A stretch of 64,000 nucleotides of DNA from Candidatus Limosilactobacillus merdigallinarum (GTDB lineage Bacteria > Bacillota > Bacilli > Lactobacillales > Lactobacillaceae): positions 1 to 64,000 of the forward strand of contig DXFH01000022.1 of NCBI GenBank assembly GCA_019114515.1, given 5' to 3'. Of this stretch, positions 1 through 64,000 are shown one piece after another. The notes under the pieces are model-generated. The model was not told where the DNA came from, made no database searches, and worked only from the letters and a program-made list of their open reading frames with translations. The stretch's first letter is position 1. Every line of letters starts with the position of its first letter. The position numbers and the translations under genes were made by a program.

Positions 1-392
<392 letters not shown>

Positions 393-503
393 AAATAAGA
401 ATTTGAGATAGCTCTCAAAAATATTGATTAAGCGAATTGACTTCGCAAATGTTATTGCCTCGATCAAACGATCAAGGACCCTACACATTTGATTCGTCGA
501 AAC

Positions 504-522
504 TTTGTTCAGTTTTCAAAGG
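504..522 (-). promoter_or_regulatory. rRNA leader conserved motif (boxA-like region)
   Basis: On the minus strand this reads CCTTTGAAAACTGAACAAA, about 110 bases ahead of mature 16S and downstream of the two promoters. The same motif is common in rRNA leaders and spacers of Bacilli, where it takes part in processing or antitermination. The role here is inferred from position and similarity only. Confidence 0.5.
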
Positions 523-562
523 TCTACCTTGTCGATCAGGCAATGCCTATCGGCAATTACTA

Positions 563-591
563 ATTATAAACAACTGCGATTAAGATGTCAA
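563..591 (-). promoter_or_regulatory. rRNA operon promoter P2
   Basis: Minus-strand TTGACA (586-591) and TATAAT (563-568) are separated by exactly 17 bases, a perfect sigma-A promoter. It sits about 170 bases ahead of mature 16S, as expected for the strong proximal rrn promoter. A second promoter lies about 95 bases further upstream. Confidence 0.9.
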
Positions 592-658
592 CAGTTAATT
601 TCAATTAGGCAGGTTGTTGAAGCAAGGAACAAACTGTTCCGCCGCAACAACGTTATAA

Positions 659-688
659 AATATACCAGTGAACCAGAGCTTTTGTCAA
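659..688 (-). promoter_or_regulatory. rRNA operon promoter P1
   Basis: Minus-strand TTGACA (683-688) and TATATT (659-664) are spaced by 18 bases. Together with the perfect promoter at 563-591 this gives the tandem P1-P2 arrangement typical of rrn operons. The rest of 393-918 shows no gene: two short plus-strand frames there have no ribosome site and no family resemblance. Confidence 0.75.
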
Positions 689-918
689 CAGTAATTCATA
701 ATCTTTTTGAGAAATTGTTAAAATGTGTACGAGAATTCATATATCGCTCAAATAGTTCGTATTTTAAGGGGGTATTGCACATACAATCATGATGAAAGTT
801 CAAAATTACAAAATCATCACAAATGATAATACTATATTAAATTCACCGATTAGTATTTCCTTAATATGAAGGAGTTGGTAAAATCGTCGTGTTATTAATT
901 AACGGAGGAGTTCAATAT

Positions 919-1623
919 ATGTCTTACTTAATTGACTTTGTCTTGCATATCGATAATCACCTAATACAAATTGTCAATACATTTGGAAACTGGTCCTACC
1001 CATTACTGTTCTTAATTATCTTTATCGAAACTGGTGCAGTAATCATGCCCTTCTTACCTGGGGACTCATTATTATTCGCTGCAGCCGCGCTGGCAGCTAA
1101 TGCCCAATACCACCTCAGCATCTGGACATTCATTATTACTTTCTTATTAGCATGTATATTGGGTGATTCATTAAACTTCTTGATTGGCCACAAGATTGGA
1201 AAAAGTCTGTCCAATAATTCATGGTTTGGTCGCTTGATTGATAAACAAAGTCTGGGAAAGACAGAACGTTTCTTTCAAAAGCATGGCGCCATTGCGATAA
1301 TTCTGGCACGATTTATGCCTATCATTCGTACATTTGCACCATTTGCCGCTGCGGGGTCTGGTTTACCATACCGTCACTTTATTCGCTACAACTTAGTCGG
1401 TTGTTTTGCATGGGTCTTTCTTTGCTGTGGTGCCGGCTTCTTCTTCGGTAATATTCCATTTGTGAAAGCACACTTCTCAATGGTTGTAATCGGAATAATT
1501 GTAGTTAGTCTTATTCCAGCGGTCGTTAGTGCAATCAAGTCGAAATACGCCAACAATAAAACAAAAAGTCAATCTGCCAAAAGCAAGTTGACTATTAAAC
1601 AACAGGATGAAGAAATTAATTAA
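919..1623 (+). CDS. DedA family membrane protein
   Basis: A polytopic membrane protein of the DedA/VTT (SNARE-associated) family, 234 residues; members are implicated in lipid scrambling, envelope homeostasis and membrane-potential-dependent processes. Family signatures are visible: the re-entrant segment with FIETG and PFLPGDSLLFAAAALAA, then GDSLNFLIGHKIGK, and the second half-motif ARFMPIIRTFAPFAAAGSG. The C terminus is a lysine-rich cytoplasmic tail. The start at 919 is preferred because GGAGGAG lies 8 bases upstream; an in-frame ATG at 889 has none. It runs alone on the plus strand and its stop overlaps the convergent next gene by 8 bases. No specific substrate can be assigned. Confidence 0.93.
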   Translation: MSYLIDFVLHIDNHLIQIVNTFGNWSYPLLFLIIFIETGAVIMPFLPGDSLLFAAAALAANAQYHLSIWTFIITFLLACILGDSLNFLIGHKIGKSLSNNSWFGRLIDKQSLGKTERFFQKHGAIAIILARFMPIIRTFAPFAAAGSGLPYRHFIRYNLVGCFAWVFLCCGAGFFFGNIPFVKAHFSMVVIGIIVVSLIPAVVSAIKSKYANNKTKSQSAKSKLTIKQQDEEIN

Positions 1624-2245
1624 GGCATTTTTTAATCCAATACCAACAACCAAGAATAATAATTGCAGCGATTATCATCCACACAACGAATAGCTTTGCA
1701 AAAAAACTAACTGGCAATAAGAGGATGATCGGATCAGTCTTACTAGAAAAGACCCAGTAGTTATTCCTAAACAATAAGTGGTGCATGATAATGAAGCTGT
1801 CATGAAAGCTCAAACACAACATGCCAACCATAACACCAAGCAAAAGTAGAACTTGTTGCAAGAGAATTACCAGTCGCCATAACTGGTAATTCTTTTTTTC
1901 ATACCGCAAACCAAGCCAACAAATAAGCAAACTAAACACAGTTAAAACCTGTAGCCACTTTACTAATGACTTAACATCCGCAAAATGCTTCAATGCAGAC
2001 CCACTAATTGGTAATTCATAAAAGTGCAATTGACGAGGCCAGCACTGAAGGTATCTAATAACACGACAATAATCAGCCATCACCTGGTTTGGTTGATAGC
2101 CATACCAATTAACTGGTACATGCAACAATAATGGTGAACCATTAAGAACCACGAAGAAACCAATGCCTAACGAACCAACCACAATTGCAATAACGATAAT
2201 GATTGCAAGCACCCAGTTGGCATTATCACTTAACTTGCCATTCAT
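1616..2245 (-). CDS. DUF1461 / TIGR01906 family integral membrane protein
   Basis: A 209-residue membrane protein with an N-terminal hydrophobic segment (about 10-35), a long extracytoplasmic loop containing several Tyr and Trp, and three further hydrophobic stretches. Length and its place directly after a NagD-like HAD phosphatase fit the TIGR01906/DUF1461 family of lactobacilli and streptococci, whose function is unknown. It overlaps the upstream HAD gene by 20 bases and lacks a clear ribosome site of its own, so it is probably translationally coupled. It is the last gene of the operon and converges on dedA with an 8-base overlap; no hairpin terminator is seen between them. Confidence 0.85.
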   Translation of the reverse strand: MNGKLSDNANWVLAIIIVIAIVVGSLGIGFFVVLNGSPLLLHVPVNWYGYQPNQVMADYCRVIRYLQCWPRQLHFYELPISGSALKHFADVKSLVKWLQVLTVFSLLICWLGLRYEKKNYQLWRLVILLQQVLLLLGVMVGMLCLSFHDSFIIMHHLLFRNNYWVFSSKTDPIILLLPVSFFAKLFVVWMIIAAIIILGCWYWIKKCLN

Positions 2246-3011
2246 CTAATGTCGCCGCCGTATAAGTTGGTTGTATTTTTTCCTTAGCTACTTCAGCTGG
2301 CTTAGATAACCCGGTATAAACCAATAACGTATCCATACCAACATTAATCCCTGCTTGAATGTCCGTATGGTAGTTATCGCCAACCATTAAAACATCTTGA
2401 ACATTTAAATGACATTTGCGCAAAGCCATTTTCATAATGGTCGTTTGTGGTTTGCCAATCATTAGCGGTTTTTGTTGAGTGGCGTATTCGACTAATTTAA
2501 CTAACGAGCCAGCACCTGGCGTCATCCCTTTTTCATTAGGTAAGTTGCTATCTGCATTTGTGCCAACAAAATGGGCTCCTGCCCTAATATCCAAGACTGC
2601 TTGTTCTAATTTATGATAAGTCGTATTAGTATCCAGCCCTACTACGACAAAATCAGGCTGAACTTGAGCATTGCTATTTGTAATTTCAAAATGCTTATCA
2701 CCTAATGCTTTTTCAAGACCACTTTCACCAACCATGTATACCTTACGATGATTACCGGCCACACTATCAAGATAATCTGCTGTCGCTAAGGCGCTAGTGT
2801 AAACATTATCAGGAGTCACATGGATATCATGATTATGTGCAAGATTGTTCGCAACAAACGATGGTTGCCGAGTACTATTGTTCGTGACAAACAAAATTGT
2901 TTTATGGGCTGCCTGCAATCGACGAATAAATCGCGCGGCTGCTGGAATCCGATCTTTGCCTTTATAAATGGTGCCGTCTAAGTCAATGAAATAACCTTGA
3001 TATTCTTTCAT
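2226..3011 (-). CDS. HAD superfamily phosphatase, NagD-like (TIGR01457)
   Basis: A cytoplasmic haloacid-dehalogenase hydrolase of 261 residues. Motif I is YFIDLDGTIYKG (nucleophile Asp plus Asp+2), motif II VTNNSTR, motif III the Lys of IGKPQ, and motif IV MVGDNYHTDI with the metal-binding Asp pair. A type IIA cap domain lies between motifs II and III, as in NagD and AraL sugar phosphatases. The substrate is likely a small phosphorylated metabolite, perhaps a sugar phosphate, but cannot be told from sequence. Its start overlaps the stop of yutD in ATGA, so the two are coupled. It lies in the same operon as the metallophosphoesterase upstream. Confidence 0.93.
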   Translation of the reverse strand: MKEYQGYFIDLDGTIYKGKDRIPAAARFIRRLQAAHKTILFVTNNSTRQPSFVANNLAHNHDIHVTPDNVYTSALATADYLDSVAGNHRKVYMVGESGLEKALGDKHFEITNSNAQVQPDFVVVGLDTNTTYHKLEQAVLDIRAGAHFVGTNADSNLPNEKGMTPGAGSLVKLVEYATQQKPLMIGKPQTTIMKMALRKCHLNVQDVLMVGDNYHTDIQAGINVGMDTLLVYTGLSKPAEVAKEKIQPTYTAATLDEWQVK

Positions 3012-3577
3012 GATTGTTCTTTAAAAGTCCTCTTTTTGCGTAAAACAAAATTGCGTTTACGGCCATGACGTACCGACTTAATCTCTTGGCCTTTTCTCTT
3101 TTTGACAGAAGGTTGCGACAACTTATCACGTCGCTCATGAAATGGATGACGTCGATGTCCCTGATGGTTCCGTGACTTGTGTCGACGATTTTTATTATAA
3201 GCATTCTTTGGTACATGAACATCCAGATTTTGAATCACAAAATAGGCGCACCCAAAGTTACACTCTTCGTCAATATATTCCTGAATAGTGTCAACGCTGC
3301 GATCTTCTTGATAGAGAGGATTTCTTTCTTCATAAAAGCCACGCAACCGTAACTGATCATATCCCCAGTCACCAACAATATAGTCAAACTTTCCTAAGAT
3401 GCTACTAAAGCGATCAGCTAATTTTTCTGGATCAAAAGCATCACGGTAGTTATACACCAATAGGTAATGGTGACGGTTCACCAAAAAATGTTCCTCGTCT
3501 TGCATGATAACATGAAAAACGCCCTTGCGTTCCTCGGTTCGTTGATCAATATTGTTTTGAATTTCCGAGCGATTCAT
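3008..3577 (-). CDS. yutD: YutD family protein (DUF1027)
   Basis: A 189-residue member of the YutD/DUF1027 family found throughout Bacilli, function unknown. The conserved N-terminal domain (about 20-115) contains NYRDAFD, DYIVGDWGYDQLRL and YIDEECNFGCAYFV. The C-terminal 65 residues are very rich in Arg, Lys and His and look disordered, suggesting nucleic-acid contact; that is inference. AAAGGT precedes the ATG. It overlaps the metallophosphoesterase upstream and the HAD gene downstream by 4 bases each, so the four genes form a tightly packed operon. Confidence 0.9.
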   Translation of the reverse strand: MNRSEIQNNIDQRTEERKGVFHVIMQDEEHFLVNRHHYLLVYNYRDAFDPEKLADRFSSILGKFDYIVGDWGYDQLRLRGFYEERNPLYQEDRSVDTIQEYIDEECNFGCAYFVIQNLDVHVPKNAYNKNRRHKSRNHQGHRRHPFHERRDKLSQPSVKKRKGQEIKSVRHGRKRNFVLRKKRTFKEQS

Positions 3578-4203
3578 TGTGTTTTACCTTTCTGAGCAGA
3601 TTCTTTATCCAAAAGAGCTGCCTTTTTTTGTGCAATTTCTTTAACTTCCCGCAACAAAATAGGTGCCCCAAAAGCCGGACGATGATCTAACAAGTCTAAT
3701 TCTGGAGCATCGATGCCACCATTGATATTCGTCTTTGTCGGTACCATGTAATGATGAATATGTCCATGCAAGTTCCAAATCTGTGGTGCAATACCCATCA
3801 TTAGCGGATAATGCGTCATATATAGCTGATGGTGGTCATACTTAATCAGTTTGCCAACATCATGGAAAGCAAATTTAGGGTGCCCGGCATATTCGTAATT
3901 ACGTGCTGCCAAAAATTTAAATAAGTCGCGACGATCATGGTTGCACTTAATTAAAATGAGCCGGCCATTAAGCTGTTGCAGAATATCAAAAACGTGCTGA
4001 TCACCAATCCTAGGTGGTTTAGTGTAATCGACCGCAATATCCCCTAAATGATAAACGATATCTTTTTCTTGAACCCGACTATTCCAATGATCAATAATCG
4101 TTTGATCCATTTCTTCTACACTATCAAAAGGTCGTGGAGCAAACTTATCGACTCCCAATAAATGATCATCCAAAAAATGAGTATCTGCGACTACAAATTG
4201 CAC
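3574..4203 (-). CDS. Metallophosphoesterase family protein
   Basis: A calcineurin-like phosphoesterase of about 209 residues. Metal ligands are visible in order: ADTHFLD (D-x-H), HLGDIAVDY (GD), the NHD motif as KCNHDRR, THYP, and GHIHHY. The family includes small nucleotide and phosphodiester hydrolases; no specific substrate can be named. A GTG at 4203 has a GGGGG ribosome site 8 bases upstream and is preferred over an in-frame TTG at 4209, which would be too close. It is the first gene of the operon running down to the DUF1461 gene. Confidence 0.88.
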   Translation of the reverse strand: MQFVVADTHFLDDHLLGVDKFAPRPFDSVEEMDQTIIDHWNSRVQEKDIVYHLGDIAVDYTKPPRIGDQHVFDILQQLNGRLILIKCNHDRRDLFKFLAARNYEYAGHPKFAFHDVGKLIKYDHHQLYMTHYPLMMGIAPQIWNLHGHIHHYMVPTKTNINGGIDAPELDLLDHRPAFGAPILLREVKEIAQKKAALLDKESAQKGKTQ

Positions 4204-4222
4204 TGACAACGCCCCCTAGCAA

Positions 4223-4265
4223 AAAAGGGTGACAGACATTGCATGCATGCCTACTCACCCTTTCG
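4223..4265 (-). terminator. Rho-independent terminator after ackA
   Basis: On the minus strand AAAGGGTGA pairs with TCACCCTTTTTT across a loop that itself contains the palindrome GCATGCATGC. It lies between the ackA stop and the metallophosphoesterase operon, separating the two transcription units. Confidence 0.8.
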
Positions 4266-4282
4266 TCGAATAACTTAAAAAG

Positions 4283-5482
4283 TTACTTAGCTTGCTTCTT
4301 TAAACGTTCAATATCTCTGACAATCATTAACTCTTCGTTAGTTGGGATCAAAAGAACCTTGACCTTTGAATCGTCTGCTGAGATAACACGTTCTTCACCA
4401 CGAATATTATTCTTTTCGTGATCCATCTTAACACCAAAGTAGCCAAGACGATTACCGACAGCTTCACGGAAGTTAATGTCATTTTCACCAACACCAGCAG
4501 TAAATACAATGGCATCAACACCATTCATTTCGGCAATGTATGAACCAATGTACTTAACAACGCTATTAACGTCCTTTTCAATAGCTAGTTGCGCACGTTG
4601 ATTGCCTTCCTTAGCGGCCTTTTCTACGTCCCGCATATCACTAGAAATACCAGAAATTCCTAGCAAACCAGACTTGTGGTTAAGAATATCAATCATGTCA
4701 TCACTGGAAATGTTGAGCTTGTGTTCCATAAAGTTAACTAAGGACGGGTCCACATCACCAGAACGCGTTGCCATAGTGATTCCAGCAAGTGGTGAGAAGC
4801 CCATTGAGGTATCAAAGGACTTACCACCTTTAATAGCGGTGATTGATGCACCAGCACCCAAGTGGCAAGTAATCAACTTCAAATCAGCTAATGGCTTGTT
4901 AAGCATCTTAGCCGCCCGTCCTGCAACATAACGATGACTAGTTCCGTGAGCACCATATTTACGGGCACCATACTTTTCGTACCACTCGTATGGAACACTG
5001 TATAATGCGTTCATCTTTGGCATGTCAACATGGAAAGAAGTATCAAACACGGCAACGGCGAAAGCATTAGGCAGGACCTTTTTGAAGGCCTTCATTCCCT
5101 CCAATTCAGCTGGGTCATGCAGCGGAGCATACTCGGCTAATTTGTCAATCTTCTTCATGACTTCGTCGTCAATCACAACGGAGTCCTTGAAGAATTCACC
5201 ACCGGCAACAACACGGTGACCAACAGCGGTGATTTCGCTATAATTATTCACAATCTTCAAATCGATAAGTTGATCAAGCAAGTACTGAACTGCTTCACCA
5301 TGATCCTTAAATGGACGCTTTTCGTCATGAACTTGGCCATCGCCATATTCAATCTTGGCGTGACCTTCATCTAGACCGATTCGTTCAATTAATCCTTCGG
5401 CCACCACATTTTCACTTGGCATATCAAACAGCTTAAACTTAACGGTCGAACTACCAGCATTAACTGCAATTATTTTTGACAT
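4283..5482 (-). CDS. ackA: Acetate kinase
   Basis: Cytoplasmic enzyme interconverting acetyl phosphate plus ADP and acetate plus ATP, the last ATP-yielding step of acetate formation in heterofermentative lactobacilli. All ASKHA-family signatures are present: VNAGSSTVKFKLF at the N terminus, FDTSFH, HGTSHRYV (active-site His), HLGAGASI, and TRSGDVDPS. Length 399 residues is standard. It follows ytxK by 27 bases in the order comG-ytxK-ackA, conserved in Bacilli. No cre site was found directly upstream, so CcpA control of the kind known in Bacillus is not evident here. Confidence 0.98.
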   Translation of the reverse strand: MSKIIAVNAGSSTVKFKLFDMPSENVVAEGLIERIGLDEGHAKIEYGDGQVHDEKRPFKDHGEAVQYLLDQLIDLKIVNNYSEITAVGHRVVAGGEFFKDSVVIDDEVMKKIDKLAEYAPLHDPAELEGMKAFKKVLPNAFAVAVFDTSFHVDMPKMNALYSVPYEWYEKYGARKYGAHGTSHRYVAGRAAKMLNKPLADLKLITCHLGAGASITAIKGGKSFDTSMGFSPLAGITMATRSGDVDPSLVNFMEHKLNISSDDMIDILNHKSGLLGISGISSDMRDVEKAAKEGNQRAQLAIEKDVNSVVKYIGSYIAEMNGVDAIVFTAGVGENDINFREAVGNRLGYFGVKMDHEKNNIRGEERVISADDSKVKVLLIPTNEELMIVRDIERLKKQAK

Positions 5483-5509
5483 AATTAAATGACTCCTTAG
5501 TTGCTTTTT

Positions 5510-6526
5510 TTATCTAATATTCATTTTAACCCATTGGTCAACTTCGGCAATGAACTTTTGCATTGCTGCCTTATTTTTCAGTGATGGGAAGTTGCCTAGT
5601 AAGACTTTTGCCGCCTGTTTAGCATTGCCACCCTGTCGCTGCAAGATCAATACCGATTTTTGAGCAGCTTCGTTAGCAAACAAATCGGCTGGTAAATTGA
5701 TCAGCCCCTGCAAATGTGCAACTGACTGAATCCACTCAACAAATGATTTCGATTCCTTTGTCTGGAATAAATTACTTGGGATTAGGAAGAATCCCCAACC
5801 ACCAGGTGTCAAATAATTCATTGATTGTTCAATCAGTAAATGATGAACGTAAGAGTGACCTTTTTTGGCTCTTGTACGGTAATTAACTGTGTTCTGATCA
5901 AGTGGATAATAACCGACTGGTAAATCGGCTACTGCTATATCACAAGTGGGGATATCTAAAGCCTGGATCGCATCCTGGTGATACAGGTGGACAGGTAACT
6001 TCTGTAAACCAGTGCTTACACTGGCCACAGCTAGCATTGAATCATCATTATCAATGCCATAACCTTCCAATGGCTGTTTGACCACTTCAGCTAAATGATT
6101 CATTACACAGGTTAACAGGTTGGCAGTTCCAACTGTTAAATCAAAAATCCGATAAGGATGATCCAGTTTAACGATTTGCTCAATCAGGTAAGCAATAATC
6201 ATCCCAATCGTATCTGGAGTCATTTGGTGGTTAGCTTGAATCGCATCTTTGCGAATAACTTTAAGCAAAGACAACTGTAGAAGTCGTCTAATCGTTTCAC
6301 GATCCTGATTTTCAATATCTAATGATTGGTAAATATCAGTTAAAGTCTTAACCGCTGACTCTTTAGGCACATTATCTTCAACACGGACTTTGCCATTATC
6401 TAAGAGATTCTCTGCGTTCTCCAATAAAGCATCTAGATATGAGGATCTCAGCTCAGACTGCATAATTTCTGTGCCTTTATCAAACTGCTTGAATAAGTCT
6501 TCTGCACTTTGTTTGGCCAGGATCAT
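5510..6526 (-). CDS. ytxK: Class I SAM-dependent methyltransferase, YtxK family
   Basis: A 338-residue protein with an N6-adenine-methylase-like fold. The SAM-binding motif I reads FDLTVGTANLLT (about 130-141) and the catalytic motif IV is ADLPVGYY in place of NPPY or DPPY. An N-terminal helical domain precedes it. The family is found next to ackA and comG in Bacilli, and its substrate is not established; there is no restriction partner, so it should not be read as a restriction-modification enzyme. GGGAG lies just before the ATG. The 116-base gap after comGG may hold its promoter, but I could not single one out. Confidence 0.88.
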   Translation of the reverse strand: MILAKQSAEDLFKQFDKGTEIMQSELRSSYLDALLENAENLLDNGKVRVEDNVPKESAVKTLTDIYQSLDIENQDRETIRRLLQLSLLKVIRKDAIQANHQMTPDTIGMIIAYLIEQIVKLDHPYRIFDLTVGTANLLTCVMNHLAEVVKQPLEGYGIDNDDSMLAVASVSTGLQKLPVHLYHQDAIQALDIPTCDIAVADLPVGYYPLDQNTVNYRTRAKKGHSYVHHLLIEQSMNYLTPGGWGFFLIPSNLFQTKESKSFVEWIQSVAHLQGLINLPADLFANEAAQKSVLILQRQGGNAKQAAKVLLGNFPSLKNKAAMQKFIAEVDQWVKMNIR

Positions 6527-6642
6527 CGCTCCCTTTCATTGTTCTTAACAATAAAAGTTTACTAACTTTAATTCCTAAATTCAAGCAAGGATCACTGCAA
6601 AAAGCGAACGACTTTACCGCCAAACTAGTTAATTTTGGCCTT

Positions 6643-6852
6643 TCATTGATGATGACTCTCATGATTAGGAGCAGAACTTTGCATGTTATGACTAGCTTGT
6701 TCTAAAAAACTGTGAGTTAGTTCAGTATCAACTTGGCGCTGCATTGCTAAATAATGATAATCAATAACTATGATGCTGGTCAAAATGCTCATTAGTAAAA
6801 TGGCTACCAACAACACGTTGCCGCTTCTTTTGCAGAAAACACACTTTTGCAT
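6643..6852 (-). CDS. comGG: Competence pseudopilus minor protein ComGG (probable)
   Basis: A short protein of 69 residues (from an ATG at 6852) with one membrane helix, NVLLVAILLMSILTSIIVI, followed by a polar tail rich in Gln and His. It lacks a standard prepilin cleavage motif, which is usual for ComGG. Position as the last gene of comGA-GG is the main evidence. It overlaps comGF by about 90 bases. The start is uncertain: an ATG at 6867 and a GTG at 6882 are also in frame, and only the ATG at 6852 has a weak AAAAGG ahead of it. Confidence 0.7.
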   Translation of the reverse strand: MQKCVFCKRSGNVLLVAILLMSILTSIIVIDYHYLAMQRQVDTELTHSFLEQASHNMQSSAPNHESHHQ

Positions 6853-7261
6853 AATGCCTTTTACCATCGGTCGTTTTTGCACTTACAAGCACCCTCTTAT
6901 TATCTAACTGCTGCATTTGTAAAGAATGCTGTTCATAGTCCGTTAATACTGGTAGGTAGCCACCTTTCTCCCCACGTAAATAGATGGTGTGATTTTCACA
7001 CAAGGAGTACTTCTTATGGTTGGCGCGGTTAACAAGAAATAAACGCTGATTCGCCACATCTTGCAACTCAAATTGGTGTTTGTGACTTTCTAATTCAGCA
7101 ACAAATAAGTACCAATTTGCACATGTAGAGAGCGTCATAGGTTTAATATGCCTATTTGTTTGTATCACCAATTGAATTACCAAGCTCGTACTTGCTAACA
7201 CAACGAGCGAAATTAGTGCATCAACTAAAGTAAAACCATGCTCTTTTGTCACTTTTGCCAT
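6761..7261 (-). CDS. comGF: Competence pseudopilus minor protein ComGF
   Basis: Minor pseudopilin-like component of the DNA-uptake pilus, 166 residues. The N terminus KEHGFTLVDALISLVVLAS is a type IV prepilin motif (G-F-T-L, here with Asp in place of the usual Glu at +5) followed by a hydrophobic helix; a soluble domain follows. Order after comGE agrees with ComGF. GGTGG lies 6 bases ahead of the ATG. It overlaps comGE by 13 bases and comGG by about 90, so translation is coupled along the operon. Confidence 0.85.
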   Translation of the reverse strand: MAKVTKEHGFTLVDALISLVVLASTSLVIQLVIQTNRHIKPMTLSTCANWYLFVAELESHKHQFELQDVANQRLFLVNRANHKKYSLCENHTIYLRGEKGGYLPVLTDYEQHSLQMQQLDNKRVLVSAKTTDGKRHYAKVCFLQKKRQRVVGSHFTNEHFDQHHSY

Positions 7262-7521
7262 AATTGTTCCACCACTTCACCATTTTGATAAACAGCTATC
7301 CGATGAGGTGCTTGTTTTACTTCCATCCCATTACTATAAAAATGACGGCAGGTCGGATCATCTGACGCTTCCTTAATCATTCGCGCAGCAATCAGATGGT
7401 CATCCATTGCTCGCTTCTGCTTTATTAATGCATGATAATTAAGAGCAAAAAAGGAAAGTGCAATCGTAATGATAGTCGCTGACACTATCTGATCAGCTAG
7501 TATAAACCCCGCCCTTTTCAA
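7249..7521 (-). CDS. comGE: Competence pseudopilus minor protein ComGE
   Basis: A 90-residue membrane-anchored protein with the prepilin-like N terminus KRAGFILADQIVSATIITIA (Gly-Phe, then a hydrophobic helix). Family assignment rests on position between comGD and comGF. The start is a TTG at 7521 with GGGGAGG 8 bases upstream, inside the end of comGD. It would insert in the membrane and help initiate pseudopilus assembly with ComGD, ComGF and ComGG. Confidence 0.8.
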   Translation of the reverse strand: MKRAGFILADQIVSATIITIALSFFALNYHALIKQKRAMDDHLIAARMIKEASDDPTCRHFYSNGMEVKQAPHRIAVYQNGEVVEQLWQK

Positions 7522-7921
7522 TTCGGTAACCTCCCCAGGCCATCTGAATTCTCATGTAATAAACATGTCTGTCTAATTCACTGCAAAATTCCCAAGTACA
7601 AGGGTGCACATAACCATCAGCGTGCATCGTCACATTCATATGGTCACGCAGCTTTAATTTAGGTGGCATCTTCAAATGATGGTGGTAACGTTGACTATCA
7701 AAATAAATGCAGTTGTCAGAAAAACTGATTCGTGTCTTTGAATGGTTTGTTCTTGCGTTAGTTTGTGCCAATTGCCACTCTGTCTTTAAGCGACGAAAAA
7801 ACTGCTCCTGACGAAATTGCTCCCAGTTGTAGCTGAAATGTGGCCAACAAATTGTAAAGCTAAGCGCAACCAGGCCTAACACAATTACTGACTCAATCAG
7901 GGTAAATCCGCCCTTTTTCAT
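7493..7921 (-). CDS. comGD: Competence pseudopilin ComGD
   Basis: A 142-residue pseudopilin. The N terminus MKKGGFTLIESVIVLGLVA is a textbook class 1 prepilin site (cleavage after Gly by ComC, then N-methylated Phe, Glu at +5) with the transmembrane helix following. The rest forms the globular pilin domain. The start overlaps the comGC stop in ATGA. It is a minor subunit of the transformation pilus. Confidence 0.88.
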   Translation of the reverse strand: MKKGGFTLIESVIVLGLVALSFTICWPHFSYNWEQFRQEQFFRRLKTEWQLAQTNARTNHSKTRISFSDNCIYFDSQRYHHHLKMPPKLKLRDHMNVTMHADGYVHPCTWEFCSELDRHVYYMRIQMAWGGYRIEKGGVYTS

Positions 7922-8229
7922 CTTCTAATTGCCCTTCCATTATGTAATACGATTTGCTCACGTCTAGCGCGGGCAACTTGCGCACCAGTTAAGTAATCAT
8001 TAGCACGTAACTGTGATAAACTGGTGGCTTGGTGACCAGTTTCATTTTCAAATAGCTCTGCCTGAGTCTGCACCACATTAACCATTGCATCTTGGTGCAC
8101 CGACATGGCATTTCGTCGTTGCTTGCTAATATTTGGCAATATTATCAAAATTAACAAACTGATGATAAACAGCACAATCGACATTTCAAGCAAAGTAAAA
8201 GCTGACCGTTTCTTTCGTAAACATTTCAT
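7918..8229 (-). CDS. comGC: Major competence pseudopilin ComGC
   Basis: The main subunit of the DNA-uptake pseudopilus, 103 residues. The prepilin signal is MKCLRKKRSAFTLLEMSIV: a basic leader, cleavage before Phe (Ala-Phe rather than Gly-Phe), and Glu at +5, followed by a long hydrophobic helix and a short soluble C-terminal domain with QTQAELFE, typical of ComGC. The ATG at 8229 is chosen because AGGGGG lies 6 bases upstream and it overlaps the comGB stop in ATGA. A longer reading upstream is only the other frame of comGB. Confidence 0.9.
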   Translation of the reverse strand: MKCLRKKRSAFTLLEMSIVLFIISLLILIILPNISKQRRNAMSVHQDAMVNVVQTQAELFENETGHQATSLSQLRANDYLTGAQVARARREQIVLHNGRAIRR

Positions 8230-9284
8230 TGCACTACCCCCTGCATTGAATGATAAATCGGCAGCAAGATACTTAAATATAATCCCAAAACAATCAGTGC
8301 GATGGTCCCTAACAGCAGTGGCTGTAATACAGTGAGCCAATGTTCCGTCAGTTGAACCAGATGCTTAAACTTCATCTGACTTAAGATCTGCAGTCTTTTT
8401 GCTTGCTCATCATTTGTAAGACCACACTTGACCAATAGCCCCAACTCAGAAGGTAGGCAGCGATAACGATGAATCATAGTATCCAAATCATAATTAGTTT
8501 CTTCATAAGCCACCGCTAGTTGGTGCAACAAAGATTTCTTCTGGTATTGTTTGAGGTAAGCTACAATCTTTTGTTCTGATATTCCTTCACTAACCAATAA
8601 AGATAGGTTGCCACAAACATAATATGCATAATAATCACAAAAGCCGCGTCCAAAAATTGGCAGGTGACATAGGTATTCGACCTGTCTAATCCGTGACCGG
8701 CGATAATAACAGAGCAGCTGCGCAAAAAAAAGCACAAGCAAAACTACAATTGCGCCGCCACAAGCATAGCCTACTGCTGTCCACCAATTAGGCATTGTGT
8801 CTGCTTGTAACGATTGCATTTCTGGAACCAACCATCCTCGCATGGCACAACCAATCATTGTCAACATGGCCAACAAAATAAGCGGGTACTCCAGCAAGCC
8901 GTGCATCTTTTTCTTCTGCTGGGAGCACAAACGATAAAATTCGCTGATGCTGCTTAGTGTGTTCACTAACGCTCCATGCTCTTCGGCCAACATTAGCTGA
9001 TAATAAATATCAACTTTAACTAATGGCTGAACTGACTGTGCAAACGAATAGCCCTCTGCCAACCGGTCATTTACCAGATTAATTATTCCCTGGGATTTTG
9101 GCATTAAAGTGCCCGAAAAGTTCACTGCTTGTTTTAAAGAAAAACCGACTGATAGTAATTCAAATAACAGCTGAAACCATTCTCCCTGAATCTTAGCTAG
9201 TTTATCCTGCTTTAATCCGCTTGCCCTCTGCAGGTGCAATCTGGTGTTGTTCGACCGCCTTTGCCACCAACTGTTGCCATTCAT
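8226..9284 (-). CDS. comGB: Competence pilus assembly membrane protein ComGB
   Basis: Polytopic inner-membrane platform protein of the GspF/PilC family, 352 residues. Two GspF domains are visible, each with a cytoplasmic helical part and hydrophobic segments (around 115-140, 160-190 and 315-345); LAEEHGALVNTLSSISEFY and the repeated LVKCGLTNDEQAKRL are the paired family motifs. It anchors the ComGA ATPase and pseudopilin assembly. The ATG at 9284 has GGGAGG 8 bases upstream; it overlaps the end of comGA by about 80 bases. Confidence 0.9.
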   Translation of the reverse strand: MNGNSWWQRRSNNTRLHLQRASGLKQDKLAKIQGEWFQLLFELLSVGFSLKQAVNFSGTLMPKSQGIINLVNDRLAEGYSFAQSVQPLVKVDIYYQLMLAEEHGALVNTLSSISEFYRLCSQQKKKMHGLLEYPLILLAMLTMIGCAMRGWLVPEMQSLQADTMPNWWTAVGYACGGAIVVLLVLFFAQLLCYYRRSRIRQVEYLCHLPIFGRGFCDYYAYYVCGNLSLLVSEGISEQKIVAYLKQYQKKSLLHQLAVAYEETNYDLDTMIHRYRCLPSELGLLVKCGLTNDEQAKRLQILSQMKFKHLVQLTEHWLTVLQPLLLGTIALIVLGLYLSILLPIYHSMQGVVQ

Positions 9285-10176
9285 CACTCACGCCTCCCAC
9301 CAAGTTTGCTCGAATTTTTCTCATTAACGAAGGACCGCTGAGTTGATCCATCATGACGGCTAAATTGCCCGAAAGAGTCTTAATAAGCCGTTGGTAACAA
9401 ATACCGCTAAGCGCTTGTTGTAATTGATCTTCGGGGACGCCCAACTGACGTAAACGTATAATGACGCCGATTGCACTTTGCGCATGCACGGTAGCCAGGA
9501 CTAAATGCCCACTCAAAGCTGCTTGCACAGCAATTTGAGCCGTATTAACATCCCGAATTTCGCCAATGATAAAAATTCCCGGACGGTGACGCAAACCCAA
9601 CCGCAATAATTCTTGATAACTCATTCCCGCCAAATCATTAACTTGTAATTGAATAAAATTTGGCTGGTAAATTTCTACCGGGTCTTCAATTGATAAAACC
9701 ACTTCCTCATGACTGAACTGATTGGCCAAACGATACATTGTGGTCGTCTTTCCTGACCCCATCGGACCGGAAAACAAAATCATTCCCCGCTTTTTGGTCA
9801 TATCAACTAACTGATCCCATTGGCGCGGAAATAAAAGCTGGTACTGCTTGCCCAGAGGGTAAATAATCCGGATCACAAGCGTCTCCCGTCCCCGAAAATC
9901 ACCAACCGTGGAAATTCGCAAATCAACTCTGCTTTTCTGGTAGCGAATGGCCCCCGCTTGTGGTCGTCGATGCTCAGACACAGCCATGTCAGCATGATAT
10001 TTAAAATAAGTAATTATTTGTATAGCTGATTCGTTTGCTAGTATTTTTTGTGGAGTCAACTGACCGCCATTTAAAGTTAATAAGCGATAATGATCATCTT
10101 GCGGGATCAGGTAAATGTCTGATACCCGTTGCTTGATCAGCTGGTTCATTACATTCCATATTTTTATTTCATTCAC
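9202..10176 (-). CDS. comGA: Competence pilus assembly ATPase ComGA
   Basis: Cytoplasmic secretion ATPase (GspE/PilB/VirB11 family), 324 residues, that powers pseudopilus extension. Walker A is GPMGSGKTTT, the Asp box includes LSIEDPVEIYQPNFIQ, Walker B is IFIIGEIRD, and the His box ATVHAQSA follows. It is the first gene of the seven-gene comG operon, all of whose reading frames are intact, so the machinery for natural transformation may be functional. A competence sigma-factor promoter is expected upstream, but I found no convincing box in 10177-10230. Confidence 0.95.
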   Translation of the reverse strand: MNEIKIWNVMNQLIKQRVSDIYLIPQDDHYRLLTLNGGQLTPQKILANESAIQIITYFKYHADMAVSEHRRPQAGAIRYQKSRVDLRISTVGDFRGRETLVIRIIYPLGKQYQLLFPRQWDQLVDMTKKRGMILFSGPMGSGKTTTMYRLANQFSHEEVVLSIEDPVEIYQPNFIQLQVNDLAGMSYQELLRLGLRHRPGIFIIGEIRDVNTAQIAVQAALSGHLVLATVHAQSAIGVIIRLRQLGVPEDQLQQALSGICYQRLIKTLSGNLAVMMDQLSGPSLMRKIRANLVGGVSDEWQQLVAKAVEQHQIAPAEGKRIKAG

Positions 10177-10230
10177 TGCTAATCCCCCTTCATTACCTAT
10201 AAACGATAAGAACAGAAAAATGTACGAAAA

Positions 10231-10262
10231 AAGAGCTACGATTTCTCGCAGCTCTTTTAATT
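10231..10262 (-). terminator. Terminator after yebC
   Basis: Minus-strand AAAAGAGCT and AGCTCTTTTTT pair around a GCGAGAAATCGT core. It separates the yebC transcript from the comG operon. Confidence 0.85.
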
Positions 10263-10276
10263 GGATGAATATTCAC

Positions 10277-11020
10277 TTAGTCTTCATCATTGTCTGATTC
10301 AATGTAACCGGCCTCGTAAATGTCGGCAACATCATCATTGTTTTGTAGTTCGTTAATCAAATGTTCGTACTGACCAACCTTGTCATCAGGAACCTTAGTC
10401 TTGTTTTCAGGGATCATGGTAACTTCAGCGGTATCAAGGTCATAACCCTTCTTCTGCAGCGCATCACGAGCGGCAGTCAAAGCACTAGGGTCAGTAAAGA
10501 TTTGGAACTTTTCATCCGTTGCCTTCATGTCGTCGGCACCAGCATCTAGAGCATCCATCAGCATGTCATCTTCGCTCTTATCTAAGCCATCACGCAGAAT
10601 TTCAATCAGACCAAGGCGATTAAACATGTAAGAAACTGAACCACTAGCACCTAATGAACCACCAGAGTGGGTGAATGCTGAACGCACAGCGGCAGCTGTC
10701 CGGTTCTTGTTGTCAGTCAAACATGAAACCATGACAGCAACACCACCAGGACCGTAACCTTCATAAGTGGTTTCTTCGAAGTGAGCGCCACCAGCCCCTG
10801 TAGCCTTATCGATAGCCCGCTGGACATTTTGCTTAGGCATGTTAGCAGCCCGTGCCTTTTCCATTACCAACCGAAGTTGAGGGTTATTGTCGGGATCAGG
10901 GTCACCTGCTTTAGCGGCTTGGTACAAGTCACGTGAAATTTTTTGGAAAATCTTACCACGCTTGGCATCTTGGGCGTTCTTACGTCCTTGAATGTTATGC
11001 CATTTTGAGTGTCCTGACAT
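10277..11020 (-). CDS. yebC: YebC/PmpR family protein
   Basis: A 247-residue member of the YebC/TACO1 family. The N terminus [14 protein letters not shown] with [14 protein letters not shown] is diagnostic, and [26 protein letters not shown] and GSVSYMF follow. Members were described as transcription regulators; a role in translation of proline-rich stretches has also been reported for the family. It is monocistronic here, with its own terminator, between comG and an unknown membrane-protein gene. Confidence 0.95.
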
Positions 11021-11089
11021 TAGCTAACTCCTCTTTTCTATGTATAGTTAAAACAAACAAATTGATTTTACCAAATAACCATGCTAGGT

Positions 11090-11914
11090 TCAAGCCATTC
11101 GTCTCCGGATCAGCAAAGACATTGTAAACAGGATAAGCCCAATCGCTACCACACCGATAGTCAGCCAATTCACCTGCTTTAAAATATCATTCACGATGGG
11201 GGTTGCTAACGAATTAATCGTGACGTCAGTACTAATAGCACTAGTGATCAATGGTTTCAACCAGTTCAAGAAAACCGCAAATAAACTGCCACTGATGATC
11301 ATAATCCAGCGAAAATCACGTAATAAAGTGTGGGTAAACAAATCATACAAGGCAACCATAAACAAAATCGCAACACTGGCAATTAAGCCCACAATGACTA
11401 ATGTTTTAGCTAATTTTATGCGACTCTCAAATTGCGTAACCGCGGGGGTATTGATTTTGCTGTTGATAATGTTGGTCACTTCAGTGTTCACACTATCTGT
11501 GACTGAATTTTTTAACTCATCAGAAACACCGTAGTTGCTTAATGTGTCATTTGTGTCATCCTCCAAATTATTGAGGATGTCATATAAATCTAATTTGATG
11601 GGATGACCAGAGTAAACCTGCTTAACTGCCGTTTTCAACAGCTCATTAGTTTGCTTCTTAGTGATTGTCTCCCCCGCCACACCATATTGTGACAAACTGG
11701 AATTAATCTGTGACTGGATTTCACCACTAACTGTCGACTGCGTAATTTCATTTGCAACAAATTCCTCATTCAAAACAGTTGTATTGAGCAATAAACAAAA
11801 CATCATGATCAGCATGGCCAATATGCCAACCACCGTGCTTACCCAGTGTCGACGTGGCTTAGTTGCGGAAGCGTCTGGCTGAGCCTGTTTTCGTAATGAC
11901 TTTCTGGAAATCAA
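11090..11914 (-). CDS. Membrane protein of unknown function
   Basis: I do not recognise the family. The 274-residue protein has a basic N-terminal tail, a membrane helix at about 25-47, a 115-residue outside domain rich in Asn, Thr and Ser with alternating polar helices, then three hydrophobic segments (about 165-190, 195-220 and 245-265) and ends in RRRMA. It looks like a hydrophobically anchored protein with an extracytoplasmic loop. The start is a TTG at 11914 with GGAGG 7 bases upstream. It follows ccpA by 11 bases, so it probably shares the ccpA transcript. Confidence 0.75.
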   Translation of the reverse strand: MISRKSLRKQAQPDASATKPRRHWVSTVVGILAMLIMMFCLLLNTTVLNEEFVANEITQSTVSGEIQSQINSSLSQYGVAGETITKKQTNELLKTAVKQVYSGHPIKLDLYDILNNLEDDTNDTLSNYGVSDELKNSVTDSVNTEVTNIINSKINTPAVTQFESRIKLAKTLVIVGLIASVAILFMVALYDLFTHTLLRDFRWIMIISGSLFAVFLNWLKPLITSAISTDVTINSLATPIVNDILKQVNWLTIGVVAIGLILFTMSLLIRRRMA

Positions 11915-11925
11915 GTGGTCCCCTC

Positions 11926-12936
11926 CTAGCGAGTTGACTGTCTCTCTTCAAAGCCGTGCTGCAAAATGATTGGGTGGGTTTCAGTTTCATCATCGTCATC
12001 ATTTGACATCAGTTTAGTTAACAAACGCATTGCAACGGCACCAACATCATAAAGCGGCTGTGTAATGCTTGTCAGGGTTGGCCGGGTAATAGTTGCTAAC
12101 TTTGTGTCATTGCCGGTGATAATTTCAAAATCCTTTGGCACATTAACATGAGCATCCGTTAAGCCATTTAACAGCCCTGCTGCACTACTATCATCACTGA
12201 CGAAAGCCGCCGTAACACCTTGTTCTACCATCTTTTTGGCTAGTTTGTATCCCGTTTCATAAGAATCATCAGCTTCAAAGATTAACGAATTATCAAACTG
12301 AACATGTGCATCATTTAAAGCAGCCTTGTAGCCCGGTATCCGGTTAAATTTATTAATGGTGGTCTGGCGACTGCCAATCAGCAAAGCCACTTTCTTATTA
12401 TTGTGTTTCAACAAAAAGCTAACCGCTTCCTTAGTCGCTTGTTCGTAATCAATGCGTACACTTGGAATGTTCTTATCATTAGTCAAAGAACCCGCCACTA
12501 CCACTGGAACAGCGGCCTTATTAAACTCTTCTTGCAATTCATTTTCAATGTCGTGACCCATGAAAATCACACCATCAACCTGCTTAGCAAAGAGATTTTG
12601 CACGACCTTAATCGCACTGCTGCCGTCAGCATCAGAGTTCGTAAGGATCATATTGTACTTGTACATAGTGGCAATATCATCAATCCCAAGTGCTAATTCA
12701 GCAAAGTAATCATTTGTAATATCAGGGATAACCACTCCAATTGTGGTGGTCTTTTTGCTAGCCAAACCTCGAGCAACCGCATTTGGACGATAATTCAACT
12801 TTTTAATCACCGCTAATACCCGGTCGCGCGTCTCTGGTTTCACATTTTGATTGCCATTTACAACTCGCGATACGGTTGCCATTGACACATTAGCTTCACG
12901 GGCAACCGTGTAGATGGTAACTGATTGTTTTTCCAT
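11926..12936 (-). CDS. ccpA: Catabolite control protein A
   Basis: LacI/GalR-family regulator of 336 residues that, with HPr-Ser-P, binds cre sites for carbon catabolite control. The N-terminal helix-turn-helix is TIYTVAREANVSMATVSRVV with the hinge helix NAVARGLASKKT. The periplasmic-binding-like core has GVVIPDITNDYFAEL and VDGVIFMGHD. Order beside ytxH-ytxG matches the Bacillus ytxGH-ccpA locus. Its promoter is probably TTGAAT-17-TTATTC in the 13.0 kb gap. A good cre match lies in this same window at 25545-25558. Confidence 0.96.
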   Translation of the reverse strand: MEKQSVTIYTVAREANVSMATVSRVVNGNQNVKPETRDRVLAVIKKLNYRPNAVARGLASKKTTTIGVVIPDITNDYFAELALGIDDIATMYKYNMILTNSDADGSSAIKVVQNLFAKQVDGVIFMGHDIENELQEEFNKAAVPVVVAGSLTNDKNIPSVRIDYEQATKEAVSFLLKHNNKKVALLIGSRQTTINKFNRIPGYKAALNDAHVQFDNSLIFEADDSYETGYKLAKKMVEQGVTAAFVSDDSSAAGLLNGLTDAHVNVPKDFEIITGNDTKLATITRPTLTSITQPLYDVGAVAMRLLTKLMSNDDDDETETHPIILQHGFEERQSTR

Positions 12937-13035
12937 TTTTTACAAGCCCTTTCTTTGTTGATTTGGTTTGTTTTCATTGAATTTTCATCTTCATAGAATA
13001 ACATGAACCATCCATAAAATTCAACGAAAAAACGA

Positions 13036-13090
13036 ACAAAAAAAGGCTGATAAACACTCGTCGTAAAACCAGTGCCTATCAGCCATTTAA
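13036..13090 (-). terminator. Terminator after ytxH
   Basis: Minus-strand AATGGCTGATA and TATCAGCCTTTTTTT pair with a loop of about 25 bases containing a smaller hairpin. It closes the ytxG-ytxH transcript ahead of ccpA. Confidence 0.75.
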
Positions 13091-13106
13091 TGGACATTTT
13101 TTCTCA

Positions 13107-13481
13107 CTACTTAGCCGTTTTATCAATGATAATGTCGTCATCATCATTATTGCTTTGCTGTGACTTCAATTCTTCGCGCAAGTCCGCAGTTTGTTCATCA
13201 AAGTCGTCACTCATAAAATGGTTAGCAACATCATCACCAGCATCTTTAAACTTTTCTGTCCACTCGCTAGCCTTAGTCGCCATTTCGGGATGATCAGCAA
13301 TCCATTCATCAGCATAATCCAAGAACTCCAACGCATATTCAGTGCTCTTATCCAAAGCAAGATCGCGCTTTTCTTGCAGCCAATTTTTGAAAGCTTCTTG
13401 CTGCTTATCATCCATCAAGCGCCATGTTGCTGCGGCGCTTAAACCGCCAAACAGCATACCGGCTAAAAATTTCTTTGCCAT
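13107..13481 (-). CDS. ytxH: YtxH-like small membrane-anchored protein
   Basis: A 124-residue protein beginning with a glycine-rich hydrophobic segment, KKFLAGMLFGGLSAAATWRL, as in YtxH general-stress proteins. It continues as an amphipathic helical, acidic domain and ends in a poly-Asp stretch. The function is unknown; the family is often coupled to the DUF948 protein next door and induced by stress. It starts 4 bases after the ytxG stop with its own GAAAGGAG site. Confidence 0.82.
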   Translation of the reverse strand: MAKKFLAGMLFGGLSAAATWRLMDDKQQEAFKNWLQEKRDLALDKSTEYALEFLDYADEWIADHPEMATKASEWTEKFKDAGDDVANHFMSDDFDEQTADLREELKSQQSNNDDDDIIIDKTAK

Positions 13482-13484
13482 TAT

Positions 13485-13904
13485 TTACTTCTCCTTTCGT
13501 TCATTACGCTTATTGCGGAAGTGACCTGCCATCATAAATGCCATTTTACTCAAGCCATTGATCATTCTTGAGGAACGGCTATTGGCTCGACTATTAATCT
13601 TCTCTACTAATTGCCGTGAAGCGTTATTAACATCGCTGACGCTTTGACCGACATCTGCGACCGCTTGAATGGCAGGATCCAGCTTTTCTGCTTTATCGTT
13701 AACATCCGCCAGCAATTGGTTAGTATTGCTTAATACGTCTTCCAACTCCTTGCTCAAATTATCGGCATCATCTGTTAATTTACTCAGTTGGCTGACTGTC
13801 GTGTTCAGACTTTTGACGGTCTTGGATAAGAACCAGCCAATCCAAATTACTAAAATCAAAAAAGCAATGGCCGCTATTAAGGCCGCTATTTCACCAGTGG
13901 TCAT
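13485..13904 (-). CDS. ytxG: DUF948 (YtxG) family protein
   Basis: A 139-residue protein with a single N-terminal membrane helix (EIAALIAAIAFLILVIWIGW) followed by a long coiled-coil region with Leu/Val heptads (SLNTTVSQLSKLTDDADNL onward), the DUF948 pattern. The C terminus is basic. The ATG at 13904 is chosen over 13919 because GAGGAGG lies 6 bases upstream. Together with ytxH it forms a small operon next to ccpA, an order conserved with Bacillus. The molecular role is unknown. Confidence 0.87.
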   Translation of the reverse strand: MTTGEIAALIAAIAFLILVIWIGWFLSKTVKSLNTTVSQLSKLTDDADNLSKELEDVLSNTNQLLADVNDKAEKLDPAIQAVADVGQSVSDVNNASRQLVEKINSRANSRSSRMINGLSKMAFMMAGHFRNKRNERKEK

Positions 13905-14028
13905 ATTAATCCTCCTCAAGTGATTTTCTCAAACCATATCACGAAATCAGTTTTCCTTCAAATTGACGTAACTTTTTGATATGATGTGGGTTGTTTAGAA
14001 TTAGTAGTTTAACTAGGAGTGTATTCTT

Positions 14029-14871
14029 ATGAACTCGCAGGTCACTCAATACAGCCAACACCTGCAGCGCCGGCTGTTGAGTCTCAACTGGGACCGTATT
14101 GGAGATAATCTATTGCAGCGTTTTTCGACCATTATCCTCGCAACGGTCATTTTTGCCGTTATCTTGTGGTTAGGAAAATGGCTCATCAATTCTTTCTTTA
14201 AGCGTACCAGTAAAATCGAATTTATGGGTGGATTTCACCGTGCTGCAACTTTCAGAGCACTAACCCTCAATATCTTTCGGTACACCACCTATTTCTGCTA
14301 CCTGTACGCTATTTTATCACTAATCGGTGTCCCAGTTGGCACTTTAATTGCCGGTGCTGGTATCCTCAGTATTGCTGTTGGTCTTGGTGCACAAAGCTTT
14401 GTTAGCGACGTTGTAAATGGCTTCTTTATTTTATTAGAACAGCAATTTGATGTCGGCGATGAGGTGGAATTGAATAACATTCATGGCAAAGTCGTTGGTA
14501 TTGGTATGCGGACTACCCGTGTTTTAAGTAGCGACGGTACCGTTAACTTTATTCCTAATCGGACCATTACGGTTGTCAAAAATTTCTCTCGCCATGATCT
14601 TTCGACAAACATTGATCTGCAAATTGCGGCAAATGCCCCTATTGAACAAATTAACCAACTCATTTCACAAGTTAACGACGACTTTATGATCAAAAATGAA
14701 AAGACGATTGACGGTAAACCAACAATCGTCGGACCAATCAGCGTCAATGGCCAGTTGGTTTTTCGGATTGTCGTCACCACCAAGCAAAACGCGGCTACTA
14801 GTCTTCATGCAACGCTGCTCGCCCGTTATTTAAAAGCACTCGCAGACCATAACATTACTTTAGCAAAATAA
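14029..14871 (+). CDS. Small-conductance mechanosensitive channel (MscS family)
   Basis: A 280-residue channel that opens on membrane tension and releases solutes on hypo-osmotic shock. Three membrane helices are visible (about 38-58, 80-102 and the pore helix). The pore-lining helix carries the Gly/Ala pattern AGAGILSIAVGLGAQSFVSD, followed by VNGFFILLEQQFDVGD, the start of the beta domain, and the C-terminal alpha/beta domain. AGGAG precedes the ATG. It stands alone on the plus strand with a terminator after it. Confidence 0.93.
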   Translation: MNSQVTQYSQHLQRRLLSLNWDRIGDNLLQRFSTIILATVIFAVILWLGKWLINSFFKRTSKIEFMGGFHRAATFRALTLNIFRYTTYFCYLYAILSLIGVPVGTLIAGAGILSIAVGLGAQSFVSDVVNGFFILLEQQFDVGDEVELNNIHGKVVGIGMRTTRVLSSDGTVNFIPNRTITVVKNFSRHDLSTNIDLQIAANAPIEQINQLISQVNDDFMIKNEKTIDGKPTIVGPISVNGQLVFRIVVTTKQNAATSLHATLLARYLKALADHNITLAK

Positions 14872-14892
14872 AAAAGTGACTACGAACAAAAG

Positions 14893-14935
14893 ACCTTTAA
14901 CCATTGCAAAACATAGTTAAAGGCCTTTTTCATAA
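14893..14935 (+). terminator. Terminator between mscS and murI
   Basis: GCCTTTAAC-type arms (ACCTTTAAC and GTTAAAGGCCTTTTT) pair around a 14-base loop. It ends in T on the plus strand, so it mainly serves mscS. Confidence 0.8.
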
Positions 14936-14942
14936 TTATCAA

Positions 14943-15743
14943 TTAGTCATCCAAGCTTAAATGGTCGCAGTGATAGTGTGAGCCAGTGAGCCACTTATCC
15001 GCACCCGTGATTAGGTCGTTCACATTACCAGTACTGTAAAGCTTCATTGTCGGCTGTGATGCGTCGTTTAGTTGGCTATGCTCTGTTAACCACTCATGGG
15101 CCTCACGCACCGTTTCTAAGGCTGGATCAACCAAGGTTACCTGATCGCCTAAACTGTGTTTAATTTCATTAGCCAAGAATGGGAAATGGGTACAGCCAAG
15201 CACTAAAACATCAACCGGTTCCTCACGATACTGAGCAAGCTGCTCGTCCACTAATTGCTGCGCCTTTGTGGTCCCTACTTCATCATGCTCAACTACGGAA
15301 ACCAGCGGTTGAGTAGCCTTAGCAACTACTGTCACGTCCGGGTTCAACGATTTAATAGTCTTAACGTAAGCCCCTGTCTTGGTTGTTCCCTCCGTCGCAA
15401 TCACGCCAATACGATCATGTTTTGGCTGTGCAACCGCGGTCTTTGCACCGGGCTGAATAACGCCAATTACCGGAACCGGCAATTCTTCTTGTAAAGCAGA
15501 TAATGCCGCAGCAGTGGCAGTGTTGCAAGCAATAATCATCATCTTAATGTCATGTTGCATCAAGAAATGACCAATTTTCAATGCTAACCCTTGTACTTGT
15601 GCCTGGGTCTTGGTTCCATATGGGAAATGTCCTTCATCACCCACAAAAATAATTGACTCATTAGGCATTCGTTTCTGCATCACCCTTACTACAGACAGTC
15701 CTCCCAGTCCAGAATCCATCACGCCAATCGGTCGTTTATCCAT
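14943..15743 (-). CDS. murI: Glutamate racemase
   Basis: Cytoplasmic, cofactor-free racemase producing D-glutamate for peptidoglycan, 266 residues. The catalytic cysteines sit in IIACNTATAAAL and VLGCTHFPFL, and the N-terminal substrate motif is MDSGLGGLSV. The ATG at 15743 has AAGGAG 9 bases upstream and is preferred to an in-frame start 33 bases earlier. It is divergent from yslB; in Bacillus racE and yslB are also neighbours. Confidence 0.97.
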   Translation of the reverse strand: MDKRPIGVMDSGLGGLSVVRVMQKRMPNESIIFVGDEGHFPYGTKTQAQVQGLALKIGHFLMQHDIKMMIIACNTATAAALSALQEELPVPVIGVIQPGAKTAVAQPKHDRIGVIATEGTTKTGAYVKTIKSLNPDVTVVAKATQPLVSVVEHDEVGTTKAQQLVDEQLAQYREEPVDVLVLGCTHFPFLANEIKHSLGDQVTLVDPALETVREAHEWLTEHSQLNDASQPTMKLYSTGNVNDLITGADKWLTGSHYHCDHLSLDD

Positions 15744-15879
15744 TTTTAATAACTCCTTTAGTCTCATCTTAAGCATCTATTATCTATTTTAACGCATTAT
15801 TTTTCAAGAAATTGAAGGTCAAACAGGACACTTTTCGCTATAATATTAATAATTGTTATTTACAGAAAGGACTTATCAT

Positions 15880-16416
15880 ATGTCTCAAGAACGATATGAC
15901 CAGTTGATCAACAGCAAGCGTGGCTTAATTACGGGCACCATGCGTGATGTTTTGCTTCCAGCCATCCTCGGTGATGAAACCGATGGAATTATGTACTGGA
16001 TTGGCAAAGACCTTGCTCGTCAATACCCGGTTGCTAGTGATGAAGACCTAGTTACTATCTTCGCACAACTGGGGATGGGTGACCTGAAACTAGTCAAGAA
16101 ATCAGACACCCAGCATATTTTCCAATTATCCGGTCCCATCGTCGAAGAACGGCTCGCCATTCAAAAAGAACAGACTTCTTTTACTTTAGAAGCTGGATTC
16201 CTGGCACAAGAACTTGAATTCCGCTTGCAAACTGTGACCGAAGCGGAAGTCTCCGAGCGTCGTCATAAATTTGTGCAGATTTTGGCACAAAACGATCCCC
16301 AAACACTAACCGACAGTGAAGGTAGTGAAATGATCAAGTTCATCCACCTGCACCAACCTGGAGAACAAAACGCCAAAGGACCGCGCCGTAAAAATAAAAA
16401 ACCAGCTAACAAATAG
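15880..16416 (+). CDS. yslB: YslB family protein (DUF2507)
   Basis: A 178-residue soluble protein of the DUF2507 family, function unknown, related in fold to heme-NO-binding/4-vinyl-reductase-like domains (that is family knowledge, not seen). Recognisable parts are RDVLLPAILGDE, IMYWIGKDLARQYP, GPIVEERL and LEAGFLAQELEF. The C terminus is Lys/Arg-rich. AGAAAGGA lies 8 bases ahead of the ATG at 15880. TATAAT at 15839-15844 may be its -10 box. Position beside murI and trxA matches Bacillus. Confidence 0.88.
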   Translation: MSQERYDQLINSKRGLITGTMRDVLLPAILGDETDGIMYWIGKDLARQYPVASDEDLVTIFAQLGMGDLKLVKKSDTQHIFQLSGPIVEERLAIQKEQTSFTLEAGFLAQELEFRLQTVTEAEVSERRHKFVQILAQNDPQTLTDSEGSEMIKFIHLHQPGEQNAKGPRRKNKKPANK

Positions 16417-16463
16417 CCGTGGTCACTATCATGTGATGTCTGCCTTGCATGACCATCTTAACG

Positions 16464-16505
16464 AAAAAGCCTCCCATGTGGTAATCCATATAGGAGGCTT
16501 TTATT
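16464..16505. terminator. Bidirectional terminator between yslB and trxA
   Basis: AAAAAGCCTCC and GGAGGCTTTT flank an 18-base loop with a smaller stem. With A runs on the left and T runs on the right it can serve both convergent genes. Confidence 0.88.
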
Positions 16506-16537
16506 TAGTAGCGACTATTATTCATCACTAGCTAATT

Positions 16538-16852
16538 TTATAAGTATTGTTCCAGGGTCTTCTGTAGTTGTTCTTTAGAGTGATAGCCAATAATTTGATC
16601 AACCACTTGGCCATCCTTCTTAATCATCAAAGTCGGAATGCTCATGATGCGGAACTTCTTTGCTGTGTCTGGATTCTGGTCAACATCTAGCTTGTAGAAG
16701 TTAACCTTGCCATCCATGCTTTCCGACAAAGCATCAACTACTGGTGATTGCATCTTACATGGACCACACCAAGTTGCCCAGAAATCAATTAGGTTAAGAC
16801 CTTGCGCTGTATCTTTTTCAAATGTTGCATCAGTAGTTACATTAACTGCCAT
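16538..16852 (-). CDS. trxA: Thioredoxin
   Basis: Small disulfide reductase of 104 residues with the WCGPCK active site at about 28-33 and the cis-Pro loop MSIPTLMI. It reduces cytoplasmic disulfides using thioredoxin reductase. ATG preceded by GGAGG (16862-16866). It lies between mutS2 and yslB, as in Bacillus, but with its own upstream gap of 93 bases. Confidence 0.97.
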   Translation of the reverse strand: MAVNVTTDATFEKDTAQGLNLIDFWATWCGPCKMQSPVVDALSESMDGKVNFYKLDVDQNPDTAKKFRIMSIPTLMIKKDGQVVDQIIGYHSKEQLQKTLEQYL

Positions 16853-16945
16853 GACGACTACCTCCTATTGGAATTATTATTAGTATCTTTATTCTAACAA
16901 ACCGCCACCAAAAGACAATTATTTTGCTTACTTTTGGTAAGAAAG

Positions 16946-19321
16946 CTATTCAAAGTGCACAATGGTTGCACCGTCGCCACCATTATTAGGTGAAGCATAT
17001 TCAAAAGATTTTACCCGGGGATTGCTTTGCAAATATTCCTGAGTACCTTTGCGAATTGCTCCGGTCCCCTTGCCATGAATAATCGTGACGCTCGGCAGGT
17101 TATTCAAGAGTGCATGATCAATAAAGCTAGATAAATTAGCCATTGCCGGCGCATACCGCTGCCCACGCAAATCGAGGCGAGCAGAGGTACGGCGCGTCTG
17201 AATTGTTCGGGAACGCGTTGGCCTTTGTGGTTGTTTTTGCTGGTTCTGGGCTAGTTCTTTTGCCGAAATCTTTTCTAGATCATTGCTGTCAATTTCCATC
17301 TTTAAGATGCCCAATTGAACTTCCCACTTGTGTTTACCACGCTTGGCAATTAGTGTCCCTTCTTGACCATAAGGTTTGACCTTAACCACATCGCCAACTT
17401 TTAGCTGATGCTTAGCATGGGCACGGCGCAATACAGGATTATGCCGCAATGGTGCATCTTTGTGCAAAGCATTTAGCTGGCCTTGAGCATCAATTAACTC
17501 ATTTTCTTTAATCTGCTGACCTTGTGCAACTTCCATTTGCCGCAAATGATGAATGATCTGGTTGGCTTTACGTTTCGCAACTGATACTTCATGATTGGCC
17601 TTCGAACGTGCTTGATCATAAAGGTGATCACGATTTTCATTGAACCGGTTTAATTGACGGTCCAAATCCGCTTGCTTGGCCTGATTTTGATCCAGCAATG
17701 ATTGGAGATGTTCATTACGGACACGAGCTTCTTTTCGCTGTTCAACCAAATCACCAATCATCGCGTTTAGTTCTTGGCTATCGTCTTGAATCAATGACTT
17801 GGCATCATTAATCACATGGTCTGCAATACCGAGTCGTTTGGCAATCGCAATCCCGTTGGACTGGCCAGGGATACCTAGTAATAATTTATAAGTTGGCCGC
17901 AGGGTCTGCACATCAAACTCCATACTGGCATTGATCGTGTGCTCATGTTCAAAGCCATAGACTTTCAGTTCTGGGTAGTGGGTGGTAATAACTACTTCCG
18001 CATTTTTACGGTTCAACTCATCCAAAATAGCCATTGCGAGGGCCGCTCCTTCTTTTGGATCCGTCCCAGCACCTAATTCATCCAGTAGCACCAGTGAATG
18101 ACTGGTAACCTTTTCCAAAATGTGTTTGACATTTTCCATATGGCCGGAGAAAGTCGAAAGATTCTGTTCCAAGGACTGCTCATCACCAACGTCTGCAAAC
18201 ACGTTATCAAATACACTAATCGTTGACCCATCATGTGCCGGAATAAAGAGACCTGACTGTGCCATTAACTGAAGCAAACCAAGGGTCTTTAATGTGATCG
18301 TCTTCCCACCAGTGTTGGGGCCGGTAATAATGATCGTGCGGTAGTCTTTGCCCAAAGTAATATCATTGGCAACCACCTTCTTAGGATCGATCAGTGGGTG
18401 ACGGGCCATCTTCAGGTCGACGACACCGTCAGCATTGACTGTTGGCAATTCCGCCTTCATTGCTTGTGCTAGACAGGCCTTGGCATTAATCAAATCAAGA
18501 TGGCCCAACACCCGTTCATTTTCCCGAATATCGTGACGGTATGGGCGCAAGAGTTCAGACAGGTTAGCCAAAACCTGGCGTACTTCTTGTTTCTCTTCAA
18601 TTTGTAGCTGCCGCAGCTCATTATTTATTTCCACGACATTGGCTGGTTCCAAGTAGTAAGTTTGGCCACTAGCGCTTTGGTCATGAACGACACCACCAAA
18701 ACGGCGACGGTATCGAGCTTGTACCGGGATAACGTAACGATCATTACGCATCGTTACAATGGGTTCACTTAAATACTTAGCGTTGCGGCCCCGCGTATAA
18801 TTATTTAAGCTGTCTTTAATGCGACCTTCTGTAGCCTCCATTTGTTCACGCAGATGGTGAAGCCGGGGTGATGCTTCATCCTTAACCCGTCCATCAGGGT
18901 CAATAGACTGCTGCAATTTCTTGGTTACTGCCGGAATAGCAACTAATTGTGCTTCAATCGCATATAAACGACGAAAATCGACTTCATCTTCTTGCAAATG
19001 ATCAAAAAAGTTGTGCATCGCCATCGCTGTCTGCAAAACTTTGCTAATGGCTGCCAACTCGGTCCCATTTAAATTGGCATGGATCCGCAGCCGTTTTAGT
19101 TGTGGCTGAATATCCGTCAATTTCGGAAGGGGCATTGACTGATTCAAGCGCAAGATGTCAGCACCGTCAGTCGTTTCGTCCAACCAATCACGAATTGTCT
19201 GTAAATCACTTTGCGGACGCAACTGCTTCAACTCCGTCAAGCCGGCAGCCGACGTCAAGTAATGTGCCAGTTGCTGTTTAATCTGGCCAAATTCAAGCGT
19301 TGTTAAAATTTTATTGTTCAT
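16946..19321 (-). CDS. mutS2: Endonuclease MutS2 (ribosome-rescue / DNA-repair ATPase)
   Basis: A 791-residue MutS paralogue without the mismatch-recognition domain. Walker A is ITGPNTGGKTITLK (about 335), Walker B VLLDELGAGTDP, then a long coiled-coil, a KOW-like segment and a C-terminal Smr nuclease domain with LDLRGQRY (about 716) and IIHGKGTGAIRKG. MutS2 is known to suppress recombination and, in Bacillus, to split collided ribosomes. It follows cvpA by 16 bases, with GGAGG ahead of ATG. Confidence 0.96.
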   Translation of the reverse strand: MNNKILTTLEFGQIKQQLAHYLTSAAGLTELKQLRPQSDLQTIRDWLDETTDGADILRLNQSMPLPKLTDIQPQLKRLRIHANLNGTELAAISKVLQTAMAMHNFFDHLQEDEVDFRRLYAIEAQLVAIPAVTKKLQQSIDPDGRVKDEASPRLHHLREQMEATEGRIKDSLNNYTRGRNAKYLSEPIVTMRNDRYVIPVQARYRRRFGGVVHDQSASGQTYYLEPANVVEINNELRQLQIEEKQEVRQVLANLSELLRPYRHDIRENERVLGHLDLINAKACLAQAMKAELPTVNADGVVDLKMARHPLIDPKKVVANDITLGKDYRTIIITGPNTGGKTITLKTLGLLQLMAQSGLFIPAHDGSTISVFDNVFADVGDEQSLEQNLSTFSGHMENVKHILEKVTSHSLVLLDELGAGTDPKEGAALAMAILDELNRKNAEVVITTHYPELKVYGFEHEHTINASMEFDVQTLRPTYKLLLGIPGQSNGIAIAKRLGIADHVINDAKSLIQDDSQELNAMIGDLVEQRKEARVRNEHLQSLLDQNQAKQADLDRQLNRFNENRDHLYDQARSKANHEVSVAKRKANQIIHHLRQMEVAQGQQIKENELIDAQGQLNALHKDAPLRHNPVLRRAHAKHQLKVGDVVKVKPYGQEGTLIAKRGKHKWEVQLGILKMEIDSNDLEKISAKELAQNQQKQPQRPTRSRTIQTRRTSARLDLRGQRYAPAMANLSSFIDHALLNNLPSVTIIHGKGTGAIRKGTQEYLQSNPRVKSFEYASPNNGGDGATIVHFE

Positions 19322-19337
19322 TTAACGATTGACCTCC

Positions 19338-19877
19338 TTAAGAGAACCAATGTATTGCTTCGGTGGTTAAAATTGGGGTCTCGGTGATCATCCACTGTGC
19401 AATCCCGGATTGTGCCAACTGGTCTTGCCACCAATTACCTGGCCACATTTGAAAAATCATTAAAAACATGAAAATAATCAAATAGCCGCATAAAACATCT
19501 AATATACCGCCAGCCCAGCCATTCAATGTCCCCACAACGGGGACCTTTTTCAAAAAGCGGAGTCGCTTTAACAGCCATCGACTAAGCCAAGTCACTCCGT
19601 AAAAAATAATCATAAAGGCAATCCCGTTATATAGGAATTGATTGCTGCTAGTAGTAATTGCATTTGACAATTGACTGCCATCAACCGTTGATGGTTGGCT
19701 ACCAATCGATGGTAAAATTGAGCTTAAAAAGAGGCCTAACGGACGCGCACCTACACGGGCCAGTAACCACCCCAAAAAATAAGTCACCGTTGAAATGATA
19801 ATCGCGATGATACCACGCTTACGTCCATTGAACCAGCAACCTAATAATATTAATAAAATTGCTGTGGTAAGGATCAA
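19338..19877 (-). CDS. cvpA: CvpA family membrane protein
   Basis: A 179-residue four-helix membrane protein of the CvpA (colicin V production) family. Hydrophobic segments are at about 3-20, 26-45, 82-102 and 118-145, with the conserved basic loop LRFLKKVPVVGTLNGWAGG. The start is TTG at 19877 with GGAGGG 6 bases upstream. It is co-transcribed with mutS2, as in Bacilli. The function is unclear. Confidence 0.87.
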   Translation of the reverse strand: MILTTAILLILLGCWFNGRKRGIIAIIISTVTYFLGWLLARVGARPLGLFLSSILPSIGSQPSTVDGSQLSNAITTSSNQFLYNGIAFMIIFYGVTWLSRWLLKRLRFLKKVPVVGTLNGWAGGILDVLCGYLIIFMFLMIFQMWPGNWWQDQLAQSGIAQWMITETPILTTEAIHWFS

Positions 19878-19962
19878 CCTTATCCCTCCATTTCATAGTC
19901 TTTTACATTCTATCATTCTGAATAATAAAGTGCTATTTGCACGAATTAAACAAGGAGAAAAT

Positions 19963-20880
19963 ATGCCTGAAGTTATCAAAGCCGACCATGACCTTTTTGC
20001 CAAAATGAAACAAACTTACGCTAATCCAGCAAGTAAATTAGCACCTGGTGCTGTTTTTCACGCCAAAATGCCTGGAGTCACAGTGACTGGCTACCGGACT
20101 GGCAAAGTCCTTTTTCAAGGTAAATTAGCGGCTCAAGAAGCGGCCCGCTGGAATACAACAACGATTGCAAATAAAAACTCCAAAGTCACTACTCACACAG
20201 ACAACTTGCCGACCGGCTTTCCATCCTGGTCAGTGCTGGGATCTGATGAAGTGGGTACTGGCAGTTATTTTGGACCCTTAACGACCGCCGCCGTTTTTGT
20301 CACTAAAAATCAGGGCGACGAATTGCAAGAACTGGGCGTACAAGATTCCAAAAAATTGACTGACCCGACAATCATTAAATTAGCTAAGCAGATCATGCGA
20401 TTGTGCCCCTATCATGTAGTCAACCTCGATCCAAAAGACTATAACCGTCTAATAAAACAGTATAATCAAGCCCAATTAAAAGCGCTTTGTCATAATCTGG
20501 TTTTAGGAAAGGTACTGCAAAAGATTCAGCCACAGCATCCGCAGGCAATTCTGATTGACCAATTTGTCAGCCCTAGCACCTACTATCGCTACTTGAATGG
20601 GCAACCAGAAATTGTAAAACAGAACGTTTATTTCCGTGAAAAAGGTGAAAGCTATCATGTAGCAGTAGCCGCCGCTTCCATCGTTGCCCGTTACTACTCA
20701 CTCCAATCCATGGATCAATTGAGTCAAATGGCAGGTCTAACCTTACCAATTGGAGCCGGTCAAAAAGTGGATCAAGTCGCCGTTAAGCTCGTGCAAAAAG
20801 GCCTGGACTTAGGTGATTTTGCAAAGCTACATTTTGCCAATACTCAGAAGGTCAACCGACTACTTCGAAACATTAATTAA
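19963..20880 (+). CDS. rnhC: Ribonuclease HIII
   Basis: Metal-dependent enzyme cutting RNA in RNA-DNA hybrids, 305 residues. The N-terminal TBP-like substrate domain (about 1-85) is followed by the type 2 RNase H core: SDEVGTGSYFGPL (first two acidic residues, DEVG), VQDSKKLTD, and FREKGESYHVAVAAASIVAR. An AAGGAG site lies 6 bases ahead of the ATG at 19963. The longer frame reading back to 19795 overlaps cvpA and is rejected. It diverges from cvpA. Confidence 0.95.
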   Translation: MPEVIKADHDLFAKMKQTYANPASKLAPGAVFHAKMPGVTVTGYRTGKVLFQGKLAAQEAARWNTTTIANKNSKVTTHTDNLPTGFPSWSVLGSDEVGTGSYFGPLTTAAVFVTKNQGDELQELGVQDSKKLTDPTIIKLAKQIMRLCPYHVVNLDPKDYNRLIKQYNQAQLKALCHNLVLGKVLQKIQPQHPQAILIDQFVSPSTYYRYLNGQPEIVKQNVYFREKGESYHVAVAAASIVARYYSLQSMDQLSQMAGLTLPIGAGQKVDQVAVKLVQKGLDLGDFAKLHFANTQKVNRLLRNIN

Positions 20881-20961
20881 CATCCAAAGTAGCACGCTCC
20901 CTAGTAGTTGTCTTTTAAACATTGATATATTAGTGAAAAATTAATTGCTATGACGACAAAA

Positions 20962-20996
20962 GCCTCTAGCCGCTGGTAGATCCAGTCGCTAGAGGC
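20962..20996. terminator. Terminator between rnhC and iunH
   Basis: GCCTCTAGC and GCTAGAGGC form a perfect 9-base stem with a 17-base loop. It is preceded by AAAA and followed by CTATTT, so it is weak on the T side. It separates two convergent genes in a 162-base gap that holds nothing else. Confidence 0.75.
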
Positions 20997-21042
20997 CTAT
21001 TTCGTTTACAGAAAAAGTAGTTGTGATCTTTTTAATTAATTA

Positions 21043-21990
21043 TTATTTGGAAAAGCTTTTTAAAGACTTCATGATGAGGTCAATGAACTTTTGGCGATCA
21101 ATGTCTAATAGGACAGTGGTATTTTGTGGCTTGTCAGTTTGCCGGTAGTAGTCGCAAACTGTTTCCCCACGGGTTAACTCACCTTCCGTTTCCACGTCGA
21201 CATTCATCTTGACGGATTTAAACATGTCCGGATCAATCAACCAAGCTATGGTACAAGGGTCATGCAAAGGTGCACCCTTGAATCCCCAGCGTGGATCTTC
21301 TTCATCGTGATAAATCTCGAAGAAGTTTAACAGGCCATGAAATGCTTGCCCCACTGGATTATCGATCTCTTTAAGTGAATCAATTTCATCTTTCATGATC
21401 TGGGCCTTATGAGTTACGTTTAAGCCAGCCATAACAGTTGGGATACCAAAGTTTAGGACAATCTTAGCGGCCTCAGGGTCTACGTAGATATTAAATTCTA
21501 CAGAAGGAACCCAGTTACCGAAGCCCCAGGCACCACCCATGAAGACGATCTGATCAATCTTTTCCTTGGCCAATTCTGGGTAAACTCGCAGGAATAAGGC
21601 AGCATTAGTCATTGGTCCGGTAACAACTAGCGTTACCTTCTCGTCACTTTCTTGCAAAGTCTTTGCGATCAAATCAATGGCCGGCATATCCTGCACCTTA
21701 AAATCAGGATCAGGCAAATCAGCACCGTCCAGACCGGTTTTACCGTGAACATTACCCGCGGTTTCCAATGGCTTAACTAACGGTGTTCGGTTACCAGCAG
21801 CGACCGGAATATCTTCCCGGTGGAACAAAGTCAACATCCGCATGGCGTTATTCAAAGTCTTATCAGGTGTTTGATTGCCGGCGGAAGTAGTTACCGCTAG
21901 CAATTCAATCTTTGGCGATGCTACCGCAAGGGTCATTGCTAAAGCGTCATCATGACCTGGGTCACAGTCTAAAATAATTTTCTTAGCCAT
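21043..21990 (-). CDS. Inosine-uridine preferring nucleoside hydrolase
   Basis: A 315-residue hydrolase that splits ribonucleosides to base and free ribose. The calcium-binding N-terminal motif ILDCDPGHDDALA is intact, as are VTGPMTNAA, FMGGAWGFGNW and the C-terminal Asp in LHDPCTIAW. It could be pyrimidine-preferring, but specificity is not decided by these motifs. It is the last gene of the five-gene operon starting with the sugar kinase at 25466, 42 bases after the dehydrogenase gene, and would supply the pentose for that pathway. Confidence 0.93.
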   Translation of the reverse strand: MAKKIILDCDPGHDDALAMTLAVASPKIELLAVTTSAGNQTPDKTLNNAMRMLTLFHREDIPVAAGNRTPLVKPLETAGNVHGKTGLDGADLPDPDFKVQDMPAIDLIAKTLQESDEKVTLVVTGPMTNAALFLRVYPELAKEKIDQIVFMGGAWGFGNWVPSVEFNIYVDPEAAKIVLNFGIPTVMAGLNVTHKAQIMKDEIDSLKEIDNPVGQAFHGLLNFFEIYHDEEDPRWGFKGAPLHDPCTIAWLIDPDMFKSVKMNVDVETEGELTRGETVCDYYRQTDKPQNTTVLLDIDRQKFIDLIMKSLKSFSK

Positions 21991-22032
21991 CTTGTCTCGT
22001 CCTTTCCGCCGTTAAAGCAATAAGCTTAACTA

Positions 22033-23196
22033 TTAACCAAAGTGCTTCAACAATTCAGTAACATTTTCTTTAGTTAACTTAACGGGAGTGTTGCCCGCAA
22101 AACGTTCATGGAGCACTTCATCTACATTAGTTACTAACTCATCGTTAGAAACGCCATAGTCAGCAAATGGGTGTAAACCGACCATGTCATCACGGAAATG
22201 CTTGTAAGCCTTGACAGTAATGTCAGCAATTTCTTCAGGGGTTTCATTACCCTCAAAATGGGCATCTAAGATCTTCCCGATTTCCTTAACCTTCTTGGGT
22301 TCAACTGGGGCAACCAGCTTCAGAACGGCTGGCAGTGCATAGGCAACTGCTTCACCGTGAACAAAGTGGTACTTAGTTCCTAAAACATGAGCTTCGGAGT
22401 GAGCTACGATCGTCCCAGACTGGTTAAGCATCCAGCCGGCCAGGTCAGCAGCTACCAATACCCGTTGCCGTAATCCCAGATTAGAGCCATCAGCAACTGC
22501 TCCTGGCAGGTAGTTGTACTGTAAGAACATAATCTTTTCACAAATAGCGTCGCAAACTGGGCTGCTCAAATTTGACAAGTAACCTTCTGCCGCGTGAGAA
22601 AATGCATCCAAGCCACTGGCAATGGTCTGCTTCTTTGGCAGACTAACCGTTAATTCAGGAATTAACAAAGCGTAGTCACTCAGCATCTTATCAGACAAGA
22701 TGGCGTTCTTTTCGTGCGTCTGCGTATCCGTAACGACCAGTGCGTTGGACATTTCACTACCAGTACCAGCAGTGGTAGGCACGCTAATCAATGGCTTCAA
22801 ATCATGAATGGCGCTTTCGTCTTTAACGTAGTCTTCAATTTTACCGCCGTCACTGGCCACGATGTTAATCCCCTTAGCACCATCTAATGATGAACCACCA
22901 CCAATGGCAATTACGGAATCGGCACCAAAGTCTTTCATTTCAGTTGCACCGCTGTTAATTACACTGGCCGGTGGATCGGGCACAATCCCCGCGTAAACTT
23001 GGTATTCAATCGATTGGTCCTTCATTGCCTGCAGCATGTCCTTAACTGCCGGAACGTCCAGTAAGAACTTATCTAAAACGACAAATGGCCGCTTAGCACC
23101 TTCCATCTGCAGTAATTTAACGATTGATGATGCTAAATCATGCTCCACGACAACTTTAACTGGTTGTTGCATCCTAATTTTCATCTGTAATTTCAC
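22033..23196 (-). CDS. Iron-containing (group III) alcohol dehydrogenase
   Basis: A 387-residue NAD(P)-linked dehydrogenase of the Fe-ADH family. Cofactor motifs are IAIGGGSSLDGAKG and VPTTAGTGSE; the metal ligands are Asp and His in SGLDAFSHAAEG plus the His residues in SEAHVLGTKYHFVHGEA. The substrate is unknown; family members reduce aldehydes and ketones such as lactaldehyde or dihydroxyacetone. The GTG start at 23196 overlaps the stop of the YczE-type gene in GTGA; an ATG four codons later is possible. It sits in the kinase/TrpF-like operon, so a carbonyl from sugar breakdown is a reasonable guess. Confidence 0.92.
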   Translation of the reverse strand: MKLQMKIRMQQPVKVVVEHDLASSIVKLLQMEGAKRPFVVLDKFLLDVPAVKDMLQAMKDQSIEYQVYAGIVPDPPASVINSGATEMKDFGADSVIAIGGGSSLDGAKGINIVASDGGKIEDYVKDESAIHDLKPLISVPTTAGTGSEMSNALVVTDTQTHEKNAILSDKMLSDYALLIPELTVSLPKKQTIASGLDAFSHAAEGYLSNLSSPVCDAICEKIMFLQYNYLPGAVADGSNLGLRQRVLVAADLAGWMLNQSGTIVAHSEAHVLGTKYHFVHGEAVAYALPAVLKLVAPVEPKKVKEIGKILDAHFEGNETPEEIADITVKAYKHFRDDMVGLHPFADYGVSNDELVTNVDEVLHERFAGNTPVKLTKENVTELLKHFG

Positions 23197-23825
23197 GCTT
23201 CCTTAATATTGAATAACCGTTGAAACTTCTCACTCAAATATTGAATTGCTGGTCCCGTCGTACATACCGCCACAATCGTGATAATGCCAAATTTACCACC
23301 AAGCGCAATCCCGATCATGATTAATACGACGTCAAAAGTAATCTTGGTACGTCTGACACTCCAATGAGTATGATCCCTAATCGTCAGCATGAAGCCGCTA
23401 AATGGGTCCACCCCAATGTCTGCACAAATAAACAGACTAATTCCCAGATAGTAGAGGCTAATGCCAATCACGCCGCCTAAGATGCGCTGCCACATCGTAT
23501 TAGCAGGAAACAAGGCGACATAAAGATGTGACCCTAACAGCACGAAAAAGCCATATGGTATCAGGTACATCAAAGAACCAATATTGGCATAGTGACGACC
23601 AACGATGAACAGCAAGATTAACAAGCCGATGTTAATAAAATTCGACACCATTCCTAAGTTAATTCTCGGAACATTAAAAGTAGCTCGAATCCCATCATAA
23701 ATAATGCCGACAGGGTCGTTCCCTAAGTCCGTATTATTGTTAAAAGCAACTCCAACACAAACCAGAAAGATACCAACCATCGCTAGCGTTATCCGCTTGA
23801 GAGTGAATCGGCTGCTCGTTTGCAT
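23193..23825 (-). CDS. YczE/YyaS/YitT-type integral membrane protein
   Basis: A 210-residue protein with about five membrane helices (12-32, 55-75, 82-105, 115-140 and 165-190). Two internal repeats are visible, NTDLGNDPVGII and CADIGVDPFSGF, each preceding a helix, the feature of the YczE family. No biochemical function is established for the family. Being fully embedded in the operon and coupled to the dehydrogenase gene, it may move the substrate or a product across the membrane; this is inference. Confidence 0.88.
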   Translation of the reverse strand: MQTSSRFTLKRITLAMVGIFLVCVGVAFNNNTDLGNDPVGIIYDGIRATFNVPRINLGMVSNFINIGLLILLFIVGRHYANIGSLMYLIPYGFFVLLGSHLYVALFPANTMWQRILGGVIGISLYYLGISLFICADIGVDPFSGFMLTIRDHTHWSVRRTKITFDVVLIMIGIALGGKFGIITIVAVCTTGPAIQYLSEKFQRLFNIKEA

Positions 23826-23827
23826 TA

Positions 23828-24520
23828 TTAAAGCCCCAGTTCTGCGGCTGCCTTATCTGCCGCTTCACAGAATGCCTTGACTTTTGGAATGTCTTTTTCA
23901 AGGTAGCCGTCGTCGTATTTGATACTGGTCTTAGTCAAGGAATCAACCCCGTAAGGACGGATTTCTTTAATGGCTTCGGCAACATTATCTGGGCCCATTC
24001 CGCCGGCTTCGATTACCTTAGCATTAACGTCCTTCACGATTTGGGCATCAATTGACCAGTCATGAGTCTGACCAGAAGCACCAATCCCCGTATCAGCAGC
24101 TAAGCCAGAGTCCAGCAGGATGTAGTCAACAAATGGGTCAACCTTCTTGGCACGATCAATTGCAGACTTGTTGTCAACCAATACTGCCTGCATCAATTCA
24201 GTATGTGGTGCTACTTCCTTCAGGCGCTTGGCAAATTCTTCATCAGCAGTGTATTCATCACCGGCAACGTGCAGAATTTCTGGTTGCAGACGCCGCGCTA
24301 AGTCGATCATTTCGTCTGGGTCGTTGGTGAGCATGATCAATACCATCTTTACGCCACGCTTCTTGCATTCTTCGTGAATCTTATCAACCCGGTACAATGG
24401 AACACGTTGACGTGGAACGCCACCCATTTGCATTGGTACCAAACCAATGTTATCGGCACCCGCTTCCATCGTCTTAATTGCTTCGTCAACTTGAATAATT
24501 GAGTAAAGTTGCTTAATCAT
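23828..24520 (-). CDS. TrpF-like (phosphoribosylanthranilate isomerase family) barrel protein of unknown reaction
   Basis: A 230-residue TIM-barrel protein whose C-terminal half is clearly TrpF-like: YILLDSGLA (general-acid Asp 137 kept), GASGQTHDWS (147-156), EAGGMGPDNV and PYGVDSLTKTS. However the N-terminal strand KQLYSIIQ takes the place of KICGIT, so the catalytic Cys is absent; the only cysteines are near 52 and 217. The phosphate-loop SSG is replaced by LTKTS. No other tryptophan gene is nearby. A different isomerase, epimerase or aldolase reaction on a sugar phosphate is likely. GGAGG precedes the ATG; the gene follows the kinase by 19 bases. Confidence 0.82.
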   Translation of the reverse strand: MIKQLYSIIQVDEAIKTMEAGADNIGLVPMQMGGVPRQRVPLYRVDKIHEECKKRGVKMVLIMLTNDPDEMIDLARRLQPEILHVAGDEYTADEEFAKRLKEVAPHTELMQAVLVDNKSAIDRAKKVDPFVDYILLDSGLAADTGIGASGQTHDWSIDAQIVKDVNAKVIEAGGMGPDNVAEAIKEIRPYGVDSLTKTSIKYDDGYLEKDIPKVKAFCEAADKAAAELGL

Positions 24521-24539
24521 CTGAAATTCCTCCTTGATG

Positions 24540-25466
24540 TTACTTTGCCTGTGCTAATTTGTCTGCGATCATCTGTGGGTTCAATTCTGGCACTGACTTA
24601 TCGCTTTCCAAAGCAATGGAAGCAGCTGCCTGTGTCTTTTCACAAATAGTTTTCAGATCAGTGATTCCTTCATAACGGCACCAGGTGATCGTCGCCGTAC
24701 TGCAGTCGCCCGCACCATTGGCATTGACAATTTTCGTGGTCATTGTCGGCACCTTAACGACACCATCTTTATTGGCTGCCAAAATACCATCAGCACCTAA
24801 TGAAATAAAGACGGTCTTAACACCCATGTCAATCAGCTTCTCAGCTGCCTTTTGGACATCGTCATTGTTCTCAATCTTGACGCCAGACAATAATTCAGCT
24901 TCCATCTTATTCGGCTTGAAAGTGTCCAGTTTGTTCAAAATTGGCTTAATCCGCTCACCCTTGTTAACTGATACAGGGTCAGCAAACAATGGCACCGTCA
25001 CGTGATCGCCCAACCACTTAATTGATTCAGATGGTAAATTGGCATCCACCATGACGATTTCGGCGTTATTCATGAAGTCCAAACGCTTAGCCAAGAACGC
25101 TGGCGTAATGTTTTCCGTAATCTTCATGTCATTGATGCCGACGAGCATATCACCAGTTTCATCAGTTACATAAAGGTAACCAGACGAACGTTGACCCTTC
25201 AGCTTTTCAGCGTAATCCAGGTGGATATGATTTTCGGCACAAGACTGTTCCATAACGGTTCCATTCATGTCATCGCCATAAACAGTGATCAAGTATGTTG
25301 ATACTTCAAGATGTGCCAGGTTCTGTGCGATGTTTTGACCAACACCACCGACAGCAGTACCAATTTCCCCAATGTTTGAGTCCCGTGGAATAATCTTCTT
25401 ATTAGGCATCCCAAAGATGTCCATGTTCATGCCACCGACAACTACTACATACGGCTTCTTATCCAA
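24540..25466 (-). CDS. PfkB family sugar/nucleoside kinase
   Basis: A 308-residue ribokinase-like kinase. The N-terminal sugar-binding signature is GGVGQNIAQNL (40-50), the ATP-side motifs are FADPVS (161), SLGADGIL (222) and the catalytic ANGAGD (Asp 254). The substrate may be a pentose or a nucleoside; there is no feature that settles it. The start is TTG at 25466 with an AGGGTGAG site upstream. It is first in the operon, behind a sigma-A promoter with an overlapping cre site. Its closest relative in the window is the degenerate domain of the regulator upstream, which aligns over the whole length. Confidence 0.93.
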   Translation of the reverse strand: MDKKPYVVVVGGMNMDIFGMPNKKIIPRDSNIGEIGTAVGGVGQNIAQNLAHLEVSTYLITVYGDDMNGTVMEQSCAENHIHLDYAEKLKGQRSSGYLYVTDETGDMLVGINDMKITENITPAFLAKRLDFMNNAEIVMVDANLPSESIKWLGDHVTVPLFADPVSVNKGERIKPILNKLDTFKPNKMEAELLSGVKIENNDDVQKAAEKLIDMGVKTVFISLGADGILAANKDGVVKVPTMTTKIVNANGAGDCSTATITWCRYEGITDLKTICEKTQAAASIALESDKSVPELNPQMIADKLAQAK

Positions 25467-25530
25467 TATAACTCACCCTTTCAATTAAGTAAACATAAGT
25501 TTAACTGCTTAAACTTCTTTGAACATCCTA

Positions 25531-25559
25531 AACATATCATGCACTGCAAGCGCTGTCAA
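25531..25559 (-). promoter_or_regulatory. Promoter of the kinase/TrpF-like/dehydrogenase operon
   Basis: Minus-strand TTGACA (25554-25559) and TATGTT (25531-25536) are 17 bases apart, about 65 bases ahead of the kinase TTG start. The -35 and spacer overlap the cre site. Confidence 0.75.
25545..25558 (-). promoter_or_regulatory. cre site (CcpA operator)
   Basis: Minus-strand TGACAGCGCTTGCA matches the cre consensus TGWAARCGYTTWCA at 12 of 14 positions, with the central GCGC intact. It overlaps the -35 and spacer of the operon promoter, the position for CcpA repression when preferred sugars are present. The ccpA gene lies in this window. Confidence 0.72.
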
Positions 25560-25577
25560 TTTTGTGAAATGGTCATT

Positions 25578-25634
25578 CTTGGTAAAATGTTTTATCTTCA
25601 ACCATTGTTCATCTACAAACATTGTCATACCAAG
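25578..25634. promoter_or_regulatory. Split inverted repeat, candidate operator of the pseudokinase regulator
   Basis: CTTGGTA (25578) and ATGTTT (25587) are mirrored by AAACAT (25617) and TACCAAG (25628), so two nested inverted repeats flank a 24-base centre. The site lies about 55-110 bases upstream of the predicted transcription start, where an activator would bind. Which protein binds is inference from the adjacent HTH gene. Confidence 0.5.
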
Positions 25635-25653
25635 ATGTTTCTACCTTTTCATC

Positions 25654-25684
25654 CACAAAAAAATCTCGGCATTTACCGAGATTT
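25654..25684 (-). terminator. Terminator after the HTH-pseudokinase gene
   Basis: Minus-strand AAATCTCGG and CCGAGATTTTTTT form a perfect stem with a 6-base loop just after the stop codon. The regulator is therefore transcribed separately from the operon it precedes. Confidence 0.9.
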
Positions 25685-25693
25685 CACAAATAT

Positions 25694-26767
25694 TTATTTT
25701 GCCAGTTCGGCGTTCACTTGGTCACTAACACTGGCGCTGGTTGCCATTGTACGTTCACCGGCTAATATCATATGGTCTAATGTCGCTTGCCAGGTCATAT
25801 GCTGCAGGTAGCAATTAGCAGTCATTGCCACCATCGCTGCGCCAACCCCATTTGTATTCATTACCCGCAAGTGGTTGTTATATGGACGGCTATCTTGATT
25901 TTGTCCGTCATCATAGAAGAGTCCCAGACGGTCAACATAAAGATATATCGCCGTTTTAAACATCTGGTGTAGTTGGTTAGCACAATGCTGTGCGGCTGCG
26001 ATATCTTTAATATCCACGCCCGACAACAAACTGCCTTCGACACCGTTAATCACCAAACCGGTTAAGTTAACATTATCCTGCACTAGATTAGGCGCCTTAT
26101 TAACCGATACGGATTTAGCAAATAGTGGTACTTTCACGTGATCATATAACCAGCGGATACTTGCGCTCGGGATGTTAGAATCAAAAATCACCAACTGGCT
26201 TTTATTAATATTGACTAATTCACTTTGCAAAAAAGCTGGCGATAGACGATTATTAATGTCCATATCGTCAACCCCAATCAGGCGCTGACCGTCATGACGG
26301 TTGATATATAAATAAATAGAAGTTGGCTTATCTAGCAACTGTTTGGCGTAGAACAAGTTAATATTGCGTCGCAGGGCATCTTCTTTAAATGTCTGCCCAT
26401 TCTGGTCATTACCATAGACTGTAATCAGGTTAGTGTTCACTCCTAGCTGAGCTAAGTTAGCAGCAATATTACGTCCTACTCCCCCTAACTGTGTCACAAT
26501 ATGACCGGCATTCGATCCTTTTGGTACCAGGTTGTCCTTTTTTAAAATGCCATAAACATCCATATTAGTAGCGCCGATGACCGTAACGTATTTTTCGGCC
26601 GGCAACACATAACCCTTACCACTAATCAAACCAGCTTTGATCAAGCGCGAAATGTGCGATGCTACGCCTGGCCGTGTAATGCCAAGCCGTTGTGCTAATT
26701 CTTTTTGGGTAATGAGTGGATTTTCCTGAATTAATTTTAAGATTTGGGATTCACGTTCTGTTGGCAT
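25694..26767 (-). CDS. Transcription regulator: winged HTH fused to an inactive PfkB kinase domain
   Basis: A 357-residue protein. Residues 1-55 form a winged helix (ESQILKLIQENPL, QKELAQRLGITRPGVASHIS). Residues 58-357 align end to end with the kinase at 24540. The sugar-side signature is kept (LGGVGRNIAANLAQLG), but the catalytic GAGD is GVGA (Ala 310), the SLGADG motif is YVDRLG, and FADP is FAKS. So ATP binding and catalysis should be lost while ligand binding may remain, making a sugar or nucleoside sensor. The ATG at 26767 has TAGGAGG 7 bases upstream; longer frames run antisense into rdgB. HTH-PfkB fusions are known, but usually with an intact kinase. Confidence 0.85.
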   Translation of the reverse strand: MPTERESQILKLIQENPLITQKELAQRLGITRPGVASHISRLIKAGLISGKGYVLPAEKYVTVIGATNMDVYGILKKDNLVPKGSNAGHIVTQLGGVGRNIAANLAQLGVNTNLITVYGNDQNGQTFKEDALRRNINLFYAKQLLDKPTSIYLYINRHDGQRLIGVDDMDINNRLSPAFLQSELVNINKSQLVIFDSNIPSASIRWLYDHVKVPLFAKSVSVNKAPNLVQDNVNLTGLVINGVEGSLLSGVDIKDIAAAQHCANQLHQMFKTAIYLYVDRLGLFYDDGQNQDSRPYNNHLRVMNTNGVGAAMVAMTANCYLQHMTWQATLDHMILAGERTMATSASVSDQVNAELAK

Positions 26768-26852
26768 CCATATCCTCCTAAAAATAAAATGTATTGAAAA
26801 AGACTCCTGATCCGTATTAGAGTGTAAGTTAACAAATGGAAGGAGTTTCAAC

Positions 26853-27446
26853 ATGCAAACAATTATTATTGCGACAAAGAACCAAGGTAAAGCACGCGAA
26901 TATCGTGAAATGTTTGCCCCTTTGGGATTTGAAGTAAAGACCCTCGCCGATTTTCCTGCATTAAACATCAACGAAAACGGAAAGTCATTTGAAGAAAACG
27001 CCACGATTAAAGTCAAAGCGGTTGTCAAAGGGTTCAACCTTCCTGCCATCGCTGATGACTCGGGTTTAGTAGTTGATGCCCTAGATGGCCGTCCAGGCAT
27101 TCATTCAGCTCGCTATGCTGGCGATCATGATGATGCTGCCAATCGAAAGAAGCTGCTGCGTGAAATGGCCAACGTACCTGATGAAAAGCGCACTGCTCAT
27201 TTCCATACTACCATCGTTGGCTTAAAACCGGATGGAAAAAAATTAGTTGCAAACGGCCGCGTTGATGGTCATATCATGCATAAAGAAATTGGTCATAATG
27301 GTTTTGGTTATGACCCACTATTCTATGTCGACCAGTTACAGTGTTCAATGGCCCAATTAACTGCCGATGAAAAGAATGCCATTAGCCATCGTGGTAATGC
27401 TCTACGCGAATTTATGCAACACTTTGATGAATGGTGGCGGGGCTAA
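26853..27446 (+). CDS. rdgB: XTP/dITP diphosphatase (non-canonical purine NTP pyrophosphatase)
   Basis: House-cleaning enzyme hydrolysing dITP, ITP and XTP to monophosphates, 197 residues. Motifs of the HAM1 family are clear: TKNQGKAREY, FEENATIKVKA, ADDSGLVVDALDGRPGIHSA, GFGYDPLFY and SHRGNALREF. AAGGAG precedes the ATG. It diverges from the HTH-pseudokinase gene with an 85-base gap and converges on yrzB. Confidence 0.97.
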   Translation: MQTIIIATKNQGKAREYREMFAPLGFEVKTLADFPALNINENGKSFEENATIKVKAVVKGFNLPAIADDSGLVVDALDGRPGIHSARYAGDHDDAANRKKLLREMANVPDEKRTAHFHTTIVGLKPDGKKLVANGRVDGHIMHKEIGHNGFGYDPLFYVDQLQCSMAQLTADEKNAISHRGNALREFMQHFDEWWRG

Positions 27447-27496
27447 TTTGCTTTATTAACATTCGTCATTATCAATTAACGTATTTTAAGCTGAAC

Positions 27497-27547
27497 GAAA
27501 AAGCAGTCAACCAGGTTGAATTCACCAACTTGGTTGACTGCTTTTGT
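27497..27547. terminator. Bidirectional terminator between rdgB and yrzB
   Basis: AAAAAGCAGTCAACCA and TGGTTGACTGCTTTT pair around a GGTTGAATTCACCAACT core. A and T runs on both sides suit the two convergent genes. Confidence 0.92.
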
Positions 27548-27559
27548 TTTAATTAGAAA

Positions 27560-27868
27560 TTAGGCATTAAAATTACCATCGTCGTCAATAAAGGTGTTGA
27601 TAACTTCCTGCACCATTTCCCATTCTTTGTCGTCTTCAATTGGCAGCAGCTGAACATCATCACCTTCAGCTGCATCCGGATTCTTTAATTCAAAGGCTTG
27701 AATGCTGACTTCATCAGCGTGCTCTTCATCAGCTGGATAGAGGCAAATATACCACTTGCCACTATCATCTGCTTGAAAGCGCAGTGCTTCTTTGAACAGC
27801 TCTTCATTACCCTTTTCATCAACGAGGCTGAATTCTTCGCCTAAATCTTCTGGATGTATTTGACTCAT
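27560..27868 (-). CDS. yrzB: DUF1292 family protein (YrzB)
   Basis: A small acidic protein of 102 residues, DUF1292. Sequence features: EFSLVDEKGNEELF, ICLYPADEE, LLPIEDDKEWEMVQEVINTF. The function is unknown; it is conserved with ruvX and ireB in Bacilli. The ATG at 27868 has GAGG 6-7 bases upstream and lies just after the ruvX stop; an in-frame GTG 12 bases earlier overlaps that stop. Confidence 0.92.
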   Translation of the reverse strand: MSQIHPEDLGEEFSLVDEKGNEELFKEALRFQADDSGKWYICLYPADEEHADEVSIQAFELKNPDAAEGDDVQLLPIEDDKEWEMVQEVINTFIDDDGNFNA

Positions 27869-27876
27869 ATTAAACC

Positions 27877-28317
27877 TCACAGTCTGCTCGTCAATTTGCC
27901 ATGACGATCCAAGTAGTTTTGCAAAATCAGGCTAGCTGCTAATTCATCAATGACCTTTTTCTGCTTGCGGCGTGAAATATCGGCTTCCTCAACCAGCATT
28001 CGGTGAGCTTCAACAGTTGTCAAACGCTCATCTTGATAGTCAATTGGTATGTCTGGGAAACGCTTCTGCAGCAATTCACCATAGTGGTGAGAAGCCTCAA
28101 CGCGTGGCCCTTCAGTATTATTCATATTCTTTGGCAGACCGATCACGAAGCCAGCTACTTGTCGCGCTTTTACTAACTCTGCGACCCGATCAATACCAAA
28201 GATTTCATTATCCTCATCAATTGGGATAATTTCCACGGCCTGGGCGGTCCAACCTAAAGGATCACTTTCCGCCACGCCAACTGTTTTTGAACCAACATCT
28301 AAGCCTAATAGCCGCAT
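27877..28317 (-). CDS. ruvX: Putative pre-16S rRNA nuclease / Holliday junction resolvase (YqgF)
   Basis: A 146-residue RNase H-fold nuclease. [17 protein letters not shown] carries the first catalytic Asp, [13 protein letters not shown] the central motif and [12 protein letters not shown] the Glu-containing third motif. In E. coli YqgF matures the 16S 5' end; a role at Holliday junctions has also been proposed. It starts one base after the ireB stop, within the ireB-ruvX-yrzB operon. Confidence 0.95.
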
Positions 28318-28318
28318 A

Positions 28319-28582
28319 TTACTCTTCCCCGTTGTTCTTGAGATAAGACCGTACTAATTCTTCAATAATCTCATCCCGTGCATGCTCACGAATCAGGTTA
28401 CGTGCATTGTTCAACCGCGGAATATATGCAGGGTCACCAGAAAGCAGGTAGCCCACAATTTGGTTGATTGGGTTGTAACCCTTCTCCTCGAGCGCGTCAT
28501 AAACGGTCTTCAAGGTCTCTTTGACGTTTTTCTCGTGCTTTTGTCCAAAGTTGAAAAACATCGTTTCATCAGTATTCGCCAT
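28319..28582 (-). CDS. ireB: IreB family regulatory phosphoprotein (DUF965)
   Basis: An 87-residue protein of the IreB family, a substrate of the PASTA kinase IreK in Enterococcus that affects cephalosporin resistance. Recognisable parts are [42 protein letters not shown] and [15 protein letters not shown]-like [16 protein letters not shown]. The ATG at 28582 has GGAGG 8 bases upstream and is preferred to one 15 bases earlier. It follows alaS, as in most Bacilli. Confidence 0.94.
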
Positions 28583-28664
28583 TTGGGTCACCTCCACCTT
28601 TAATCAGTTTCTAATTCTACTATACCAATTCACAAATAACAATAATAATGAATTGGGTTACGAT

Positions 28665-31319
28665 TTAATCTTCATTCATTGCAGATACAGCATCTAACAT
28701 GGCCTGCTTTAAGCCGGCTGGGTTCTTGCCACCAGCTTGTGCTAAGGTTGGACGGCCACCACCGCCACCCTGAATGTCCTTGGCAACCTTCTTGATCAAG
28801 TCGGCAGCCTTCAGTTCTTTGGCCTTTTCATCGCTAACGGCAACGAGCAGGTTTGCCTTACCTTTGCTCTCGGTACCTAATACTAAGACGTCAGACAATT
28901 TCTTTTGCCGCCACTGATCAGCTAATTGACGCAATTGACCCATTCCGGCAACGTTAACAACCGCCGCAATAATTGAGCCAGACTTGGTGTCTTGCACATT
29001 GTCAAAGACTTGACCTGCTTGTTGGGAAGCCATCTTTGCCTGTAAGATTTCCTGTGCTTTTTGGGCCTGTTTCAGTTGTTCTTGCAATTCAGCAACCCGG
29101 TGTGGAACTTCCTTTACTTGGGCCACCTTCAATTCATTGCTAGTTTCTTGTAAGTAATCAACCCATTCTTGCATATACTTGAAGGCATCATCAGCAGTAA
29201 CGGCTTCAATACGGCGAATCCCAGCACCAACGCCAGATTCAGACATGATCTTGAACAGGCCGATTTCATTCGTGTTGTTAACGTGATCACCACCACAGAA
29301 CTCCGTGTTGTAATCCCCAATTTTAACCACGCGAACGGTCTTACCGTACTTGCTGTCAAATAAGGCAATGGCTCCCATCTTCTTCGCTGACTCTAAATCA
29401 GTTTCCACAGTGGTAACTGGCAGCTGCCGCCAAATTTGTTCGTTAACCATGGCCTCAACCTTTGCCAAATCAGTGCTCGTAATCTGTCCAAAGTGGTTAA
29501 AGTCAAAGTGCAGGTAATGATCCGCAACCACGGAACCAGCTTGCTGAGTATGAACACCCAGCACATTACGCAAAGCTTGGTCGAGCAAGTGAGTAGCAGT
29601 ATGGTTCTTTTCAATCTTCAAGTGCCGAAGCCGGTCTACAACTAGTTGATAACGAGCGCCTAATTTCAATGGTGTCGTCAACTTAACCCGGTGCAGATTT
29701 TGTTGGTGTGGTGCATGTTGTACATCAACCACGCGACCAACTTCATGACCATAATTGTCGATAATGACCCCAGTATCAGCAATTTGACCACCCATCTCGG
29801 CATAGAATGGCGTCACATCAAAGATCACTTCTGCGTTCTGATCACCTGGTTGAGCAACTTTGACGTGTTCACCCGCTTGAACCAAACCAATAACCTTCGC
29901 GTTGTCCACTTTCAACTGATCGTAACCGACATACTTACTTGGGGTAGTAAATTCGGTCCATACGTCCTTTTGGACACCCATCCCGTTATCGATGTTCCGT
30001 GCTTTTCGGGCCCGTTCCTGTTGTTCAGTCATCGCTGCTTCAAAGCCCTTTTCATCAACGTCCAAGCCTTCATCCGCGGCGTATTCCTTGGTCAACTCAA
30101 TTGGAAAACCGTAAGTATCATAGAGCTTAAAAGCGGTCTGACCATCGATTTTTCCGTGTTGCTTGTTCTTAGCACCGGCAACCACACTGTTTAAGAGATT
30201 AAGACCACCATTCAGAGTGGAACTAAAGCGCTTCTCTTCTGACAAGATGACAGAAGCAATGTAGTCTTCATTCTTCTGAACATCGGGGTAGTAATCAACC
30301 ATGATTTTAGCCACGGTTGGCACCATCTTAGACAGGAATGGATCATCGATACCTAGCTTCTTGCCGGCAACCACGGCCCGCCGGAGAAGACGACGAATCA
30401 CATAGCCCCGTCCCATATTTGATGGCAAGGCTCCGTCACCAATTGCAAAGGTGATGGCCCGTATATGGTCAGCAATGATGCGGAATTGAATATCATTCGC
30501 ATCATTTTGCCCATAAACTTTGCCGTCAGAATATTCTTCGGCTTGCTTAATTAACGGTAAGAAAAGGTCGGTTTCAAAGTTGGTCTTGGTATGTTCAAAG
30601 ATTGAAACCACCCGTTCCAGACCCATACCGGTATCAATGTTTTTATGGGGCAGCGGTTCATACTTATCTTCCGGCGTGTGGTTAAACTGACTGAACACGA
30701 TGTTCCAGATTTCTAGGTAACGTTCATTTTCACCACCCGGATAGCTTTCTGGGTCGTCTTCAGGCAAATTATTCATTGCTTGGCCACGGTCATAAAAAAT
30801 TTCCGTGTCGGGACCAGATGGGCCTTGACCAATATCCCAGAAATTGTCCTTATTGGGAACCAAGTGATCCTTCAATACACCGGCCTTCAGCCAGCCTTGG
30901 TAAGCTTCATGGTCCTTAGGATAATAGGTAATGTAAAGACGAGACGGATCAAAGCCAAACCATTCGTCACTGGTTAATAATTCCCAGACCCACGGAATGA
31001 CCTCATCCTTGAAATAATTACCGACGGAAAAGTTCCCCAGCATTTCGAACATCGTTTGGTGGCGGGCAGTCTTACCAACATTTTCAATATCGTTCGTCCG
31101 CAGACTCTTTTGTGAACTAGTCATCCGCGGATTTTCCGGAACCACTTTACCATCGAAATATTTCTTCATTGTGGCAACCCCTGAGTTAATCCATAACAGG
31201 GTTGGGTCATCAACTGGAACTAATGACTGACTAGGCATTTCCTTATGACCATGTTGGATAAAGAAATCCAGGAACATCCGCCGTACCTGGGCACTATTTA
31301 ACTTCTTAAGCTCTTTCAT
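28665..31319 (-). CDS. alaS: Alanine--tRNA ligase
   Basis: Charges tRNA-Ala with alanine, 884 residues, the normal length. The class II catalytic core is N-terminal, with GHKEMPSQSLVP, LWINSGVATMKKYF and FEMLGNFSVGNYFK. The editing domain has HTATHLLDQALR and the zinc/Cys motif FCGGDHVNNTNEIG, and the C-Ala domain ends with GGGGRPTLAQAGG. It is controlled by the T-box leader at 31330-31529 and heads the alaS-ireB-ruvX-yrzB cluster. Confidence 0.98.
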   Translation of the reverse strand: MKELKKLNSAQVRRMFLDFFIQHGHKEMPSQSLVPVDDPTLLWINSGVATMKKYFDGKVVPENPRMTSSQKSLRTNDIENVGKTARHQTMFEMLGNFSVGNYFKDEVIPWVWELLTSDEWFGFDPSRLYITYYPKDHEAYQGWLKAGVLKDHLVPNKDNFWDIGQGPSGPDTEIFYDRGQAMNNLPEDDPESYPGGENERYLEIWNIVFSQFNHTPEDKYEPLPHKNIDTGMGLERVVSIFEHTKTNFETDLFLPLIKQAEEYSDGKVYGQNDANDIQFRIIADHIRAITFAIGDGALPSNMGRGYVIRRLLRRAVVAGKKLGIDDPFLSKMVPTVAKIMVDYYPDVQKNEDYIASVILSEEKRFSSTLNGGLNLLNSVVAGAKNKQHGKIDGQTAFKLYDTYGFPIELTKEYAADEGLDVDEKGFEAAMTEQQERARKARNIDNGMGVQKDVWTEFTTPSKYVGYDQLKVDNAKVIGLVQAGEHVKVAQPGDQNAEVIFDVTPFYAEMGGQIADTGVIIDNYGHEVGRVVDVQHAPHQQNLHRVKLTTPLKLGARYQLVVDRLRHLKIEKNHTATHLLDQALRNVLGVHTQQAGSVVADHYLHFDFNHFGQITSTDLAKVEAMVNEQIWRQLPVTTVETDLESAKKMGAIALFDSKYGKTVRVVKIGDYNTEFCGGDHVNNTNEIGLFKIMSESGVGAGIRRIEAVTADDAFKYMQEWVDYLQETSNELKVAQVKEVPHRVAELQEQLKQAQKAQEILQAKMASQQAGQVFDNVQDTKSGSIIAAVVNVAGMGQLRQLADQWRQKKLSDVLVLGTESKGKANLLVAVSDEKAKELKAADLIKKVAKDIQGGGGGRPTLAQAGGKNPAGLKQAMLDAVSAMNED

Positions 31320-31329
31320 GACTTGCTTC

Positions 31330-31529
31330 CTTTCAAAAAAAGAAAATCCATCAGTCTAGACAGAGACGCCGGACGACGCGGTACCACTCTGCTTGCAACG
31401 ATGGATTTCGTTTGCCTCTTAAAGCATTTTTTAATTGTTTGCATGGGCAGCAGCTACTAAATTAACATTGGCCCTTTCACCAACCAGGCTGTCTCTGTGC
31501 TGTTAATTTAACGGTTATATCCCAAACCG
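31330..31529 (-). promoter_or_regulatory. T-box riboswitch, alanine (alaS leader)
   Basis: The T-box bulge reads AGAGTGGTACCGCG on the minus strand (31377-31390); its UGGU fits the A73 discriminator of tRNA-Ala. A terminator forms from GAAATCCATC (31400-31410) and GATGGATTTTC followed by T residues. Stem I is compact: TAAATTAACA (31501-31510) pairs perfectly with TGTTAATTTA (31459-31468), and the loop after it, GTAGCTGCTG, contains Ala codons GCT. Uncharged tRNA-Ala would favour read-through into alaS. Confidence 0.9.
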
Positions 31530-31535
31530 ATCATT

Positions 31536-31564
31536 ATTATAGGCGGCTCGCTTAATAAAATCAA
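31536..31564 (-). promoter_or_regulatory. Promoter of the alaS leader
   Basis: TTGATT (31559-31564) and TATAAT (31536-31541) are 17 bases apart on the minus strand. The -35 lies across the cshB stop codon region, so the unit begins right at the end of the upstream gene. Confidence 0.8.
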
Positions 31565-32949
31565 TTGCCATAACGCTGTGAACGCTGAGCTGCGCGTTCA
31601 GCACGATGTTGCTTCTGACGGGCACGACGCGCTTTTCGCTGCTTGTGACGCTGTAACTGTTGTGCCTTCTGTCGTTCCTCATCCTTGATCTTATTCTTGA
31701 TCCGTTTCTTGTAACCAGGTTTAACCTTCTTCTTCGCCTTCTTAATGAAGCCCTTTACTTCCGGATCTAATTGCTGCTGACGGCGGCGATAATGCTTGCG
31801 TCGGTTACGATCATGCGTATTGACAATTCGTCCATGGCTGATGGTCTTGGGGATAAAGTGAATGCCCCGCTCTTCCAGCTTACTGATCAGTTCATCTTCA
31901 CCAGGCGAATAGAGAGTAATAGCAGTGCCTGCCAGTTTACCCCGACCAGTTCGACCGACACGGTGAACAAAGTATTCTAGGTCTTGCGGAATGTCATCAT
32001 TAATTACCAATGAAATACCCTTCACGTCAATTCCACGGGCAGCCAGGTCAGTAGCGACCACATATTGGTATTCCAGATTACGCACTTGCCGCATCATCTT
32101 TTTCCGTTCACGTGCCGGCAAGCCACCATGGATCAGTGCCACTTTCAGTCCCTGTTCCGTCAAAAAATCGTACAATTCATCTGCCCGTTCACGGGTATTG
32201 GCGAAGACTAATGCTAAGAAGGGTTCACCCATCGTCAACAGGGAGTAAATCAATTGGTTCTTATCACGTCCCTTAGTCGACATCAGCCAGTTTTCCACAT
32301 TGGGATTGATTACTGTCTGCGGTGGGATTTCCTCTTCAACCGGATTTTCCATGTATTTTTTCAGGAATGGACGCAGGCCCTTTGGAATGGTTGCTGAAAA
32401 GACCATCATTTGTGGTTGTTCCTGGAAACGAGCAGCAATGCCATCAACCTGGTTCAAAAAGCCCATGTCCAATGTCATGTCGGCCTCATCAATCACTAAT
32501 TGGGTGGCTTCATGAATATCCAAGCTAGCGCTATTAATTAAGTCCATGATTCGTCCAGGCGTCCCAATCACCAATTGAGGTTGATGGTGCTTCAGCTGGT
32601 TAATCTGCCGTTCCTTATCAGTCCCACCAACATAGTTGTGAATGGTAAAGGGATGGGGAGCAAACTTATTTAGTTGCTTAGCTGCCTGATAGGTTTGATT
32701 GGCCAATTCACGGCTCGGATCAGTAATTACTGCCTGTACTTTGTTATCATTAGTCAACATGGCAAAGATTGGCAAAAGAAAGGCATGGGTCTTACCACTT
32801 CCCGTGGCAGACTGGCCGACCACAGCCTTGCCTTTTTTAATTACTGGAATGACCCGTTCTTGAATGGGGGTTGGTTCCACAAATCCCAGGTCAGCCACTG
32901 CTTTTAATAACCAATCAGGCAAATCAAAGTCTTTAAATTGAGCTGTCAA
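31561..32949 (-). CDS. cshB: DEAD-box RNA helicase (CshB type)
   Basis: ATP-dependent RNA helicase of 462 residues, likely in ribosome assembly and cold adaptation. Motifs in order: Q motif, Walker A SATGSGKTHAF, PSRELANQ, GTPGR, VIDEADMTLD (DEAD), VFSATIP, and the helicase-C HRVGRTGRG. The last 90 residues are extremely Lys/Arg/Gln-rich, an RNA-binding tail. The TTG at 32949 with AAAGGAG 8 bases upstream is the start, placing the Q motif at the usual distance from the N terminus; a longer frame overlaps nrnA. Confidence 0.94.
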   Translation of the reverse strand: MTAQFKDFDLPDWLLKAVADLGFVEPTPIQERVIPVIKKGKAVVGQSATGSGKTHAFLLPIFAMLTNDNKVQAVITDPSRELANQTYQAAKQLNKFAPHPFTIHNYVGGTDKERQINQLKHHQPQLVIGTPGRIMDLINSASLDIHEATQLVIDEADMTLDMGFLNQVDGIAARFQEQPQMMVFSATIPKGLRPFLKKYMENPVEEEIPPQTVINPNVENWLMSTKGRDKNQLIYSLLTMGEPFLALVFANTRERADELYDFLTEQGLKVALIHGGLPARERKKMMRQVRNLEYQYVVATDLAARGIDVKGISLVINDDIPQDLEYFVHRVGRTGRGKLAGTAITLYSPGEDELISKLEERGIHFIPKTISHGRIVNTHDRNRRKHYRRRQQQLDPEVKGFIKKAKKKVKPGYKKRIKNKIKDEERQKAQQLQRHKQRKARRARQKQHRAERAAQRSQRYGN

Positions 32950-32971
32950 TTTAATAACTCCTTTCTCATCG

Positions 32972-33916
32972 TTAAGCATTAGCGGTGAGTTCATCTAGCT
33001 CGGCCACGATCTTTTCAATCTCGGCCTGGTCCTTAGCTTTCGCACCACTAGCTAATGCATGGCCACCACCATCATGTTTCTTTGCTAATTCATTGATTGC
33101 TGGGCCCTTAGAACGCAGGCGTACCCGAAAATGACCGTCCTCTTGCTGAACAAAGATCGCCCAGGCATGGACATCCGTAATTCTTCCAGGCAGCGAAACG
33201 ACTGCTGAAGTTCCGGCTTCCATTAACCCAAAGCGTTTTAGTACATTGTCGGTTAATACCACGTAAGCGGCGCCGCTCTGCGTAATCGTCAGATTTTCAT
33301 AAACATAGGCTGACAAACGTGCCACTGCTGGGCTGATCTGATTTTCACGCTGACTGATATCTGATGCGTGAGCACCGGAAGCCATTAATGCACCCGCAAC
33401 CAGCATCGTTTTGGCCGTGGTTGCCGGATACAAGAAACGCCCCGTGTCACCAACAATGCCCGCATACAAAGCATCGGCCGCTTCAGTTGGCATCTTCAAT
33501 TCTGTAGCAAAATGCTGGTAAAAGGCATAGATCATTTCGGAACAACTTGAGGCCTCTGGCTCCACCCACATAATATCGCCAAACGGCTCGTCGTTCGGGT
33601 GGTGGTCAATTTTAATCAGCTTATCACCATTATTAAAACGCCGATCATCAATCCGCGGTGCATTCGCGGTATCAGTAACGATTACCAGTGCGTCCTGATA
33701 ATCGTCCCCATTGACCTTATCCATCTTGCTAATCCACGATAGTCCCGGAATTTCCTTACCGACAACGTAAATTTCCTTATAGGGGAAAGAAGCCTTTAAA
33801 ATACGCGCGAGGCCCACTTGCGAACCAATGGCATCCGGGTCAGGTCGTTGGTGTCGATGAATAATAATCCGTGAATATTTCTTAATCTCCGCCATGATGG
33901 CATTCATTTGGTCCAT
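32972..33916 (-). CDS. nrnA: DHH-family oligoribonuclease / pAp phosphatase (NrnA-like)
   Basis: Bifunctional enzyme degrading short RNA or dinucleotides and pAp, 314 residues. The metal motifs are HRHQRPDPDAIGSQ, VIVTDTANAPRID, KIDHHPNDE (DHH) and GIVGDTGRF; the DHHA1 substrate domain closes with HDGGGHALASGAKAK. GAGGTG precedes the ATG. cshB follows 22 bases later, so the two may share a transcript. Confidence 0.94.
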   Translation of the reverse strand: MDQMNAIMAEIKKYSRIIIHRHQRPDPDAIGSQVGLARILKASFPYKEIYVVGKEIPGLSWISKMDKVNGDDYQDALVIVTDTANAPRIDDRRFNNGDKLIKIDHHPNDEPFGDIMWVEPEASSCSEMIYAFYQHFATELKMPTEAADALYAGIVGDTGRFLYPATTAKTMLVAGALMASGAHASDISQRENQISPAVARLSAYVYENLTITQSGAAYVVLTDNVLKRFGLMEAGTSAVVSLPGRITDVHAWAIFVQQEDGHFRVRLRSKGPAINELAKKHDGGGHALASGAKAKDQAEIEKIVAELDELTANA

Positions 33917-33937
33917 AACTACACCTCATTTGTTATT

Positions 33938-33979
33938 AAAAAAGCTGTGATATTACCAAGTAAAGGCCACATCACAGCA
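33938..33979 (-). terminator. Terminator after yajC
   Basis: Minus-strand GCTGTGAT and ATCACAGCTTTTTT pair with an 18-base loop. It separates the mutS-to-yajC series from nrnA. The 83 bases between it and the yajC stop hold nothing recognisable. Confidence 0.85.
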
Positions 33980-34062
33980 AAACAGCAATCTTTTAATCCA
34001 TAAAGCTTGGCCTAGATCTAACAACGAAAAGTTTCTTTGCTAGATTGCCAAGAGCCAATGCT

Positions 34063-34509
34063 TTATTTTTCAGCAGCGTCTGAGTCAGCAGCAACGGCAC
34101 TATCTGCTGGTGCAGCAGATTCTTCTTCACTTGCTGATTCACTAGCATCGGTACTGCTGCTTTCGCTATCAGCAGCCGTAGCTTCACCTGCAGCAGCACT
34201 GCTCTTAGCAGGTTGATCACTTGCCTGTTGCTTTTCCTCATCCGCATGAGAGATTACTCGTTGAATAGCAATCAAATCAAAAGTCAGGTAAATACCTTCA
34301 CAATCAAGTGTAACGGTCCGGGCCTTTTCGTTGACTTCATTAACCACCCCGTGCAGGCGGCCAATGGTAACCACTTCGTCACCTGGCTTCAACTTACTCA
34401 TCATATCAGCATGTTGACGACGCTGCTTTTGCTGTGGCCGAATCATAAAGAAATACATCAGCGCAATCAGCAAAATAATCATTATTAAGCTGGACGTACT
34501 AGAATTCAA
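34063..34509 (-). CDS. yajC: Preprotein translocase subunit YajC
   Basis: Single-span accessory subunit of the Sec translocon (with SecDF), 148 residues. After the N-terminal helix SLIMIILLIALMYFFMIRPQ comes the diagnostic QQKQRRQHADMMSKLKPGDEVVTIGRLHG. The usual family length is about 85-110, and here an extra tail of about 55 residues, almost only Ala, Ser, Asp and Glu, is added. The start is probably TTG at 34509 with GAGG upstream. It sits downstream of the tgt-like gene, the normal yajC location. Confidence 0.93.
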   Translation of the reverse strand: MNSSTSSLIMIILLIALMYFFMIRPQQKQRRQHADMMSKLKPGDEVVTIGRLHGVVNEVNEKARTVTLDCEGIYLTFDLIAIQRVISHADEEKQQASDQPAKSSAAAGEATAADSESSSTDASESASEEESAAPADSAVAADSDAAEK

Positions 34510-34570
34510 ATTATTTCATCCTCTCTAAAAATCGATTCTCTTCTAGGTTACCAAAAAAAGGGCCAAAAAG

Positions 34571-35620
34571 CTATTTGTTTCCACCATTCTGCCCGGTTAA
34601 GCACAACTTTGCTTGTAAATATTCAACATCACTACTTTGAACATCCCGATCGACGGCCTGCAACAAACACTGTAGATTATTAATCGTCAACCCGCGGGTA
34701 GCCGCATTGGCTCCTTCATGGTGCAAATAATGCCAGTAGGCCACTGAATGCCCAGCTAATTGATGCATATCACTTTGGTAAATAGCCTCCTTGATACGGA
34801 TAGGCCCTTCGTGACTATAAGCTAGCCCCTGAACTGCATCTACTAATGGCAGACCGGTGACGATTATATCGGCCCCTAAACGCAGCGCAGCCAGTAATTC
34901 TGCTGCGTTATCAGCAACGATAATCCGCAGACAAGCGTGAGGTAAAAATGCAAAATTTTCTTGCACTATCCGCTTCCATTCGGCAAAGTCGGTCTGCGAA
35001 AACTGGGTCAAAAAAGCTGCCTTCAATGATTGCCAATTTGAAATAAACTGTTTGCGAACCGCTTTTATGCCACCACCATTAATTGCTGGAATGGTGGTAG
35101 GCAAAAGGGCCTGTTCTTGATGCTGCAAATCACTATTGATTTTGGCTGCAATAGCTAAATCATCTACCGGTGCGTAATAGCTAATATTTTGAAAGGCAGC
35201 AATCGGCAAGTCACTGTGCATTGCGCGTTGTAATTGAGCCGCACTAGTAGCGTCCATTCGGTTATCAGCTTTGGTAATTGGTTCTTGGTAGCGAAAGCCT
35301 AAACGACTGGCATTCTTTTTCAACTTTTCAGTAGTCAAATGCAATCCGGAAAATGTCAGAGTTACTCCTGGCCACCCTAAAAAGTTTGCCAAACCATGGC
35401 TCGCTTTTAACACGTTGCTTCCTGGTGCAACCATTAATTCTAGGCCATCTGCAGCAACTATCCGTACGCCAGTCGTAAATAATGTTGCTGCATCAACCGG
35501 CCCCAACGTTCCCTGCATAAGCAATGGCACAATACAGGGCGTCGTTACTTCACCATGTGTCGTTTTCAGCTTGCCTTTTCGCAGTGGCCCTGCCTGCAGT
35601 TCAAATGAAATGTCAGTCAT
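34571..35620 (-). CDS. Degenerate queuine tRNA-ribosyltransferase (Tgt) homologue, probably not a Tgt enzyme
   Basis: A 349-residue protein at the tgt locus (ruvB side, ahead of yajC). The Tgt scaffold is visible: [34 protein letters not shown], and [13 protein letters not shown] for the C-terminal helix. Yet the general-base Asp of DSGGFQ is Phe 90, the substrate Asp of DECPP is replaced (FQNISYY), the nucleophile Asp of FDCVLPTR is Thr 255 (VTGLPLVDA), and the zinc CxCxxC is absent. The frame is intact, so it may have a new role rather than being a pseudogene. queA is missing beside it. The ATG at 35620 overlaps ruvB by 8 bases with AAAGGTGGG upstream. Confidence 0.82.
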
Positions 35621-36641
35621 TTTTCCCACCTTTCGTGTTATTAAAAGGAATGCCTAAATGACGGTAAGCAGCCTGTGTTGCTACACGGCCCCTTGGCGTC
35701 CGAGCGATAAACCCTATTTGCAATAAATAAGGCTCGTACATTTCTTCTATGGTATCCGTTTCTTCACCGATATTAGCAGCGATGGTCTTAATACCAACCG
35801 GGCCACCATTATAGTAGTTAATCATGGTAGTCAAAAGTTTACGGTCAATGGCATCCAGACCGGCATCATCTACCCTGAGCAGCTTAAGTGCCTTTGTAAC
35901 CACCTCGTTCGTAATTGCCGATTGTCCTCCCACTTCGGCAAAGTCACGAACCCGTCGCAAAAGCCTGTTGGCAATTCGGGGTGTCCCCCGTGAACGAAGG
36001 GCTAGTTCCTTTGCCCCTTCTGGATCAATCTGACAATTAAAGATCCGCGCACTGCGATTGATAATCTGGTTCAATTCATCAGCAGTGTAGTAATCCATGT
36101 GTTCTACAATGCCAAAACGGTCGCGCAAAGGTGCCGACAATGCACCAGCCCGCGTGGTAGCCCCAATCAAAGTAAATGGTGGCAACGGAAAGTGGACCGG
36201 GTGCGCAGTTGGTCCCTCGCCCACAACAATGTCGATATAGTAATCTTCCATTGCCGAGTAAAGCATTTCTTCCACTACTTTCGGCAACCGGTGAATCTCG
36301 TCAATAAATAAAACGTCGCCCACCTGCAAATCATTCAGCATCGCCACTAGATCACCCGGCTTCTCAATGGCAGGACCGCTACTAGTCTTAATAGATACCC
36401 CCATCTCGTTTGCGATTACCATTGCCAAGGTGGTTTTACCTAAACCAGGCGGGCCATATAATAAAACATGGTCCAGCGCTTCCTGGCGTTGCTTAGCAGC
36501 CTGGATATATACTTCCAGCTTAGTCTTTAATTTAGATTGACCGATGTAGTCAGCTAAAGTTTGCGGGCGGAGGCTTAATTCTTCTTGTTCTTCCTTTTGA
36601 TCAGTTGGTTGACCAGACATTAAATCGTGCTTTTCACCCAT
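35613..36641 (-). CDS. ruvB: Holliday junction DNA helicase RuvB
   Basis: Hexameric AAA+ motor driving branch migration with RuvA, 342 residues. Walker A is [12 protein letters not shown], Walker B FIDEIHRL, sensor 1 GATTRAG, and the arginine finger region APLRDRFGI. The C-terminal winged helix ends with [13 protein letters not shown]. It lies between ruvA (11 bases) and the tgt-like gene, in the order mutS-mutL-ruvA-ruvB. Confidence 0.98.
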
Positions 36642-36652
36642 CTCCGTTCACC

Positions 36653-37261
36653 TCAATTATTGCTTAATAGTGTCAAGCCATGACGCAGGTACTGATCGGT
36701 GGTTAACCCCTTTTCTTTAATTAAGGAACGCTTTACTTTATTGACATCCCTTTCAGCATAACCCAAAGCCTTTAATGCAGCTAAAGCATCATTTAACTGC
36801 GGATCATTGCTTCCTAAAGGCTGTGAACTGATGTCTAAGCTCACTTGACCAGCATTTGTCGTTAACGTGTCAAATTTATCCTGCAATTCAATGATAATAC
36901 GCGAAGCAGTCTTTTTACCCACCTTTGGGAACTTAGTAAGGTAAGCAACATCATTACTGGCAATTGCGTCAATCAGTCCCTGATGATCCGGATTGGCTAA
37001 AATTGCCAGGGCACTCTTTGGTCCAATACCAGAAATGCTAATTAGCTTTAAAAAGAGTGCCTTTTCCGATTGACTAACAAAGCCGAATAATTCTAGGCGA
37101 TCTTGAGAAACTGACTGGTAGACGTACACTCGTACATTTTTTTGTCCTTCAGAATAATGATAAGGATTGGCAACCTGTACTTGATAGCCTACCCCAGCAA
37201 CATCAACAACGATGTAATTGGGGGTAACCATACTAATCATACCGGTTAAATATTCATACAA
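36653..37261 (-). CDS. ruvA: Holliday junction DNA helicase RuvA
   Basis: Tetrameric junction-binding protein, 202 residues. The OB domain contains YVYQSVSQDRLELFGF; two helix-hairpin-helix motifs follow, SISGIGPKSALAIL and FPKVGKKTASRII, and the C-terminal UBA-like domain (LNDALAALKALGYAERDVN) contacts RuvB. The start is TTG at 37261 with GGAGGAA upstream. It follows mutL by 20 bases. Confidence 0.97.
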   Translation of the reverse strand: MYEYLTGMISMVTPNYIVVDVAGVGYQVQVANPYHYSEGQKNVRVYVYQSVSQDRLELFGFVSQSEKALFLKLISISGIGPKSALAILANPDHQGLIDAIASNDVAYLTKFPKVGKKTASRIIIELQDKFDTLTTNAGQVSLDISSQPLGSNDPQLNDALAALKALGYAERDVNKVKRSLIKEKGLTTDQYLRHGLTLLSNN

Positions 37262-37281
37262 AACGGGTTCCTCCTGTACAG

Positions 37282-39255
37282 TTAAAACTCATGATCATCG
37301 AAATCATTAGCAAACGGTTGGTGACTTTCTTGAATACGTTTAAACATTTTTTCCAAATCAGTGTCAGTAAAGTGAATGAGAACAGGACGACCATGGGGAC
37401 AGTTAAACGGATCCTCACACTGGCGCAATCGTTTTAATAATGCCTTTGCTTGCAGATCATCTAAATGATGATTGGCCTTAATTGCCCGCTTACAACTCAT
37501 CATAATGGCAGTTTTAGCTCGGAATTGAGTCACCGTTAACCGACTACCATTCAATACCCAATCAATCATTTCCCGTGCGGTATCTTCTTCCTGACCTTCT
37601 ACAAACCAAGTCGGATGACTGGACAACAGAAAGCTGTTCTGACCGAATGCCTGTAAATGTAATCCGACTGCCGCAAGTGTGGGCATCTGTTCTTTAATCT
37701 TTAAAGCTTCCGCTACTGAATAGTTTAAAACCAGCGGCTGTAAGAAATTTTGCTGATCGCTGCTAACTTCGCCAATAGCTTTACGAAACTTTTCATAGTT
37801 GATTCGTTCCTGAGCAGCATGTTGATCAACGATATATAAGCCATCAGATGCCTGAGCGAGTAGGAAGGTTCCTTGCAGTTGACCAATATACTGCAAATCA
37901 GGAAAACGTTGTTTTGTGGCATCACCTTGGTCATCAATTGATAAGCTGATTTCTTCTGCTTGACTATCTGGGCGAGCAACTGATTCCTGACTACCAAACG
38001 GACTCGCGTCTTCATTTTGATACTTCTGATCAAATGCCGTTAATGAGGCCGCATTAAGATCATCCTTGTGCTTAATCACAATCGGATCTTTTACGACACT
38101 GTCATCACCATTTGCGGCAGCAGGATTATCTGCCACCACTGACTGCTTGACCGGCGTCGACAACATCGCTGACGACTCAGGATGATATTCATTCGCTTGT
38201 TCCTGTACCGCAGCACTACTGTCGCGGTTCAATAGCGTCTGTGCTTTTTCGCCGACATCTGGAATCAAGTTACGCTGACCGATCGCTTCGGCAATAGCTT
38301 TAGCAATCAACGCTACTAACTGCGGCTCTTTGCTTAACCGCACCTCACGTTTTGCTGGGTGCACATTCACATCCACCAAAAAGGGATCCAGGTCAATATT
38401 AACTACTGCTATTGGGTAGCGGCCAACCATTAATTTAGAACCATAGCCCTGAATAATGGCCTTGGTCAGTTGAAAATTACGGACGTAGCGGTGGTTGATG
38501 GTTAAGGTGATGTATTGTCGCCCGGCACGGGTCATTTCTGGCAATGATACCAAGCCATTCACCCGGAAGTCATTATCTGCACCGGTAATTGGAATCATTT
38601 TACGGCCGACTTGAATGCCATAGATGGCGGCAATTACTTGCGCTAAGTTACCATTCCCAGCAGACCGAAAAAGCTCATGACCATCATGAGTCAGTGAAAT
38701 GGCTACTCGGGGGTTAGCCAATGCCAGACGGTTAATAATATCCGTCAAATGACTTAACTCCGTATGGGGCGACTTTAGATACTTCAATCGTGCCGGCGTG
38801 TTAAAGAACAGCTCAGTGACGGTAACATCCGTGCCTGGGCGTGATGTTGCCGGTTTTTCCGCTATTACCTTCCCGCCATGCAAGTGAATCAGATGACCTT
38901 CACCATCGTGAGTAGCTGTCGTTATCTTCACATCCGCAACTGATGCAATACTGGGAAGAGCTTCACCACGAAAACCCATCGTTTGTACACGAAAAAGATC
39001 CTTACGGGAGCTGATCTTACTGGTGGCATGACGCTTAAAAGCTAAGCGCAGGTCATCGGCAGCAATGCCGTCGCCATCATCAATCACCCGAATACTGCCC
39101 AGGCCTGCATTGCTAACCAATACATCCACCCGTTTACCGTGGGCATCTAGCGAATTTTCTACCAGTTCCTTTACAATGGAGGCCGGTCGTTCAATCACTT
39201 CACCGGCAGCAATTTGGTTGGCTAATACATTATCTAATTGATGAATCTTACCCAT
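37282..39255 (-). CDS. mutL: DNA mismatch repair protein MutL
   Basis: 657-residue GHKL ATPase coordinating mismatch repair. The N-terminal ATPase has ERPASIVKELVENSLDA, DDGDGI and TMGFRGEALPSIA. The C-terminal dimerisation domain carries the endonuclease motif DQHAAQERINYE and CPHGRP, so this is the nicking type of MutL found in organisms lacking MutH. A Ser/Asp/Gln-rich linker (about 330-430) joins the halves. It follows mutS by 9 bases. Confidence 0.97.
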   Translation of the reverse strand: MGKIHQLDNVLANQIAAGEVIERPASIVKELVENSLDAHGKRVDVLVSNAGLGSIRVIDDGDGIAADDLRLAFKRHATSKISSRKDLFRVQTMGFRGEALPSIASVADVKITTATHDGEGHLIHLHGGKVIAEKPATSRPGTDVTVTELFFNTPARLKYLKSPHTELSHLTDIINRLALANPRVAISLTHDGHELFRSAGNGNLAQVIAAIYGIQVGRKMIPITGADNDFRVNGLVSLPEMTRAGRQYITLTINHRYVRNFQLTKAIIQGYGSKLMVGRYPIAVVNIDLDPFLVDVNVHPAKREVRLSKEPQLVALIAKAIAEAIGQRNLIPDVGEKAQTLLNRDSSAAVQEQANEYHPESSAMLSTPVKQSVVADNPAAANGDDSVVKDPIVIKHKDDLNAASLTAFDQKYQNEDASPFGSQESVARPDSQAEEISLSIDDQGDATKQRFPDLQYIGQLQGTFLLAQASDGLYIVDQHAAQERINYEKFRKAIGEVSSDQQNFLQPLVLNYSVAEALKIKEQMPTLAAVGLHLQAFGQNSFLLSSHPTWFVEGQEEDTAREMIDWVLNGSRLTVTQFRAKTAIMMSCKRAIKANHHLDDLQAKALLKRLRQCEDPFNCPHGRPVLIHFTDTDLEKMFKRIQESHQPFANDFDDHEF

Positions 39256-39264
39256 ACAAACACC

Positions 39265-41919
39265 TTATTTCAGTTTTTGCTGCCACTGATAAACCTGCTG
39301 CATGACATCCATGGGCGTCATGCTCATCAAGTCTAAATTACGTAATTGCTTAACCACCTGTTCATCCTTTTTGCTGATGTGCTTGCTTGGTGCAGGAGAA
39401 AACAATTCCAGTTGCCCATTATCCTCTTGCGGTAATGGCCGATTATGCAACACTTGCTGCTTTAACGACTGTGCTTGCTCATTATCCGTATTTTGCGTTG
39501 AGCGCTCGTCAGTTGTTTGGTCAATCCCTTCAACATGATCCTCACCATGTTCATTTTCCAGAACTTGCAAGATACTAGTAGCACGTTTGAGTAATGATTG
39601 AGGCATGCCCGCTAATTTAGCCACGTGAATCCCATAAGATTTATCCGCTGGTCCGTCACTAACCTTGTGGAGGAAGACTAATTCGCCATTTTCCTCCGTT
39701 GCTCCGACGTGAACATTGCGCAGGTGCTTTAACTGTTGGTCTAGTGTCGTTAATTCATGATAGTGGGTTGAGAATAATGTTTTCGCGTGAATATGGTTAT
39801 GTACATATTCAATGATGGCTTGTGCTAATGCCATACCATCATAAGTTGCGGTACCCCGACCAATTTCGTCAAACAAAATCAAACTATTTTTCGTGGCATG
39901 CTGCAGAGCATTATTGGCTTCCATCATTTCTACCATGAACGTACTCTCGCCGGACACCAGGTCATCCGCTGCACCAATCCGGGTAAAGATTTGGTCAAAA
40001 ATCGGTAAATTGGCCCGACTGGCGGGGATGAAACAGCCCATTTGCGCCATGATCGCCGACAATGCCAACTGCCGCATATAGGTGCTCTTTCCGGACATGT
40101 TCGGTCCCGTAATCAACAGGATATCGGTATCTTTTCCCATAATGACATCATTAGGAACATATTCTTGGTGGCCCTTGAACTTTTCGACAACCGGGTGGCG
40201 TCCGTCCTTAATATTTAATTCATGCTCATGATTTAGTTGCGGGCGCACAAAATGATAGTTTTCTGAAACTACCGCAAAGCTTTGTATAACATCTAGTTCC
40301 GAAAGTGCCTTTGCTAATGCCTGTAACCGTTTAATAGATGCCTTCACCTGATCACGAACAGCCACGAAGAGATCATATTCCAGGGCCGTTGATTTCTCCT
40401 GTGCACCTAAAATTAAGGATTCCTTCTCTTTTAATTCCGGCGTCGAGAAGCGTTCGGCATTTACCAAGGTCTGTTTACGTTCATAGCGATCTTTTGGCAG
40501 CTTGCTCAAGTTACCCTTAGTAACTTCAATATAGTAGCCAAAAACATGGTTATAACCGATCTTTAAGTTATTAATACCCGTTGCTTCACGTTCTTTTTGT
40601 TGTAAATCAGCGATCCACTGCTTGCCATTACTCATGGCATCTCTGTATTGGTCCAGTTCTTTATTGTAATGATCCTTAATCACACCGCCTTCTGTAACCG
40701 AAATCGGGGGTTCTTCCACAATTGCCTGGTCAATCAAATGAGCGATTTCTTCCATTGGATCCAATCGCTTTTCCAAATCTTCTAAAGCCGGTGCATCAAG
40801 AGTTTCCAGAACATACTTAATCTTAGGTACTTGTTCTAGCGAAGTTTTTAACTGGATCAGGTCACGGCCATTCACATTGCCATAGGCCACCCGACCGGCT
40901 AACCGTTCCAAGTCGTATACCTTGATCAGCTCTTCTTGCAAATTGCTGCGTTCAAAGTAATTGTCTAATAGCACCTGCACTTTATCTTGCCGAGCTTCAA
41001 TTGCCGATTGGTCAATCAGTGGTCGATCCATCCACTGTTTCAAAAGACGACTGCCCATCGCCGTTTTCGTTTCATCAAGCAGCCATGCTAACGTTCCTTG
41101 CCGTTTACCGCTCCGCATGTTGGTCATCAATTCCAAATTATGTTTGGAAAAATGGTCAATCTTCATGTAAGCACTAGGCTGGTAAAAAACCGCCATCTGC
41201 ATATGATCCAACGACCGTTTTTGCGTCGTTAGCAAGTAGGAAACCAACAAGGCAACTACGTGTTTGACGTCGGCATTGTCCAGTTGTTGTGTCAGATAAG
41301 CCACCTCTGAATCCTTCATTAGCTTATCCTGATGTGATTGCAAAATATTAAGCTTCTTCAACTGATTTCCCAAAGAATCCGGCAATGGTCCCTCGGTAAC
41401 CACTTCACGAGCGGACAGGTTAATGATTTCATTCATTAGACTAGTCGGATTATCTATCCGGGTCGCTTTCAGTTCACCCGTCGACAAATCAGTATAAGCT
41501 AGGCAATATTTGTCATCTTTAACCGTCACTGCCACTAAATAGTTGTTGGTTTGCGCAGAATCACCCTTTAAATCCATGCGGGTACCAGGCGTAACCAAAC
41601 GGGTAACTGCTCGTTTAACCATTCCCTTTGCCTTGCGGGGATCTTCCATTTGGTCACAGACAGCCACTTTATAACCCTTGTCGACTAGCACATCAATATA
41701 ATTTTCAACTGCCTTATGCGGCACACCACACATAGGGGTAGGATTCTTACTGCTACGACTGCGGGCAGTCAGGGTTAGTTCTAAAAGTTGGGCTCCCTTT
41801 ACTGCGTCATCGTTAAACAATTCGTAGAAGTCGCCGATCCGGTAAAACAAAAAAGCATCCGGATACTGATCCTTAACCTGTCGGTATTGTTCCATCATTG
41901 GTGTCATTTTTTTTGCCAA
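39265..41919 (-). CDS. mutS: DNA mismatch repair protein MutS
   Basis: Recognises mismatches and recruits MutL, 884 residues. The mismatch-reading F-x-E motif is in RIGDFYELF, with [15 protein letters not shown] following. The C-terminal ATPase has [25 protein letters not shown] and STHYHELT, and the protein ends with a short beta-clamp-like and tetramer region. The start is TTG at 41919, or ATG four codons later. It leads the mutS-mutL-ruvA-ruvB series. Confidence 0.97.
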
Positions 41920-42016
41920 ATGTTTTCTCTTCCCTTCTCAAATCCGCATGCTGCTGACCAAAGCCGTTCTTCTTTTACCTTTACTAAGTTTAAAGTGCAT
42001 TTGTCTAATACGCAAA

Positions 42017-42062
42017 TAGGCCCTAGTGTTCGTCAATCCGAACGCCAGAGGCCTATTTTTAC
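42017..42062 (-). terminator. Terminator after rny
   Basis: AATAGGCC... and ...GGCCTATTTTT form the outer stem and GTTCG/CGAAC the inner one, with T or A runs on both sides. It lies in the 177-base gap between the rny stop and the mutS start; no other feature is seen there. Confidence 0.8.
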
Positions 42063-42096
42063 GATTTCATCAAGATATTTTTTAAACTATCTTGCT

Positions 42097-43647
42097 TTAT
42101 TTTGCGTAATCAATTGCCCGGACTTCACGAATTACGGTGACCTTAATGTGTCCAGGATACTCGAGCTGCTGTTCAATTTCACGCTTAATATCATGTGACA
42201 GGGCCGCAGCCTGATTATCACTGATCTTCTTAGGCTTAACAATCACCCGTAATTCACGACCAGCTTGGATCGCATAACTATGATCCACACCCTTGTGCTG
42301 GTCAGCGATCGCTTCAAGCTTTTTGAGCCGCTGAATGTATTCTTCCAGTGATTCACTCCGCGCGCCAGGTCGAGCTCCAGAAATCGCATCTGCTACTTGC
42401 ACCAGAACTGCAATGACTGATGTGGCCGGGACGTCACCATGGTGAGAAGCAATGGTGTTAATCACGACTGGATTTTCCTTGTATTTCCGGGTTAATTCAA
42501 CGCCCAGCTCCACGTGTGAACCCTCTACTTCATGATCAACAGCCTTGCCGATATCATGCAGCAAACCAGCTCGTTTAGCCAGCGCAGCATCTTCACCTAA
42601 TTCTTCAGCCATAATGGCGGAAAGTTTAGCAACTTCAATTGAATGCTGCAAAACATTTTGACCATAGCTGGTCCGGTACTTCATCCGGCCAACAATCTTG
42701 ATCAGATCCGGATGCATGGTATGAATTCCCAGGTCAAACAGGGTTTCTTCCCCCACTTCACGTAACTGGCTATCCATATCCTGCCGGGCTTTTTCAACTG
42801 CTTCTTCAATCCGTGCTGGATGAATACGCCCGTCTTGAATCAGCTTTTCCAAGGCCATTTTGGCAATTTCACGCCGTACAGGGTCAAAGCCACTCAACAC
42901 CACTGCTTCTGGCGTATCATCAATGATCAAATCAATCCCAGTTAACGTTTCTAAGGTCCGAATATTACGTCCTTCACGACCGATAATGCGTCCCTTCATA
43001 TCGTCATTCGGCAGGTTGACAACGGAAACCGTAGCTTCGGACACCATGTCAGCACCACTACGTTGAATGGCACTGACGATTAAGTCCTTAGCTTTCTTGT
43101 CAGCTGTCCGTTGCGCCTCTTCCTCGCTTTCTCGGATCATCTTGCTCCGTTCTTCAGCCAGTTCATCTTTTAGCCGCTTGAAGAGAATTTGTTGTGCTTG
43201 ATCTTGAGTCAAATTAGCAACTTCTTCTAATTTTTGGCGTTGCTGATCAATCAGTTTTGTTACTTGTTCTTGATCTTTTTGAATTTGCTCTTTTTGCTGT
43301 TCTAGCTTATTTTCACGTGAACTAATAGCATCTTCTCGATCTTCTAAGGCACTGTCCTTGTGATCCAGACTTGCTTCGCGCGTTAGTAAACGGTTCTCCT
43401 GCTTTTGAACCTCTTGACGACGATCTTGCAAATCTTTTTCAACACTTTCACGATATTGATGGCTTTTTTCTTTAGCCTCTAAAATCGCTTCTTTTTTTGC
43501 AGTGGCGGCATCTTTTTTCGCCGTCGCAATTATTTCCTTAGCATTATTTTGAGCACTTTGTACTTGTCGTTCAACAATTACGCGACGAACAAAATATCCC
43601 AAAACACAAGCAACAATAGCGATTGCAGCAGTCAATCCAATACTCAT
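42097..43647 (-). CDS. rny: Ribonuclease Y
   Basis: Membrane-anchored endoribonuclease that starts mRNA decay, 516 residues. It has an N-terminal helix ([17 protein letters not shown]), a coiled coil of about 170 residues rich in Glu, Lys and Gln, a KH domain ([15 protein letters not shown]), and an HD domain ([23 protein letters not shown]). The ATG at 43647 with GGAGG 7 bases upstream is preferred to the longer frame. It is a single-gene unit downstream of recA, the usual order. Confidence 0.97.
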
Positions 43648-43835
43648 CTTGACTCCTCCATTTACACTATTGCTTGTGAGCAATATTAATAATTCAGTAC
43701 GTATGCAATAAAAAAGAACGTACTATTTTAGTTTAATCGTTGCTGTTTTTCGTGTCAATAAAGAGGAACTAGCATGTATTTAACAATCCTTATTATGAAA
43801 ATTATCCACTTATAAAATGGCAAAGTAGCAGTTAT

Positions 43836-43878
43836 GAAAAGGCCTTCAACGAAATAAAAATCGTTGAAGGCTCTTTTA
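43836..43878 (-). terminator. Terminator after recA
   Basis: AAAAGGCCTTCAACGA and TCGTTGAAGGCTCTTTT pair with an 8-base loop. The 258-base gap between rny and recA otherwise holds only AT-rich sequence where the rny promoter should be. Confidence 0.88.
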
Positions 43879-43905
43879 CAAATTCTCTAATGTGACCAAA
43901 ATTGT

Positions 43906-44985
43906 TTACTTTTTGTCGTGTGCGCTCGCTTCTTCTAACGTTTCTTGCTTACTTTGCTTTGGCGCTTTTTCTTGATCATCTTTTGCAGATTGATCTACGG
44001 GTAGACCATAAGCTTCCCGGACCTTGGTCATCAATTCATTCATCTGATCTGAGTGGTCAGCAAGCCACTGCTTAGCATTTTCCCGACCCTGGCCAATTCG
44101 TTCAGATCCGTATGAATACCAAGCACCGCTCTTATTAACCAGGTCTTTGTCAACCGCCATATCCAGCAGTTCTCCCGTCTTAGAGATGCCCTTGCCGTAC
44201 ATAATGTCAACTTCGGCTCGTTTAAACGGCGGCGCAACCTTGTTCTTAACAATTTTAATTTTGGCACGGTTACCAATTACGTTCGTACCGTTCTTTAATT
44301 GCTCACCGCGGCGAATTTCCATCCGAATCGTAGCATAGAACTTCAATGCACGACCACCAGGAGTAGTTTCAGGGTTACCAAACATTACTCCCACTTTTTC
44401 ACGAATTTGGTTAATGAAAATGGCAATGGTCTTTGTCTTATTAACCTCACCAGAAAGTTTACGCAAGGCTTGCGACATTAAACGAGCTTGCAAACCAACG
44501 TGTGCGTCACCCATTTCGCCTTCAATTTCCGCCCGCGGAACCAGCGCTGCCACTGAGTCAACCACCACAATATCAACGGCCCCACTCGCAATTAAGGCAT
44601 CGGCAATTTCTAGCCCTTCTTCACCAGTATCCGGTTGCGATAGCAAGAGATTATCAATATCAACCCCTAAAGCTTGCGCATATTGCGGATCCAATGCATT
44701 TTCAGCGTCAATATAAGCTGCAGTACCACCACGATGCTGTACTTCTGCCACCGCGTGCAAAGCAACCGTCGTCTTACCAGAACTTTCAGGGCCATACATT
44801 TCAATGATTCTTCCCCGGGGATAGCCACCAACTCCTAATGCTTCATCGATGGCTAAAGAACCACTGGAAATCGTGGCAATCTGCGTATCAGCTGCGTCAC
44901 CCATCCGCATGATTGACCCCTTACCGAAGTTCTTTTCAATTTTCTTCAAGGCATTGTTCAATGCCGCTTCTCTTTGATCAGCCAT
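43906..44985 (-). CDS. recA: Recombinase RecA
   Basis: Strand-exchange ATPase and SOS co-protease, 359 residues. Walker A is [17 protein letters not shown] and L1/L2 regions include [15 protein letters not shown] and [12 protein letters not shown]. The C-terminal tail is acidic and Lys-rich as in other lactobacilli. The ATG at 44985 with AGGAGG 6 bases upstream is chosen over a start 21 bases earlier. A perfect LexA box lies at 45052-45065, so damage induction is expected. Confidence 0.98.
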
Positions 44986-45051
44986 TGTTGACCTCCTCGT
45001 CGACAATTATCTAGAGTGCGATGTCCAACTAACGTAAAAGTAAGTTTTAAC

Positions 45052-45065
45052 CGAACCCTTGTTCG
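45052..45065. promoter_or_regulatory. LexA (DinR) SOS box ahead of recA
   Basis: CGAACCCTTGTTCG is an exact match to the Gram-positive SOS operator CGAAC-N4-GTTCG. It is 67 bases upstream of the recA ATG, in the gap after cinA, where LexA would block recA transcription. Confidence 0.88.
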
Positions 45066-45069
45066 CTAA

Positions 45070-46302
45070 TTATTTTAACCCATGATAAATTAGGAGTAAA
45101 GCCCGTTGCACACTTTGCATCCGAATATTTTGGCGTCCAAGCTGTTTTGAAAGGTGCAGTTCAAAACTTTCCACATGATCAGGATAGGCAATGCCGATCC
45201 AAACAGTACCCGCTGGCTGTCCTTCCAATGAATCTGGTCCGGCAACACCAGTAAAGCCCACACCAATATCTGCGTTCAGCAGCTGCTTTGAATGTATCGC
45301 CATCGCCTCCGCCGTTTCTGCACTGACAACGCCAAACTTGTCAATAGTGTCTGTAGGCACCCCTAGCAATTTTTCCTTAACTGCAGCCGCATAGGTCACT
45401 AAGCCACCGTTAAAGACATTGGATGCTCCTGGTACAGAACAGATCGTCGCCTGGAATAAGCCACCCGTTAAGCTTTCTGCCGCTGTAATATGCAAATGCT
45501 TGGCCTTTAATAAAGTAACGACTTCCCTAACTAATGAAATATTGTTACCAGTACCAAAATAATGCTGACCGACTGTTTGCACAATATCATGCTCGACTTG
45601 GTCTAATAATCTATTGGCCTCTGTTCTTGCTTCACCATGGACAGTTAGACGCACTTGGACTTCATTAGGTTGCACATAAGAGGTGACAACTACTTCCTTA
45701 GTTGTCAAATATTCTTGAATTCGATCCATTAATTCAGATTCTGAACAACCAACAAAGTGCATATTGCGACTCATAATCGGTTTGCCCGTTAAGGCTTTTA
45801 ACTTTGGCAACAGGCTCTCCGTTACCATCGCTTTAAACTCACGCGGTGGTCCTGGTAATACCACTACTGTGTGGCCACGTCCCTGCCAAAATGAGCCTAC
45901 TGCCAGTCCAACAGGGTTGGCTAATGGTTCACCACCAGCTAGATAATATGCTTGTCGCTTATTGTCGGGCACCATCGGAATTTGACGACGCTGAAAGTCT
46001 TTTTGAATGGCCTGCCATTGTTCCTCATCAACTTTCAAGCCAATTTTTAGAGCATCCGCTGTGGCCTGTAAAGTACGATCATCATCGGTAGGGCCTAGTC
46101 CACCACAAACAAAAATCAACTCAGTGCGAGACCAAGCTTGCTGGATAGCTTGGTCAATTCGGTTAGGATCATCATCAATAGTTACCTGCCAGTGGCTTTC
46201 AATGCCTAACTGCCGCAACTGGTCGGCAAGTAGTCGTCCATTGCTATTGACAATTTGGCCCAGTGTAATCTCCGTACCGACTGCAATTATTTCTGCTTCC
46301 AT
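45070..46302 (-). CDS. cinA: Competence/damage-inducible protein CinA
   Basis: 410 residues. The N-terminal MoCF-like domain (GTEITLGQIVNSNGR, CGGLGPTDDD, VVVLPGPPREF) is joined to a C-terminal NMN-amidohydrolase-like domain (TAAESLTGGLFQAT, GVGFTGVAGPDSLEGQPAGTV). In streptococci cinA is competence-induced with recA. Here it lies upstream of recA but the LexA box intervenes, so recA can also be expressed alone. A terminator (46329-46366) separates it from pgsA. Confidence 0.96.
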   Translation of the reverse strand: MEAEIIAVGTEITLGQIVNSNGRLLADQLRQLGIESHWQVTIDDDPNRIDQAIQQAWSRTELIFVCGGLGPTDDDRTLQATADALKIGLKVDEEQWQAIQKDFQRRQIPMVPDNKRQAYYLAGGEPLANPVGLAVGSFWQGRGHTVVVLPGPPREFKAMVTESLLPKLKALTGKPIMSRNMHFVGCSESELMDRIQEYLTTKEVVVTSYVQPNEVQVRLTVHGEARTEANRLLDQVEHDIVQTVGQHYFGTGNNISLVREVVTLLKAKHLHITAAESLTGGLFQATICSVPGASNVFNGGLVTYAAAVKEKLLGVPTDTIDKFGVVSAETAEAMAIHSKQLLNADIGVGFTGVAGPDSLEGQPAGTVWIGIAYPDHVESFELHLSKQLGRQNIRMQSVQRALLLIYHGLK

Positions 46303-46328
46303 TATTAACCTCCCATATCTAAAAGACG

Positions 46329-46366
46329 CAAAAAGGCTGGAAAACCATTATAGTTTTCGCAGCCCT
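46329..46366 (-). terminator. Terminator after pgsA
   Basis: Minus-strand GGGCTGCGAAAAC and GTTTTCCAGCCTTTTTG pair with a 7-base loop. It closes the ymfF-to-pgsA operon ahead of cinA. Confidence 0.87.
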
Positions 46367-46373
46367 TGACAGA

Positions 46374-46958
46374 TTATTTAAAGCCGTCTGAAAAGGCACC
46401 TCTACCTTGAACAAAGTAGTCGATTCCTGAGTAAATGGTGAATAACAGGCAGATGTACAGCATAATCTGACCAAATGGAATATTCCAGTAAGCAAAGATC
46501 GCGTTCTTCAATAATAAGAAAATAATCGCGATGAATTGGGTAGTGGTCTTAATCTTTCCTGGCATCTTAGCAGCCAAGACTGTACCATTTTGTTCTACCA
46601 GCAGTAAACGTAATCCTGTAACTGCGAGTTCTCGCCAAATAATAATGGAAGTGACCCAGGCTGGGACATCATGACTAGCAGTCAATACGATAAATGCCGT
46701 CATTACCAGCAATTTATCGGCTAATGGATCGGTAAACTTGCCGAAATTAGTAATCAAATGTTGGTTGCGTGCGATTCGCCCGTCTAAGTTATCCGTGATC
46801 GTGGCAGTGATAAAGAGCACCGCTGCAATTACTTGTGCAATGGGTACCGTAGTTCCTAGGAAGCTAATACTGCCCCAACCAAATGGCACCACCATCAAAA
46901 TCAGGAAAAAAGGAATGATAATTAGACGTACAATCGTCAATTTATTGGGTAAATTCAA
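46374..46958 (-). CDS. pgsA: CDP-diacylglycerol--glycerol-3-phosphate 3-phosphatidyltransferase
   Basis: Membrane enzyme making phosphatidylglycerol phosphate, the first step to PG and cardiolipin, 194 residues. The CDP-alcohol phosphotransferase motif is complete: DNLDGRIAR then GKFTDPLADK. About five to six hydrophobic segments surround it. The start is TTG at 46958 with GGAGG 8 bases upstream. It follows rodZ by 17 bases, the order conserved in Bacilli. Confidence 0.96.
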   Translation of the reverse strand: MNLPNKLTIVRLIIIPFFLILMVVPFGWGSISFLGTTVPIAQVIAAVLFITATITDNLDGRIARNQHLITNFGKFTDPLADKLLVMTAFIVLTASHDVPAWVTSIIIWRELAVTGLRLLLVEQNGTVLAAKMPGKIKTTTQFIAIIFLLLKNAIFAYWNIPFGQIMLYICLLFTIYSGIDYFVQGRGAFSDGFK

Positions 46959-46975
46959 AATATGTTCCTCCCTGA

Positions 46976-48097
46976 TTATTGATTATTGTTGGGGCCACCG
47001 TTGCCGCCAGCAGTACCTGCATTGCCTTGACCAGCACCGTTACTATTTTGACCACTCGTTTGTGGCGTGTTAGTGGTCGTTGTACGACTGCCGCCCTGGG
47101 TAGTCGCTGCTCGTGAACCGCCATCATTGGTGGTCGTAGTGGTGTTAGTATTGTCACCACCATTATCATTAGTAGTTCTGGTAGTAGAACGACTGCCATT
47201 ATTGTTGTTCGTCGTTGAAGATGAAGAAGATGAACTGCTATCACCAAACTGAATGGTAACGGTCCGGGTTGATGGATAGCGATTATGGTCAGTAATATCC
47301 AAAGTCTGATTACCAACCTTGATCTTAGTATTCCGGGCGTTGCCGACCCGAATTGTAATTGAGTGAACGTTCTTTGCGATCGTCACCGTTGAACGATCAC
47401 CGTTATTCATCGTCTTGGCCAGGCGTTGCCGGTCATCAACCCGCACGGAATTGTAGCTATTGCCGGTAGTAGAGATTTGCAGCTTCGTAGACTTCTTCAG
47501 TGCCTTGTCGCTCTTAAAGGTAACGGCAGTATCTGTCCGCTGCGTTTGATTCAGCTTAATTTTATCCGCACTCGTCGTTTTCTTCTTAGCCTTCTTATGT
47601 GAAGACTCTCCAGATACCTTGACAGAACTACTATCAATTTTTGTGGACGAGTTGTTATGGTTACGAACGATCGCCGTTAACCAGATGGCACCTAATACCA
47701 CCACCACAATCAATACCACGATAATCGTTGGTAAGTATTTCCGTAATTGATCAATGCGGTCCACCGTATTCGTATGGTGCTGACCAGTCCGCGTCTCCAC
47801 TGCCTCATCTAAATGCTCAGTGTAAGTTTCAGTTTTCGTCTTTGGCAAATAATCATCGTACTGTTTCAACAAATCATTGCCATCTAAGCCCACAGTATTC
47901 GCGTACTGCTTAACGAATGCACGGACATAAAAGTCGCCTGGCAATTCATCAAACTTTTCATCTTCAATGGCAATTAAGTAGCGCTTTTGGATCTTCGTTG
48001 ACTGCTGAAGGTCATCTAAAGTCATGCCCTTAGCAACCCGCGCATCCTTCAACTTTTGTCCAATATGTAATTGTTCTGCTTCTTTTCCTTCACTCAT
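46976..48097 (-). CDS. rodZ: RodZ-like cell-shape protein (YmfM) with long low-complexity tail
   Basis: 373 residues. The N-terminal helix-turn-helix domain (about 10-75: QKLKDARVAKGMTLDDLQQ, RYLIAIEDEKFDELPGDFYV) is the RodZ domain that binds MreB; a membrane helix LPTIIVVLIVVVVLGAIWL follows. The extracytoplasmic DUF4115-like domain (about 180-290) comes next. The last 80 residues are nearly all Ser, Thr, Asn, Gly, with a poly-Ser run and poly-Thr runs, which is unusual. It probably helps elongasome function with the mreBCD genes found at 54-56 kb. Confidence 0.92.
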   Translation of the reverse strand: MSEGKEAEQLHIGQKLKDARVAKGMTLDDLQQSTKIQKRYLIAIEDEKFDELPGDFYVRAFVKQYANTVGLDGNDLLKQYDDYLPKTKTETYTEHLDEAVETRTGQHHTNTVDRIDQLRKYLPTIIVVLIVVVVLGAIWLTAIVRNHNNSSTKIDSSSVKVSGESSHKKAKKKTTSADKIKLNQTQRTDTAVTFKSDKALKKSTKLQISTTGNSYNSVRVDDRQRLAKTMNNGDRSTVTIAKNVHSITIRVGNARNTKIKVGNQTLDITDHNRYPSTRTVTIQFGDSSSSSSSSTTNNNNGSRSTTRTTNDNGGDNTNTTTTTNDGGSRAATTQGGSRTTTTNTPQTSGQNSNGAGQGNAGTAGGNGGPNNNQ

Positions 48098-48181
48098 TGC
48101 TATTCCTCAGTTCCTAACTATAAAAACTTTATAACCTAAAAAAGTATAACATAATTAGCTGAATCTAAATTCTAAGAATCA

Positions 48182-49483
48182 TTAATGTTCTGCTTGCGGC
48201 CAAATTGTAAAAGTCGTCGTCATTGCTGGACAGATAAACTGGTCAAGCGCTGTTTGCAGATCCGTCAACGTCAATGACTGCAGTTGTTTCAGCTCATCAT
48301 AGATGGTAATATCGCCAAATAAATTGCTAGCATAACGATTAGCAATCATTTCAGGTGAATTGAGGCTCGCCACTAAACGCCCGACGGCTCCCCGACGCAT
48401 TGCCGCAAACTGTCCTTTCATGTGCATCAGATTATCTGGTGCCGCCTGCAAGATAGCACGAATTTCATCAGTAAACTTCCGTGGTTGATTAGTTTCCGTA
48501 CTCCAAGTAGCAAAGTGAAATCCCCTCTCCATTTCAAAGCTGAATGAGAAAGAATCATCTAAGATCCCCCGATCATACAGACGCAGAAAGTTATCAGTTG
48601 TATCATCAAATAACATTTCCAGCAACAATTCCACGGATAATCGATACTTTAAGCGTGCCGGTGCATCTAATGGGCGATGACTGCCGCGCAGTGCCACCAT
48701 CACATGCGGCCGTTGCACATCCATCATTAACTGATTTTGTTCAACCAGGTCACTATCTAATGGATCACTTAATTTTAACGCGCGTTGCGGCAACGGAGCT
48801 CTATCAATAGAATATTGTGCTTCCTGTTCCTCTAACCATTCAAATAACTGGTGAGGATCAATATTACCGGCCACTACCAATTTAAGGTTGCTTGGACGAT
48901 AGAACTCATTATAGGCCCGGTATAAAACATCCGGGGTGATCTGAGCAATACTGTCTTCGCTGCCTGCAATATCTTGCCTCATCGGATCATGAGGATACAG
49001 ATTAGCAACGGTACCCGTGTACAAGCGTGAACTTGGCGAGTCAGCGTACATGCGAATCTCCTGACCAATAATCCCCTGCTCTTTTGCTACGCCCTCTTTT
49101 GAAAAATAGGGCTTCTGCACAAAGTCCAGCAAGATTTCTAGGCATTGATGCAGGTTCATCGTTGTAGAAAATTGATAGCTGGTCTGCGTATAACTAGTGA
49201 ACGCGTTTGAATCAGCACCTAATTTTCCAAACAGGTCAAAGGCATCATGATCCTCTTTCTCAAACAATTTGTGCTCTAAGAAATGGGCACAACCTGCTGG
49301 CAACTGCACGAATTCTCGATTAGGTCCACTATAAAAAGACTGATCAATTGAGCCAAAATCAGTGGTTAACACCGCATAGCTTTTTTGAAAAGCCTTCATT
49401 GGGATCAATACTACCGCCATCCCGTTTCCTAATTGACCGCGGACAATGGTTTGGTTAAATTCCGGATAGGTTTGTTCTTTCAA
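48182..49483 (-). CDS. ymfH: M16 zinc protease, active subunit (YmfH-like)
   Basis: A 433-residue insulinase-family protease. The inverted zinc motif HFLEH is intact within GCAHFLEHKLFEKEDHDAFD, with the distal Glu in the following helix, so it should be catalytic. Two M16 domains are present. A TTG at 49483 with GGGGGAAA 8 bases upstream is preferred to an ATG at 49498 that lacks a ribosome site. It is paired with the inactive ymfF subunit, in the ymfF-ymfH-rodZ-pgsA order known from Bacillus. Confidence 0.92.
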   Translation of the reverse strand: MKEQTYPEFNQTIVRGQLGNGMAVVLIPMKAFQKSYAVLTTDFGSIDQSFYSGPNREFVQLPAGCAHFLEHKLFEKEDHDAFDLFGKLGADSNAFTSYTQTSYQFSTTMNLHQCLEILLDFVQKPYFSKEGVAKEQGIIGQEIRMYADSPSSRLYTGTVANLYPHDPMRQDIAGSEDSIAQITPDVLYRAYNEFYRPSNLKLVVAGNIDPHQLFEWLEEQEAQYSIDRAPLPQRALKLSDPLDSDLVEQNQLMMDVQRPHVMVALRGSHRPLDAPARLKYRLSVELLLEMLFDDTTDNFLRLYDRGILDDSFSFSFEMERGFHFATWSTETNQPRKFTDEIRAILQAAPDNLMHMKGQFAAMRRGAVGRLVASLNSPEMIANRYASNLFGDITIYDELKQLQSLTLTDLQTALDQFICPAMTTTFTIWPQAEH

Positions 49484-49484
49484 C

Positions 49485-50738
49485 TTATTTTCCCCCATTA
49501 AGGAAAAAGACAGCCTGGAGACTCATCTTATTAGCTAATTCCATTATTTTCTGCCGATTAACGCGATCAATCCTTGCCTGCACATCATCGTCTTCTTTTA
49601 CTCCCAAAACTTGGTTAATTAATCGACGACTGGCAATAGCACTCAAGCTATCCATACTGCCACGATACTGATTGATTAAATTCTTCTTTACCTGGTTAAA
49701 CTGGACGTCTGTATACATCCCATGCCGCAGCTTACTTAGCTGTTCATCGATTAATTGCCGCACCCGCTGATAGGTAGCACCATTAATCCCCGTTTCGACA
49801 ACTAAATGACCGCTTAATGGTCGTAAACTGCTTTCTGCGTAATAAGCCAGACTTTCCTGTTCACGAATATTATTAAACATTAGTGAATATGCGCTGCCGC
49901 CAAACAGACTGTTCAAAACCACTAAGGCAACATAATCCTCGTCTCCATAGTAGACCGGCAAAGAGTAAGCGAGGTCGAGCTTGGCCTGCCTTAATTTCTG
50001 TTGTTCCGTTCGCTCACGTGGTTCATGCCAGGATGGCTGAGAATAATATAAATTATTGACTGACAGCTGCTGGCGCTCCTTTAGCGGCCACTGTTTTACC
50101 TGCTGGTATACTTCATCAGGTTTAACATCACCCACCACCAAAATATCTACCTGGTCATTGGCCAGCATTGATCGATAAGCTGCTACGGTTTGGTCGTTAG
50201 TCAACGTCGCGAGATCTCGCTCATTGCCGACACTAGGGATCTGCATTGGCGAAGCGTCACAATAATACTGTTTCATTAATTGTTGAACCGCATAGTACTG
50301 CTTGTCATCCTTTACTGATTGGTAAGCCGCCGCCAAATTATCCTTTTGCACCTGCCAAATTTTTTGGTCGAAGCGATTATTAAGCAAAAGCGGTTGAAAA
50401 AGAATATCCGACATAAAGTTCAGTTGTTTTTTCAACATTCCTGCAGTTGAAAACCGATCATTAACAAAGGTTAAGCTGAACCGCACTGTGTGTGCCGTAC
50501 CAATTCGCGCTACATAAGCATTCAGGTCCGCCCCATACATATTAGCCAGCTGCCGCGCAATTGCGGTTTGGCTGGGATATTTTTGGCTGCCAGAAACAAG
50601 GAGGTTAGCCAGTAAATTACGAACGGTGGCGTTAGTCATTGTTTGCGGCGTGGCAAAACTGATCAATAATTTTGTCACCGTAAACTTATTAGTGGGGACC
50701 ACCTGTAGGTTGATTCCCTTAGGCAACTGATAACGCAA
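49485..50738 (-). CDS. ymfF: M16 protease homologue without zinc motif (YmfF-like)
   Basis: A 417-residue M16 family protein. It has the family fold (NLLVSGSQKYPSQTAIARQL, LNSLFGGSAYSLMFNNIREQESLAYY) but no HxxEH motif anywhere, so it is the non-catalytic partner of ymfH, as in other bacterial heterodimeric M16 pairs. The start is TTG at 50738 with AAGGAGGGG 8 bases upstream; the longer frame reads the ribosome site itself as protein. Confidence 0.9.
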   Translation of the reverse strand: MRYQLPKGINLQVVPTNKFTVTKLLISFATPQTMTNATVRNLLANLLVSGSQKYPSQTAIARQLANMYGADLNAYVARIGTAHTVRFSLTFVNDRFSTAGMLKKQLNFMSDILFQPLLLNNRFDQKIWQVQKDNLAAAYQSVKDDKQYYAVQQLMKQYYCDASPMQIPSVGNERDLATLTNDQTVAAYRSMLANDQVDILVVGDVKPDEVYQQVKQWPLKERQQLSVNNLYYSQPSWHEPRERTEQQKLRQAKLDLAYSLPVYYGDEDYVALVVLNSLFGGSAYSLMFNNIREQESLAYYAESSLRPLSGHLVVETGINGATYQRVRQLIDEQLSKLRHGMYTDVQFNQVKKNLINQYRGSMDSLSAIASRRLINQVLGVKEDDDVQARIDRVNRQKIMELANKMSLQAVFFLNGGK

Positions 50739-50827
50739 TTTATGCCCCTCCTTAATCAATTAAATGCAAACACCATCATACGTTAAACCACCAGTAAAAA
50801 CAAGCAACACCACATGCTATCAATACG

Positions 50828-50874
50828 AAAAAAGTATGACGGTAAAGTCATAATAGACTTCCGTCATACTTTTT
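50828..50874. terminator. Bidirectional terminator after the amino-acid transporter
   Basis: AAAAAAGTATGACGG and CCGTCATACTTTTT form a near-perfect stem with inner arms AAAGTC and GACTT. It serves the transporter operon on the minus strand and has A and T runs on both sides. The rest of 50739-50944 holds nothing else. Confidence 0.92.
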
Positions 50875-50944
50875 ATATAAAGTCATTATTGCATTGCGTA
50901 TACTTAGCCCTGTCTATCAATAAGCACAACCATTAGCCAGCAGC

Positions 50945-51790
50945 TTATTTAACTGGTCCAAGATAATTGCTATCCTTGCCAAACCACTTTTCGTTGATTT
51001 TCTTCAACTGACCATTCTTTTGTAAACGACCTAACCCGTCATTAACTTTCTTGCGCAAGGTCTTGTCACCCTTACGCATACCAACGGCAAACTGATCTGC
51101 TGGCATCTTCGGATCACTGTAAGTGCTGTAATCATTCTTATTGGCTTGGTGGTCAATGTAGTAATCAGCATAAACCTGGTCCATTAAGATACCTTGAATG
51201 CGGTTAGCGTTTAAATCAATGAAAGCATTAGGGAAAGTATCATACAAAACTGGTTTTTTATCCTTAATTTTATCCTTCAATAGCTTTGGTTGTTCGTCTA
51301 AGACCGTCATCCCGGTAGATCCATTCTGTACTCCGAGACTCTTTCCTTGCATATCGTTAAAGTTGTGGATGCCCTTTGCCTTGCGGGCAACTAGAATCTG
51401 CTTATTCAACAGATAAACTCGGCTAAAGGCTACTTTCTGCTTTCGTTCAGGAGTAACTGAGTAACCATTCCAAAGCAAGTCCACGGTCCCGTTTTTCAGT
51501 TCCGTCTCCTTCATCGACCAGTCAATGGTCTGAAAATCAACCTTAATCCCGTACTGTTTAAACACAGCCCGTGCCAAATCAATATCATAACCAACTAATT
51601 TGCCGTTTTTCTGCCGAAAGCCCATTGGCACAAAGCTGTCATCGAGACCAATAATGACTTTTCCTCGTCGCTGAATCCGTGACCAAGTATCTTGGTGATT
51701 AGCACGGTAAGTTACGCTTTGGCAACCACTTAGCAAGAAGGTTGACATCACCATTAGGCAAAAAACGATTAAAATTTTAACCTTCTTCAT
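50945..51790 (-). CDS. Amino-acid ABC transporter substrate-binding lipoprotein
   Basis: A 281-residue SBP family 3 protein. The lipoprotein signal is KKVKILIVFCLMVMSTF then LLSGC (Cys about 22). The ligand domain has IIGLDDSFVPMGFR, GYDIDLARAVF and LLWNGYSVTPERK, typical of polar amino-acid binders. It is the third gene of permease-independent order permease, ATPase, binding protein (transcribed 53116 down), controlled by the leader at 53117-53497. Substrate is not settled by the protein sequence. Confidence 0.93.
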   Translation of the reverse strand: MKKVKILIVFCLMVMSTFLLSGCQSVTYRANHQDTWSRIQRRGKVIIGLDDSFVPMGFRQKNGKLVGYDIDLARAVFKQYGIKVDFQTIDWSMKETELKNGTVDLLWNGYSVTPERKQKVAFSRVYLLNKQILVARKAKGIHNFNDMQGKSLGVQNGSTGMTVLDEQPKLLKDKIKDKKPVLYDTFPNAFIDLNANRIQGILMDQVYADYYIDHQANKNDYSTYSDPKMPADQFAVGMRKGDKTLRKKVNDGLGRLQKNGQLKKINEKWFGKDSNYLGPVK

Positions 51791-51807
51791 TCTGCCATCC
51801 CCATTTC

Positions 51808-52455
51808 TTAGTCTTGTTTAACATCCAATGCTTTCACCTTCAGCATATTATCAGCAATTTCCTTAGCAAACGCCATGTCGTGAGTAACCACCAACTGAGT
51901 CATTCCTTGTTTCTTAAGGCCTAAAATCAGCTGGGCTACTTCATCACGCATATTTGGGTCTAAGGCACTGGTTGGTTCGTCATAACAAAGAATTTTAGGT
52001 TTCATTGCTAATGCGCGCGCAATTGCAACCCGCTGCTTCTGCCCACCAGAAAGCTGAAACGGGTAGAGATTACCCTTGCCAGTTAAACCTAATTGTTTTA
52101 ACAGCTTTTCAGCATTGGCAGTCGCTAATTCAATGCTTTCCTTTAAAACCATTGTGGGTGCTAAAGTAATGTTTTTCAGAACGGATAAGTGCGGAAAAAG
52201 GTTAAAGTCTTGAAAAACAACCCCCATTACTGTTTGCTCTGGTTCTACGCTTTCGGGATCAAAAGGCTTGCCATCAATTAAAAACTGCCCGCTATCTGCG
52301 CTTTCCAGACCTGTAATGCACCGCAGCAACGTTGTCTTACCAGCACCAGAAGGACCAACAATTGTCAGAATTTCACCATCGTTAACCGTAAAGTTGACAT
52401 CATTTAAGATTGGGCGATTATCAAAACTCTTCTTTAAATTTTTAACTTCTAACAT
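51808..52455 (-). CDS. Amino-acid ABC transporter ATP-binding protein
   Basis: A 215-residue ABC ATPase of the polar amino-acid family (GlnQ/HisP type). Walker A is GPSGAGKTTLLRC, the Q loop is VFQDFNLFPHLSVL, the signature LSGGQKQRVAIARAL, Walker B ILCYDEPTSALDP and the switch His VTHD. It is somewhat shorter than the usual 240 residues. It lies 13 bases after the permease gene and 17 ahead of the binding-protein gene. Confidence 0.95.
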   Translation of the reverse strand: MLEVKNLKKSFDNRPILNDVNFTVNDGEILTIVGPSGAGKTTLLRCITGLESADSGQFLIDGKPFDPESVEPEQTVMGVVFQDFNLFPHLSVLKNITLAPTMVLKESIELATANAEKLLKQLGLTGKGNLYPFQLSGGQKQRVAIARALAMKPKILCYDEPTSALDPNMRDEVAQLILGLKKQGMTQLVVTHDMAFAKEIADNMLKVKALDVKQD

Positions 52456-52468
52456 GTACTACCCCTCC

Positions 52469-53116
52469 TTACTTGTAGTATGAATACCGTTGCTCTACCT
52501 TGTGAAGAATGTATGTACAGATCCCAATTAATAGCAGGTAAATCAAACCTACCAGTAATAACGGAACTAAAGTGACATCCCGTGATGTGGCCACGTTACC
52601 AGCTCTTAATAGGTCCCCCAAACCGATGACGTAAACCAGGGATGAATCCTTAACCAAGTTGATCACTTCGTTACCAATTGAAGGAATAACTATTTTGACC
52701 ACTTGTGGAATGACAATCTTGCGGATCGTCTGCCAGTAACTTAACCGCAGAACCCGTGCACCTTCATACTGACCTTGGTCAATTGATTGTAGTCCACCAC
52801 GGAAGATTTCAGCAAAATAGGCCGCATAGTTAAGAATAAATGCAATTAGTGCCGCGTTGAACCGTTGAAAAACAATACCGGCAATTGGCAATCCATAAAA
52901 AACAAAAATTAATTGCAAAAGGAGTGGTGTCCCCCGCATTAGCCAAACATAGATTTCCAATACCCAACGTAAAGGCTTAATTTTAGAAGTTAATCCTAAA
53001 CTAACAATAATTCCTAATGGCAATGAACCAATTAAAGTTAAGGCGAATAATTCCAGTGTCATGCCAGCACCCTGAAATAGCGATGGCAAAATCTCAAAAA
53101 TATAGTGCAGTGACAT
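52469..53116 (-). CDS. Amino-acid ABC transporter permease
   Basis: A 215-residue permease with about five membrane helices and the HisM/GlnP-type loop AYFAEIFRGGLQSIDQGQYEGARVL split here as YAAYFAEIFRGGL and DQGQYEGARVLRLS (EAA loop). The N terminus GAGMTLELFALTLIGSLPLGI is typical. It is first in the operon, with AAGGAGG 7 bases ahead of ATG, directly behind the T-box leader. Confidence 0.95.
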   Translation of the reverse strand: MSLHYIFEILPSLFQGAGMTLELFALTLIGSLPLGIIVSLGLTSKIKPLRWVLEIYVWLMRGTPLLLQLIFVFYGLPIAGIVFQRFNAALIAFILNYAAYFAEIFRGGLQSIDQGQYEGARVLRLSYWQTIRKIVIPQVVKIVIPSIGNEVINLVKDSSLVYVIGLGDLLRAGNVATSRDVTLVPLLLVGLIYLLLIGICTYILHKVEQRYSYYK

Positions 53117-53497
53117 ATGATGACCTCCTTTTTAAAAAGCAAAAGCGTCTCCTCAGACTTTCATCCAAGGGGACGCTCAACCGTGGTTCCACCCCAATTT
53201 GTAACGGACTCACATCCGCTGCCTCAGTGAGTTTGCCCACAAAAAAAGCCCCCAGCTGCATAACAGCTAGAGGGCGTTTCCGCGGTTCCACCTCATATTG
53301 CATAATTCTCACAAATCATGCCTCGGCAAGTTCTAACAAACTCTGCGCTATAACGGGCTTACCCGGATCATTTTTCGATGATCAACTCACAGTTGTGATT
53401 CAAAAGGCATCTCCATGTCCTTCTCATTACCGGACACTCCCTGAAGAAGAAAACCTTCCTACTAGTCTGCTCTTTGTCGTTTTATTTATTGTTTAGT
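53117..53497 (-). promoter_or_regulatory. T-box leader with two antiterminator/terminator units (amino-acid transporter)
   Basis: One full Stem I is present (AGTA motif near 53470, specifier loop near 53400), then T-box bulge 1 GAGGTGGAACCGCG (53281-53294) with a terminator at 53241-53275, then T-box bulge 2 GGGGTGGAACCACGG (53181-53195) with a second terminator at 53134-53177. Only 46 bases separate the first terminator from bulge 2, too few for a second Stem I. Specifier by the GAA-N-codon rule (which gives GTA in valS here) is CAC, His; one-base shift gives ACA, Thr. Both bulges are UGGA, expected to pair with U73. Confidence 0.88.
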
Positions 53498-53526
53498 ATG
53501 TTAAGGGGCGAGTAAGTAAATGTCAA
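53498..53526 (-). promoter_or_regulatory. Promoter of the transporter leader
   Basis: TTGACA (53521-53526) and TAACAT (53498-53503) are 17 bases apart on the minus strand, directly ahead of Stem I. The transporter is thus independent of mreBCD. Confidence 0.75.
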
Positions 53527-53569
53527 TACTTTCTCACAGAAAAATTAAAATTTGATGAAAATAATCTTA

Positions 53570-54109
53570 TCAGTTGCGTTGCCGATCAGCTAGCGCCCTT
53601 GTGTATAGTGATTGAATTGGCCAGAACAGCAAGACAAAGTAGGCTAAGTTCAATGCCAAAGTGGGCGCTAAGGTATTAATTAAGAAATCACCAAAGTTAG
53701 CATGGGTAATGCCAATAACGTAGTATGCCCAATAGTTCAGCAATTCAAAAACTGCAACATCCACAAAGAAAATTAGGATCATATTCAAGAAAGTGTCATT
53801 AAAGTAGCGTGCTAAAAACTTCGTTAACCAAACCATTAGTGGATATAAGACAATGAACAATCCCCAGATGCCTGCGTAATAAACATCAGCAATTACACCT
53901 ACCGCAATGGCAAACCCGGTCAACGGAATTTTGATATTGCCTTCAAAGAAATAAGACAATACCAGCCACAATAATACTAACTGACTAACCATGTTGTAAG
54001 GATAGCTAAAAAACAAGCTTGCCCAAACCTTACTTAAAGATCCATCTAAAAAGAAGGCAACAAATAAGCCAATTGGGAACAGAAAACGTAAACGCGATAA
54101 TCGATACAT
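53570..54109 (-). CDS. mreD: Rod shape-determining protein MreD
   Basis: A 179-residue membrane protein with five to six helices, part of the elongasome. The N terminus YRLSRLRFLFPIGLFVAFFLDGS and the late VLYPLMVWLTKFLAR are in keeping with MreD. The ATG at 54109 follows a TAGGGGTG ribosome site that contains the mreC stop, so mreC and mreD are coupled. In several lactobacilli minCD follow mreD; none are here, the next unit is the amino-acid transporter. Confidence 0.92.
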   Translation of the reverse strand: MYRLSRLRFLFPIGLFVAFFLDGSLSKVWASLFFSYPYNMVSQLVLLWLVLSYFFEGNIKIPLTGFAIAVGVIADVYYAGIWGLFIVLYPLMVWLTKFLARYFNDTFLNMILIFFVDVAVFELLNYWAYYVIGITHANFGDFLINTLAPTLALNLAYFVLLFWPIQSLYTRALADRQRN

Positions 54110-54120
54110 GCTTATCACCC

Positions 54121-54972
54121 CTATGAATCAAGTTCCGCAACCGTCACGACATTGACGTCATTGAAGTCAGCCGCTGGTTTAATATAGATCTTTTGCGCCA
54201 GCCCATAGTCATCTTTGCCGACTCGTGCAACTTTGCCGACATACAGTCCCTTTGGCGTAACACCACCGAGACCACTAGTAGTAACACGTGTGCCCTTCTT
54301 CACTTTTGCCTTAGATGTAACTTGGCCCATTACCAATTCATTGGTTTCCGAATCATAATCAGTAATGATTCCGTTGATCGTCTTGGAACCTTCACCATCA
54401 ACTTGAATGGCAAACCGGTTAGCAGACTCACTGGTGTCACTAAGTAATTCCACTTTGCTATTCGTTTGGTTAACTTCCACTACCCGACCAACTAAACCAC
54501 CAGCAGACATAACGGGCATGTTTTTCTTAACACCACTGGTTTGTCCTTTATTGATGACCAGCTGTTTTTGCCATGAAGAGGGTGAACGGGTAATAACTGC
54601 AGCATTGATTTTAGAATAATCGGTCATTGTATGCTGAACTTTTAATTCTTTTTTCAGCTGCCGATTTTCATGTGCTAACGTTTCGTCACGTACTTTGACC
54701 TGAGCTAAATCAGAAACCTGTTGCTTTAGTTTCCGATTCTCCGAATAAGTATTTAACAGGTCCGAAAAAGAACCTAAACCATTGCTCACGGCATTGACTG
54801 GCACTGCAACCACATCGTTTGCAATACCAACAACATCATTGCCAAACTGTTGAATCAATGGTGGCGTAGCACGTCGATTGCGCAGTGCTACCGAACCACC
54901 CATCAGGCCGAAAGCAAGCACCAAAACGACGACGATGAAAACCAGACGTCGATTTGAGAAAAATTTATGCAT
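54121..54972 (-). CDS. mreC: Rod shape-determining protein MreC
   Basis: A 283-residue elongasome scaffold: N-terminal membrane helix (LVFIVVVLVLAFGLMGGS), a coiled-coil (LNTYSENRKLKQQVSDLAQ), then the periplasmic-type beta domain (AAVITRSPSSWQKQLVINKG, VMSAGGLVGRVVEV, GVTPKGLYVGKV). The ATG at 54972 with GGAGG 10 bases upstream is chosen; the longer frame runs into the hairpin at 55012-55048. Order mreB-mreC-mreD is standard. Confidence 0.95.
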   Translation of the reverse strand: MHKFFSNRRLVFIVVVLVLAFGLMGGSVALRNRRATPPLIQQFGNDVVGIANDVVAVPVNAVSNGLGSFSDLLNTYSENRKLKQQVSDLAQVKVRDETLAHENRQLKKELKVQHTMTDYSKINAAVITRSPSSWQKQLVINKGQTSGVKKNMPVMSAGGLVGRVVEVNQTNSKVELLSDTSESANRFAIQVDGEGSKTINGIITDYDSETNELVMGQVTSKAKVKKGTRVTTSGLGGVTPKGLYVGKVARVGKDDYGLAQKIYIKPAADFNDVNVVTVAELDS

Positions 54973-55011
54973 GTCTTTCAATCCTCCACTGCAACGAGGT
55001 AATAAGTGAAC

Positions 55012-55048
55012 GGGGCTGGGGCAAAACAACTGTTTTGCGGCCAGCCCC
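55012..55048. repeat. Strong hairpin between mreB and mreC
   Basis: GGGGCTGGGGCAAAACA and TGTTTTGCGGCCAGCCCC are inverted with only two bases between. There is no T run in the minus-strand direction, so it is not a standard terminator. Similar GGGCTGG-type hairpins recur in lactobacilli, to my knowledge. It may act as a processing or attenuation site between the two genes. Confidence 0.6.
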
Positions 55049-55104
55049 ATCCGGACAGCTAATTCCTCGCTGACTTTCTCTCAGTATTCGTAATCGAAGA
55101 GAGC

Positions 55105-56115
55105 CTACTTTTTCTTCTTCATTACATCAATACTCTTTAAGGATTCACCAGTACCAATTGCCACACAATCCAGTGGATCATTAGCAATGAAGACTGGCAC
55201 CTTAGTTGCGTCAGAAATTACATCTGGTAAGTTCTTTAACAGTGAACCACCACCGGTTAAAACAATCCCATGATCAATGACATCGGCAGCAATTTCTGGT
55301 GAAGTTTCTTCCAGAGTACCCTTGATTGCATCAATAATTGTCTGCACAGAGTCCTGCAGAGCGCCTGCCAAATCAACGGCTGAAACTTCAATTGTCTTTG
55401 GCAAACCAGTTACTAAGTCACGACCACGAACTTCCGTCGTACCCATTTCCTTAGCGGCTTCCACTGAAGCAGAACCGATGTCCCACTTCAGTTTCTCTGC
55501 AGTCCGTTCACCGATCAAAAGATTCTTGTCAGACCGTACATACTGCGCAATGGCATCATCCATCTTATCGCCGGCCATGCGAATAGAACGGCTGGAGACA
55601 ATGCCACCCAGTGAAATAGTGGCAACATCAGTGGTACCACCACCAATATCAACCACCATGCTACCAGTTGGATCCATAACAGGTAAACCAGCACCAATAG
55701 CAGCTGCAAATGGTTCTTCAATTACATACGCATCATGAGCCCCGGCTACCCGCGTCGCATCAATCACGGCCCGTTTTTCAACTTCGGTCACGCCAGTTGG
55801 TACACAAACCATTACGTATGGCTTGCCCGCGTTTCGGCCCAATGCCTTTGACATGTAATACTTCATCATTGTAACGGTGGTGTCGTAATCGGCAATTACC
55901 CCATCCTTCATTGGACGGATCGCAACAATGCTGGCCGGTGTCCGACCAATCATATCACGAGCTTCTTCACCAACTGCAATGACTTCACCGCTCTTCTTTT
56001 TACGTGCAACCACAGAAGGTTCACGAAGAACAATTCCTTTGCCTTCGATGTAAACAATTGTGTTTGCAGTCCCTAAGTCAATACCAATATTTTTGGTTCC
56101 CATTCCTAATGGCAA
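55105..56115 (-). CDS. mreB: Rod shape-determining protein MreB
   Basis: Bacterial actin that directs lateral wall synthesis, about 336 residues. Phosphate 1 motif [13 protein letters not shown], phosphate 2 [15 protein letters not shown] and the adenosine motif [10 protein letters not shown] are present. The start is uncertain: a TTG at 56115 has AAGGG 10 bases upstream, while ATGs at 56133 and 56103 have no good site. It heads mreB-mreC-mreD; the region 56116-56252 holds AT-rich sequence where the promoter should be. Confidence 0.95.
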
Positions 56116-56252
56116 TCTTTTTCGTCCCTTCATTAATTAATTATCGTTGTTTAATCTTCACATAAACACAGCTATTATAGCATAGCCGCTTCGAGGTTTA
56201 ACAGTGACAATATACACCATGAGAAACGAGAAAAAAAGTACTAATGACAGCG

Positions 56253-56885
56253 TTAAACAGATTTTAATGATTTCATTGCTGCCATCCCTTCTGACCAGCT
56301 AAAGTAATGGTTCGCACCAACAATTAAAAAGTCTAATAGGCGTACCCCAATCAACTTACCAGCTCTCTGGACCCTCCTTTGAAACTGCTCATCGCATTCT
56401 GATGGGACCACCTCACCACTGGGATGATTGTGCACCAGTATCAGTCCACAAGCATTATGAAGCAATGCAAACCGAAAAATTCGATCTAAGTATAAACGGC
56501 ATTCAATGCTACCACCGATAAACATTTTTTTCCGCGCAATAATATCATTATGCGGGTCAGTACAGATCACCATTACGCTTTCCTGATTATCCCCAGCATA
56601 TTCATTAATCATCGCATGTCCAACCATATCACTAGAATAGGCTTTGCCGTACAGCCGTCGCGGACTTTTAGTAATTAACTGTCCTAATTCGATGGCAGTT
56701 AGCACTTGGGCTACCTGCACATCATAAGCACGTAACTGCTGTTTACTCAGATCATCAAGATTACGAAAGTCATCAATGGTCGGTACCTGTTGCAAAAACC
56801 AGGCAGCAAGCTGATTATTGTGAGTAAATAGCTGGTTGATTAAATATTGATATTGAGAATTATTTTGATCATGCAAAAAAAGCAT
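56253..56885 (-). CDS. radC: RadC family JAB-domain protein
   Basis: A 210-residue RadC-like protein. The JAMM/JAB metal motif is LVHNHPSGEVVPSECD (HxHPSG then Asp), with GGSIECRLYLDRIFRFALLHNA before it; the N-terminal helical region lacks a clear HhH. The biological role of RadC is unsettled, despite the DNA-repair name. It sits just upstream of mreB, its usual place. The start may be ATG 56885 or a TTG three codons later, which has better spacing to GGGG. Confidence 0.88.
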   Translation of the reverse strand: MLFLHDQNNSQYQYLINQLFTHNNQLAAWFLQQVPTIDDFRNLDDLSKQQLRAYDVQVAQVLTAIELGQLITKSPRRLYGKAYSSDMVGHAMINEYAGDNQESVMVICTDPHNDIIARKKMFIGGSIECRLYLDRIFRFALLHNACGLILVHNHPSGEVVPSECDEQFQRRVQRAGKLIGVRLLDFLIVGANHYFSWSEGMAAMKSLKSV

Positions 56886-56941
56886 CCCCTTCCATTTATT
56901 TAAAGACGGAAAAGAATGCCATTTGCATTTTTTAAATTTAA

Positions 56942-58261
56942 TTATTCAAATAAGTATTGACGTACTTCGGAAATCAAGTATAAGGATCCAGTAACCACCA
57001 GAACATCATCTGAAGACATTTCCTGACTTAATTGCAGCAAGCCACTTTGCCAGTTAGCTGCTTGCTGGATAGGATAACGACTGTGAATACCCATTAGCAT
57101 TTCGTCAGGCAGTGCACTTGGTCGCTTATTGCTGGGACCAGTAAAAGGTGCCAACATTATGTGAGCATTCTTCAAACTCACCAATTCACCCATCATTAAC
57201 TGGTATTGCTTATCTGCAAGGATTCCTACCAATAAGTAGAGCTCACGGTCACTAAAATCATCACGCAGCGTTTTCACTAATGCCTGAATGCCGGGCAAAT
57301 TATGGGCACCATCCAATAGCATTAACGGTGATTCATTGACTACTTCCATTCTTCCCGGCCAACTAACAGTGGCCATTGCCTGTTTGATTGCCGACAAATC
57401 CAATGGTATATGCAGCTTAGCTAAAGTGATCTGCATTAGTGTCAATGCGCAAGATGCATTTTCCAATTGATAATCCCCAGCTAATCCTAATTGACATTGC
57501 AGGTGGCTAATTTGGAGCCCTTGATAGCGAATGGTGAGATACAAGCCTGGTTTTGCGACAGTTGCTTTAAAATCCTGGTTAAACCGATACAGTCTTGCAG
57601 ATTTTTGTGTGGCCGTCTTATTAATGACAGTCACCGCATCTTTCGGTAACTGACCAATGACCACTGGACTGTCATGCTTTATAATTCCTGCCTTCTGCGT
57701 AGCAATTTCAGCAATCGTATTGCCTAAATACTTCATGTGGTCATAACCAACGGTCACAATTGCTGTCGCTATCGGCGCATCAATCACATTTGTCGGATCC
57801 CATGATCCGCCAATGCCCACTTCTAGAATCACTACATCCGGCTTAACATCCGCAAAGTAGCAAAACATGATGGCACAATCAATCTCAAATTCAGTAGGGC
57901 CACCAGAAGTCAGTTCTTGATCTAGTTGGTCAACTACTTTTGCCACACGCTGTGTATAAGCCACCAAATCGTCATCTTTAATAGGCTCGGCATTTAAACA
58001 AATTCTCTCATTAAAGCGGGTAATAAATGGTGAAGTAAAGCTGCCAACCTGCAAACCATGTTCCATCAATAATGAGCGCAGCATAGCAACTGTCGATCCC
58101 TTACCGTTCGTCCCCGTTACGTGCACATAATTTAATTCCTTTTGAGGATTGCCCAAGCGATCGAGGAAAAGGCGCATCCGTTGCAAAGTCGGTTTCTTTT
58201 TAAAGCGAGGACGGCCATGGATAAATGCTAACGCCTCTTCATAATTGTTAATTGTCGTCAT
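56942..58261 (-). CDS. folC: Folylpolyglutamate synthase / dihydrofolate synthase
   Basis: Mur-ligase-family enzyme adding glutamate to folates, 439 residues. The P-loop is VTGTNGKGSTVAML, followed by SPFITRFNERI, VILEVGIGGSWDPTNVI and LLDGAHNLPGIQALV. The usual GGRLDATNV is GGSWDPTNV here, a mild deviation. The ATG at 58261 with GGAGG 6 bases upstream is chosen over a frame reaching back into the repeat element at 58294. It follows valS, the normal order in Bacilli. Confidence 0.94.
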   Translation of the reverse strand: MTTINNYEEALAFIHGRPRFKKKPTLQRMRLFLDRLGNPQKELNYVHVTGTNGKGSTVAMLRSLLMEHGLQVGSFTSPFITRFNERICLNAEPIKDDDLVAYTQRVAKVVDQLDQELTSGGPTEFEIDCAIMFCYFADVKPDVVILEVGIGGSWDPTNVIDAPIATAIVTVGYDHMKYLGNTIAEIATQKAGIIKHDSPVVIGQLPKDAVTVINKTATQKSARLYRFNQDFKATVAKPGLYLTIRYQGLQISHLQCQLGLAGDYQLENASCALTLMQITLAKLHIPLDLSAIKQAMATVSWPGRMEVVNESPLMLLDGAHNLPGIQALVKTLRDDFSDRELYLLVGILADKQYQLMMGELVSLKNAHIMLAPFTGPSNKRPSALPDEMLMGIHSRYPIQQAANWQSGLLQLSQEMSSDDVLVVTGSLYLISEVRQYLFE

Positions 58262-58293
58262 ATGTATCCTCCAGCTAACTAATGCTACAAAAA

Positions 58294-58444
58294 GGAGCTG
58301 TGACTTAAATCTGTTATATAGATCACAAGTCAACAGCGCGGTACACAAATGGCCTCAAGTGTTCGGATTTTTTCGAACGCCTGAGTCCTATTTGTGCTCG
58401 TGGGGTCGTGACTACGAAGTCATAAATGACTTCTGTCACGCTCC
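58294..58444. repeat. Cloverleaf-like inverted-repeat element between valS and folC
   Basis: The ends GGAGCTGTGAC (58294-58304) and GTCACGCTCC (58435-58444) pair. Inside are three further hairpins: GACTT...AAGTC around ATCT/AGAT; a long stem ACAAAT...ATTTGT with CTCAAGTGTTCG opposite CGAACGCCTGAG; and GAAGTCA-TAAA-TGACTTC. Both flanks end in T or A runs, so it could terminate in either direction. It fills most of the valS-folC gap and holds no coding frame of merit. It may be a dispersed repeat or a structured RNA. Confidence 0.7.
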
Positions 58445-58484
58445 CTTTTAAATAATTAACGACTAATAATCTGACAATTGGCTT

Positions 58485-61145
58485 CTACTTGGCATCGTTC
58501 AAAGAAGCTAATCGTTCCTTTGCGCTGTCCAGTTTCTGCTGCCAATCAGCAGCTTTTTGCTTAGCCTTTGCAACCACGGCTTCGGGAGCGTTGGCAATGA
58601 ACTTTTGGTTGCCCAGTTTCTTGCTTGACCGTTCAACCTCTTGTTCTAGCTTCTTAATTTCCTTTTGCATCTTAATCCGTTCAGCATCCAGATCAACTAA
58701 TTCAGCCATTGGGATGTAAACGGTGGCACCAGCCAAAATACCGCTCATGGCCAGTTTTGGTTCGGCAATATCCTTACCAATCGTTAAGTTGGTTGGGTGA
58801 CAGAAGCGGTCAATGTAATCACGGTTATTTTCAAAAATGTCTTTCAAGGAATCATCGTCAACCTTGATCAGCATTTCAACCGGCTTAGACATTGGTGCAC
58901 CGGCATCGTTTCTGATTGTCCGGACCGCCTTGATTAAGTTGATCAAATCACTCATTTGTTCAATTGCCTGTGGGTCATCCAATTCAGGATGATCCACTGG
59001 GTAGTCCGCCAGCATAATGGTCTTTCCTTCATGCGGCATTGACTGCCAAAGCTTTTCAGTAACAAATGGCATGATTGAGTGCAGCAAACGCAATGTCTGA
59101 TCAAGCACGTAAGCCAGAATTTCTTCAGTATTGTGCTTTTCTTCCGCAGTCCCGTTATTGAGCGTTTCCTTGGTCATTTCGATGTACCAGTCACAGAAGT
59201 CGTCCCAAATGAAGTTGTACAAAGCACGACCGGCTTCACCAAATTCAAACTTATCGGACTGTTCGTTGACCTGCTTAATCGTGGCATTCAGACGAGCTAA
59301 GATGAAACGATCAGCCAGGTTGAACTTGCTAGCATCAGGCAGCTTTGGTGCACCGTCAACATCCTTCAAGTTCATGATAACGTAACGACTGGCATTCCAA
59401 ATCTTGTTGATGAAGTTCCAAGCAGCATCCATCTTCTTATAAGAGAAACGAATATCTTGACCAGGGGTAGAACCGGTAATTAAGAACCAACGTAAGGCAT
59501 CGACACCATACTTCTTAATAACATCCATTGGGTCAATTCCGTTACCCAAAGATTTACTCATCTTCCGTCCTTGCTCGTCACGAATCAGGCCGTGCAATAA
59601 GACGTTGTGGAATGGTGCCTTGCCAGTAAATTCCAATGATTGGAAGATCATCCTGGATACCCAGAAGAAGATAATGTCATAACCAGTAACCAGTGTGTCG
59701 GTGGGGAAGTAACGCTTAAAGTCAGCTGAATCAGTGTCTGGCCAGCCCATCGTAGAGAATGGCCAGAGTGCACTGGAGAACCAGGTATCTAGGACATCTG
59801 GATCCTGCGTCCAATTTTCGGCATCTTTTGGTGCTTCCATGCCAACATAAGTTTCACCGGTTTGCTTATTGTACCAAGCTGGGATGCGGTGTCCCCACCA
59901 AAGCTGACGAGAAATAACCCAGTCATGAACATTTTCCATCCACTGAGTAAAGGTGTGTTCAAACCGCTTTGGCACAAAGTTAACACTATCGTCAGTCTGC
60001 TGATTCTTCAAAGCCTGTTGTGCCAGTGGCTTCATCTTAACAAACCATTGCGTAGACAGCCGTGCTTCTACTTGAACCCCGGTCCGTTCTGAGTGACCAA
60101 CAGAGTGGACGATCGGCTTAATCTTCAGCATGTAGCCTTCCTTCTTCAGGTCTTCTACAATTGCTTTTCGTGCTTCAAACCGGTCCATGCCTTCATACTT
60201 ACCAGCATGTTCGTTGAGAGTAGCATCTTCATTAAAGGTGTTTAGTTCCGGCAGGTTGTGACGCTTACCCACCTTAAAGTCGTTCGGATCATGGGCTGGT
60301 GTAATCTTAACCATCCCAGTTCCAAAGTCCGGAGTTACATAGTCATCTGCAATAATCTCGATTTCACGGTTAACCAATGGCACCTTGATGTGTTTACCCA
60401 CCAGTTCTTTATAACGATCATCATGCGGGTTAACGGCAACGGCCTCGTCACCAAACATCGTTTCTGGACGTGTAGTGGCAATTTCGATATAATCCTTGCC
60501 GTGGAAAGTCGTGCCATCAGTAAATGGGTACTTAACGTGATAGAAGGCACCCTTATCATCTTTGTGGACCACTTCAATATCCGACAAGGCGGTCCGTGCT
60601 TGTGGATCCCAGTTGATAATGTAAGTGCCACGGTAAATCAGGCCCTTTTTGTACAGGTCAACAAATACCTTCCGCACAGCCTTATTCAAGCCGGCATCCA
60701 GGGTAAAGCGTTCCCGGTCGTAGTCAACGGAAATCCCCATTTTGGCCCATTGCTTATGAATAATGTCCGCATATTCGTCTTTCCAATCCCAAACTTGTTG
60801 GACGAACTTTTCCCGGCCTAAGTCATAACGCGAAATTCCTTTTTCGCGCAACCGTGCTTCTACTTTTGCCTGCGTTGCAATCCCTGCGTGGTCCATCCCA
60901 GGAATCCATAAGGTATCGTAACCCTGCATCCGCTTGCGCCGGATAATAATATCTTGCAATGTAGTATCCCATGCATGGCCTAAATGCAGCTTGCCGGTAA
61001 CATTCGGTGGTGGCAAAACAATGGAATAAGGGTGGGCAGACTTATCACCACTAGGCTTAAAAAAGCCATTATCCCGCCACCAATCATACCGACCGGCTTC
61101 GACCGCTGCCGGATCAAATTTGGTTGCCATTTTCTCTTCACTCAT
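58485..61145 (-). CDS. valS: Valine--tRNA ligase
   Basis: Class I synthetase, 886 residues. HIGH motif appears as [15 protein letters not shown] and KMSKS as [11 protein letters not shown]; the CP1 editing domain lies between ([18 protein letters not shown]). The C-terminal end is a coiled coil as in other ValRS. The ATG at 61145 with AGGAGGAA 7 bases upstream is preferred to a longer frame that runs into the leader. It is controlled by the valine T-box upstream. Confidence 0.98.
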
Positions 61146-61406
61146 GACTATTTCCTCCTCACTGATACCTAAAAAAGCTCGCCCTATCAAAATAGGACGA
61201 GCTTACTCGCGGTACCACCTAAATTAAGACTCATTGTCTTCACTCAAACATTTGATATCGGTAATGAACCGAGCCAACCTACTATCAATTAAGCCAGCTT
61301 ACTCGCGAGCTACCTTCATTTGCATATCCCTGTCTTTTCACCACCCAGACAGTCTCTGTAATCGGTCTATACAAACTAATCTTCTCGTTCATTGCTAATT
61401 GTTGTC
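61146..61406 (-). promoter_or_regulatory. T-box riboswitch, valine (valS leader)
   Basis: T-box bulge AGGTGGTACCGCG (61208-61220) has UGGU, fitting A73 of tRNA-Val. The specifier loop reads TGAAGGTAG, giving codon GTA (Val) in the GAA-N-codon-purine register, between helices TTTGTAT/ATGCAAA and CGAG/CTCG. The distal loop contains GGGTGGTGAAAAGACAG. The terminator is GCTCGTCCTATTTT-GATAGGGCGAGC followed by TTTTTT (61171-61203). Confidence 0.94.
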
Positions 61407-61435
61407 ATAATACGCTATCATTCCGATCGCGTCAA
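61407..61435 (-). promoter_or_regulatory. Promoter of the valS leader
   Basis: TTGACG (61430-61435) and TATTAT (61407-61412) have a 17-base spacer on the minus strand. The -35 overlaps the last codons of tpx. Confidence 0.8.
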
Positions 61436-61932
61436 GCCTGAACTGCCTTTTTTAAAGCGTCCAGTGCTGCGTCATAATCGGGTTCATCAGTTAGTTCACT
61501 AACAAGCTGCCGGTAGACAATTTTGCCTTCCTTATCAATGATCCAAACTGACCGTGCGAGCACATCTTCATCAGGAATTAATAGCTTCATTGAGTAACCA
61601 AACGATTGCTCATGGTCAGATACTAATTCGATGTTCTTGACACCCTCTGCAGCACACCACTTTTGCTGGGTTTCTGCCAGGTTAGTTGAAACTGTAAGAA
61701 AACGGACATCCCTAAACTGGTCGACGGCTTCATTAAAGTGTTTCGTCTGTAAGCTGCAAACTGAAGTTGTGATGTCGGGAACAACACTAATCAGGGTCAC
61801 TTTTCCCAATAAGAAGCGGGTCTTAATCTTTTCACCCTGTTTGTCTAAGACTTTGAAATGCGGCAATTCCTCACCAACTTGCGGCGGGTTTCCTACTAGT
61901 TGACGGTGCTGGCCATTAATCGTAATTTCCAA
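61432..61932 (-). CDS. tpx: Thiol peroxidase (atypical 2-Cys peroxiredoxin)
   Basis: Reduces hydrogen and alkyl peroxides using thioredoxin, 166 residues. The peroxidatic Cys is in PDITTSVCSLQT and the resolving Cys in QKWCAAEG, as in Tpx. The start is most likely TTG at 61932 with GGGAG 8 bases upstream, which gives the usual Tpx length; an ATG start further upstream would add an unusual extension. trxA, its likely reductant, is also in the window. Confidence 0.93.
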   Translation of the reverse strand: MEITINGQHRQLVGNPPQVGEELPHFKVLDKQGEKIKTRFLLGKVTLISVVPDITTSVCSLQTKHFNEAVDQFRDVRFLTVSTNLAETQQKWCAAEGVKNIELVSDHEQSFGYSMKLLIPDEDVLARSVWIIDKEGKIVYRQLVSELTDEPDYDAALDALKKAVQA

Positions 61933-62023
61933 AATGATGACTCCCTTCTCATTAATTTTTAATGTGTGTCCACAGTATAACAAATCTGCCCGGTCTTGTG
62001 AATTGCCGGACGGATTAAATTAA

Positions 62024-63244
62024 TTATAGGAGATCAGCAAAAACATCCTGATTTTGGTTTAAGAACTCTTCACCAGCATGAATCCGCGTAATCTTGATGT
62101 TATCTAATGATTTTTGCATCAAGCCATGAACATCAATTAACTGTTCGTACTTCCGTGACCGGTCAACCCGTGGCATGGTCTTTGGCGAAGGTGGCGTAAA
62201 GACCGTACAACAATCTTCATACGGCAAGATTGACAGGTCATAGGTACCAATTTCCTTAGCAATCTTGATAATTTCATTTTTGTCATATGACAGTACCGGA
62301 CGCAACACCGGCATGTTAGTGACATCCTCAATTGCCCGCATGCTCTGCATAGTTTGCGATGCCACTTGTCCGAGTGACTCACCATTGAAGATCGCTAAAC
62401 CATGCCGCTTCTCTGCTAAGGCTACTGCTAACCGCAGCATTAACCGCCGCTGAACCGTCATTAGATAACCTTCTGGCACCTTTTCCTTAATGGTTTCCTG
62501 AATCTCGGTGAATGGCACTTGGATAAAGTTAATACTGCCACAATAATGGGCCAGTTTTCCCGTAAGCTCCTTTGCCTTTGCCAGTGCCTGTTCACTCGTG
62601 TACGGAGGACTGAAAAAGTGCACCATTTCGACGGAAACACCCCGCTTCATCGCCAGGTATGCCGCTACTGGCGAATCAATACCGCCAGACAGCATCATCA
62701 TTCCTTTACCAGCAGTGCCCACGGGTAAACCGCCCGCACCCTGGATTTTTTCACTGGTTAAGAAAATCCCATTCAGACGGATTTCCACCCGCAAAGTAAG
62801 GTCGGGATGATGCACATCTACCTTTAATAATTCAGGAAACTGCTCCAACAGGTAGCCACCTAATTCACGGTTCATCTGGAAAGTATCCATTGCAAAATGG
62901 TGATCTGAACGACGCGTCTCCACCTTGAAGGTAATTGGCTGTTTTACCTGTTCTTCAATCATTTGTTTAGCAGCCTGGCAGACAGCCTCATAATTTTTCT
63001 CGACTTTAAGTGACGGCGAGAAGTTTTGAATCCCAAAGACTAATTTCAGGTGCTTCATCACTTCATCACTATTGGCCCCGTTTAGACTCACGTGCAGACG
63101 GTCTAAATTAGCGTGCACCTTAACCTCTGGAAATTTGTGGAGTGCGTCCCGGACATTCATCCCCAAACGCCCAATAAAGTTTTTTCGGTTATGACCCTTA
63201 GTGGACAGCTCACCGTACCTTACCATGATTTCATCGTATTGCAT
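62024..63244 (-). CDS. thiI: tRNA 4-thiouridine synthetase ThiI
   Basis: Makes s4U8 in tRNA and may supply sulfur for thiamine, 406 residues. N-terminal ferredoxin-like/THUMP domains ([21 protein letters not shown]) precede the PP-loop [12 protein letters not shown], with the catalytic Cys in [15 protein letters not shown]. The C-terminal rhodanese domain of the E. coli enzyme is absent, as in Bacilli. It follows the cysteine desulfurase by 15 bases, its sulfur donor. Confidence 0.96.
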
Positions 63245-63259
63245 GTTGAGCCTCCTTCA

Positions 63260-64000
63260 CTAATCAATAATCTTCTTAAAGCCTTCGTATAGCTGGTCAA
63301 ATACCCGGTTAAATTCCTGCGCATCTTCCATAGTGTTTTGGTCACCCAGGCTTACCCGGACAGCACATTCAGCGACATTCTTAGGAACTTTCATTGCCGA
63401 TAAGGTGCTGGTGGTATCTTCATCCTTAGAAGAACAGGCACTAGTAGTCGAAATGTATATATCATGCTCTTCAAAGGCGTGCACAACCGTTTCACCACGG
63501 ACACCAACAATGGCAAAGCACAAAATATGCGCTACAAAACCATCGTCATCTTTAGAGAAGATCTTAACGTGATTAAACTTCTTCAGGTGTTCAATAATGG
63601 CATGCTTAATTGCTCGTTCACGTTGCACGCTCTCATCCTGACCATCTTGAACTAGACGGATGGCACGGACCATCGCAGCGTCGCCAGGGGTATTTTCCGT
63701 ACCACTGCGCAGGCCTTGTTCTTGGCCACCACCAGCGATCAGCGGTTCAATCTGGCGACCACTCTTCTTGTAGACAAAGCCCGTCCCCCGTGGGGCATGG
63801 AATTTGTGACCAGAAAAGGTCGCAAAATCAACCCGATCAGAAAATACTAATGGTTCAAGGCCCTTACCAATGGCCTGCACGGCATCGACCATGTAATGAA
63901 TATTCGGGTACTTCTTTAAGATCTCACCAATTTCTTTGATCGGCTGAATCGTTCCAATTTCATTATTGACAGCCATGATGGAAACCAAGATTGTGTCGGG
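63260..64000 (-). CDS. Cysteine desulfurase (NifS/IscS type), partial
   Basis: C-terminal 246 residues of a PLP enzyme that removes sulfur from cysteine; the N terminus is past the right edge of the window. The frame is open to base 64000 (reading PDTILVSIMAVNNEIG). The PLP Lys is in TFSGHKFHAPRGTG and the catalytic Cys in TTSACSSKDED. The gene pair with thiI is the nifZ-thiI arrangement of Bacilli, so it most probably feeds tRNA thiolation. Confidence 0.94.
   Translation of the reverse strand, partial: PDTILVSIMAVNNEIGTIQPIKEIGEILKKYPNIHYMVDAVQAIGKGLEPLVFSDRVDFATFSGHKFHAPRGTGFVYKKSGRQIEPLIAGGGQEQGLRSGTENTPGDAAMVRAIRLVQDGQDESVQRERAIKHAIIEHLKKFNHVKIFSKDDDGFVAHILCFAIVGVRGETVVHAFEEHDIYISTTSACSSKDEDTTSTLSAMKVPKNVAECAVRVSLGDQNTMEDAQEFNRVFDQLYEGFKKIID

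Follow-up and report, generated by a model that had tools for sequence, protein, structure and literature searches.

A six-gene cluster in Candidatus Limosilactobacillus merdigallinarum points, from its predicted proteins and gene contexts, to an undescribed route for using pseudouridine that would be a new form of a known pathway. Pseudouridine, among the commonest modifications of RNA, has a C-glycosidic bond that withstands ordinary nucleosidases. We consider it probable (roughly 0.7) that the cluster is a pseudouridine utilization operon in which a TrpF-like barrel acts on pseudouridine 5'-phosphate (PsiMP). The described microbial route, in the available text of PMC9247573, consists of the enzymes PsuK and PsuG.

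A conserved kinase-barrel-dehydrogenase core

The cluster lies in a 64,000-nucleotide stretch of contig DXFH01000022.1 (here, the window; Table 1). All five minus-strand ORFs of the first-pass annotation were recovered with their coordinates unchanged. The PfkB and TrpF-like genes are 19 nt apart, the TrpF-like and YczE-like genes 2 nt, and the Fe-dependent alcohol dehydrogenase (Fe-ADH) and hydrolase genes 42 nt; the Fe-ADH and YczE-like genes overlap by 4 nt. These spacings, together with the promoter-like and cre-like sites upstream of the kinase gene, bear out the earlier description of five tightly spaced genes behind one promoter with a cre site. Promoter-like sites number eight across the whole region, which is not above the mean of 12.2 in shuffled sequences. 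Of 20 Lactobacillaceae loci, which include two strains of one species and some near-identical loci, 13 have a cre-like site with at most one mismatch no more than 350 bases upstream of the kinase gene. Among nine loci from the other families of Lactobacillales, one has such a site. Base shuffles give an expectation of about 0.026 per region. A terminator consensus scan recovered neither of the two stem-loops that we consider likely terminators.

Table 1. Predicted features of the cluster, in window positions
Feature	Position	Strand	Basis or remark
Stem-loop with T run at operon end, likely terminator	20960-20998	-	Fold z -6.2
RihA-type pyrimidine ribonucleoside hydrolase, accessory	21043-21990	-	NCBIfam RihA
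Iron-type NAD-dependent alcohol dehydrogenase	22033-23196	-	GTG start; Pfam Fe-ADH and ADH_Fe_C
YczE-like membrane protein, accessory	23193-23825	-	NCBIfam YczE, below cut-off
TrpF-like (beta/alpha)8 barrel	23828-24520	-	Pfam PRAI, model fold, gene context
PfkB-family putative pseudouridine kinase, PsuK type, without HTH	24540-25466	-	TTG start; phmmer and contact sites
Promoter-like site, TTGACA-17-TATGTT, TG before second hexamer	25531-25559	-	10/12 matches; upstream of kinase
Cre-like operator, TGCAAGCGCTGTCA (plus-strand reading)	25545-25558		1 mismatch; overlaps -35 box
Stem-loop then T run after regulator gene, likely terminator	25660-25685	-	Fold z -3.5
HTH-PfkB regulator	25694-26767	-	Pfam HTH_24 and PfkB

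The kinase, barrel, and Fe-ADH genes are adjacent in all 28 carrier genomes, which represent four Lactobacillales families, and this conservation is more than chance. A sixth gene, encoding an HTH-PfkB regulator that the first-pass annotation lacked, is near this core in 28/28 carriers and belongs to the cluster. Among 301 Lactobacillaceae genomes, 19 carry the barrel, and the HTH-less kinase is present in these 19 and in no others. The proposal of one conserved, co-regulated, nucleoside-related catabolic unit stands for the kinase, barrel, and Fe-ADH. The expectation that all five families would co-occur held for these three, and for the overlooked regulator, and not for the set as a whole.

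The two remaining genes are accessory to the pathway. The YczE-like gene is present in 20 of the 28 carriers, which speaks against its having an essential step. Family assignments made earlier hold in Pfam and NCBIfam, for YczE only weakly: the protein scores 73.2 bits against an equivalog cut-off of 205, matches no Pfam family, and resembles no PDB fold at an E threshold of 0.001. It is probably an accessory transporter of substrate or product. A NupC-type CNT transporter, which favors the pseudouridine reading, is found in 21/28 loci; against that reading, the operon NupC is absent from the source genome, which has one NupC elsewhere, 34% identical.

The kinase retains the pseudouridine site of PsuK

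The best PDB match of the window kinase, which also matches Pfam PfkB, is E. coli PsuK (7vkp; phmmer E value, 1.5e-54). The available text of PMC9247573 gives 16 contact or catalytic positions for PsuK: Asn14, Asp16, Ser30, Gly41, Val42, Asn45, Tyr97, Met114, Asn143, Asp164, Val166, Ser167, Lys170, Asn187, Glu190, and Asp256. At these positions the window kinase is identical to PsuK (16/16), as are all 30 operon kinases, a set that includes one L. mucosae gene fetched twice. The base contacts given there are also kept in 22/22 kinase relatives from outside Lactobacillales and are not kept in the four other PfkB kinases compared. The kinase does not reach the cut-off of the NCBI PsuK equivalog PRK09850 (205.7 versus 540 bits); this is a narrow model and still the best of the 29 families matched. 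Active-site conservation is thus strong evidence that the operon kinase is a pseudouridine kinase.

The scheme first proposed for these genes was different: the hydrolase would free ribose, the PfkB kinase would phosphorylate it, the barrel would isomerize or cleave the product, and the dehydrogenase would reduce the result. We now regard this as very unlikely for the operon, whose kinase has the complete PsuK site described above, unlike ribokinase-type controls, and whose close kinase relatives outside Lactobacillales pair with PsuG. The hydrolase passes the NCBIfam RihA equivalog model (514.6 versus 433 bits), but its orthologue (at least 74% identity) occurs in 14 of 28 carriers. A nucleoside hydrolase of whatever kind lies in the fetched stretch of 19 of the 28, a few of these stretches stopping at contig ends. 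To our knowledge, moreover, C-glycosides are not substrates of N-nucleosidases, and an entry step by the hydrolase is disfavored. The heterofermenter rationale also lost ground, as 6-phosphofructokinase (PfkA) is encoded in 14/28 carriers. What favors the ribose scheme comes from distant barrels, where it may have a counterpart: the variant cluster L052/L053 combines a hydrolase, ribokinase-type kinase, barrel, and ADH, and Halostella (L089) has a barrel together with a kinase and a hydrolase. Other distant barrels sit in C-nucleoside-type clusters or beside a Cys/Met PLP enzyme (Ensifer L083 and Shinella L084). The ribokinase/hydrolase and PLP-enzyme contexts indicate that the range of the barrel family extends beyond C-ribosides. 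Two further contexts (L092 and L093) were uninformative.

The barrel and Fe-ADH occupy the place of PsuG

In a sample of 299 Bacillota genomes, all 22 close relatives of the kinase outside Lactobacillales (threshold, E 1e-45) adjoin PsuG, pseudouridine-phosphate glycosidase. A search of 301 Lactobacillaceae genomes found no PsuG (PF04227), and in 28/28 carriers its place is taken by the TrpF-like barrel and Fe-ADH. The replacement is not absolute, since one of the nine carriers outside Lactobacillaceae (G781) holds an unlinked PsuG beside a nagB-like gene, with no kinase adjoining.

The barrel might simply be isofunctional with PsuG, converting PsiMP to uracil and ribose-5-phosphate, with Fe-ADH serving the redox balance of pentose fermentation. 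Its exact occupation of the PsuG position would fit, as would the yield of salvageable uracil and a usable pentose phosphate and the Lachnospiraceae pair (L004), which lacks an ADH and has a uridine kinase adjoining. We nevertheless think this quite unlikely. Fe-ADH is beside the barrel in every Lactobacillales carrier (28/28), whereas neither barrel nor Fe-ADH lies within 1.5 kb of any kinase-PsuG pair (0/22), and ADH thus tracks the barrel. It is not universal with it, given that the 14.8-kb stretch of L004 contains neither ADH nor PsuG. In addition, a 16-sequence barrel alignment has only Lys125 and Lys209 as invariant lysines, and the PsuG mechanism, in the available text of PMC7722734, uses Lys166 and would suggest an invariant lysine in the barrel.

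Compared with PsuK-PsuG (YeiC-YeiN) of E. coli and many Bacillota, the operon shares the nucleoside context and the full pseudouridine kinase site. It differs in lacking PsuG, in having the barrel and Fe-ADH, and in dividing regulator and kinase between separate genes. The Bacillota kinase is often an HTH-PfkB fusion, a makeup matching that of the regulator here, which lacks the catalytic Asp.

The regulator probably senses pseudouridine

The regulator is a winged HTH fused to a PsuK-like PfkB pseudokinase. Its mechanical ORF extends to 27100; we placed the start at 26767 because the HTH begins there. At the PsuK positions given in the available source, the pseudouridine pocket is kept, while Asp256 is replaced by Ala and Asp164 by Lys. 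Regulators and operon kinases form sister clades nested among PsuG-linked kinases. By sequence and tree, the regulator is a duplicated kinase that has lost its catalytic Asp, and since the pocket is kept, it is probably a pseudouridine sensor.

A TrpF fold with an altered active site

The barrel scores 48.7 bits against Pfam PRAI, above gathering, and its predicted model (pLDDT 92.5) has TrpF as its best PDB fold (1dl3, 1nsj, and 1lbm; TM-score 0.75 to 0.79 by query length). It shares with TrpF this predicted fold and an Asp: Asp126, the general acid of TrpF, is kept as Asp137 and is invariant in the 16-sequence alignment. At Cys7 (T. maritima numbering), the catalytic Cys of TrpF, the barrel has Tyr6, and Tyr is found in 14/14 kinase-linked barrels aligned, whereas Cys is retained in T. 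maritima TrpF and 11 weak-hit lactobacillus TrpFs in the same alignment. The barrel also has His for the Phe/Leu preceding the Asp-Trp motif, a longer beta6-alpha6 loop, and no tryptophan context. That it is the TrpF of the tryptophan pathway, beside the kinase by chance, is hardly credible despite the Pfam score. The catalytic Cys is replaced; all 12 NCBI TrpF equivalog models matched fall short of their cut-offs (best, 81 versus 215 bits); and the linkage to kinase and ADH is fixed. A strong canonical TrpF is absent from 26 of the 28 carriers, but G151 and G020 have both kinds.

Distant TrpF-like genes also occur with PsuG-type or beta-RFAP-synthase-type genes in C-nucleoside antibiotic clusters (minimycin/indigoidine and formycin types), whose logic is outlined in the available text of PMC8724604. 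Those clusters are biosynthetic, and the Corynebacterium and Streptomyces barrels have Ala at the position of the operon-barrel Tyr.

A proposed route from pseudouridine to glycolysis

Under carbon catabolite repression of the operon, the PfkB kinase would convert pseudouridine to PsiMP, the step best supported by active-site conservation. PsiMP would then be handled by the barrel instead of PsuG, as the gene replacement suggests. The reaction we favor, tentatively, is a retro-aldol cleavage, with ring opening modeled on the opening of phosphoribosylanthranilate by TrpF. Protonation of the ribose ring oxygen by the kept Asp, aided by electrons pushed from the uracil ring, would open the ring. 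In TrpF a Cys takes the C2' proton; the barrel has Tyr there, and its open intermediate would split between C2' and C3' into D-glyceraldehyde-3-phosphate, which would enter glycolysis, and uracil-5-acetaldehyde. The waste of the uracil ring counts against this chemistry.

Fe-ADH has both Pfam domains (Fe-ADH and ADH_Fe_C), and its four putative metal ligands, the Asp-His-His-His of the iron-type alcohol dehydrogenase metal site, are kept in 30/30 orthologues. The earlier suggestion that its substrate is a carbonyl product of the barrel is supported and remains probable; here it would reduce uracil-5-acetaldehyde to 5-(2-hydroxyethyl)uracil, regenerating NAD+. The RihA-type hydrolase would cut co-imported uridine and cytidine, substrate or product would be moved by YczE and, in other genomes, the NupC-type transporter, and the HTH-pseudokinase, with pocket kept and catalysis lost, would sense pseudouridine and control the operon. 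The full combination, in which the barrel is a new type of C-nucleotide aldolase that leaves the C-glycosidic bond unbroken, Fe-ADH forms 5-(2-hydroxyethyl)uracil, and the dead kinase copy is the sensor, is possible but doubtful.

Alternatively, the barrel could isomerize PsiMP in a TrpF-like, Amadori-type reaction to 5-(1-deoxyribulos-1-yl)uracil 5'-phosphate, which Fe-ADH would reduce to a ribitol derivative for dephosphorylation and excretion, as an electron sink or disposal route. This is nearest to the known TrpF reaction and consistent with the retained fold and general-acid Asp. There is precedent in methanopterin biosynthesis, where the C-riboside beta-RFA-P ends as ribitol, and the L052/L053 cluster also encodes HAD phosphatase-like and MFS-like proteins, which would fit dephosphorylation and export. 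We judge it unlikely, however: all the kinase-linked barrels aligned have Tyr where TrpF has its Cys for C2' proton abstraction, the operon lacks a conserved phosphatase, and spending ATP without gain of carbon or energy would be odd under a cre site.

The retro-aldol proposal has a parallel in the deoxyribose-phosphate aldolase (DeoC) plus alcohol dehydrogenase route and the 5-deoxyribose shunt, in which a pentose phosphate yields glyceraldehyde-3-phosphate or DHAP and an aldehyde that is reduced by an ADH. The logic would be alike, with a different barrel family and a C-nucleotide substrate; here the cleavage is a proposal.

If the pseudouridine reading is correct, food and gut lactic acid bacteria use pseudouridine by a pathway whose second enzyme has been swapped for an unrelated fold and to which a reductase has been added, possibly yielding a new metabolite, 5-hydroxyethyluracil. 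It would also predict that a dead kinase has become a regulator responding to pseudouridine. The function of a widespread TrpF-like family would then be other than the phosphoribosylanthranilate isomerase of its present annotation, which would mislead assignments of the tryptophan pathway.

Conservation of the operon and its regulator

Open reading frame (ORF) positions and Pfam and NCBIfam assignments bore out the five minus-strand genes proposed in the first-pass annotation. These genes lie in a 1.56-Mb genome closely related to Limosilactobacillus secaliphilus (barrel 99% identical to that of DSM 17896). The promoter-like site upstream of the kinase gene is overlapped by a cre-like site, which recurs 5' of the kinase gene in 13 of 20 Lactobacillaceae loci.

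Features of the operon, its regulator, and related loci
Feature	Location	Strand	Assignment
PfkB kinase	window 24540-25466	minus	top NCBIfam model, pseudouridine kinase
TrpF-like barrel (PRAI)	window 23828-24520	minus	NCBIfam/Pfam
YczE-like membrane protein	window 23193-23825	minus	NCBIfam (weak match, below cut-off)
Fe-ADH	window 22033-23196	minus	NCBIfam/Pfam
RihA nucleoside hydrolase	window 21043-21990	minus	exceeds RihA model cut-off (NCBIfam)
Regulator, winged HTH and second PfkB domain	window 25694-26767	minus	Pfam; upstream of operon past likely terminator
Second pseudokinase set, example	L122:5633-6697		HTH-PfkB
Second nucleoside-hydrolase-like gene adjoining NupC-type transporter	L121:3565-5773 (contig C10 of the window's genome)		
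Variant cluster	L052:2530-11652 and L053		distant TrpF-like, ribokinase-type kinase, HAD protein, another Fe-ADH

A search of 301 Lactobacillaceae genomes with the barrel at E 1e-3 gave matches in 33. Nineteen, the window's own included, hold orthologues (≥64% identity); the other 14 hold weak matches only, and the 11 such loci that were aligned resemble canonical TrpF. Extending the search with a profile to 198 Lactobacillales genomes brought in nine more orthologues, from three additional families. In all 28 carriers, the barrel gene adjoins the kinase and ADH genes and the regulator gene is nearby. Where there is a YczE gene, it separates the barrel gene from the ADH gene. YczE and a NupC-type nucleoside transporter (type identified for one member) occur in at least 20 and at least 21 of the 28, respectively, both lower bounds because a few stretches reach contig ends. 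Within the 301 genomes, the HTH-less kinase (E below 1e-140) turned up in the same 19 carriers and in no other genome; seven further genomes have the HTH-PfkB protein alone. PfkA was found in 14 of the 28 carriers, so the earlier proposal that the pathway serves redox balance in a heterofermenter does not hold as a general rationale.

Outside the order, a Lachnospiraceae metagenome-assembled genome (L004) carries the kinase and barrel genes, with a uridine kinase gene next in line, a BMP-type nucleoside transporter gene at a greater distance, and no ADH within its 14.8-kb stretch. Its kinase nests inside the Lactobacillales operon kinases in the tree, which suggests transfer. Two loci looked degraded. 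In G238, a relative of the genome G269, the stretch (L125) lacks kinase, barrel, and ADH, retains the nucleoside hydrolase, and has a regulator broken by an in-frame stop, a state that looks like decay of the unit. The Limosilactobacillus mucosae A1 plasmid NZ_CP058956 (L088) bears a decayed copy, with a barrel missing its N-terminal part and an ADH annotated in two pieces.

The operon kinase retains the pseudouridine site of PsuK

The closest PDB match of the operon kinase is the E. coli pseudouridine kinase PsuK, in which, as described in PMC9247573, Ser30 recognizes N1, Asn143 and Lys170 contact the base, and Asp256 acts in catalysis. All 30 operon kinases equal PsuK at 16 published positions, these four included, and the base contacts are not kept in a comparison set of four PfkB kinases of other kinds. 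Pseudouridine is therefore a strong prediction for the kinase substrate. Ribose salvage via the nucleoside hydrolase, as the first-pass annotation had envisaged, has a low probability; a hydrolase gene is present in at least 19 of the 28 carriers (14 orthologous), a lower bound because some stretches end with the contig.

A PsuK duplication probably gave rise to the kinase and the putative sensor

In a set of 299 Bacillota genomes, a close relative of the kinase (E ≤1e-45) turned up in 22 apart from the window's own, and in all 22 the gene for pseudouridine-phosphate glycosidase, PsuG, directly adjoins it (identity confirmed with Pfam for two). PsuG was found in none of the 301 Lactobacillaceae genomes, with controls such as E. 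coli positive. One of the nine non-Lactobacillaceae carriers, G781, is an exception to strict exclusion between barrel and PsuG: its PsuG gene lies elsewhere, adjacent to a nagB-like gene but not to any kinase gene.

In the tree, the operon kinases and operon regulators are sister clades (100/99) nested among the PsuG-linked kinases. This topology indicates that a PsuK gene, which in Bacillota is often an HTH-kinase fusion (six verified with Pfam), was duplicated. One copy shed its HTH and remained a kinase, the other retained its HTH but is no longer catalytic, and the TrpF-like barrel took the place of PsuG as partner.

The regulators retain Asn14, Asp16, Asn45, Met114, Asn143, and Lys170 in 29 of 29 sequences and Ser30 in 28. 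The position of catalytic Asp256 is occupied by Ala in 27, Ser in one, and Gly in one, and that of Asp164 by Lys in 28. Elsewhere there is drift: Val42 is variable, Tyr97 is Phe in seven, and Ser167 is replaced in seven. A pocket retained without catalysis points to pseudouridine sensing.

A second set of seven HTH-PfkB pseudokinases (L122-L124 and L126-L129) also has Ala for Asp256, with altered pocket residues (Thr14, Ser114). In six, genes for proteins of 433-444 aa (GH28-like by eye) and 506-510 aa (transporter-like) lie downstream; the seventh ends at a contig end. These are probably sensors repurposed for a different ligand.

The barrel has a TrpF fold with an altered catalytic site

The barrel model (pLDDT 92.5) had TrpF structures as its top PDB fold matches. 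In place of Cys7, the base in TrpF, Tyr stands in each of the 14 aligned barrels that are kinase-linked, as it does in the L052, L053, Ensifer, Mesorhizobium, and Halostella barrels; Ala takes this position in those of Corynebacterium and Streptomyces lavendulae. Cys7 is retained in lactobacillus TrpFs, T. maritima TrpF, and the Acaryochloris and Sphingobium proteins. TrpF Asp126 is retained as Asp137. The barrel has His153 where TrpF has Phe or Leu, a residue that is not diagnostic of operon barrels because the Cys-bearing Acaryochloris and Sphingobium proteins share it. A role in tryptophan biosynthesis was rejected on the catalytic-site change (Cys to Tyr) and the count of canonical TrpF among the carriers, 26 of 28 of which yielded no strong match.

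With the kinase site, the gene replacement, and the fold and residues established, we infer that the barrel acts on pseudouridine 5'-phosphate (PsiMP). Fe-ADH accompanies the barrel in 28 of 28 carriers versus 0 of 22 kinase-PsuG pairs, whose 1.5-kb flanks contain neither barrel nor Fe-ADH. Because the ADH goes with the barrel instead of with PsuG, the barrel reaction probably yields a carbonyl that the PsuG reaction lacks. A retro-aldol cleavage of PsiMP to glyceraldehyde-3-phosphate and uracil-5-acetaldehyde would account for the ADH, the loss of Cys, and catabolite control. Alternatively, the barrel may catalyze an Amadori-type isomerization, giving a ketone that is then reduced, or a PsuG-like hydrolysis. 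The computed evidence does not decisively separate these three chemistries.

YczE and transport

The predicted YczE structure (pLDDT 83.4) matched none of the folds in the PDB at E 0.001. Its orthologues contain two similar motifs, LGNDPVG...YDG and IGVDPF.G...IRD, which suggest internal duplication. Uptake by an operon-borne NupC is ruled out in this genome, whose operon lacks one. The NupC-type transporter at L121, 34% identical to the operon type, is a possible uptake route.

Distant barrels lie among riboside-related genes

Two genomes carrying the main operon also have a second, distant barrel cluster (L052 and L053), with an ECF transporter (CD3073-type S component), an MFS-like protein, and a RihA-like hydrolase; a divergent LacI-PfkB fusion was read by eye. 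This cluster is perhaps a ribose version of the same logic.

The barrel matched 35 plasmid records. Neighborhoods were compared for 12, two of them without annotation (Halostella, compared via its ORF list, and Sinorhizobium medicae, for the barrel alone). Broader-phylum matches, namely G655 (L082; E 1e-25) and eight at about 1e-20 to 1e-22, fall outside this comparison. In the haloarchaeon Halostella, the barrel lies alongside a kinase-like ORF (by eye), a nucleoside hydrolase, an ADP-ribosylglycohydrolase, and a BMP protein. The neighbors of the Ensifer and Shinella barrels are PfkB and a PLP enzyme of the Cys/Met type, and the Acaryochloris and Sphingobium neighborhoods were uninformative. 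Mesorhizobium and Aminobacter barrels adjoin genes annotated as beta-RFAP synthase, PurH, and SAICAR synthase, resembling the formycin-type clusters described in PMC8724604. On plasmids of Corynebacterium and one of Streptomyces lavendulae (L087, L091, and L094), the barrel is combined with PsuG, Upp, a tautomerase, and an NRPS-type gene, resembling minimycin/indigoidine clusters from the same source. The main text of PMC8724604 does not mention the TrpF-like gene of these minimycin/indigoidine-like clusters; "anthranilate," "isomerase," and "TrpF" occur there 0 times. A link to ribosides is general across the barrel family, and a link to C-ribosides is confined to the main operon and the formycin-like and minimycin/indigoidine-like clusters.

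In open-licence full text, a body that leaves subscription journals mostly outside, we found no TrpF-like protein tied to pseudouridine. Pseudouridine as a substrate and the first step, the kinase, are already known; if the proposed pathway is true, the novelty would lie in steps two and three and in the sensor.
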